This document shows positions 1 through 38,037 of a stretch of DNA of 38,037 nucleotides, in pieces. The DNA is from Candidatus Woesearchaeota archaeon. GTDB lineage: Archaea > Nanobdellota > Nanobdellia > Woesearchaeales > GW2011-AR4. Numbering within the stretch: position 1 is the first letter of the stretch; each line of letters starts with the position of its first letter. A program made the position numbers and the translations under genes. The stretch lies in NCBI GenBank assembly GCA_018303655.1, contig JAGVXT010000010.1:1-38037 (forward strand), given 5' to 3'. The notes under the pieces were generated by a model, which searched no databases, was not told where the DNA came from, and worked only from the letters and a program-made list of their open reading frames with translations.

Positions 1-1
1 A

Positions 2-133
2 CTCAAAAGTAAAATCGAGAAGGGCAAAATTGAAGAGCATCCGGCTTGGGAACAGCTTATTTTCTGGGAAAATTTAAACAAAAGAATCAAGGTGGTTAAT
101 GATTGGATGCAGAAATTACATATCTCAAGCTAA
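2..133 (+). CDS. 3' end of a CDS truncated by the window start; product unknown
   Basis: Open from the window edge in frame 2: LKSKIEKGKIEEHPAWEQLIFWENLNKRIKVVNDWMQKLHISS*. Confidence 0.5.
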   Translation, partial: LKSKIEKGKIEEHPAWEQLIFWENLNKRIKVVNDWMQKLHISS

Positions 134-243
134 AGAATATTGCACTGCAGGAATTTCCAGACATTGTCGCTTCTGTTTCTATTACGAGAGGACCTTTGAA
201 TGTTGCTAAAAGTTTAAGATTGTTTTTTACAGATAACTCATAA
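103..243 (+). CDS. Possible small ORF (TTG start) or frameshifted continuation of the preceding gene
   Basis: LDAEITYLKLKNIALQEFPDIVASVSITRGPLNVAKSLRLFFTDNS*; protein-like composition, overlaps the end of the previous ORF in another frame. Confidence 0.25.
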   Translation: MDAEITYLKLKNIALQEFPDIVASVSITRGPLNVAKSLRLFFTDNS

Positions 244-933
244 AATCGTAGGGCGGATACCCACTTCTTTAGATGTGGGAGGAAGCCCGTCGTCCTCATT
301 CTTGTTTATAGCGAGAGGCACAATCTCGCTTAATGTATTTTGTTTACTTTTGAAAGCACTCTTGAGAATAAACAATCCAGCTTCTGGCTCAACACAATTT
401 CTTAGAATCTTGGTTTTGTCTATCCCATCATATTTTGAAAGGTCAAACCCTTTTAATTCTTGCAACGCTTCGTTTCCAGCATTGTGCATCCTATTAGCTT
501 TTTCTTTTCCATCAATGACAAAATTAGCCCAATAATAGTGCTGCCTATAAACAAATGGCTTAATTAGAGGGTCATAAAAGCTAATCACATTTTCAACACA
601 CCACTTGCCTTCAAAATAGGATTGTAAGAATATTATCTCTTCATACAACTTCATATCTGGAAAGATAGGTTTATTTTGTCATTTTGCAACTGCACTAAAT
701 CTTCTAATCTTAGAATGGCTTGGACATGGGGGACTACTCCATATAAAATCAAATTCTTCAAAATGTTCTTCCAAGTAAGCATGAGCATCACCAACAATAA
801 CTTTATCGTTGGGAAAGTTATCTTGATAGATTTTTGCAATGTCTGGATTAATTTCTACTGCTATCACTTCAATCTCCCCCCCCCAAAGCTTTCGGTTGCC
901 ACCGATTCCAGCATAAAGATTTAGGATTTTCAC
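238..933 (-). pseudogene. C5-cytosine DNA methyltransferase interrupted by one in-frame TGA (679-681)
   Basis: Same-frame pieces: MKILNLYAGIGGNRKLWG (motif I), SSPPCPSHS (PC motif IV), stop, then QNKPIFPDMKLYEEIIFLQ...WCVENV (ENV motif VI). GTG start overlaps the tnpA stop (GTGA). Confidence 0.85.
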
Positions 934-1481
934 GAGAAATCACCTATCTTTAATTGTCCTTTTAAGTTTGGAGGACAATTGTAGATATCGTATTCAAAAA
1001 CGCTTTTACCCATCTGCTCTTGAATGTAGCGTTTGACTTGTTCTTGTGAAACGTGTCCAGCCGAACCACAGTAGTAACCTCTTGCCCATAAAGCGTCAAA
1101 TCCTTTGCCGTAATGGTTTTGATAGCTCAAGTATCGCAGTTCAGGGAAAACTAACCTTAACTGCCTTGCTGTGTTTCCTTTTAGTTTGTGAATTATATCA
1201 CTTGGTCTTATCGTCGGTTTTCCGCTTACAAACAAATGCAAGTGGTTTGGCATAACTTCTAATGCAAGTTCCTGTATGCCAATCTCTTGGCATTGTCCAT
1301 GAATTATTTGTTTTAGCACTTCAATCACTTTTCCTATTAGTATTTCTTTTCTGTATTTGGGTATCCAAATCAAATGATAATTTATGTTGTATTTGCAATG
1401 GAAAGATGTTCTTACCGTTGCTATCTTGCTTTCAATCTTATGCACTTCTGGATTAAAGTGTGGATATATGTTTCTGGTCAT
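930..1481 (-). CDS. tnpA: IS200/IS605-family Y1 HUH transposase TnpA
   Basis: HLIWIPKYRK, HUH motif PNHLHLFV, catalytic-Tyr region YYCGSAGHVSQEQVKRYIQEQ; ATG at 1481 preferred over the track's GTG at 1490. Confidence 0.93.
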   Translation of the reverse strand: MTRNIYPHFNPEVHKIESKIATVRTSFHCKYNINYHLIWIPKYRKEILIGKVIEVLKQIIHGQCQEIGIQELALEVMPNHLHLFVSGKPTIRPSDIIHKLKGNTARQLRLVFPELRYLSYQNHYGKGFDALWARGYYCGSAGHVSQEQVKRYIQEQMGKSVFEYDIYNCPPNLKGQLKIGDFS

Positions 1482-1482
1482 T

Positions 1483-1509
1483 ACAACCACCTCATAACGT
1501 GGTGGTTGT
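1483..1509 (-). promoter_or_regulatory. 9-bp hairpin covering the tnpA Shine-Dalgarno
   Basis: ACAACCACC-TCATAACGT-GGTGGTTGT; the minus-strand SD-like GAGGTGG lies in the stem just upstream of ATG 1481. Confidence 0.65.
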
Positions 1510-1520
1510 TTTGCTTTTGT

Positions 1521-1611
1521 GGGGTTTTCTCGTCAAGCGAACCCTACATTAAATCTTTCGTGTCCATAGACCGAAACGATTTAAGTTAGAGGGTTTGCGT
1601 GAGAAACCCCC
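1521..1611 (-). promoter_or_regulatory. Long imperfect inverted repeat (~43-nt arms) in the tnpA leader
   Basis: GGGGTTTTCTCGTCAAGCGAACCCTACATTAAATCTTTCGTGTC versus reverse complement of the other arm GGGGGTTTCTCACGCAAACCCTCTAACTTAAATCGTTTCGGTC. Confidence 0.7.
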
Positions 1612-1734
1612 AGCTTTAGCTGGATTTATTTTGGGAGTGGGTCATTTTAGTGCTTTAACGAGTGTTTTTGTATTTTTAATAAGGTTTTCTTATCCGCCCA
1701 GAGTAGCGACCCCAAAAATTTTGTATAGCAATGA

Positions 1735-2139
1735 TTAGTTTATAATATCTTCCGTTTTCAACACTTTTACCTTATCCTGCTTCTCAAAATGCCTGTCGTC
1801 TGACCATATTACAGAATCGGCTATGCTTAATGCTGTCGCAATAAAAACAACATCTTCAGGATCAATATGCTCCATTATTTTCTTTGCTTCGTCCCAATTT
1901 TTCTCTATTTCTTCAGTTGGTACTAATTTGATATACTTGAACAAGGTTGCCATTAACTTGTCATATTCATCCTCTGTTAATCCAGATTTTTCCAGAATAT
2001 AATCTTTGTACTTTCTAATTTTGTGTAGGGAAGGTTCTGGAAAGTAAAAGTCAAACTGAGAATTCAAAATTATCTTTCTGGTCGTTGAATCACGAATCAA
2101 GGCAGACAAGATAGCATTTACGTCCAGTATAATTTTCAT
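1735..2139 (-). CDS. PIN-domain (VapC-like) toxin
   Basis: N-terminal LDVNAILSALI; DPEDVVFIATALSIADSVIWSDDRHF acidic motifs; overlaps the antitoxin by 4 bp. Confidence 0.8.
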   Translation of the reverse strand: MKIILDVNAILSALIRDSTTRKIILNSQFDFYFPEPSLHKIRKYKDYILEKSGLTEDEYDKLMATLFKYIKLVPTEEIEKNWDEAKKIMEHIDPEDVVFIATALSIADSVIWSDDRHFEKQDKVKVLKTEDIIN

Positions 2140-2360
2140 CTTTTGTTTAGCTCTTCAAAAACACCTCTGTTTATCTTATGAGAAAGTTCGTCCACATCTG
2201 TCTGCGTCAGCTTGCTTCTCTTAGTTAGCTTGTCCATTACCTCTAAATCTTCAATTTTCTCAGAGATAGATTTCCTAACTACCTCACTCCATCTTATTTC
2301 AGAATGTTTCTTCATTTTCTCATGTAAATCTTCTGGTATGGCTAAAGTTACATTTGGCAT
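2136..2360 (-). CDS. VapB-like antitoxin
   Basis: MPNVTLAIPEDLHEKMKKHSEIRWSEVVRKSI; ATG at 2360 follows SD AGGTGAT; TATA TTTATATAT at ~2394-2402. Confidence 0.7.
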   Translation of the reverse strand: MPNVTLAIPEDLHEKMKKHSEIRWSEVVRKSISEKIEDLEVMDKLTKRSKLTQTDVDELSHKINRGVFEELNKR

Positions 2361-2415
2361 TTTCATCACCTTATGTGGTTTAATGTGATTACACATATAT
2401 AAATCTTTCTATCGT

Positions 2416-2457
2416 TGGGTGGGTGGTGGGGAGAGTGGTGGAGGGTGGATTGATTTT
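2416..2457 (-). repeat. Dispersed repeat, copy 1 (G-rich on + strand, quadruplex-prone)
   Basis: TGGGTGGGTGGTGGGGAGAGTGGTGGAGGGTGGATTGATTTT. Confidence 0.65.
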
Positions 2458-2725
2458 TTTGAGTTTAATGCGTTTTTCGTTATTGGATGTGCAATTCATT
2501 GAAAAACATCAAGTTTTACACATAAAAGCCTACTTCCAGCACCAAAGTTTAATGTTTCAATGTAATAAATCTCTCAAACCCCCTTATCCGTTGGTCATTC
2601 TTAGTCTTGGTAAAGACAATTTTAATATAAAGGCACAAAAAATGTTCGCCTAATAGTCATTAAAAGAAGTTAGTAATAATCTAATAACGAACATTTATAT
2701 ATTTCTTATACTAAAAAAGTAAGTT

Positions 2726-3244
2726 ATGGTGATTAAAAATATAAAAAAATATCCAAACCCTAACCCAAATGGTCGATTTTTAATTGATTGTCTTGGCTGT
2801 AAGGAAAGAAAGGAGCATCACGCAAAGGGTTACTGCTATAAATGCTACAAGAAGTTGGCATGGAGAAGCAAAGAAATAAAATGTAAAAGTTGTGGTAGGA
2901 CAAGACCACATAAGGCTTTTGGATTGTGTGCCGGGTGCCATGTAAGATTGCATCATTATGATTTAACTAAGCGTGCAAATGCTAAGAAATGGTATAATAT
3001 AAGCCTGGAAAAATTAAGGGATATAACTAAAGTGTGTGCTGGGTGCGGATTTGATAAGCTTATTACTTTGCATCATTTAGATGGCAACAGAGAAAATAAC
3101 GACGATAAAAATCTAGTAGGATTATGTCCAAATTGCCATAAGATGATTCATACTTATCAGTATTATGAATATATCAGAGATATTTTAAAAAGTAAGGGTT
3201 ATGACACAACAAAAGTTCACCCTACAAACTATGTAAAAAGGTGA
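2726..3244 (+). CDS. Multi-zinc-finger HNH endonuclease-like protein
   Basis: CLGC..CYKC, CKSC..CAGC and CAGC..CPNC pairs; LHHLDGNRENNDDKNLVGLCPNCHKMIH matches the HNH layout. Confidence 0.75.
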   Translation: MVIKNIKKYPNPNPNGRFLIDCLGCKERKEHHAKGYCYKCYKKLAWRSKEIKCKSCGRTRPHKAFGLCAGCHVRLHHYDLTKRANAKKWYNISLEKLRDITKVCAGCGFDKLITLHHLDGNRENNDDKNLVGLCPNCHKMIHTYQYYEYIRDILKSKGYDTTKVHPTNYVKR

Positions 3245-3248
3245 AAAA

Positions 3249-4064
3249 ATGCTTGACAAGCTGAAAACAGAGCTAGAAATAAGAGGCTTTAGCAAAAGGA
3301 CAGTTGACACTTACATTTTCCACAACAGAAAATTCTTGGATTTTGCGAAGAAAGAGCCGAATGCTGTGGCTGAAGATGATGCAAAGCGCTACATTGCTTA
3401 TTTAATGTCAAACAAAAAATACAGGCCCAGCAGCATAAATCTTGCCTTAAGCTCTCTCAAGTTCTTTTACAATGAAATCTTGCAAAATAGGGCATTTAAT
3501 GCAGTCAAGGCGCCAAAGCTTGAGAAAAAGCTTCCTACAGTGCTGACAAAAGAGGAAGTAAAAAAACTCCTGAATGCAGCTGAAAATCCAAAGCACAGGC
3601 TTTTGATTGAGTTTATGTACTCCTCTGGATTAAGGGTGAGCGAATGCGTCAGCCTGAAGACTGATGATCTTGACTTGGGAGAAAAAATCGGCAAAATAAA
3701 GCACGGCAAAGGCAACAAGGAAAGGTACATTATTTTGTCAGACAACTTGATCCTGCATTTAAACGAATACTTAAAGAACAAAAAAGACATCACTTCTTAT
3801 ATTTTTTCCGTCAAAAATCGTCCAATAACAACAAGGCAGGCCCAAAAGGTTGTAAAAGAAGCTGCTAAAAGAGCCGGCATCAAAAAAAGAGTATTTTGCC
3901 ATGCATTAAGGAGCAGCTTTGCAACACATCTTCTTGAAGCCGGAACAGATATAAGAATAATACAGGAGCTTCTTGGCCACTCAAATTTGTCAACAACCCA
4001 GATTTATACAAAAGTATCAACACAGCAGTTAAAGAAGGTGAAAAGTCCGTTGGATACTCTGTGA
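3249..4064 (+). CDS. xerA: Tyrosine recombinase, XerA/XerC/D-like
   Basis: SSGLRVSE (R), KHGKGNKER (K), HALRSSFATH, LLGHSNLSTTQIYTKV (H, Tyr). Confidence 0.92.
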   Translation: MLDKLKTELEIRGFSKRTVDTYIFHNRKFLDFAKKEPNAVAEDDAKRYIAYLMSNKKYRPSSINLALSSLKFFYNEILQNRAFNAVKAPKLEKKLPTVLTKEEVKKLLNAAENPKHRLLIEFMYSSGLRVSECVSLKTDDLDLGEKIGKIKHGKGNKERYIILSDNLILHLNEYLKNKKDITSYIFSVKNRPITTRQAQKVVKEAAKRAGIKKRVFCHALRSSFATHLLEAGTDIRIIQELLGHSNLSTTQIYTKVSTQQLKKVKSPLDTL

Positions 4065-4093
4065 TTAAAACTTTTAATCAAATCCTAAAAATA

Positions 4094-4636
4094 TTAAATG
4101 AATTCGTGCAAGCTTAGCTGCAATATGTTTTCCTTTGCCTGCAATGTCTTGAATTCAGGGTCAAGCCTCAGATAAGGCTTTGAATTAAGGTATCTTTTTA
4201 TTATGGGAACTCCTTTTTCTATTAGCGATGTGACGTAATTACTTGCAAGCTGCTCTGACATATCGAGCTTTTTTGCTATGTCCTCATAAGTAAGGCTGCC
4301 TTTCTCTTCTTCAAGAGTGTAGATGACCAAAAACACTTCCTGCTCTCTTCTGTTGAGCCTTTTAACATCAAAATCCTTGCTTCTTGATACAAAATTGCCC
4401 GAAGTTGACTCAAGATGCATCTGGATTTGGTCAACTCTTTCGCTTAATTTGTCAAGCTTTGCTTCAATCTCGCAAGTGTACTCGTAATTTGCTGCAATCT
4501 CGTTTGTATTTTCATTAATGGACAGGAGATGCTCCTCAAATTCCTGCCTGATTTTTGTGAATTCCTGCCTCAGCTTTTTGCCTTTTAGCCCCAGACTGCT
4601 GCCTCTAAGAAAAAATTTTCCAAAAATGTGATTCAC
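4094..4636 (-). CDS. Coiled-coil / HTH putative DNA-binding protein
   Basis: LNRREQEVFLVIYTLEEEKGSLTYEDIAKKLDMSEQLASNYVTSLIEKG; GTG start at 4636 preferred because the track's N-terminus lies in a palindromic leader. Confidence 0.65.
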   Translation of the reverse strand: MNHIFGKFFLRGSSLGLKGKKLRQEFTKIRQEFEEHLLSINENTNEIAANYEYTCEIEAKLDKLSERVDQIQMHLESTSGNFVSRSKDFDVKRLNRREQEVFLVIYTLEEEKGSLTYEDIAKKLDMSEQLASNYVTSLIEKGVPIIKRYLNSKPYLRLDPEFKTLQAKENILQLSLHEFI

Positions 4637-4652
4637 CCCCAGTCGAATGCGA

Positions 4653-4707
4653 GTGAGCGGTGGAATGCGAAAGCTCGCTTTCGCTCGCCAGCTACCCACT
4701 CGCTCAC
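4653..4707 (-). promoter_or_regulatory. Nested GC-rich palindrome in the leader of the 4094-4636 gene
   Basis: Outer GTGAGCG-GTGG / CCAC-T-CGCTCAC, inner GCGAAAG-CTCG-CTTTCGC. Confidence 0.65.
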
Positions 4708-4760
4708 AACTCACTTTTAGGGAAAGGGAGTGGTTTATATTGATTTCTATTTTGCAATTG

Positions 4761-5420
4761 CTATATTCTTTTTATTGCTTTTGAGATGTAATGCTTCTCC
4801 TTGCCTTGTTTTACAACCCCAATCTCGTCCAGTTCCTCTATCTCTTCCAGCAGCCTGTAAAATGAGCTTTTGGAGCAGAAATTCTGCTCGTCAACAACAA
4901 TTTCCTTGAGCTGCAAAGCCGATATTCTTTCGTATTTTCTGATGTATGAAAGTATAACACTTTTTACATATTCTTTTGAGTTTCTTGTCAGCTTTCTCAT
5001 TATTTTTTCCTTTATTGACATCTTCTTTTGCTCCAGCATTTCCAGCCTTTTTTCTATGTAGGACATGTCATGATGAACCTCTTTATGCACAGGCTGAGCA
5101 ACACTTCTTTCAGCCTGGGTCGCATGCTTGCGCGCCAATTCATCTATCTTGTAATTCAACTCGCTTATCTTTGCCATGATGCTTTCAAACGAGTAATAAT
5201 CGTCGATAATGCGCCTGATGTCTTCCCTTGTTTTGGGCATGTAGGAAAGCTCCAGCTGAAGCCTTTTTATCAGCTGCTCCTGCTCCATTCCCCTCCTGTA
5301 GAAGTAGTTCATCCACTGAAAAATGCCAGTTGTGTCCCTTTTTACATTCTCAAACGATTTTTTAAGCAGATCATTCATCTGACTAATCTTTTTTTCAGTA
5401 TTGTCTTTTTTCCAGAACAT
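4761..5420 (-). CDS. Coiled-coil plus winged-helix-like protein of unknown function
   Basis: Heptad-like central region; C-terminal HTH-like SALQLKEIVVDEQNFCSKSSFYRLLEEIEELDEIGVVKQG; TATA TTTATATAA on the minus strand at ~5442-5451. Confidence 0.6.
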   Translation of the reverse strand: MFWKKDNTEKKISQMNDLLKKSFENVKRDTTGIFQWMNYFYRRGMEQEQLIKRLQLELSYMPKTREDIRRIIDDYYSFESIMAKISELNYKIDELARKHATQAERSVAQPVHKEVHHDMSYIEKRLEMLEQKKMSIKEKIMRKLTRNSKEYVKSVILSYIRKYERISALQLKEIVVDEQNFCSKSSFYRLLEEIEELDEIGVVKQGKEKHYISKAIKRI

Positions 5421-5462
5421 AATTATTATTTACAGTCCCAATTATATAAATCTTTTTATTTC

Positions 5463-5583
5463 TGGGAATAATTTGGGATTATAATGGGACTAAATTGGGA
5501 TTAATTATAGACGATAAATTTATGAATTTGAGACTATTTTAGGATAATATTGGGAATATGATAGGACTCTTTATGAACTGACA
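5463..5583. repeat. Degenerate 11-bp tandem array, consensus TGGGAnTAAWT
   Basis: tgggaataatt|tgggattataa|tgggactaaat|tgggattaatt|atagacgataa|atttatgaatt|tgagactattt|taggataatat|tgggaatatga|taggactcttt|atgaactgaca. Confidence 0.75.
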
Positions 5584-5703
5584 AGATTGGATAATGCAAT
5601 GGCTAAAATTTGATAAAATTAAAATAAAAGATGTCGTTTGGAATTTTGGAACAGGCAGTGCAGGGAGTTTTTTAGCAAGTTAAATAAACAAGAAGATGAC
5701 CAA

Positions 5704-5820
5704 TTTTACTCATAAAAGGTGAGACTGGAAGCTAAATGAGAATAGGGCGTATATAATCTGTTTTCCATATTGAAAAAATATAAATAACAGAAGTTTACTC
5801 ATGGAAAGTGAGACATGGAA
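5704..5820 (+). repeat. Two direct copies of TTTACTCATrrAArGTGAGAC, 89 bp apart
   Basis: ttttactcataaaaggtgagactggaa (5704) and gtttactcatggaaagtgagacatggaa (5793). Confidence 0.6.
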
Positions 5821-5892
5821 AACAAGCAGTGAGTTGGTGAGCGAACGAACCTCGCATCTCATTGAGCTTTCCTCGCATGCAGGTAGTTAAAA

Positions 5893-6522
5893 ATGGCTAA
5901 AAATATGTCAAAATCAAGGCTGGCAATAGCTTTATCTGGCTTAAAGGGCTTTTACGAGCCAAAAGTGAGGCAGGAGCAGTACTTGATGGACAGCGAGATA
6001 GGAGCTTCTGTGCTTTGGAATGCCTGCCTTTTTGGGGATATAGAAGGAAAAGTGATAACTGACCTAGGATGTGGCACAGGAATGCTTGGAATAGGGGCGC
6101 TATTGCTAGGAGCTAATAGGGTGATTTTTGTGGATTCTGATGAAAAAGCGCTGGAAACAGCTAAAAACAATGTTTCAAAGGTGGAAAGTGAGGGTTACAG
6201 CCTTGGTAAGTCAGAGTTCATTTGCAAGGATATTGGAAAGCTTGAGTTAAAGGCGGATGTGGTGCTTCAAAATCCGCCTTTTGGGACAAAGATGAGGCAT
6301 AACGATATTTTTTTTCTGGAAAAGGCCTTAAAAACAGCCCCTGTTGCATACTCCTTCCACAAAAGTGAGACTAAAGCCTTTTTGGAGCGGTTTTCCGCCA
6401 AAATAAATGCCAAAATCACCCATGTTTGGGCCTTCAAATTTCCCCTGAAGGCAACTTTCTCATTTCATCGACGGAAAATTCACAGGATAAATGTAAGCTG
6501 CTTCAGGTTTGAGCAAAAATGA
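5893..6522 (+). CDS. METTL5-like class I SAM-dependent RNA/DNA methyltransferase
   Basis: DLGCGTGMLGIGALLLGA; VVLQNPPFGTKMRHNDIFFLEKAL. Confidence 0.85.
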   Translation: MAKNMSKSRLAIALSGLKGFYEPKVRQEQYLMDSEIGASVLWNACLFGDIEGKVITDLGCGTGMLGIGALLLGANRVIFVDSDEKALETAKNNVSKVESEGYSLGKSEFICKDIGKLELKADVVLQNPPFGTKMRHNDIFFLEKALKTAPVAYSFHKSETKAFLERFSAKINAKITHVWAFKFPLKATFSFHRRKIHRINVSCFRFEQK

Positions 6523-6601
6523 TTGGTTTATCGACGATAAAATAAAGGTTGTAATTATCAAAACATTTTTAAATAAAGTTCAATTTCTAGACAGCTTAAG
6601 A

Positions 6602-6880
6602 ATGGAAATCAAAATTCTCGACGATAAAAAAAACAAGCTAATGATTGAGGTGAAGGGCACTGACCACACATTGTGCAATGCAATAAAAACAGAGCTTTGG
6701 AATGACAAGCATGTAAAGATTGCCACGTACAGCATAAGGCACCCTCAAATCAGCGTGCCCCAGATTATTGTTGAAACTGACGGGGAGGAAAGCCCCAGGA
6801 ATGCATTGATCAATGCTATCCAGCGCCTGCAGAAAAACAATGCAAGATTCAAAAAAGAATTTGCCTCTGCAATCAGATAA
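6602..6880 (+). CDS. rpo11: DNA-directed RNA polymerase subunit L (Rpo11)
   Basis: GTDHTLCNAIKTELWNDKHVKIATYSIRHPQISVPQIIVETDGEESPRNAL; internal ATG at 6602 matches the family N-terminus. Confidence 0.92.
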   Translation: MEIKILDDKKNKLMIEVKGTDHTLCNAIKTELWNDKHVKIATYSIRHPQISVPQIIVETDGEESPRNALINAIQRLQKNNARFKKEFASAIR

Positions 6881-6982
6881 TCTTTTTCTTTCTGAAAGTT
6901 CGTATAATTTCAAAATTATATATGAAAATAATTCTAAAAAGCAATCAAAAGGCTTATAAATTCATAGTGCCTAACTATTTCA

Positions 6983-7483
6983 ATGGCATTCTTTAGGATA
7001 AAAAAAATAAAGGGAAAAGAGTACGCTTATATTGTGGAAAATGAGTGGAAAAAAAAAGGCAGCAGGCAGAAGGTCATGGGTTATTTAGGCAGGGTTTACC
7101 GCTTTAGTTTGATGAATGACGTCGGTTTTTTAGAGCATTTGAAAATTGACAACATTGAAAACTATGTCAATAATAATGACGCATTCAAAATAATGAGCCA
7201 CTTGATTGAGTGGGAGCTTTACAGGTTTAATATCAACAAAAATGAATTTTTAATAGACTTAAGCAATAAAAAAATACAAAAAAAGGATAAAAACATTGCT
7301 TTTTTCATCAATGAGGGCTTTATGTGCAGCCTCGCCTTGAAAAATCTGCTTGAATTCAAGCCTGAAGGGGATGAGCAGGCTGATGCATACCGATTGGCAA
7401 GGGCATTTGTCGAAGCAGGCATAAAAGTGCCGCAGGAAATTTTTATATGCATATTTGGAAAGTTATATAAAAAGATGGAATAA
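6983..7483 (+). CDS. Hypothetical protein
   Basis: 166-aa ORF with TATA-like sequence upstream. Confidence 0.55.
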   Translation: MAFFRIKKIKGKEYAYIVENEWKKKGSRQKVMGYLGRVYRFSLMNDVGFLEHLKIDNIENYVNNNDAFKIMSHLIEWELYRFNINKNEFLIDLSNKKIQKKDKNIAFFINEGFMCSLALKNLLEFKPEGDEQADAYRLARAFVEAGIKVPQEIFICIFGKLYKKME

Positions 7484-7493
7484 TGATTTAATC

Positions 7494-7727
7494 ATGGTAA
7501 AACTTATAGGGGTGCTTTTGATTGTAAGCAGCCTGCTCTCGATAATTTCATGGACTTATGTTGATGCAAGATATGGCAATAGCCCGCAGATTGCAGGAAA
7601 TGTTGTGTCAAACATATTAACACAACCAAAAATTGAGCTTGGCTTTGCTGATTATTTTGAAGGAATTGCCCTTTCATACTCCATTATCAGCCTGATTATG
7701 GGGATTGTTTTTTTGTTCAGAGTTTGA
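7494..7727 (+). CDS. Small membrane protein
   Basis: Two hydrophobic segments: LIGVLLIVSSLLSIISW and IALSYSIISLIMGIVFLFRV. Confidence 0.5.
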   Translation: MVKLIGVLLIVSSLLSIISWTYVDARYGNSPQIAGNVVSNILTQPKIELGFADYFEGIALSYSIISLIMGIVFLFRV

Positions 7728-7790
7728 TAATTCTTTTTAATATTAAAATATTAGTATTATATTTAGAAATATAAAGAAAAATTTAAATAG

Positions 7791-7811
7791 TTACTATTAA
7801 AATAATAGTAA
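7791..7811. promoter_or_regulatory. Perfect 9-bp-arm palindrome between the TATA box and an AbrB-like start
   Basis: TTACTATTA-AAA-TAATAGTAA; TATA-like AATTTAAATAG just upstream. Confidence 0.65.
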
Positions 7812-7814
7812 ATA

Positions 7815-7967
7815 ATGGCAAAAATATCCAGCACAGGAAAGCAGTTTACTATTACTGTCCCAAAAGAACTGATGAAGATGATGGGTTGGGATGAGCGTAC
7901 TGAAGTGATCATAAGCAAGTATCCTGGTAAGGACATCCTGTTTATTGAAAATATCAAGAAAAAATAA
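7815..7967 (+). CDS. 50-aa AbrB/SpoVT-like transcription factor
   Basis: MAKISSTGKQFTITVPKELMKMMGWDERTEVIISKYPGKDILFIENIKKK; missed by the supplied ORF cutoff. Confidence 0.75.
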   Translation: MAKISSTGKQFTITVPKELMKMMGWDERTEVIISKYPGKDILFIENIKKK

Positions 7968-8009
7968 TCATAATTTGTCCGAAATCATTGTAAATTAAAA
8001 AAGAGGTGT

Positions 8010-9080
8010 GTGATGATACGTAAGTTAAAGTATAGCTCTAAATCGCAGGCAGCACTGGAATTCTTAACAACATATGCCTGGTTTTTTATAATTATAATAA
8101 TAGTAATATCAACTTTAGCATATTTTGGCATCCTAAGCCCGAGCAAATTGCTGCCGAAGAGGTGCAGTATGGGCCCGGAAATTGCATGCTTAAGCTTCAT
8201 TATAGGACAAACAGATGTTGGTGCGGGGGTTTTGAGGCTGAGATTAAGAAATAATCTTCCTGAGGCAATTATTATAGACTTATGGGGCATAACAAGTGAT
8301 GCTAAAACACCTTTTTCCTGTCTGCAAAAGCCAGCTACGGGAATTTGGCTGAGCGGTGAAATAAGGGATGCAGAGTTCACAGGCTGCAACAACGCTGAAT
8401 CCGGCTTAGTGCTTGGGGACAGGGGAAAAGTAAATGTAAAAATAAGCTATTATTTGGCCAGCACCAGCAGCACTTTTTCTAACAATGTTGAAGGGGAGGT
8501 CTTTACAACTGTAACGAGAGTTCAAAGCCTTTTGACACAAGTACAATGCTCTGATGGGGTAGACAATGATGGAAACGGCTGCATAGACTACGCAGGGGGA
8601 GATACAGGATGCAGCAGCGCTTCGGATACAGCAGAGAGCGGTGGCACATGTCCGCAGAATGGCGGCGGGGGCCTGGCACTTTATTGTTTTACATCAACTG
8701 TCTGCTCAACCACCATTGTATTTGGTATGTCTGATCTGAAAGATGCCCTTGCAGAGACCCCAAGCTCTGCAAATTATGACTACAAGGCATGCTGCAGGGC
8801 CACTAATGGTGCATTAAGCAATTCCTGTACATCACCTAATTTTATCCCATTCCATCTTTCCGATTCCACAGCTGCCCATGTTGAGAAAAACACGCAGTCA
8901 AACTACAATGTTAACGTCTGCCTGTCTGGCACCAGCAGCACAGTTTCATGCTACTATACAGCTTCAAGCTGTTCAGCGGATGAGACTTGCTTAGCAACAT
9001 ACTCTGCAGACACGGATGCGCATGTCGGAGACTGCGTTACGCAGCCTTTTGCCAACAAAATCTGCTGCAAACTGGTGTGA
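8010..9080 (+). CDS. Class III signal-peptide pilin-like surface protein with Cys-rich C-terminal region
   Basis: SKSQAALEFLTTYAWFFIIIIIV; CSDGVDNDGNGCIDYAGGDTGC Asp-rich motif; many Cys. Confidence 0.7.
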   Translation: MMIRKLKYSSKSQAALEFLTTYAWFFIIIIIVISTLAYFGILSPSKLLPKRCSMGPEIACLSFIIGQTDVGAGVLRLRLRNNLPEAIIIDLWGITSDAKTPFSCLQKPATGIWLSGEIRDAEFTGCNNAESGLVLGDRGKVNVKISYYLASTSSTFSNNVEGEVFTTVTRVQSLLTQVQCSDGVDNDGNGCIDYAGGDTGCSSASDTAESGGTCPQNGGGGLALYCFTSTVCSTTIVFGMSDLKDALAETPSSANYDYKACCRATNGALSNSCTSPNFIPFHLSDSTAAHVEKNTQSNYNVNVCLSGTSSTVSCYYTASSCSADETCLATYSADTDAHVGDCVTQPFANKICCKLV

Positions 9081-9083
9081 TAA

Positions 9084-9767
9084 ATGGATGAAAGACTTGT
9101 TGAGTTCATAAAAAGAAGCCTTGAAAGCGGCTATGACATAAACAGGATAAAGCAAGCTCTGCTTGATGCAGGGCACGACCTAAAAATTGTTGAAGAGCAT
9201 ATCAGCCATGTTGCAAAACCCCAGCAAAACCAAAAAAAACTCAGGGAGTTCATCAAAAAGCATGTGGAAAAAGGCTCCGGTATGGAGAAGATAAAGCAGG
9301 ACTTAGTTAATGCAGGCCATGATATAGAAGCTGTTGAAGAATATATAAGCCATGAGCTAATGGCTAAAAAGAATAGAAAATATGCAATGTTATCCTTGGT
9401 TGCGGTACTGGTCATTGTAATAGCAATTGCAGGCATTTACTATTTTTCTGCTTCAGCAAAAAAAACAAGACTAGGTGTAGACAATCCAGAAGAAAAAGTA
9501 GCCAGAAACCAAAAAGATATAGAAAATTTCAACAAGGCTTTGCTAAACAATGACAATTCATCCTGCGATATGATATTGGATGTTAGCCTCAAGTCAGAAT
9601 GCCAAAAAAGATTTTTCCATAATGCCTCTAATGAAATTGAAGAGGTTAACATGTCAGCCACCAGAGAACTGCTCAATAAAGCGCTTATCCAGCGTAATAT
9701 AAGCCTTTGTGCTGAAATAAAGGATTATGATATCAAGCTTCAATGTGAAAGCATCTTGGGAGGATGA
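9084..9767 (+). CDS. Single-TM protein with two N-terminal ~35-aa helical repeats
   Basis: LVEFIKRSLESGYDINRIKQALLDAGHDLKIVEEHISH / LREFIKKHVEKGSGMEKIKQDLVNAGHDIEAVEEYISH, then a TM segment. Confidence 0.65.
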   Translation: MDERLVEFIKRSLESGYDINRIKQALLDAGHDLKIVEEHISHVAKPQQNQKKLREFIKKHVEKGSGMEKIKQDLVNAGHDIEAVEEYISHELMAKKNRKYAMLSLVAVLVIVIAIAGIYYFSASAKKTRLGVDNPEEKVARNQKDIENFNKALLNNDNSSCDMILDVSLKSECQKRFFHNASNEIEEVNMSATRELLNKALIQRNISLCAEIKDYDIKLQCESILGG

Positions 9768-9788
9768 AGAATAGGGAAGTATGAAAAA

Positions 9789-11924
9789 ATGGTTGGTAAA
9801 AATATAAATGAAAAAAAAAGTTTCCCATTAAAATCAATGCAAAAAGATGGCGTAGCGCCAGCTCTAAAAAACTTTAAGCATATTTTTATTATTGTTGCAT
9901 TAAATTTATTGTTGCTTACTTTTGTTTTTGCAGATAATTTTCCTGCTACACCTCCATTACCAGCATCGCATCCTACTTTATATTCAGATACAATAACAAG
10001 CAAGACTGATGCAAGCCCTGTAAGCATTGCAGATTCCCAAGGATTGTTTGTGACTGGAGATATAACAACTTTGGGAAATGTTGGGATCGGGACTACGAAT
10101 CCGGGACAGAAACTTGAAATTGCAGGGAATATCCAATTAACCGGAGGTGCGCGGCAGGTGCTCCTTGGTAATGGTCAGGGAATGGTTGACGATGGAGGGG
10201 CTAACCTGAAGCTGGGCAGCGCACCTGGAACTCGGGTCTATCTCGCACCCGGTGGGACAGACACATTAACTGCACTTCCATCCGGCAACGTCGGGATTGG
10301 GACGACGGGACCGACGCAACAACTAGCTTTAGGAGGGACTGTTGGGAATTTTGGTATGTCAACTGCTGACGCTTCTGATAATGCGATTTTACAGATTAGT
10401 GGCGGTGGGACTGCGGGAACAAATCGCGGCTCTTATATTAACTTATACGGTAATGAACATACGCAAGCCGGAAAGATGCAATTTTTCACAGGCACTGGAT
10501 CGGGCGGTGGAAATAATTTTGAGTTTTATACTGACCAAAGCGGCGGCGCGACGGCAAAATTGACTATATTACCCAGCGGCAACGTCGGCATCGGGACGGC
10601 GAATCCTATACACCTCTTGCATTTATATAAAGCAGGAAACACAGAACTTGCGCTCGATAGGGCGACTAAGGCTGGCGGGTCAGCATACGTTAAATATGTA
10701 ACAGGGGGAGTTGATGATTGGTATGTGGGTATGCCGACGAATCAAGATTACTATATGGTGTCTCCTGATGGGACTAAAGGATTGTTTATTGAAAAATCCG
10801 GCGGCAATGTCGGCATTGGGACAACGAGTCCGGGATACAAGCTTGATGTGCAAGGCGCTGGCGGAGTTTTGAATGTTAAGCGCACCAGTGGCTCTACAAT
10901 GGCAGCACTTTTTGAGTATGATGCGGCTTCTGGCGGGCTGCTTGGCTTAAAGAACACCGCAACTGGCGATCAGTACCATTTCTCTGTTACGCCAGATTTT
11001 GTAATTTCAGAATCTGCTGTTGCCGACAGGTTTACCATTAAGAAAACTTCCGGCAACGTTGGCATCGGGACAACGAGTCCGGGGAGCAAGCTTGAAGTCA
11101 GCGGTGCTTCCCCAGTTCTTACAATACGCCCTACGGGAGTTGGAGAAATGTCAAGGATTCGATTTCTAAACAGCGCGGGCGCCGTTATTGGGGATTTCGC
11201 TGTTGATACCGGAGGGAATATGGCAATAACCCATACGCTTCAGGATGCATCCATAACTTTTACCACCAAAGATGCAATAGGACAGTCGGAACGAATGAGA
11301 ATTACGGGAAGCGGCAACGTTGGCATCGGGACAACGAGTCCGAACCGTTTGTTGCAAGTAAGGTCATCAAATCCTGAAATTTCACTTATTAATACTAATA
11401 ATCATGAATGGATCATGACGCAGGGTATTGCTGGTGTTACTAATGATTTCCAGTTGTATGAAAGTGGAGGCGCGGGCCAGTTTGTTATCAAAACAGGCGG
11501 CAACGTCGGCATTGGGACGACTATACCAGCTTACAAACTAGATGTAGCAGGGGACGCACATGCAACAAGCTTCCCAACATCATCAGATATAAGGCTAAAG
11601 AAAAATATTACACAAATTGCAAATGTATTAGATAAATTAGAGAAAATTCATGGTGTTAAATTTGAGTGGAATGAAAAATACAAGCAACTTGGAAGGGCAA
11701 CGAATGGAACCCAGATTGGAATCATTGCGCAAGACGTTGAAAAAGAATTTCCTGAGCTGGTGACAACATGGGGAAATGAAAGCTACAGGGCTGTTGATTA
11801 TGGAAGGTTTAGCGCTGTTTTGCTGGAAGCGGTCAAAGAGCAGCAAAATGAAATTGATGAATTAAAAGCACAGAACCAATATTTAAGTGAAAAAATTAAT
11901 GGAATAATTTCGAGGATTAAATAA
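9789..11924 (+). CDS. Secreted tail-fibre-like protein with C-terminal peptidase S74 (endosialidase chaperone) domain
   Basis: N-terminal hydrophobic segment; seven GNVGIGTT/GTA units; SSDIRLKKNITQIANVLDKLEKIHGVKFEWN...GIIAQDVEKEFPELV. Confidence 0.88.
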   Translation: MVGKNINEKKSFPLKSMQKDGVAPALKNFKHIFIIVALNLLLLTFVFADNFPATPPLPASHPTLYSDTITSKTDASPVSIADSQGLFVTGDITTLGNVGIGTTNPGQKLEIAGNIQLTGGARQVLLGNGQGMVDDGGANLKLGSAPGTRVYLAPGGTDTLTALPSGNVGIGTTGPTQQLALGGTVGNFGMSTADASDNAILQISGGGTAGTNRGSYINLYGNEHTQAGKMQFFTGTGSGGGNNFEFYTDQSGGATAKLTILPSGNVGIGTANPIHLLHLYKAGNTELALDRATKAGGSAYVKYVTGGVDDWYVGMPTNQDYYMVSPDGTKGLFIEKSGGNVGIGTTSPGYKLDVQGAGGVLNVKRTSGSTMAALFEYDAASGGLLGLKNTATGDQYHFSVTPDFVISESAVADRFTIKKTSGNVGIGTTSPGSKLEVSGASPVLTIRPTGVGEMSRIRFLNSAGAVIGDFAVDTGGNMAITHTLQDASITFTTKDAIGQSERMRITGSGNVGIGTTSPNRLLQVRSSNPEISLINTNNHEWIMTQGIAGVTNDFQLYESGGAGQFVIKTGGNVGIGTTIPAYKLDVAGDAHATSFPTSSDIRLKKNITQIANVLDKLEKIHGVKFEWNEKYKQLGRATNGTQIGIIAQDVEKEFPELVTTWGNESYRAVDYGRFSAVLLEAVKEQQNEIDELKAQNQYLSEKINGIISRIK

Positions 11925-12042
11925 ATTTATTTTGGAAAATGCCATCTGAAACATAAAATCAAAAATTGATGTACCTAATTGCTAGTTGCAAGGATGCAAC
12001 AAAACAAAAGTTTTAAATAAAAGAATTGTTAAGGTTTTAAAA

Positions 12043-12540
12043 ATGCTTAGAAAAAAGAGGAATAAGTCACAGGCAGCCTTAGAATTCCTTACAACATACG
12101 GCTGGGCATTCTTAATAATTATAATAATGATAAGCGTGCTTGCTTATTTTGGAGTGTTAAGCCCGAGCAAGCTGCTTCCAAACAGGTGCAATTTCGGCCC
12201 TGAGTTTCCGTGCCTTAGCTATCAGATATCAGCAACAGGCAGCACATTCAAACTGAGATTAAGGAATGGCTTGGCTGAGCCAATAAACATTGAGTCAATT
12301 TCTTTAGCAACAGAAGGCGCTGCTGCATATACTGGCTGCACTCCATCTGGGTTTAGTATTCCGTTTACTTCATGGAGAGCAGGCAATACAACAGACTTTG
12401 TATGGACAGGCTGCACAGGAGGCGGGCTAGTTGCCGGTGACAAGGGAAAGGTTTTGATAACTATAAGGTACTACCCAATGCTTAGCGGCTCTGCTTACGC
12501 AAATGAGGTAAAAGGCGAAGTATTCTCCAGTGTTGTATAA
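12043..12540 (+). CDS. Class III signal-peptide pilin-like protein, paralogue of 8010-9080
   Basis: KSQAALEFLTTYGWAFLIIIIMISVLAYFGVLSPSKLLPNRC; internal ATG at 12043 preferred. Confidence 0.75.
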   Translation: MLRKKRNKSQAALEFLTTYGWAFLIIIIMISVLAYFGVLSPSKLLPNRCNFGPEFPCLSYQISATGSTFKLRLRNGLAEPINIESISLATEGAAAYTGCTPSGFSIPFTSWRAGNTTDFVWTGCTGGGLVAGDKGKVLITIRYYPMLSGSAYANEVKGEVFSSVV

Positions 12541-12591
12541 GTCATATAGCTTATTCAAAATCTATTTAAACCATCATAAGTTCCTTTTTGT

Positions 12592-13281
12592 ATGGTTTCT
12601 AATATTCCAAGGCACATATCAATCATTCTTGATGGCAATAGAAGGTACGCGAAAAAACTTGGACTGCAATTATGGAAAGGCCATGGGTTTGGGTTAAGAA
12701 AACTTGAAGAATTGCTCAGCTGGTGCATTGAGCTTGGCATTAAAGAGGTGACGCTTTACTGCTTCTCAACAGAAAATTTCAAAAGGTCAAAGAAGGAAAT
12801 TGATTACCTATTTGGCTTATTTTGGAAAGAATTTGAAAAGATGAAAAAAGGCGAAGGAGTTTTCAAAGACAAAGTAAAGGTCAATGTAGTAGGAAGGATG
12901 TCAATGTTTTCCGGCAAAATGCAAAAAGCTATGCTTGAGGCAATGCAAAAGACAAGAAAAAATAGAGTATTGGTTGTCAATTTTGCAATGGCTTACGGCG
13001 GCAGGCAAGAGATAATTGATGCGTTTAAAAAAATAATAAAAGCAAAAACAAAGCCAAATCAAATCAATGAAGATCTGATAACAAAAAACCTTTACCTTAA
13101 AAGCGAGCCAGATTTGGTGATAAGGACAGGAGGGGAGAAGCGCATGAGTAATTTTCTTTTGTGGCAAAGTTCGTATGCTGAATTATTCTTCCTTGAAAAA
13201 TTGTGGCCTGAATTCACAAAAGAAGATTTAGTCAATATCATTAAAGAATTTAATCAGAGGCAACGGCGTTTTGGGAAGTAA
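12592..13281 (+). CDS. uppS: Isoprenyl (cis-prenyl) transferase
   Basis: PRHISIILDGNRRYAKKLG, TLYCFSTENFKRSK, LVIRTGGEKRMSNFLLWQSSYAELFF. Confidence 0.93.
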   Translation: MVSNIPRHISIILDGNRRYAKKLGLQLWKGHGFGLRKLEELLSWCIELGIKEVTLYCFSTENFKRSKKEIDYLFGLFWKEFEKMKKGEGVFKDKVKVNVVGRMSMFSGKMQKAMLEAMQKTRKNRVLVVNFAMAYGGRQEIIDAFKKIIKAKTKPNQINEDLITKNLYLKSEPDLVIRTGGEKRMSNFLLWQSSYAELFFLEKLWPEFTKEDLVNIIKEFNQRQRRFGK

Positions 13282-13358
13282 AAAAGGTTATTACACTCTT
13301 CACTGACCACTGGACATCTTCACGTGATATTTATAAAGGACTAAATTCTACCTAATTA

Positions 13359-13448
13359 AAAAAGAGAATACGCAAAACTCCCAAATTAAGTCTTTTGATT
13401 TTACAACACAAAAACCTTTTACGGAGTTTCGCTTAACATTCTCTTTTT
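13359..13448 (+). promoter_or_regulatory. Long stem-loop in the 5' leader of the small HTH gene
   Basis: AAAAAGAGAAT..GCAAAACTCC pairs with GGAGTTTCGC..ATTCTCTTTTT. Confidence 0.65.
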
Positions 13449-13455
13449 CTTATGA

Positions 13456-13490
13456 CTCCAAAGTCTTTAGAAAAATAAAAAACTTTGGAG
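13456..13490 (+). promoter_or_regulatory. Hairpin sequestering a near-perfect Shine-Dalgarno
   Basis: CTCCAAAGT...ACTTTGGAG; SD GGAGGTTGAT (13487-13496) precedes ATG 13501. Confidence 0.7.
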
Positions 13491-13500
13491 GTTGATTAAA

Positions 13501-13758
13501 ATGATTAAAAGTAAATTCAATAATGAGATAGCTTATGAAAAGTTTAGTGAAAAAGCATTAGTAAATTATTGGGATATACTTAATACTTATCCAAATGAAC
13601 AAAAAGATTCGGCATACAAGTACTTAAAAGCTAGAAATTTGAAAAGAAAAAATTATAAAATAACAGAGATTAGTAAACTTCTAATGTTATCAAAAAATAC
13701 AATTTATGGCTGGAACATTTCAAAAGGAAATCGCGTCAAACCCCTTTCTCTTCTTTGA
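13501..13758 (+). CDS. 85-aa HTH-domain protein
   Basis: YKITEISKLLMLSKNTIYGWNISKGNRVKP resembles a Tc3/homing-endonuclease-type HTH. Confidence 0.6.
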   Translation: MIKSKFNNEIAYEKFSEKALVNYWDILNTYPNEQKDSAYKYLKARNLKRKNYKITEISKLLMLSKNTIYGWNISKGNRVKPLSLL

Positions 13759-13826
13759 ACCTACACATAAAAGAAAACTATAAATACAAGCCTAAGCTTA
13801 AAAATTAAATTCTAAAAGGTGTTTTA

Positions 13827-15248
13827 ATGGACCATTATGAACAATTTGATGATCAGTTAAGGAAAGCTGCTGAAGCTTTCAAGAAAATAGACAAAAAAGA
13901 GGTTATAAGGATGATAAGCCATTTGGATGCTGATGGCATAAGCGCAGCTTCAATTATGATAAAGCTGCTCAACAACGACAACAGGAAGTATTCTGTGTCC
14001 ATAGTGCAACAATTGAATCTGGCTTTGCTTAACCAGTTGGCATCTGAGCCGTACAATTGCTTTATTTTCACAGACATAGGTTCGGGAGTTATAAGCGACA
14101 TCAAGGAGCTTCTTAAAGGCAAAAATGTGTTCGTCCTTGACCACCACAGCATAGAAGCTGCTGATGGCTTTGGAAGCGTAATACTTGTCAATCCACATAC
14201 TTGCGGCATAGATGGAGGCAAGGAAATAAGCGGGGCAGGAGTTGTTTTCAGGTTTGCATGCGCTGTTGACAAAGCAATGGAAGAGCTTGCGCATATTGCT
14301 ATTGTGGGCGCAATAGGTGACTTGCAGGAGCAGAATGGGTTTTTAAGGCTGAACGATGAAATTCTAAAGATAGCTGTTGAAAAGGGCAAAATAAAGGTTA
14401 GCAAGGGGCTGAGGATTTTCGGCTCACAGACAAAGCCATTGCATAAGGCGCTTGAGTACTGCACAGATCCTTATATACCGGGAGTTTCAGGCAGCGAGTC
14501 AGGAGCAATACAATTTCTTTATCAGATTGGAATTGAGCCAAAGAACGGCAATGGTTGGAAGAAGATTGTGCATCTTGATGAAGAAGACATGAAAAAGCTT
14601 GTGACAGGCGTCATAATGAAGAGGTTTAATGAAGCAAATCCCGATGATGTGCTTGGCAACATCTACATTTTTCCTCACGAGCAGGAAGAAAGCCCCACAA
14701 GAGACGCAAAAGAATTTGCAACATTGCTTAATGCATGCGGCAGGCTTGGAAGAGCGTCTTTGGGCATTGGCACATGCCTGGGGGACAAGAAGATAAGGCA
14801 GCAAGCCATTAGAAGCTTGACGGATTACAAAAAAGAGATTGTGAATGCCTTGAACTGGTACAATGATAACAAGTTCAGCGATGACATATTCTGGGGCGAC
14901 AGGTTTGTAATAATAAATGCGAAGCAAAACGTAATGTCAACCATGATAGGCACTCTTGCTTCAATATTATCCAAGTCAAACCTGATGGCTAATAATACTT
15001 TTATCCTTTCTATGGCCCAGGCAATTGACGGCAACACCAAAATTTCATTAAGGACAACAAACAATATCAATGGCAATCTTGACTTGAGAAAAGTCATTGA
15101 AGAGTCTATTAATGGAATTGGCAATTCAGAAGCAGGAGGGCATCAGAATGCTGCTGGTGCTGTGATTCCAACAGAGAAAGAATCTGTATTTTTAGAGGCA
15201 GCGAAAGAAGTTCTTGGGAAGTATGCGGTTGAGGAGAAGATTGGGTAG
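13827..15248 (+). CDS. DHH/DHHA1 phosphoesterase, archaeal RecJ-like exonuclease
   Basis: SHLDADGISAASIM, FVLDHHSIE, GHQNAAGAVIP (GGH-type motif). Confidence 0.9.
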   Translation: MDHYEQFDDQLRKAAEAFKKIDKKEVIRMISHLDADGISAASIMIKLLNNDNRKYSVSIVQQLNLALLNQLASEPYNCFIFTDIGSGVISDIKELLKGKNVFVLDHHSIEAADGFGSVILVNPHTCGIDGGKEISGAGVVFRFACAVDKAMEELAHIAIVGAIGDLQEQNGFLRLNDEILKIAVEKGKIKVSKGLRIFGSQTKPLHKALEYCTDPYIPGVSGSESGAIQFLYQIGIEPKNGNGWKKIVHLDEEDMKKLVTGVIMKRFNEANPDDVLGNIYIFPHEQEESPTRDAKEFATLLNACGRLGRASLGIGTCLGDKKIRQQAIRSLTDYKKEIVNALNWYNDNKFSDDIFWGDRFVIINAKQNVMSTMIGTLASILSKSNLMANNTFILSMAQAIDGNTKISLRTTNNINGNLDLRKVIEESINGIGNSEAGGHQNAAGAVIPTEKESVFLEAAKEVLGKYAVEEKIG

Positions 15249-15333
15249 AAAATTTGTTCTAGTTTGATTTCAGTTGAGGTTTTTTAATGAATTTTGATTT
15301 CAATGGTTGATAATCCAATAACGCAACAAAAAC

Positions 15334-15413
15334 AAAATCAATCCACCCGCCGAGTTGTATGCGAGAACGCTTCACATACTCGCGTTCATCTCACTCTCCC
15401 CACCACCTACCCA
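15334..15413 (+). repeat. Dispersed repeat, copy 2 (C-rich strand) with internal ~40-nt insert
   Basis: AAATCAATCCACCC...CACTCTCCCCACCACCTACCCA matches the reverse complement of 2416-2457. Confidence 0.65.
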
Positions 15414-15500
15414 TACATTGCAGGCAATATTAACTATTTTTGTGTAGTAAAATAGAAAGCTTTAAAAGTGATGTTATACTACTTCCTGCGGTGGTTTAAG

Positions 15501-15866
15501 ATGGTAGAAAAATTAGAAGTTATTGCTGCTAAAGATCTGTGGCATGCTCAAAGGATGACTAAATGGGTATATGACCAAATTCATGGTACAACTATGTCAA
15601 TTATTAAGTTTGGTGGCTCTCGACAATTAAGAGCTTTTGCACTAGGTTTTTTTAATGAACATTTAGTTCCAAAATATGGTGAACCAAAAGCGGGTCAAAT
15701 ACCTTTTGGTAGCTGGGGTCCCTATGAACATGCTCTTGGAAGAGGACTGGCTAAAGTTGCAAGTCATCCTGATTACGATTCATGGGCTTTGATACCGCCT
15801 GAAATTCTTCCTGACGTTCAAGAGTACATTGCCAAGTTAGCAGCTAAAGGAAATCCAGAACAATAA
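15501..15866 (+). CDS. Hypothetical protein
   Basis: ATG at 15501; MVEKLEVIAAKDLWHAQRMTKW...; no recognised family. Confidence 0.55.
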   Translation: MVEKLEVIAAKDLWHAQRMTKWVYDQIHGTTMSIIKFGGSRQLRAFALGFFNEHLVPKYGEPKAGQIPFGSWGPYEHALGRGLAKVASHPDYDSWALIPPEILPDVQEYIAKLAAKGNPEQ

Positions 15867-15984
15867 ACTATTAATTTTTTTAAATTTCTATTTTTAATTG
15901 AAAGAAAAGTTCGCCCAATAACTACGAATTCTACACTCAAAAAGGGGCTACTCAGCTTTGTTAAACCAAAACCTTTTTATACTT

Positions 15985-15999
15985 GTAGGATTTTCCTAC
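15985..15999. promoter_or_regulatory. Palindrome GTAGGA-TTT-TCCTAC between TATA and AbrB start
   Basis: TATA-like TTTTTATAC ~25 nt before ATG 16004; AGTAGGA recurs inside the gene. Confidence 0.6.
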
Positions 16000-16003
16000 T
16001 AGT

Positions 16004-16237
16004 ATGACTGAGCTAATAACAGTAGGAGAAAAAGGGCAGATTGTAATACCAAAGAAGATGAGGGATGATTTAAAGATAGGTAAAGGCACAAAGCTTCTAA
16101 TAAGCGAAGACAAGGACAGAATAACAATCAAGCCAGTAAAAATGAGCGAAAAGCATCTGCTTATGTTGCTCAGCGAAACTTCTTTGAAGAAAACATGGCA
16201 AAATCCTTATGACGAGCGGTGGGATGATGTACTCTAA
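16004..16237 (+). CDS. AbrB/MazE-like antitoxin
   Basis: MTELITVGEKGQIVIPKKMRDDLKIGKGTKLLI. Confidence 0.85.
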   Translation: MTELITVGEKGQIVIPKKMRDDLKIGKGTKLLISEDKDRITIKPVKMSEKHLLMLLSETSLKKTWQNPYDERWDDVL

Positions 16238-16538
16238 GGGAGACATTGTTGTGATAAATTTTCCTTTTTCTAATTTAATTAATGCAAAAAAGCGTCCTAT
16301 GGTAGTGCTTGCTGAAAAAGGAGAGGATATTATTGGATGTGCTATTACAAGCAGCCCCCACAGCGAAGGTGTTCCAATCGAAGGATTTGAGGAAGGAAGC
16401 TTGCCATTCAAAAGCAAAATAAAATACTGGCAGATACATACTTTCTTGAAAGATTTAGCTATAAGGAAAGTTGCAAGAATATCAAAAAATAATCATAAAG
16501 AATTACTTAGAAAAATAAATGAATTCTTTCAAATATAA
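16224..16538 (+). CDS. MazF/PemK-like toxin
   Basis: YSKGDIVVINFPFSNLINAKKRPMVVLAEKGEDIIGCAITS; overlaps the antitoxin. Confidence 0.85.
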   Translation: MMYSKGDIVVINFPFSNLINAKKRPMVVLAEKGEDIIGCAITSSPHSEGVPIEGFEEGSLPFKSKIKYWQIHTFLKDLAIRKVARISKNNHKELLRKINEFFQI

Positions 16539-16543
16539 TTATA

Positions 16544-16813
16544 TCACAATATTGTCCTTATGCCGTCAATCTTGTCAGCGACTTCTTGGCCTGTTTTTGT
16601 CAATGTCAGAAGCTTTAACCTTCCCTGCTTTTCAAAATTAATCAAGCCTGCTTTCTGCATCTCCTGCAGAATCTTCACAACATGGGAATAAGTGCAGTCA
16701 ACTGTCTTTGCTATTGAGGAAGCGTAGATTTCATTTTTAGCGTTTTTCAGCTCAACCAGCATCATGGCTGGCTTCTCCCGGAAAAATACATTGAATATTT
16801 CCTTATTAGCCAT
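16544..16813 (-). CDS. Winged-helix (MarR-like) transcription factor
   Basis: SSIAKTVDCTYSHVVKILQEMQKAGLINFEKQGRLKLLTLTKTGQEVADKI; ATG at 16813. Confidence 0.75.
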   Translation of the reverse strand: MANKEIFNVFFREKPAMMLVELKNAKNEIYASSIAKTVDCTYSHVVKILQEMQKAGLINFEKQGRLKLLTLTKTGQEVADKIDGIRTIL

Positions 16814-16905
16814 CAACACAACCCCCAAAGTATCTGTTTCAGAATATATTTTACATTAGCTAGGTAGTATTTAAAGGTTTCGAAAACTGAAAGTTTCGAA
16901 TACCC

Positions 16906-16927
16906 TGAAAATTGTTTTCAATTTTCA
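16906..16927. terminator. Stem-loop TGAAAATTG-TTTT-CAATTTTCA
   Basis: Perfect 9-bp stem, 4-nt loop, upstream of the wHTH gene and downstream of 16994-17557; role uncertain. Confidence 0.45.
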
Positions 16928-16993
16928 ATGGTTTTGGTTTTCAGCTTTTTAACGACGATTTTTGAGATTACACTTCCATAACTTGCAAAAAAA

Positions 16994-17557
16994 CTATCTC
17001 TGCAAGCTGTATCTTGCTGCGAGATTTGTTACAGAATTCAGCTGCTTTTGTATTTCCGCTTCATTTTCATTGCCGTAAGAAACTAATATTTTATCTAAAT
17101 TGTGGATAACATGATTATCAAATTCATTATTTAATTGTCCATTGACGTAAAATTTCAATTTGATATTTCCAGCATTACAATAACTTTGCTTTTCAACAAC
17201 TAAACAATTATTGCTAAAGTCCATGCCCAAAGACCTGAACATATGCCCTATTGTCAAGCCAGTTGCATGTGTATGGATAACATCCCCTATGCCCTCTTCA
17301 AAATGAAGAAAGCTGCTTGCAAGCTGGTACTTTCTTTGGGAAAAATCAATTGATTGCCCATTAATGTAAACTTTGACATCTGCATGCAAATGTGCAGAGC
17401 CAAGTACACCTATTCCAGTCAATAACTGTAATTGATTATTATGATTTTGAAATTTGTTTAATTGATTTATCAAAGCTCCTTTGGAAAGCCACTGCCATAA
17501 GAATAAAACTACCAATGCTAAAATCAAAACGTAAAAAATCAGGTCTTTTTTTCTCAT
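16994..17557 (-). CDS. Membrane-anchored His-rich (HxHAD) putative metal-binding protein
   Basis: TM N-terminus; AHLHADVKVYINGQSIDF...VIHTHATGLTIGHMFRSLG. Confidence 0.65.
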   Translation of the reverse strand: MRKKDLIFYVLILALVVLFLWQWLSKGALINQLNKFQNHNNQLQLLTGIGVLGSAHLHADVKVYINGQSIDFSQRKYQLASSFLHFEEGIGDVIHTHATGLTIGHMFRSLGMDFSNNCLVVEKQSYCNAGNIKLKFYVNGQLNNEFDNHVIHNLDKILVSYGNENEAEIQKQLNSVTNLAARYSLQR

Positions 17558-18720
17558 TGCTGCTGCTCGATTTGCTGGGCTTTAACAATCTGGCCTGTTG
17601 CCAAGTTCCTGTAGGTTCCCACAACTGAAAGCAGCCTGAAAACATAAAAGTCATCTTTTTCAACGGAGTAGAACTGCTTTAACGCAAGGCTTGCGGGATA
17701 AGCGCTGATTTCATCGGACAAAACGACAGTAGGCACCTGCGTTATGTTGTATTTTGCAATCAGTTCCTTTCCTCTTGCATCGCTTATGTCATATGTTTCT
17801 TCCTTATCTATTCTCGTTCCAAATCCATTTACTAATATTTCCTTATGATTGCTGACATTATAGCATTCTGTACAGCCTTGGTCAGTTAAATAAATAATGT
17901 TTACAATACCTCTTAATTTACCTGTGGTCAGGTTGATGTAAGGTGCATTTGGGTATGGCAAACCACCCCTAAATACATAAGTCCCATCGCTTTCTTTTGT
18001 TCCAATCTGGGGCCATGCCTGCTGCATTACATCATAAACAGAAGCATCCTTTGACAGGATAATTGCCGGCGCAAAATCAATGCTGTATTTTTTGATTAAA
18101 TCCCTGCCTTCATTGGTGGTTGGAGCAATAATCTTTTCATCAGAAATCCTGACTCCAGCTGCTTTAATCTGGCTTATCAAAATATTCAAGTCGCTGCATT
18201 TCCCGCATGCTGAATCCTTTAAATGATACAACACAACCCTTCCCTCTATTTTTCCGTTTGCGGCATTTGTATAAGGCGGGTTAATGCCGGACAACAGCAA
18301 TGCGTCTCCATTTTTTTCCAAGCCCTGTATGCTGACCCTGTCAATTTCGCCTGTAACAACAACAGCAGGCACTTTTTCAATGCCGTATTTTTTTATCAGC
18401 TCTTTGGCTTCCTTTGAGGTGAATTCCAGCGTTATTTCCTTTGTTACATTTGCATTTGCATTTTTTAGATGGCTTGCAATAGATGATATGTCAAAGCAAT
18501 CGCTGCATCTGGAATTCTTAATCAAAGCAAGCTCGATTTTTGCAGGCTTTAGCTTTTCAAGAGCAGCTTCTGAACTTTTTTTTATGTCTTTATTCAAATT
18601 GTAAGCCAAAAACATGTTTAAAATGAGCACTACTCCAAGCAGAATGATTATTCCAATGAAAATATTTTCAATATTCATCTTTTTAGAAATTGACTTGAGC
18701 CTTTTTTTTTCAGTGTCCAT
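17554..18720 (-). CDS. Membrane-anchored protein with three thioredoxin-like repeats
   Basis: TM then SRCSDCFD, SACGKCSD, QGCTECYN, each followed by a KYxIxxxPxVVL-type strand. Confidence 0.75.
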   Translation of the reverse strand: MDTEKKRLKSISKKMNIENIFIGIIILLGVVLILNMFLAYNLNKDIKKSSEAALEKLKPAKIELALIKNSRCSDCFDISSIASHLKNANANVTKEITLEFTSKEAKELIKKYGIEKVPAVVVTGEIDRVSIQGLEKNGDALLLSGINPPYTNAANGKIEGRVVLYHLKDSACGKCSDLNILISQIKAAGVRISDEKIIAPTTNEGRDLIKKYSIDFAPAIILSKDASVYDVMQQAWPQIGTKESDGTYVFRGGLPYPNAPYINLTTGKLRGIVNIIYLTDQGCTECYNVSNHKEILVNGFGTRIDKEETYDISDARGKELIAKYNITQVPTVVLSDEISAYPASLALKQFYSVEKDDFYVFRLLSVVGTYRNLATGQIVKAQQIEQQQ

Positions 18721-18725
18721 TTTAT

Positions 18726-19196
18726 TTATAATTTGCAGCCTGTCAATGCCGCTAGTTTTTCAAAAGACTGGGCATTTTCATGCCATGCGCCATTTATGAC
18801 CCATGTGGGTGTTTTCTTTATATCCGGCAATTCATCAAATTCGTGATAGTTTATGTACTTGAAGGACTTGCCAAACATTGCTTTCTGCCCCTGGGTGTAC
18901 TTGCACCAGTCCATTGCGCCGTACATTACAGCGCCTTTTTCAGTAAGGCATTTTGCGAAATTGTCATATAGGCCTGGCTTGTTGATTGAATAAACAGAGT
19001 AGGCAGACACCGCCAGAACAATGATGCCAATAGCTGATGCAATAACATAATATTTTGATTTGCTTCCTTTGGCTTGCTGCTGTTGTGTTTGCTGTTGGTG
19101 CTCAAGCCTTTGCTCGTATTCTTTTTGAGTTGTGAGGCTTTCCTGCCTTAGCTTCTCTAGCCTAAGCTTTCGCTTCTCTCTTTTTGTAAGTTCCAT
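18726..19196 (-). CDS. Single-TM thioredoxin-fold protein (VKOR-associated type), apparently monothiol
   Basis: LTEKGAVMYGAMDWCKYTQGQKAMFGKSFKYINYHEFDELPDIKKTPTWVINGAWHENAQSFEKLAALTGC. Confidence 0.65.
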   Translation of the reverse strand: MELTKREKRKLRLEKLRQESLTTQKEYEQRLEHQQQTQQQQAKGSKSKYYVIASAIGIIVLAVSAYSVYSINKPGLYDNFAKCLTEKGAVMYGAMDWCKYTQGQKAMFGKSFKYINYHEFDELPDIKKTPTWVINGAWHENAQSFEKLAALTGCKL

Positions 19197-19203
19197 TTTA
19201 GAA

Positions 19204-19416
19204 CTACAAGACAGAGTCTTTTGAGTTCAAATCATCTACCGGCGTGTCTTCATAGTCTGCGCTTGGAGCAACTCCGCAGCCACCGCCAACATACTGCCCT
19301 TGCTGCTGCTGCTGCGGCTGATTGTATGTTGCATAGCCGCTTTGTCCAGAAGACGTGCAGCCAACTAAAAAAACACTTAAAACTAACACTGCTAATATAG
19401 CTGTTTTTATTTTCAT
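19204..19416 (-). CDS. Small putative lipoprotein
   Basis: ILAVLVLSVFLVGC lipobox; internal YVGGGCGVAPS. Confidence 0.6.
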   Translation of the reverse strand: MKIKTAILAVLVLSVFLVGCTSSGQSGYATYNQPQQQQQGQYVGGGCGVAPSADYEDTPVDDLNSKDSVL

Positions 19417-19435
19417 AGTTTACCACCCATTATAA

Positions 19436-19630
19436 TTAACATCCACCAACCATTGACGGCAAATCATTCACATTTGATGGAAGGCTGTTTCCTGAGCCTG
19501 CTGGAGCGCTTCCAACACTGACCTTGCCTGTTGCTATGCTTGTCTTTAAGCTGCTAAGCTGTATGGCTTGCACTGCTGTGAGCAATACAAGGACGACAAG
19601 CACGATCACAATAACGACATTTCTGTTCAT
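19436..19630 (-). CDS. 64-aa TM-anchored peptide ending NDLPSMVGGC
   Basis: MNRNVVIVIVLVVLVLLTAVQAI...SLPSNVNDLPSMVGGC*. Confidence 0.7.
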   Translation of the reverse strand: MNRNVVIVIVLVVLVLLTAVQAIQLSSLKTSIATGKVSVGSAPAGSGNSLPSNVNDLPSMVGGC

Positions 19631-19664
19631 TTTAACCTCCGAAGTGTTTATTCTTTTATAAAAA

Positions 19665-20354
19665 TTATGTTTTTGCCTTGGCCAACTCCTGTTCGATTAG
19701 CTGCACAAAAGCCTCATAAGGATGCGCACCTACAAGCATGTTGCCGTTAACAAAAAATGCGGGAGTTCCCGTAACTCCAAGCTGCATGCCTTCGCTCATG
19801 TCTTTTTCCACTTCTTCTGCCATTCTGCCGGAGTCGAGGCACTCATTGAATTTTTCTGCGTCCAATCCCAAGTCTTTTGCATATCGCTTAAGGCTTGCAG
19901 CATCAAGCGCCTGCTGATTTTCAAATATTTTGTTATGGTATTCCCAAAATTTGCCTTGCTCATCAGCGCACTCGCCAGCTTCTGCTGCTTTTTGCGCATT
20001 TTGATGGAAGCTTAACGGGAAATCCATGTATACAAATTTTACCTTGCCTGTCTGTATGTAATCGTTGTCTATGTATGGCAATGTTTGGGCATAAAATCTT
20101 GCGCAATATGGGCACTGGAAATCGCTGAATTCAACTATTGTTATTGGTGCGTCGTCAGAACCTTTCTGCGGGTTATCGTATAAGCTCAGGGTCGTATCTT
20201 TTTCGGCTTGCAAGGCAACTTGGTTTTTTTTGTCTTCAATATATTTTTCTTGCAGCTCGTATCTGCTCTGGAAGTTGTATGTGGAGTATAAATTGATAGC
20301 GGACAATGCAAGCGTCAAAGCAACCAGTGCTATCAGCAATGACTGCTTCTCCAT
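19665..20354 (-). CDS. DsbA-family thiol oxidoreductase, membrane-anchored
   Basis: TIVEFSDFQCPYCARFYAQTLP; GVTGTPAFFVNGNMLVGAHPYEAF. Confidence 0.93.
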   Translation of the reverse strand: MEKQSLLIALVALTLALSAINLYSTYNFQSRYELQEKYIEDKKNQVALQAEKDTTLSLYDNPQKGSDDAPITIVEFSDFQCPYCARFYAQTLPYIDNDYIQTGKVKFVYMDFPLSFHQNAQKAAEAGECADEQGKFWEYHNKIFENQQALDAASLKRYAKDLGLDAEKFNECLDSGRMAEEVEKDMSEGMQLGVTGTPAFFVNGNMLVGAHPYEAFVQLIEQELAKAKT

Positions 20355-20360
20355 TTGGAA

Positions 20361-21344
20361 TCAGCATCCCCCTACCATCGACGGAAGGTCATTAATACTT
20401 GCTGCTGTGTCTCCAGAGCCTTGCTGGCTGCCAGATGCAACTGCCTGCTTCATCTCCTTCAGCTTTTCCTCGTCAACATCAAGCAACAATGCTGCGATGT
20501 CTGGCGTGTACTGGCCTGTTTGAGTTTCCTGCACATACCTTTGTATCATCTGCTTCGGAAAGAAAAGCCCTTTCCACTTGACAACTTCTTTTGTTATTTC
20601 ATCATCGCTCAATTCAGGGTAATTTTTGATGAGATATGCTGTAAGGCCTCTCATTGCCCATGAGTGCTTGCAGCCGCAGGTTGGCCTGCCGTCTTGAGTG
20701 ACTGCGGTTTTGACGCCGCAGCAGAACTCACACGTTATTGTAGGAGTTGTAAGTATGCTTATGTACCTGTCTCTTTCTTCAGGTGTTGAGAGCTGCACTT
20801 TTGTTCTTCCATAAGCAGGGTCAAGCTGTGCAATTACTTCCAGGCTTCTTATTGGATCTTCAAATGAAACTCCTAAAGATTCTCCATAGAAAGGTGTGCC
20901 TCTTGGGATTATGATGGCAACTGCATCTTGTGTTGGATCTCCTGTCAAAGCAACAGGGGTTTTTGTCGAGGCTGTTTTTAATGTCAAGCCGCTGCTTAAG
21001 CCTATTAGCGCAGATGCCTGTGAAATCTGGACATGGTTGAAAACTATAAGAACAGCAATAAAGGCAACAATTCCATAGCTTAATTTTTCCGTGAAAGTCC
21101 ATGGCATATCACTTTGTATTTTGGCATGCTTATGTGCCATGCGCTCATGATGGGCTTCTTTAGGCTTCTCTATAAGCATCCAGGCAATCAAGCCAACTAA
21201 AGCAACAATCAATGCAACTGAAATGTAAGTCCAGTAGCTTTGTGAAATCCTGAAGAACAGGTATTGGCTGAAAACCAATATTGCTCCAACTAAGATGATC
21301 AAAAAAATGATTACTTTGTCCAGCAATTCAGCATCTTTGTCCAT
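20361..21344 (-). CDS. Multi-TM protein with Cys-rich (PCYCGC-like) domain ending NDLPSMVGGC
   Basis: TM segments; CEFCCGVKTAVTQDGRPTCGCKHSWAMRGLTAYLI; C-terminus SINDLPSMVGGC*. Confidence 0.7.
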   Translation of the reverse strand: MDKDAELLDKVIIFLIILVGAILVFSQYLFFRISQSYWTYISVALIVALVGLIAWMLIEKPKEAHHERMAHKHAKIQSDMPWTFTEKLSYGIVAFIAVLIVFNHVQISQASALIGLSSGLTLKTASTKTPVALTGDPTQDAVAIIIPRGTPFYGESLGVSFEDPIRSLEVIAQLDPAYGRTKVQLSTPEERDRYISILTTPTITCEFCCGVKTAVTQDGRPTCGCKHSWAMRGLTAYLIKNYPELSDDEITKEVVKWKGLFFPKQMIQRYVQETQTGQYTPDIAALLLDVDEEKLKEMKQAVASGSQQGSGDTAASINDLPSMVGGC

Positions 21345-21438
21345 GTTTATTATGATTATTGGGCTTTTTATATATATTTTACTTGCAAGACCATGCTATT
21401 TAAAAAGCTTGTTTTTGCCAAAAAAGGCTTAAAATTGT

Positions 21439-22422
21439 TCATTTCCGTTCACAAAGGCTAGTTTGAGGGTTTTTTTTATTCCGATTGTACAAAAAATATC
21501 CCACAAAAGAGGCAAACAATACAAATGCAGTCAACCCAATCAAATTGATGTATGGCGCATCAAATAATCTTTCCTCAAAGATATATGCATAAACAGATGT
21601 TCTTAATGGATCGAGAGTGTTTATTACATTTGTACCGTTGAAAATTATAAAGATTAAGCCTGAGGCTATCAACAAAATGCCTGCCATCACCTTCATTGTG
21701 TGGATGTAAAAGGTTTTTCCAAAAATCCTGACTTCATATTCTTTGCCCTTGAGCCATGCTTTCTGAGTTAGATTGTGCTTGTCAAACAAAATTGAAATTA
21801 GGAATAATGGAACAAACAATCCGAGGGAGTAGAAAAAAAGCAAAGCGCCGGCATAAAAGTAGTTATGAAACGTTGAGGCTATTAACAAAATTCCCGCAAG
21901 AACAGGGCCAAGGCACGCGCTCCATCCCAAGCCAAATAAAATTCCAAATGAGAAAATGCCAAAAATATCATGACTTGTTTTTTTGCCTATGCTTATGAAA
22001 GTGAATCCTTTGCCCAGAATCGTCATAATGCCAAAAATTATAAGAAAAACTCCAGCAACAAGGATAAGCAATTTTGTATCAGCAACCTGTATTGAAGTCA
22101 GGGTCTGGCCTATTGCGGAAGCGAAAATCCCAAGCAATATAAAAATCGATGAGAAGCCTGCAAAAAAAACAAGAGTCATTTTTGTTATTTCAGTTCTTTC
22201 CTTGAAAGTGTAGGCAAAGAAGGCTGGCAGGATTGCAAGAGTGCATGGCAATAAAACGCTTATCATGCCGCCGATAAAGGCAACAAAAAACGAGAGGTTC
22301 TGCAAATAGAAAATTGCCTGCTGCTGGCTGTAATCAGCGAGTTTCTGCAGTCCTGTTTGTGCCATAGCTGTTAAAGATAACAATGTTAAAATTAAAAATA
22401 AGATTAGAGTTATTTTTTTCAT
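21439..22422 (-). CDS. CcdA/DsbD-family thiol-disulfide transmembrane protein
   Basis: GGMISVLLPCTLAILPAFFAY...FGLGWSACLGPVLAGILL. Confidence 0.85.
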   Translation of the reverse strand: MKKITLILFLILTLLSLTAMAQTGLQKLADYSQQQAIFYLQNLSFFVAFIGGMISVLLPCTLAILPAFFAYTFKERTEITKMTLVFFAGFSSIFILLGIFASAIGQTLTSIQVADTKLLILVAGVFLIIFGIMTILGKGFTFISIGKKTSHDIFGIFSFGILFGLGWSACLGPVLAGILLIASTFHNYFYAGALLFFYSLGLFVPLFLISILFDKHNLTQKAWLKGKEYEVRIFGKTFYIHTMKVMAGILLIASGLIFIIFNGTNVINTLDPLRTSVYAYIFEERLFDAPYINLIGLTAFVLFASFVGYFLYNRNKKNPQTSLCERK

Positions 22423-22423
22423 T

Positions 22424-22870
22424 TTATTCCCTTACAATATACTTTCCCTTCATTCCAACATGGCCAGGGCCGCAATAAATAGTGCACACCATGTCCCACG
22501 TGCCTGCCTCATCAGCTGTTATCTCTAAAATTGTTTTGTTGCCTTTTTTTATTGCCTTGTTAGGGTCCCAATTTGGAATTATGATGCCTTCCAATTCAAA
22601 TCCATGCGGAACATCAACGCTTTCTATTACAAATCTTATTTTTTCCATTTTTTTTACAACAATAGTATCCGGCTCCCACCTGTATTGTATTGATTTTAAT
22701 TCTATTTCCCTTGCACCATCAATTATTTTTCCGCTTAAAGGAAGGTTGTCAAATTTCTTTTTATGGTATTCAATTATTTTTTTCGCTTTTATTGTGTCTT
22801 CACCTTCTTTTTGAGAGCATGCGCTAATTAAAAGAACAGATAAAATAAATATTAACATTATTTTTCCCAT
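22424..22870 (-). CDS. Cupredoxin lipoprotein with CuA-type motif
   Basis: Lipobox LLISAC; VPHGF...CTIYCGPGHVGMKG (C-x3-C-x3-H-x2-M). Confidence 0.85.
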   Translation of the reverse strand: MGKIMLIFILSVLLISACSQKEGEDTIKAKKIIEYHKKKFDNLPLSGKIIDGAREIELKSIQYRWEPDTIVVKKMEKIRFVIESVDVPHGFELEGIIIPNWDPNKAIKKGNKTILEITADEAGTWDMVCTIYCGPGHVGMKGKYIVRE

Positions 22871-23721
22871 TTTGAAGCATAAATCTGTTTTATAAGCTCA
22901 GTTTCAACAATTTGAATTTCATTTCCAACATTGTAGCCTTTTGGCACTTCTCCAGGCAATGTGCCTGTGAATGAGATGCCGCCGTCTTTTGTGCTTACTC
23001 CTACAAAATACGGGTAAAATTCCCCCTGGAGCTTAATGACCCAGACTGGTTCCTTGATGTTAATTATTAGGTATGGAACAAAGCTATCAACAAGAGGGGC
23101 ATTGAAACTCAACTCCGCAACCTTCTTTGCAATACTGCTGCTTATTGCAGGAACTGCATCAATTGACCCTTTTGGATAATCAAAAATTGAAAGCCGCCAG
23201 GCTATTATGTTGCCATTGAACGCGTCTACATTGACCATTAATTCCTCTCCCACAACCAAAATACCATTCACGTACCTAAACCATTTGTAAAAATAAGTGC
23301 TATCGACTTCAGAAACATCAGGATCATATTTCAGCTCAGATTTAATTTTATCAGGAAATTTGTTAAAGAATTTTTTTGCTATGTCAATGCCCTGCTCTTT
23401 TGTCAGTTTTTTTGTAACTGTTTTATGCTTTAGATTTTCATTTCTCATGCCATAGACTTCGTACCCCAAAGGGTTTATCTCGACATAATTCCTTTGCTCC
23501 GGCTCGAAATGAACAATTATCAATCCTTTGTCAAGGTCAAAGCCAAGAGGCTTTTTTTTTGCATTAAGAAATTTCTGCGCTTCTTCTATTACATTCGATT
23601 TAAGCTCTTTGTCAAAATCCAGGCTTATGTCAAATAAATACAATGAATGGGCATTAACAAAAATAAGAGATGAAATCATCAATAAAACAAAAAACAAGAA
23701 AATAAAAAATAATTTTTTCAT
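22858..23721 (-). CDS. Secreted PepSY/YcdB-like protein
   Basis: Signal peptide; KKLTKEQGIDIAKKFFNKF...VDAFNGNIIAW. Confidence 0.55.
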   Translation of the reverse strand: MKKLFFIFLFFVLLMISSLIFVNAHSLYLFDISLDFDKELKSNVIEEAQKFLNAKKKPLGFDLDKGLIIVHFEPEQRNYVEINPLGYEVYGMRNENLKHKTVTKKLTKEQGIDIAKKFFNKFPDKIKSELKYDPDVSEVDSTYFYKWFRYVNGILVVGEELMVNVDAFNGNIIAWRLSIFDYPKGSIDAVPAISSSIAKKVAELSFNAPLVDSFVPYLIINIKEPVWVIKLQGEFYPYFVGVSTKDGGISFTGTLPGEVPKGYNVGNEIQIVETELIKQIYASKWEK

Positions 23722-23722
23722 C

Positions 23723-24211
23723 TTACCTCACAATTATTTTTCCTTTCATGTTGCTGTGGCCGGAGCCGCAAAACACAGAGCAGAATGCCGTGAAAGTTCC
23801 TTCCTTGTCTGCTGTGAACTCAATTGTAACAGGCTTTCCAGGGTCAAGCCTCTCATTGATGCCATATTCTGGAATTGAAATTCCATGCGGCACATCAGTT
23901 GTTGTGACAATAAGCCTTACTTTGTCGCCTTTGTTCACTTCTATTGTTTCGGGTATAAATGAAAACTGCTTTGCCGTCATTTTGAATTCTTTGACTTCTG
24001 CTGATGCGGGTGTTTGTGTTGGTGCTTGTGTTGTTGATGCTGCTTCTTCCCCAACTATCTTTTCTTCAATTTGATTGTTGCCTGATGGCGTTTGCTGCTG
24101 CACTGGGTTTCCTTGTCCAATTAAGTCTTCTGATTTTCCTGCTGGTTTTTGCTGTGCACAAGCACTTGCTAAAAATATGCTTATCAATAATAACACTATT
24201 ATCTTTCTCAT
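23723..24211 (-). CDS. Cupredoxin lipoprotein with CuA-type motif (second copy)
   Basis: Lipobox FLASAC; VPHGISIPEYGIN...CSVFCGSGHSNMKGKIIV. Confidence 0.88.
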   Translation of the reverse strand: MRKIIVLLLISIFLASACAQQKPAGKSEDLIGQGNPVQQQTPSGNNQIEEKIVGEEAASTTQAPTQTPASAEVKEFKMTAKQFSFIPETIEVNKGDKVRLIVTTTDVPHGISIPEYGINERLDPGKPVTIEFTADKEGTFTAFCSVFCGSGHSNMKGKIIVR

Positions 24212-24239
24212 TATATCCTTCTCCTAAACTATATTTTTA

Positions 24240-24337
24240 TATAGAGAATTTTGACAAATTTATAAATAATCAAAATTCTCTAAGAGGACTTTGAATCTAT
24301 AAGGTTTATAATAGGTTATTCAAAGTCCCCTATATAA
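24240..24337. repeat. Double-hairpin dispersed repeat, copy R1
   Basis: TAGAGAATTTTGA/TCAAAATTCTCTA and GGACTTTGAAT/ATTCAAAGTCC stems, bounded by TATAGAG...CTATATAA. Confidence 0.85.
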
Positions 24338-24446
24338 TCTAGCATGAAAACCTTGGGCTTATTAAACTTTATTTTTTGAGAAAAAAGACAAAATTGAGCT
24401 TTTTTGCGTTCATAGGGCATTATTTGAGTTTTAGGAAATCAAATGC

Positions 24447-25292
24447 TCAGCCAACAACAAGCAGTTTGAGCAAAAACCCGACATAATAGGATATTGCTGC
24501 TGCAGCCCCCCCAATAAAAACAGTCTCGAAAACAGACTTCAAAAGATTTATCCTTGCCACATAGCTTTTTATGGCTCCTACCGCAAACAATGCAACAAGG
24601 GTCATAACAACAGCAATTGCGAAAGTGTTGCGCTGGAAGAAAGGGGCAAAGTACGAAAACACATAAGCAAGCAGGGGAATGATGCCTATGATTATGAATC
24701 CAAGGTAAGTTGCCATAGCTGTCTTCCATGGAGTTTTGGGGCTTTCGAGCAGGCCAAGCTCCTCTGCCATCATCGTGTCAACCCAGACTTTTTTATTGGA
24801 TGTTACAATCTTGACTGAATTATCCAAGTCTTTTCCCTTGAATCCTTTTCTCCTGAAGATTTCCCTTATTTCTTCGCGCTCGCCTGATGGCACAGCCTTT
24901 ATCTCCCATTCTTCCCTTTTCCTTTCCCTTGCTATCAAATCCCTTTGTGTTTTCTCGCTGAGGAAATTGCCGACTGCCATTGAAAAGCCGTCAGCAATAA
25001 GGTTTGCAAAGCCAAGAATTATGACAACAACCGATGACAATGAAGCGCCTGTTGCGCCTGCAACAACTGCAAATGTAGTAACTGTGCCATCTATTGCCCC
25101 GTACACAAATTCAGCAAGATACTGCTCCTTTGCTGCACTAAATACCTCTCCTCTTTTTGCCTTCCTTATCAATTCATCCTTGTGCGCCTGCTGCGCAAGG
25201 TCTATGTTTCTTGAATAGTAAGCCTGGCGCGCCTTTTCCATTCTTGACGGCATGCAGACTAATAAAACCAGCTTATTTATAAATCTTGACAC
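24447..25292 (-). CDS. VIT1/CCC1-family metal transporter
   Basis: EFVYGAIDGTVTTFAVVAGATGASLSSVVVIILGFANLIADGFSMAVGNFLSEKTQRD; start may be an internal Met. Confidence 0.88.
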   Translation of the reverse strand: MSRFINKLVLLVCMPSRMEKARQAYYSRNIDLAQQAHKDELIRKAKRGEVFSAAKEQYLAEFVYGAIDGTVTTFAVVAGATGASLSSVVVIILGFANLIADGFSMAVGNFLSEKTQRDLIARERKREEWEIKAVPSGEREEIREIFRRKGFKGKDLDNSVKIVTSNKKVWVDTMMAEELGLLESPKTPWKTAMATYLGFIIIGIIPLLAYVFSYFAPFFQRNTFAIAVVMTLVALFAVGAIKSYVARINLLKSVFETVFIGGAAAAISYYVGFLLKLLVVG

Positions 25293-25515
25293 TCCAATGA
25301 ATCAGCAGAACTCGCATACCTTCTTTTTCTTGTTTATGACTTTTGCTGCTTTCTTTTTCGCTGTTTTTCTTGGTTTTTTTGTTTTTGCCATTTCAACATC
25401 TTTTGCTTTCTTGTTTTTAAATTTTGCGGAAAATTACTTTTCCGAAAACCCCGAAAATCTATGATTTGCGATGTTATTGATTTTCATTGAATTGCACTTT
25501 TGCCATTAACGAAAA

Positions 25516-25827
25516 CTAAGAAATATCCCTGTGGGTTTCGTACAAAAATGCGGCATCCTCATTGTGCTTTTTCAGCTCATTTATCAGCATTCTAAAAATG
25601 TCATTTGAAGATACACTTTTCTTTGTTTTTATCCATTTTGTTGCTGCTGCAGATACTTTTTTGCAGATTTCCTCTGCTTCTTTTTCGCTTAAATGAGCGT
25701 TTCTGCAGGCAAAAAAGCAGGAGCCGTAGACCTTCCTTTCGTCATAAAACTCTGCATGTCCCGCTCTTTTCACTATTTGGAGCATTGTCCTTTTCTTTGA
25801 CCTTTTTATTATTTTTTTCTTTTTCAT
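25516..25827 (-). CDS. Stand-alone ATP-cone domain protein
   Basis: VKRAGHAEFYDERKVYGSCFFACRNAHLSEKEAEEICKKV...DEDAAFLYETHRDIS-type layout. Confidence 0.75.
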   Translation of the reverse strand: MKKKKIIKRSKKRTMLQIVKRAGHAEFYDERKVYGSCFFACRNAHLSEKEAEEICKKVSAAATKWIKTKKSVSSNDIFRMLINELKKHNEDAAFLYETHRDIS

Positions 25828-25828
25828 C

Positions 25829-26536
25829 TTAGTTAAATGTTATTGTGCCGTTTGCAATCAAAATCAGCAGCCAGCCTAAAAATATTAAAATAACGCCGGT
25901 TGCGAGCCTCATGTATGCGCGGTTATTTTGTTTCCATCTCTTTATGCTTTGTATTTTAAAGCCGAAATTAACCATCAGCAAAATAACAATTAATGGTGAT
26001 ATAAAGATTATGTTATATAAAATAAGCATCAGGAATGCTGCAAAATTAAAATTTTGCGACAGCAAAAGCAGTATTGCAAGATAAGGGGCGCCTGTGCACG
26101 GCAGTTCAACTCCTGCAACAAAAATTCCCAGGAATATGACTCCCGGCAATGTAATCTTCCTTGTCATTTCATGAATCTGCTTTGCCCTTTCAGGAGGGAT
26201 TGCAAGTGTTATTCCCTGCCCGTACCAAAAAAAATCCTTTATTTCTATCAAGCCCGCTATAATAATCAATGAGCCTACAATTATTGATATATATTCGCTT
26301 ATATACAAAGGGATTGAGCTTAAAAAATACAAAATTCCAAAGCCTGCTAACACATAAGTAACGAAAACCGCAAAAATATAGAAAAACCCGTAAAACATCA
26401 TTTCCTTTTTAGTCTTGAATGCTACCATTATGGATATAAGAAGTATCAAAACTCCTATAGCGCAGGGATTGATTGAGTCTATCAATGCTGTTGTTATTAT
26501 AGTTCCTAAAGTTGGTAGGTATGCTGAAACTGCCAT
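25829..26536 (-). CDS. CcdA-like membrane protein
   Basis: LIDSINPCAIGVLILLISIM; FVAGVELPCTGAPYLAILLLL. Confidence 0.8.
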   Translation of the reverse strand: MAVSAYLPTLGTIITTALIDSINPCAIGVLILLISIMVAFKTKKEMMFYGFFYIFAVFVTYVLAGFGILYFLSSIPLYISEYISIIVGSLIIIAGLIEIKDFFWYGQGITLAIPPERAKQIHEMTRKITLPGVIFLGIFVAGVELPCTGAPYLAILLLLSQNFNFAAFLMLILYNIIFISPLIVILLMVNFGFKIQSIKRWKQNNRAYMRLATGVILIFLGWLLILIANGTITFN

Positions 26537-26537
26537 T

Positions 26538-27281
26538 TTAGCTTATGGTTGGATTTATTTCTTCAATCGGTTTTTCTGTAAATACAAATTTTATTCTGTC
26601 GCCTGGTGGGACTTTTTCATAAGGAGAAATAATATAAGTGGATGGATTGTCAATTAAGTTTCCATTGACAAAAACATAAAGCTTTGCAGGCTGCTCATTG
26701 CATTTATCGCCTTCATGAGCAGACGCTAAGCCATCATCTGTTGGGACTTTTATCCCATCGCTGGAAATAAAGCCTCCAATTGCGTAAAAGAAAGCTCCTA
26801 AGCTAGCTTGCTTTTTGTCCAATATAACTCCTTCTACGTGTATTCTGTTGTCATTGTGGGCATGCAACAAATCTACCCCTTGCCTGTTTGATAAACCTTT
26901 AGGCTCAGCAAACTCAATTTTCTTGCCACAAACCCATATTTCAAAATCCGCATGCCAATGCACAGGCCCTTTTGTTAATGAAATGATGTTTAAATGTAAA
27001 GTTGTTAAGACAAGGTAAATAGTCACAAGAGAAGCTGTTATCACAATCAAGAAGTATATAATTTTCTTGGCAGCATCATTCATTATTTTATGAAATAATA
27101 AAATTATAATAATCAAAATGCTGAAAATCAAAGATCCGTAGCCAAAAGCACTTAATTGTCTTATTGGATAAAGCCCGGAATGGTCTAAAGCAAACTCATC
27201 TTCTTCGCCTTCATGGGAAAAAACAATGTACGCAGATAAAATTGAGAGCAATAATAGAAATACTAAAAACCTCTTTTTCAT
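26538..27281 (-). CDS. Multi-TM His-rich (HWHAD) putative metal-binding protein
   Basis: VHWHADFEIWVCGKKIEF...LLHAHNDNRIHVEGVI; similar layout to 16994-17557. Confidence 0.65.
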   Translation of the reverse strand: MKKRFLVFLLLLSILSAYIVFSHEGEEDEFALDHSGLYPIRQLSAFGYGSLIFSILIIIILLFHKIMNDAAKKIIYFLIVITASLVTIYLVLTTLHLNIISLTKGPVHWHADFEIWVCGKKIEFAEPKGLSNRQGVDLLHAHNDNRIHVEGVILDKKQASLGAFFYAIGGFISSDGIKVPTDDGLASAHEGDKCNEQPAKLYVFVNGNLIDNPSTYIISPYEKVPPGDRIKFVFTEKPIEEINPTIS

Positions 27282-27333
27282 TTGGATATCCTTAAGATCT
27301 AGATTATATAAGATTTGCTATTTTTTTTGGGAT

Positions 27334-28008
27334 TTAACTCTTTTTGCAGATGAACATGCAATGGTCTTTCTGGAATGGCTCCAGCTCCCTATAATCAATA
27401 ATTGTCAAAGCTTTCTCTAACTTTTCCTTTACCTCCCTGAAAATCTGCTTGGGCTGCTTCGTGACATCCATGCTTCTTGCCTTGACAGCCAGCAAAGCAT
27501 ACCCGCCATTCCTTAAGAATAATCCAGCATTTTTTAAGAAAATTTCAACCTGGTTTTTCTGTGCAACATCCTGATAGAGGACATCAACTGCGGATATTCT
27601 TTCTTTTAAAATATCAATTTTATTGGCGTCAGCAAGAACAGGGGCAATGTTCTTCCTTTTATAGCACAAGAATACCAAATCCCTCATGACCCTTGGAGCG
27701 ATGTCAACAGCAAAGACAAACCCTTCATTTCCAACAATATCGGAAACGTGGCTTACAGTTGTGCCTGATGCAGAGCCAAGATACAGAACAGCATCATCTT
27801 TTCTGATGCCGATGTTAAGGCTGCCTTTCAGGATGCAGGATGCAAGCTTGCTTTTGAAGGCGTCCCATTCCCTGTATTCTGCATTATTTTCCATGACAAG
27901 CTTTTCGCCGTAAACGTTTTGATTTGGAACTAAGTTGATTGTGTACAGCTGCTTTCTTCTGCCCTGCTCTGACTCAAAAACCTCAAATATCCTGGATTTT
28001 TTTATCAT
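27334..28008 (-). CDS. flpA: Fibrillarin-like rRNA/tRNA 2'-O-methyltransferase
   Basis: VLYLGSASGTTVSHVSDIVGNEGFVFAVDIAPRVMRDL. Confidence 0.95.
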   Translation of the reverse strand: MIKKSRIFEVFESEQGRRKQLYTINLVPNQNVYGEKLVMENNAEYREWDAFKSKLASCILKGSLNIGIRKDDAVLYLGSASGTTVSHVSDIVGNEGFVFAVDIAPRVMRDLVFLCYKRKNIAPVLADANKIDILKERISAVDVLYQDVAQKNQVEIFLKNAGLFLRNGGYALLAVKARSMDVTKQPKQIFREVKEKLEKALTIIDYRELEPFQKDHCMFICKKS

Positions 28009-28949
28009 TTTAAATCATTAAATTTATCTTCTAATTCTTTTTTTAATTTGTCGCCAATGAATTTGCCCTGGAAATAGTCTACCTTTGACGCTATTGATAT
28101 TTTGTCTGCCAATGCCCTTGCAATTTTGCCGTGTATTTTCTCAGGAGCTTTGGCTATCAATGGATGATGCACTATAATGCCGTGCCTTGGCGGCTTTGCG
28201 CCTGTTTTCATGTGCCTGAACAATGCCTTTTCCGCCCCTAAAATTTGGATTGTTGAAGCAGGCATCTCGCTTAATCTTTTAAGCGAACCGGCATGCTCTA
28301 TCAGCTTTGCCCCTGTTAAAACACCGCAAACAGCCTTTGTGTTTGGACAAAGTTCATCCATTAATGCTGAAATATAATCAATCTGGGATTTTTTCAATTG
28401 GTATAGGTCATGGATTTGGCCTGTAAATGCCCTTATCGGCTCCAAATCATCTTGTCCAAGATCGGCTCCAATGGATTCTTCAGGCTTAACGTGGATTTTC
28501 TTGAGCAGTTCAGGTTTTTCATTTTCAATAATTTCCTCAACAAACCTTTCATGGCTTTCTGTTGCCATAGAAAATTCAGGATTGTACAGCCCGTACCATT
28601 CCCTCAGCCTTTTTGCAAGGAGGTTTGCGATTTTTTCAAGGTCGTCAATAAGATTGATTGACTGGATCAGCAGAATATCATCAGTTACCGAATTTTTGAC
28701 ATCAGATTTTGTCAGTTGAAGATTTTTACTGTAAAAATCGCTGAAGAATGTGTTTTTTTTGAAATAAAGCAGTATTTTTGCCAATGACGCTTCATCCGGC
28801 TCTTTCAGAGTGTTATGCTTGTTTTTCATTATTTCAATGGATTTGTCTCTGTTTTGATAATCTTCCAAACTATTAAACTCTATTTTATCAACTATCTCAA
28901 AGTTTTCGTTAAATACAAATATCCCAAGCATATTTGAAAACAGGTGCAT
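28005..28949 (-). CDS. nop5: Nop5/Nop56-like C/D box RNP protein
   Basis: ELCPNTKAVCGVLTGAKLIEHAGSLKRLSEMPASTIQILGAEKALFRHMKTGAKPPRHGII. Confidence 0.95.
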   Translation of the reverse strand: MHLFSNMLGIFVFNENFEIVDKIEFNSLEDYQNRDKSIEIMKNKHNTLKEPDEASLAKILLYFKKNTFFSDFYSKNLQLTKSDVKNSVTDDILLIQSINLIDDLEKIANLLAKRLREWYGLYNPEFSMATESHERFVEEIIENEKPELLKKIHVKPEESIGADLGQDDLEPIRAFTGQIHDLYQLKKSQIDYISALMDELCPNTKAVCGVLTGAKLIEHAGSLKRLSEMPASTIQILGAEKALFRHMKTGAKPPRHGIIVHHPLIAKAPEKIHGKIARALADKISIASKVDYFQGKFIGDKLKKELEDKFNDLK

Positions 28950-29054
28950 ATGGCAAAGAAGTGATTATTGTTTTTTAAACATGTCGAAAATTCTTGAGTT
29001 TCCCAAGTGTCGTAAACAATAAGATTAATAAACAAAAAGATTATTAAATCTTAT

Positions 29055-29357
29055 ATGACTTTGGTTTACATAACGTGCAAAGATGAAAAGGAAGCTGAAA
29101 GGATATCAACGCATCTGCTGGAAAAAAGGCTGATAGCGTGCGCCAACATATTTCCCATAAAGAGCATGTACTGGTGGAGCAATAAGATTGCAAAACACAA
29201 TGAAAATGCGATTATTGCAAAAACTAACAATAGAAATTTTAAAAAGATTGTGGCCGAAGTCAAAAAAATGCATTCTTACGAGATTCCGTGCATTTTAAAA
29301 TTAGATGCTGCTGCAAACAGTGATTATGGGGCTTGGGCAAAAAAAGAGCTAAGGTAG
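29055..29357 (+). CDS. cutA: Divalent cation tolerance protein CutA
   Basis: LVYITCKDEKEAERISTHLLEKRLIACANIFPIKSMYWW...HSYEIPCIL. Confidence 0.92.
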   Translation: MTLVYITCKDEKEAERISTHLLEKRLIACANIFPIKSMYWWSNKIAKHNENAIIAKTNNRNFKKIVAEVKKMHSYEIPCILKLDAAANSDYGAWAKKELR

Positions 29358-29358
29358 G

Positions 29359-31041
29359 ATGTCACTAAATATAGTAAAAGAGGTGCGGGATATAAACAGG
29401 CTTAACCAGATACTTCTAGTTCTTTTTGAAGAGGGATTTGACTTATTGCTAAAAAAGATAAACCTCAGGCAGTACATACCAATCACAAAAAGGCTTAAAT
29501 CCAAGTTAAAAAAAAGCGAAGAAATAAAGCCGGAAATCAGGCTCAGGAGAACTCTTGAAAGGCTTGGCCCAACTTTCATAAAATTCGGCCAGGTTCTGAG
29601 CGTAAGGCCTGACTTGGTGCCAAAAGAATATTCCAAAGAGCTGGAAAAGCTGCAGGACAAGGTGCCGGAGTTTTCATTTGATGATGTAAGGGCTATAATA
29701 GAAAAAGAGCTTGGCAAGAGCATAGAGCAGCTTTTTCTTCATTTTGAAAAAAAGCCGATTGCAAGCGCCTCCATAAGCCAGGTGCACAAGGCAATCCTGA
29801 AAAACGGGGAAAAGGTTGCTGTAAAGGTGCAGAGGCCAGATGTAAAAAAGATTATGGAAACCGACATAGAGATAATGTTCTATTTTGCGAATCTTCTTGA
29901 AAAGCATCTGGAAAAGGCAAGAAGGTTCAATCCCACAAGAATTGTCAGCGAGTTCAGGGAATGGACAGAAAAGGAGCTTGATTTCAGGCTGGAAGCAAGG
30001 AACGCAAAAAGATTTGCGCAGAATTTCATGGGAAGCAAGACCGTGCGCATTCCCAAGGTTTTTGATGAGTTGACAAGCGAGAAAGTGCTGACTTTGGAGT
30101 TTATAGACGGGATTGAACTGCACAACATAATCGAAATAAGGAAAAGAAAAATTAATTTTGGGCAAGCGCTCAAAAACGGCTTTGATGCTGTGCTGACCCA
30201 GGTTTTTGTCCACGGAATATTTCATGCAGATCCCCATCCGGGCAACCTGATCGTGATGAAGAATAACTCCATTGCCTTTGTTGACTTTGGAATTGTGGGC
30301 TATTTTGATGAAAAGCTGAAGAATAAGTGCATAGATTTGCTTTACGGCATTGTTGAGCATGATGAAGGGCTTGTAGTTGACATATTGATGAGCATGGGCA
30401 TGGAAAGCGATGATGTTGATTATGAGCAGCTTAAATCAGACATTGGGTTTGCAATACAGCCGCTGCAGGGCTCTTCCATAAAGAATATCAAAGTGAGCAG
30501 AGTGCTTGAGGAAGTTATTGATATAGCATTGAAGCACAAGCTAAGAATGCCTATATCTTTTGTCCTGTTTGGAAAAACAATAGTAACACTTGAGGGAATA
30601 GCCCTTGATTACGATCCAAATTTCAATACCATAGAGACTGCAAAGCCATTTATCGAGAAACTGGTGGCAAGAAGAAAAAATCCCCTTTATGCATGGAAGA
30701 ATATTATCCATAATATCCACAGGTACAGGAAGTTTGCAGAGGAATTTCCTGAGAAAGCGGAAAGGGCTCTTGACAAAATACAAAAAGGAAGCATAAAGGT
30801 TAATATTGAAGACACTGACATAAAGCAGCTGTCCATGGAGATAGACAGGAGCAGCAATCGTGTTGCTTATGGACTATTGATTGCTGCTTTGCTGATAGTG
30901 TCTGCTATACTGATACAGGTGGAAAAAGGGCCAACAATACTCGGAATCCCGTTTCTTTCATTTTTCAGCTTCTTTTTTGCATCAATATTCTTATTTGTGT
31001 TGTTTATTTCCATATTGATGGAAAAGTTCAGGCACTGGTGA
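29359..31041 (+). CDS. ABC1/UbiB-family atypical kinase
   Basis: LERLGPTFIKFGQVLSVRPDLVP, ASISQVHKA, VKVQRP, FHADPHPGNLIV, FVDFGIVG, C-terminal TMs. Confidence 0.94.
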   Translation: MSLNIVKEVRDINRLNQILLVLFEEGFDLLLKKINLRQYIPITKRLKSKLKKSEEIKPEIRLRRTLERLGPTFIKFGQVLSVRPDLVPKEYSKELEKLQDKVPEFSFDDVRAIIEKELGKSIEQLFLHFEKKPIASASISQVHKAILKNGEKVAVKVQRPDVKKIMETDIEIMFYFANLLEKHLEKARRFNPTRIVSEFREWTEKELDFRLEARNAKRFAQNFMGSKTVRIPKVFDELTSEKVLTLEFIDGIELHNIIEIRKRKINFGQALKNGFDAVLTQVFVHGIFHADPHPGNLIVMKNNSIAFVDFGIVGYFDEKLKNKCIDLLYGIVEHDEGLVVDILMSMGMESDDVDYEQLKSDIGFAIQPLQGSSIKNIKVSRVLEEVIDIALKHKLRMPISFVLFGKTIVTLEGIALDYDPNFNTIETAKPFIEKLVARRKNPLYAWKNIIHNIHRYRKFAEEFPEKAERALDKIQKGSIKVNIEDTDIKQLSMEIDRSSNRVAYGLLIAALLIVSAILIQVEKGPTILGIPFLSFFSFFFASIFLFVLFISILMEKFRHW

Positions 31042-31045
31042 TAAA

Positions 31046-31552
31046 ATGCCGCAGGCTGTTGTCCATGTTTTGTTCACGATAATTGCGCTTGACTTGTTCA
31101 GGGACCATTTTCTCAAGAACAAGCGCAGCATGCCGTTGCACTATGTATTTATAGGAGGAATTGCAGGACTGCTTCCTGACATTGATGTACCATTGTTTTG
31201 GGTTCTGAATAATTTTCTCGGAATTGACATTCCGTGGTTTCACAGGATTTTTACGCATACTTTTCTATTCATTTTTATATTTTTGATTATTTCATTGATT
31301 TACTTTGACTTCAACAGAAAAGCAAGCAAGATTTTTGCAGCCATAACATTTGGAGTTGCATTCCACATTTTTCTGGATTGGCTGCTTGTGGGCGGGCTTG
31401 CCCCGTTTTACCCTTTTTCGGACGCTGTCTATGGCCTGAACCTCATAGGGAAATTGGGGCTGCCATTGGCGGCTGAAGGCCTGGAAGCAATTGTATTGCT
31501 GTGGTGGCTGTGGCACGAGGAAAAGCTGCACAAGATAAGCGATTTTATTTAA
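31046..31552 (+). CDS. YdjM/DUF457-like membrane-bound metal-dependent hydrolase
   Basis: GGIAGLLPDIDVPLFW...HRIFTHTFLFIF...FHIFLDWLL. Confidence 0.75.
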   Translation: MPQAVVHVLFTIIALDLFRDHFLKNKRSMPLHYVFIGGIAGLLPDIDVPLFWVLNNFLGIDIPWFHRIFTHTFLFIFIFLIISLIYFDFNRKASKIFAAITFGVAFHIFLDWLLVGGLAPFYPFSDAVYGLNLIGKLGLPLAAEGLEAIVLLWWLWHEEKLHKISDFI

Positions 31553-31602
31553 ACACCAGGGAAAATCTTTGATTTTCGTGGCCATAAAAATTCACCAAAT
31601 TT

Positions 31603-31851
31603 TTATAGGAACCCAAAATTTTTCAAAAACCTTACAATCAAAGCAGCCAAAAAGACTATTGCAACTGCTGTGAAAATATTATTTTTCTTTTTATCTTTTA
31701 TATAAACAATCCAACCTGCCAACAATAAGCCAATAATCAAAGAAAACCACTTCCATCCATTGCTTATATTTGTGTAGAAAACATATGATTCTATCAGCGC
31801 GATTGGAATTGCAATTTTGAGTATCAGTTCCCAGTTGTATTCTTCTTCCAT
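31603..31851 (-). CDS. Small membrane protein
   Basis: 82-aa ORF with three hydrophobic segments. Confidence 0.5.
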   Translation of the reverse strand: MEEEYNWELILKIAIPIALIESYVFYTNISNGWKWFSLIIGLLLAGWIVYIKDKKKNNIFTAVAIVFLAALIVRFLKNFGFL

Positions 31852-31984
31852 TTTGATTTTAGGATTTTTAAATTTTCAATTTCAATATTAGTTTTAGTAA
31901 TGTTTTTGATAATGTGAAATTAATGTTTGATTTTAATATTTTTCATCTGACATAACGCATTACTTAAAATATTCTTTTAAAAAT

Positions 31985-32662
31985 CTATTCTATTACTGTT
32001 CCCTTAAACTTCTTTCCATTCAGCAGATTTTCCAAATTCTTTAAATCTTTTCCGATAATGTTAACTTTTATCCTTGATTTTTTTGCCTCTTTTGCAGCAA
32101 CAGGATCGAAAGGAGCATTCATCCCAGCCTTCCATTTGCCGCTTATTAATTTGCTGTAGTCCTGCCAGCTTATTTTCTCAATTTTTTTTGCATCCTTGTG
32201 CTTTTTTGGGTCTTTGTCATAAACATAGTCAACATTGCTCATGTTTATAACTTCCCTTATGCCTAAATTTTTTGCCAGCAGCACTGCATCGTAATCAGTG
32301 CTCCATCCGGGCTTCCAGCCTGCTGCCATAACTATGTTTTTTTTGAAATTAATTTTTGAATTCGGGTTTGTGATTATGGAGTCATTTGCCTTATCGCCAA
32401 AAATTGATTTCAGCGAATGGGCATTTATTTTTGTGGCTTGAATGCCAAGCCAGTCCATCTCCCTGTTGCCAAGCTTTTTTATTTTTGAGGCTGCCTGCTG
32501 GAAGTTTCGTGCCAATTTTCCCCCGCCGCAAATGATTATAAATTTATATTTTTTTTTGATGTATTTTTCAATAGTTTTTTTAAAATTATTGAGAAATTTT
32601 TTGTCCAGTTTATCAGGAAATATTAACGAGCCGCCTAATGATATCACAAAAGTTTTTGGCAT
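31985..32662 (-). CDS. pyrH: Archaeal-type UMP kinase
   Basis: FVISLGGSLIFPD, IICGGGKLARNFQ, GWKPGWSTDYDAVLLAKNLG, NVDYVYDKDPKKH. Confidence 0.88.
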   Translation of the reverse strand: MPKTFVISLGGSLIFPDKLDKKFLNNFKKTIEKYIKKKYKFIIICGGGKLARNFQQAASKIKKLGNREMDWLGIQATKINAHSLKSIFGDKANDSIITNPNSKINFKKNIVMAAGWKPGWSTDYDAVLLAKNLGIREVINMSNVDYVYDKDPKKHKDAKKIEKISWQDYSKLISGKWKAGMNAPFDPVAAKEAKKSRIKVNIIGKDLKNLENLLNGKKFKGTVIE

Positions 32663-32697
32663 TATGAATTGCTATTCATGATAATATAAAAACATTT

Positions 32698-33051
32698 CTA
32701 CTGGCTGCCCATTCCGATAAAAGCAACTCCAATTATTATCAATGCAATCCCAAGCCATTTAACCCTGTTCATTTTTTCCCCAAGGAACCTGACGCTCAGC
32801 AAGCTTACCCATATGTAAACCAATGATACAAAAGGGTACAGAACAGACAAATCGCCTCCTTTTAGAGCAGGCACAAACATTAAAGTTCCTATTGCGTACA
32901 AAGCCACCCCTCCAAAAAGATGGTAGTTGGTTGCCAATGAGCTTAGCTTTGACAATTGCTTGGCAGATGCCTTCTTAAGCAGTATTGGGCCAAAAGCTCC
33001 TATAAGAGTTGCTAAAATTACCAATCCAATTGCCCATAGTTGCGTTGCCAT
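32698..33051 (-). CDS. Small EamA/DMT-type transporter, half-size
   Basis: Four TMs; GGDLSVLYPFVSLVYIWVSLLSVRFLGEKMNRVKWLGIALIIIGV; ATG at 33051. Confidence 0.75.
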   Translation of the reverse strand: MATQLWAIGLVILATLIGAFGPILLKKASAKQLSKLSSLATNYHLFGGVALYAIGTLMFVPALKGGDLSVLYPFVSLVYIWVSLLSVRFLGEKMNRVKWLGIALIIIGVAFIGMGSQ

Positions 33052-33052
33052 T

Positions 33053-33427
33053 TTAAATGGCTCCTGGCACGGATTCTTTGCTCCCGTAACCAATCGAGAT
33101 TATTCCAAAAATAATGAATGCCACGCCAAACCATTTGAAAGCATTCATCTTTTCATTCAAAAAAAATATTGAAAGCCAGCTTACCCAAATGTAGCTTGTT
33201 GCAATTATCGGGTACAAAACAGAAACTTCCCCGCCTCTGAAAGATACAATCATCAATGTACCACCGACAGCATAAAGAACAATTCCTCCTACGAGATAGT
33301 AGTTTGTCAATATACTTACAATGTCAAATGTTAATGTTGCAGAGCCCAGCTTATAAAGTATCTGGGCAGAGGAAGTCAATAGCGTTGTAAACAAAACAAG
33401 CAAAATTGACTCTAGTTTAGTTGCCAT
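33053..33427 (-). CDS. Small EamA/DMT-type transporter, half-size, tandem paralogue
   Basis: GGEVSVLYPIIATSYIWVSWLSIFFLNEKMNAFKWFGVAFIIFGI. Confidence 0.75.
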   Translation of the reverse strand: MATKLESILLVLFTTLLTSSAQILYKLGSATLTFDIVSILTNYYLVGGIVLYAVGGTLMIVSFRGGEVSVLYPIIATSYIWVSWLSIFFLNEKMNAFKWFGVAFIIFGIISIGYGSKESVPGAI

Positions 33428-33497
33428 TTTTATTATTAGTTTTATTTTTAATCTATCATTGGGTATTTTTTATTTAAAAGTTCTCAAATAAAATTCA

Positions 33498-35114
33498 TTA
33501 CTTCAGCATTATCTCAACAAAAGATGAGTAAGCCGGCCTTGTGACAAAAACCCCGATTGTGACTCCTATTATTGTTGTGATTGCAAATCCTTTTAATAAT
33601 CCGGCTCCTGCAAATATCAATGGTATCATGGCAACAACAACAGTTGCGTATGCAAGCATTATTATTATAAACGCCCTCTTGACTTTTTCTCTCCAGTTAT
33701 AAACATTTGCTGTCTCGCCTTTCAGTGTTTCATCTGTTATGACAATCTGATCGTCAACTCCTGTGCCGATTGCAACAAGAATGCCGGCTATTGCAGCCAT
33801 GTCAATGTTCCAGCCTATAAAAGCTGCAACCCCAAGCAATATTATGACTTCAGAAAACATTGTTATCAAAATAGGTATTGCTATCATCATTTTCCTATAC
33901 CTTATACCAATAACAATTGCAACTGAAATTATTGCAAGCAATGACATTAAAATTGCGTTTTTGACAAAGCCTTCTCCCAACACAGGCGAAATTGCATCTG
34001 TCTTGACAATATTCAATTTTACTGGCAAAGAGCCTGTTATCAGAATTGTCTGCAGCCTTTTCATGTTCTGCAATGAATTGAAAATAGCTTCCTGGTTGTT
34101 TGTCCCTGTTCCAGATCCAGATATTGCAATTTGAGTTACAGCCTCTCCTTTCAGGTCAGCGCCTATGTTGAGCTCATCAACCTTTTTATCATCAAGATAA
34201 AGCTCCAATTTTTCGCTTAGGTAATCGCTTCTTCCGGAAGCAGAATCATAAACAACTGTTAAGCTTTTGGTTGCATCAGCTTGTCGTTGGGCAGCTTCCT
34301 GGCTTAAAGTTATTGAAAACCTAAAGCGGCAGAACCATTGCGAGCCGGAAGAGGAGCATCCTGCACCTGGATCAATGCCTGCTTCATTTGCGCTTCTTGC
34401 AACATAAACAATATCGTTGCCTCCTCTGAATACAGTGTTATTTCCAACTTTTGCCTCAAACTTTCCTTGTCTTGCCAACAAATCTTTTATCTCTTCCTCT
34501 GTTGCGCCTGCAATCTCAACGATAATATACTGGTTGCCAACTAAATCATTGGCGTCTTTTATTACTATGTCGCTCAATCCGTAGACATTAAGCCTTTCTT
34601 TCATGTTGTCAATTAAAACACTCATGTCAAATTGGCTAAGCTTGACTTCCGGCTGCAAAAGCACCCTTGTGCCACCCTGCAAATCAAGCCCTTTCCTTAT
34701 GTTTGTCTTTGGAGCTTCATAAACCCTTAAGCCAATGTCTTCGCTTGTTTTGATTATTTTATATGCTCCTTTTGTTGTTTTGATTTGGAATGTCCTGTTA
34801 ATGCCTATTGATGCCATGGATTTGTAATAGGATTCAACATCATCAATAGGAATGTTATTAATTGAGATTATTCTTTCCCTTTGAACAGGCTGGACATTTG
34901 GCTTTGGCTGCGGAATTCCAGCTATGCTTGCCGAGCTGTTTGTCAGAACGCTTCTTATTGCAACTCCCTTGCTTAATGTTGGATGTATGGCTATCAAAGA
35001 GATGATGATAAATAATGCCAACAAAATTACTCTCCAGTTTGTTATTAATTTCCTGATTTTGTAGTTCATAAACTCACCAACAAAATTTTGATTTTGTTGC
35101 TTCGTAATAGCCAA
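33498..35114 (-). CDS. secD: Protein translocase subunit SecD
   Basis: RKGLDLQGGTRVLLQPE; GTGVDDQIVITDETL; multiple TMs. Confidence 0.94.
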   Translation of the reverse strand: MAITKQQNQNFVGEFMNYKIRKLITNWRVILLALFIIISLIAIHPTLSKGVAIRSVLTNSSASIAGIPQPKPNVQPVQRERIISINNIPIDDVESYYKSMASIGINRTFQIKTTKGAYKIIKTSEDIGLRVYEAPKTNIRKGLDLQGGTRVLLQPEVKLSQFDMSVLIDNMKERLNVYGLSDIVIKDANDLVGNQYIIVEIAGATEEEIKDLLARQGKFEAKVGNNTVFRGGNDIVYVARSANEAGIDPGAGCSSSGSQWFCRFRFSITLSQEAAQRQADATKSLTVVYDSASGRSDYLSEKLELYLDDKKVDELNIGADLKGEAVTQIAISGSGTGTNNQEAIFNSLQNMKRLQTILITGSLPVKLNIVKTDAISPVLGEGFVKNAILMSLLAIISVAIVIGIRYRKMMIAIPILITMFSEVIILLGVAAFIGWNIDMAAIAGILVAIGTGVDDQIVITDETLKGETANVYNWREKVKRAFIIIMLAYATVVVAMIPLIFAGAGLLKGFAITTIIGVTIGVFVTRPAYSSFVEIMLK

Positions 35115-35129
35115 AAACTTTGTTTTTGC

Positions 35130-36074
35130 CTATATGTGTATTCCTTTTTTTGCCTTTTTCTCAACGTAGATTCTCAGCAAGCCTACATTCTGTATCCACG
35201 TGTTGAAGATGTCAGCAATCAATCCAATCAGTAAAATCAGCATAATCTGCCTTATAACCTCTGATTGGGTGACCGCAAGCGCAACAATTATGGAAATTAT
35301 TGCTGTGATTGTCATTGTCATTCCTGTTTTTATTGAGCTTATTATCCTATCCATAACAGTCCCTTCCTTTCTTTTCAATACCCTTACTGTCAGCAAAATG
35401 TCCGTGTCAACAGAATAGCCAATAAGCATGAGGAAAGCAGCAATTCCTGCAGTTCCAATTCTTACATCAAACATATTCATTACTGCCAAAGCAACAGCTA
35501 TATCCGAAAAAGCAGCAAGTATTACTGCAGCGCTTGGTATAAAAGTCCTGAAGTAAATGAAAACAACCAGCCCCATGAACAGGAATGCAACTGCCAATGC
35601 AATCAAAGATTCCCTGAAAAAGCTTGCTCCAAGAGATGAGCCGATTATTTCTATCCCATAATCTACTTTGCTTAAGTCTGTTTTCAGCGCATCGCCAATT
35701 GAATCCAGCAATTTATCAGCCTGCGCTTTATCATTGCCTTCAATATCAGCCTCTACAATGATTCCAACAACAGCTCCCGTGCTTCTTAAAGTCCTGACAG
35801 AAATGTCGTTTCCTGGGAATTGCGATGATATTTGCTTTTCAATCTGGATGGTATCAACATGTTTATCATAAGGAATTGTTACAGTCACTCCTCCTTTCAA
35901 TGACACCTCCTTCTGCATGAAATCACCTGTTGTATAAACCTGGTAGCCGATTTGAATCAGAGCGAGAAAGAGCATTATGAAAGGTATGATTAACAGCAGC
36001 TTGTATTTCTTGTCATAAACTTCAAACAAGGCGCTTTTTACTGATTTTTTTTGCTCGATAGTTTTTTGTTCCAT
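35130..36074 (-). CDS. secF: Protein translocase subunit SecF
   Basis: VSLKGGVTVTIPY; LIGYSVDTDILLTVRVLKR. Confidence 0.92.
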   Translation of the reverse strand: MEQKTIEQKKSVKSALFEVYDKKYKLLLIIPFIMLFLALIQIGYQVYTTGDFMQKEVSLKGGVTVTIPYDKHVDTIQIEKQISSQFPGNDISVRTLRSTGAVVGIIVEADIEGNDKAQADKLLDSIGDALKTDLSKVDYGIEIIGSSLGASFFRESLIALAVAFLFMGLVVFIYFRTFIPSAAVILAAFSDIAVALAVMNMFDVRIGTAGIAAFLMLIGYSVDTDILLTVRVLKRKEGTVMDRIISSIKTGMTMTITAIISIIVALAVTQSEVIRQIMLILLIGLIADIFNTWIQNVGLLRIYVEKKAKKGIHI

Positions 36075-36127
36075 ATAATTTTTCCCCAGTAAGATTTATA
36101 GAAAAATACACACTTAATAAAGCTTTT

Positions 36128-36227
36128 TATAGAGAATTTTGAAATACATAAATTTTGTCAAAATTCTCTAAGAGAACTTTGAATGTAAAGTAATAAAATG
36201 GCAGGTTATTCAAAGTTCTCTATATAA
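36128..36227. repeat. Double-hairpin dispersed repeat, copy R2
   Basis: TAGAGAATTTTGA/TCAAAATTCTCTA and GAACTTTGAAT/ATTCAAAGTTC stems, same order and orientation as R1. Confidence 0.85.
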
Positions 36228-36232
36228 ACAAA

Positions 36233-37951
36233 TTACTTTCCACAAGCTTTCACAAACCCATAAAACATCGGAGAAGGGTTTCCAAGCCTTGACTTGAATT
36301 CCGGGTGCGATTGGGTGCCGACAAAATAAGGATGATTTTGCAGTTCAATGTATTCCATCAATTTTGTTTTGTCAAACCTTTCATAATAACCAGAAAAAAC
36401 CATTCCGTTTCTTTCAAGCAAATCAACATATTTTGGGTTTACTTCATATCTATGCCTATGCCTTTCCAAAACAATCTTTTTGTTCCTGTCCAGAATTCCC
36501 AGCCTGAAAGCCTGTGACTTGTCTTTCATCAATTCTCTTATTCTTTTTTCATCCTCTTTTAGCCTTCCTGTTTCCTCATAAAGCTTCAAAACTTTGCTTT
36601 TGTCTTTCATAATTGCTGCATAGGCTCCAAGGCGCATTGTGCCTCCGTACATGCTTTTTTCAAGAATCTCTTTTTGCGCGGGCTGGACATCAATTACAGG
36701 AGCGCTTGTCTTTGGGATTATCTCAGTTGTATGTGCATCTTTCAATCCGCAGACATTTCTTGCGAATTCAACAACAGCCAATTGCAATCCGTAGCACAAT
36801 CCAAGATAAGGAATTTTGTTTGTTCTCGCAAAATTAATTGCATTGATCTTGCCCTCAACGCCTGAAGCGCCAAAGCCTCCTGGTACAATAATGCCGTCAT
36901 AATTTTTCAATTCATTCAAAGACTTTTTATTGTTCTCGAACATTTTTGAGTCAAGCCAGTTTATCTCAACCCCGACATTTAGTGAAGCGCCTGCATGAAG
37001 CAATGATTGATTGATAGAAATGTAAGAATCTGCCAGATTGTAATCGCCAATATCGATGTATTTGCCTACAATCGCAACCTTAACTGTTTTTTTTGGATTT
37101 AAAATATTGTCAACAAGCCTTTTCCATTCTGTCCAGCTTGGCTGCCTCTTTGACTTCATTCCAAATTCTTTTAGAAGCTTTTCGCCTAATTTTTCCTTTT
37201 CCAAGTCAAGCGGAATTTGGTAAACAGTTTCAATGTCAGGCTCTGAAATAACATGCTCTGATATTATGTTTGCATAAGTCTCTATTTTCTTTTTTCTCAC
37301 AACATCCAATGGCTTTTTTGCCCTGCAGATTATAAAGTCAGGAAATATCCCGTGCTCGCTCAGCAGCCTTATTGCCTGCTGGGTTGGCTTTGTCTTCATC
37401 TCCTCTATATGGCTTGGGATAGGAAGGTATGTGACAAGAACATAGCTAAGATTCTGCTTTCCAACTTCCCTTTCAAGGCTTTTGATTGCAAACAAAAAGG
37501 GAATGTTCTCATAGTCTCCAATTGTTCCTCCAACTTCTATCAAAACAAAATCATTTTCATTGCTTGCAGCCTTGATTCTTCCCTTTATTTCATCCGGAAT
37601 ATGGGGAATGAACTGCACAGTCTGGCCAAGATATTCTCCTTGCCTTTCCTTGTCAATTACTGTCTTGTAAATCTGGCCTGTTGTGATGTTGTTTCTTTTT
37701 GGAATATCTAGATTGAGAAATCTTTCATAAGTGCCAAGGTCCTGGTCAATCTCGCCTCCATCGTCTGTGACCCAGACTTCGCCATGCTCTGTCGGCCTTA
37801 AGGTGCCTGCATCATAGTTGATGTAAGGGTCTATCTTTATTGCAGTGACCTTGTAGCCGTGCTCCTGAAGAATCTTGCCGATTGATGCTGTTGTTACGCC
37901 TTTTCCAACGCCACTCATTACACCTCCGGCTATGACAATGTATTTAGGCAT
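36233..37951 (-). CDS. pyrG: CTP synthase
   Basis: MPKYIVIAGGVMSGVGKGVTTASIGKIL; GGTIGDYENIPF; PYLGLCYGLQLAVVEFARN; GTQSHPEFKSR. Confidence 0.97.
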   Translation of the reverse strand: MPKYIVIAGGVMSGVGKGVTTASIGKILQEHGYKVTAIKIDPYINYDAGTLRPTEHGEVWVTDDGGEIDQDLGTYERFLNLDIPKRNNITTGQIYKTVIDKERQGEYLGQTVQFIPHIPDEIKGRIKAASNENDFVLIEVGGTIGDYENIPFLFAIKSLEREVGKQNLSYVLVTYLPIPSHIEEMKTKPTQQAIRLLSEHGIFPDFIICRAKKPLDVVRKKKIETYANIISEHVISEPDIETVYQIPLDLEKEKLGEKLLKEFGMKSKRQPSWTEWKRLVDNILNPKKTVKVAIVGKYIDIGDYNLADSYISINQSLLHAGASLNVGVEINWLDSKMFENNKKSLNELKNYDGIIVPGGFGASGVEGKINAINFARTNKIPYLGLCYGLQLAVVEFARNVCGLKDAHTTEIIPKTSAPVIDVQPAQKEILEKSMYGGTMRLGAYAAIMKDKSKVLKLYEETGRLKEDEKRIRELMKDKSQAFRLGILDRNKKIVLERHRHRYEVNPKYVDLLERNGMVFSGYYERFDKTKLMEYIELQNHPYFVGTQSHPEFKSRLGNPSPMFYGFVKACGK

Positions 37952-38037
37952 AGAAGATTACACCTCGAGAAAATACAGAATTGAGATTGCAGAAATTAAG
38001 CTGTTGCATTAATTGGAAATGAAACAAGTTTTATTTA

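Follow-up and report, generated by a model that had tools for sequence, protein, structure and literature searches.

Two double hairpins and their genomic context

The DNA analyzed here, referred to as the window, is a stretch of 38,037 nt (positions 1-38,037 of the forward strand of contig JAGVXT010000010.1; assembly GCA_018303655.1) from a Candidatus Woesearchaeota archaeon (GW2011-AR4). On its minus strand, it encodes an IS200/IS605-type TnpA (930-1490; Y1_Tnp, E 1.8e-33), which is adjoined by a short fragment of a C-5 cytosine methylase (679-933). A plus-strand gene (9789-11924) codes for a 711-amino-acid protein in which GNVGIGTT motifs are repeated and whose C-terminus bears an endosialidase chaperone domain (Peptidase_S74); it is bracketed by two proteins whose N-terminal membrane segments resemble each other (8010-9080 and 11986-12540). 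A cupredoxin gene is located at 23723-24211, and next to it lies R1, one of two copies of a double-hairpin repeat present in the window; the other copy, R2, occupies positions 36128-36224.

Both perfect stems that the first-pass annotation had described for R1 were recovered at the places given for them. The arms of stem 1, TAGAGAATTTTGA (24242-24254) and TCAAAATTCTCTA (24270-24282), pair over 13 bp and are spaced by 28 bp from start to start, while those of stem 2, GGACTTTGAAT (24286-24296) and ATTCAAAGTCC (24318-24328), pair over 11 bp. The layout of R2 matches that of R1, so that the reported recurrence of order, orientation and first-stem spacing also holds. Perfect 13-bp stems with loops of up to 30 nt are confined within the window to R1 and R2; when the window was Markov-resampled, no such stem was present in 28 of 30 resampled windows, and two in the other two.

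The repeat had been delimited as a unit of about 98 bp (24240-24337). It is real, but its true bounds are slightly narrower: the element proper, GAGAATTTTGA...TCAAAGTTCTC, is bounded by 4-bp direct repeats that nearly always read TATA. R1 is thus an 87-bp element on the plus strand (24244-24330) with terminal inverted repeats GAGAATTTTGA / GGGGACTTTGAATAACC, and it is flanked by TATA on the left (24240-24243) and on the right (24331-24334), a 4-bp repeat on both sides that agrees with the length of the empty sites of relatives. Its hairpin 1 (24242-24282, plus strand) possesses a 15-nt loop, and its hairpin 2 (24284-24330, plus strand) bears one compensated and one uncompensated change. R2 measures 89 bp (36132-36220, plus strand, orientation as in R1) and lies between TATA at 36128-36131 and TATA at 36221-36224. 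The divergence of the loops that had been noted is likewise genuine, but it reflects in part the existence of subfamilies, since three further copies have almost the same right-hand loop as R2.

The insertion of R1 at the cupredoxin gene

Upstream of the cupredoxin gene, a 40-nt block, AAAGTTTAATAARCCCAARGTTTTCATGCTARATTATATA (24331-24370, minus strand), is conserved in relatives across the genus (loci L056, L073, L071, L063, L074, L058 and L059), and R1 is inserted at its TATATA end. As a consequence of this insertion, the upstream region of a real gene is altered: the block stands 119 nt from the start codon in the window versus 25-26 nt in most relatives (L073, L071, L063, L074 and L059). 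For L058, the first open start is found 7 nt after the block, and the start that is probably correct (MKK...) follows six codons later, at 25 nt. A second copy of the block (L056, in genome G018) precedes a different membrane-protein gene by 126 nt. The block is possibly a shared promoter or a metal-responsive site.

An aim of the element at promoter TATA boxes was considered and rejected. Using copies at most 150 nt upstream of a start, with gene starts taken from crude ORF calls, 27% of 30 placed copies were found 22-34 nt from the start versus 23% of other intergenic TATA sequences; hence, apart from the TATA target itself, no preference for promoters is seen.

Copies and distribution

A simple segmental duplication without further copies had been named in the first-pass annotation as the outcome that would speak against its reading of the repeat. 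The search of the host's own genome came out the opposite way, as many copies with unrelated flanks were found. The host assembly (1,262,951 bases in 37 contigs; 88% complete) carries ten full copies of 87-89 bp, eight of them in addition to R1 and R2, along with fragments and a solo hairpin. The likeness between copies ends at TATAGAG on one side and at CTCTATA on the other. Their identities range from 70% to 98%, with R1 as the most diverged copy, and a near-identical pair on contig 33 points to a fairly recent spread.

Across all loci, 57 elements were placed, most of them 87-90 bp and overall 37-305 bp in length; the family is therefore short (under about 300 bp), devoid of coding capacity and dispersed in many copies, as is expected of MITEs. 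Matches were obtained in 18 of the 39 genomes searched. The end motif, with at most one mismatch, is present in 19 of the 20 genomes of the genus, a count to be read with the control in mind that single one-mismatch motifs also occur by chance; its exact form, TATAGAGARYTTTGA, is patchily distributed over the order, in 67 of 353 genomes. Among named genomes, the central junction of the element occurs in 48 stretches, of which 47 bear Woesearchaeota in their titles and one Nanoarchaeota, and a scan of viral contigs for this junction gave no match. Another genome of the order, G145, is densely populated by the same end motif, 50 times in forward and 53 times in reverse orientation. In genomes G073 and G123, there are double-hairpin MITEs whose inner sequences differ, and the double-hairpin layout is thus not confined to the genus.

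Target duplications and empty sites

For the analysis of flanks and stems, 54 distinct double elements were compared in a fixed orientation, two of these entries being misassigned nested-loop copies. The terminal inverted repeats GAGAATTTTGA / GAGAACTTTGA mark the two ends of these double copies. The four flanking bases read TATA/TATA in 46 of them, five have identical flanks other than TATA (TAAA twice, AATA, TATT and TGAA), and one decayed copy has the unequal pair TGTA/TATA. Further matched pairs are TTTA/TTTA and TAAA/TAAA. Since these matched variants stand in direct orientation, they argue for a 4-bp duplication and not for a longer inverted repeat; the TATA on either side lies outside the element.

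Empty sites provide the counterpart to these duplications. The R1 site is empty in six relatives, whose TTTTATATATAATT has the length predicted by a single TATA. At the site of copy C13, genome G005 reads GTTTTTATATCTTT with one TATA; in the host, the element is found there with a TATA on each side. The element at the site of copy C28 is common to the host, G005 and G011, and it is absent from G015, G001 and G013.

A probable IS5-type partner insertion sequence

A protein search across the order uncovered intact insertion sequences at loci L241 and L242, which belong to the same order as the host but to other families. Each is 1,199 bp long and flanked by TATA; the ends of the first read GAGAGTTTTGAATAACCC / GAGAACTTTGAATAACCC, and those of the second read GAGGACTTTGAATAACCC on both sides. 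Their transposases (330-331 amino acids) score 204 and 195 bits against the NCBIfam IS5 model (NF033581; cut-off 140), with DUF772 and DDE_Tnp_1 above the Pfam cut-offs, and are thus IS5-type DDE enzymes. These insertion sequences thus represent autonomous elements that share ends and target with the MITE. The right end of the L241 element is GAGAACTTTGAATAACCCT; the right end of the MITE copy in L127 is identical to it across these 19 bases and that of R2 across the first 17. The right end of R2, GAGAACTTTGAATAACC, equals that of the insertion sequence. The match between MITE and insertion sequence is limited to about 11-19 bp per end.

Within the genus, the DDE_Tnp_1 loci that were checked for MITE ends yielded one dead copy only, L238 in the relative G017. 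It measures 837 bp, has the ends GAGAGCTTTGAAAA and GAGAGTTTTGAAAA with TATA on both sides, and retains both ends of an IS5-type transposase whose middle is missing. Neither the host assembly (88% complete) nor the host's family yielded a related transposase other than that of this dead element, for which reason the active partner is inferred from insertion sequences of the order's other families. An end-motif pair 2 kb apart (L106 in G008) was assessed as a candidate insertion sequence and discarded, as it encloses unrelated genes.

At position 6 of the terminal repeat, L241 has T on the left and C on the right, and L242 has C at both ends. The outer ends of the MITE carry T on the left and C on the right, and each inner arm matches its own hairpin partner (T-T and C-C). 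In R1, both arms of hairpin 1 are accordingly of the T type, corresponding to the left end of the intact L241 element, and both arms of hairpin 2 are of the C type, corresponding to its right end. The sequence CTC-TAA-GAG joins the two hairpins in 49 of the 54 double elements. In remnants of insertion sequences in G145 (L245, L252 and L257), the left end is already palindromised into a hairpin, which makes this genome a good one for studying the origin of the double form.

Several variant forms exist. Solo forms measure 37 and 48 bp, or 45 and 56 bp when the duplications are counted, and fit recombination between the repeated arms. Long forms of 143-305 bp have extra palindromes in their loops, and a single site can harbor two forms, plain in G004 and long in G010. 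Nested loop palindromes such as GAAAATCCAAGATTTTC and AAAAATTGCATTGCAATTTTT were seen in L107, L110, L113, L117, L153, L154, L158, L115, L116 and L118. A palindrome with AT-rich arms, GAGCATGCTC, is located near or inside several copies of relatives (L111:154-163, L153:375-384, L165:397-406, L062:1446-1455 and others); an exact copy of it is absent from the window.

Changes in the stems

The difference between R1 and R2 in a pair of stem 2, G-C in R1 and A-T in R2 and most other copies, was correctly observed in the first-pass annotation. Because the left arm carries A in nine of the ten host copies, G-C is the derived state. Two pairs further out, R1 has an uncompensated change that places A opposite C, and its perfect stem 2 for this reason ends at 11 bp.

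Selection on structure, the first of the two explanations offered for this compensatory change, is not supported by the family as a whole. Across the 54 double elements, 47 stem changes are one-sided (38 mismatches and nine G-T pairs) versus four compensated pairs in three copies, R1 included; one-sided changes therefore dominate where compensation would be expected of a structured-RNA family. In the three C28 copies, which the host, G005 and G011 have inherited at an orthologous site, the stem deviations from the family consensus are one-sided and never compensated, so that the stems are not preserved once the element has inserted. No Rfam match was obtained in the window.

The second explanation that had been offered, gene conversion of the arms, fares somewhat better. 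When arms were shuffled among copies, a mean of 0.58 compensated pairs resulted, and four were reached in about 0.15% of the trials, an excess that shared ancestry can inflate. The four observed pairs exceed the shuffle mean, which allows for occasional copying from arm to arm but not for selection as the main cause. A more far-reaching variant, in which fold-back copying during transposition or repair repeatedly palindromises and homogenises the ends, would explain both the same-type arms and the compensated excess; we regard it as rather unlikely. The excess is small, and it is left unexplained when the repeat is read as a MITE.

Identity and origin of the element

Taken together, the terminal inverted repeats, the 4-bp duplication, the unrelated sites, the empty sites of relatives and the matching intact insertion sequences make it highly probable that the double hairpin is a gene-less MITE whose ends and target site are those of an IS5-family insertion sequence. 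In the process that we envision, an IS5-family DDE transposase would bind the GAGAAYTTTGAATAACC ends and cut the element out, which would then be joined into staggered cuts at TATA, with fill-in leaving TATA on both sides. In the simplest reconstruction, the two hairpins would be two fused palindromised ends of an insertion sequence that has lost everything in between. The stems pair since the element consists of transposon ends copied in inverted orientation, and the hairpins are a by-product of these repeated ends without upkeep by selection after insertion.

A structured RNA or DNA element held by selection on its two hairpins, for instance with a role in regulation, in termination or as a target of RNase, might be suggested by the predicted folds, which are stable on both strands, by the position of R1 just upstream of the cupredoxin gene, and by the number of compensated pairs above the shuffle level. 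We nevertheless consider it very unlikely: the one-sided changes far outnumber these pairs, decay is one-sided even where three species have inherited the copy at one site, Rfam offers no match, and target duplications and empty sites would be unexpected. Moreover, no preference for gene ends is evident, as 14, 14, 9 and 9 copies are distributed over the four gene orientations.

Two other types of mobile DNA deserve attention. IS200/IS605 ends bear subterminal hairpins, and with a Y1 transposase gene present in the window (930-1490), its TnpA might have moved a palindrome-associated element; elements of this type, however, generate no target duplication and possess no terminal inverted repeats, whereas the double hairpin has both, with duplications of variable sequence, and DDE insertion sequences share its ends. 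There is, in our view, scarcely any chance that this explanation is correct. The same negligible credence is given to a MITE from a different TA-type family (IS630/Tc1-mariner) in which TA is duplicated. TA does flank every TATA copy, and IS630-type transposases are present in the genus, but their loci, examined as candidate partners, lack MITE ends; TTTA, TAAA, AATA or TGAA on both sides reveals a 4-bp duplication, and the lengths of the empty sites agree with TATA, not TA.

Comparison with known systems

Woesearchaeota are mostly known from metagenomes, and their mobile elements have been little described. We found no published report of this MITE family in the literature. The IS5-type MITE described here, with defined ends and a defined target site, provides this group with such a family, and it explains many woesearchaeal hairpin repeats that could pass for conserved RNAs.

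MITEs with IS5-family partners, such as ISMma12, ISMba19, ISMac15 and IsMbu10, have been reported from Methanosarcina and M. burtonii (PMC3852290), and MITEs of other archaea have been reviewed (PMC10969869). The Methanosarcina and M. burtonii MITEs share with the woesearchaeal family a short, non-coding sequence, terminal inverted repeats, an IS5-family partner and several copies per genome; their listed lengths are 140-252 bp, their repeats comprise 15-17 bp and their duplications 0 or 3 bp (PMC3852290), whereas the Woesearchaeota MITE has 87-89 bp, two hairpins and a 4-bp TATA duplication, and resides in a different archaeal lineage. The BOX and RUP repeats of Streptococcus pneumoniae are likewise MITE-like, interspersed and tightly folded, and BOX is modular and variable in length (PMC3049150). 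BOX varies by whole tandem boxB modules (PMC3049150), however, while the loops of the Woesearchaeota MITE gain nested palindromes and its ends match an IS5-family insertion sequence. Double-hairpin elements of fungal mitochondria, as cited in PMC2800124, also consist of two hairpins each, are dispersed and are apparently mobile, and for the Allomyces elements the paper reports no duplicated flanks typical of DNA transposition (PMC2800124); the Woesearchaeota MITE, by contrast, has target duplications as well as terminal inverted repeats, and a DNA-transposon partner has been identified for it. As IS5-partnered archaeal MITEs have already been described, the woesearchaeal family is ordinary in kind, and it is its double-palindrome layout that is unusual.
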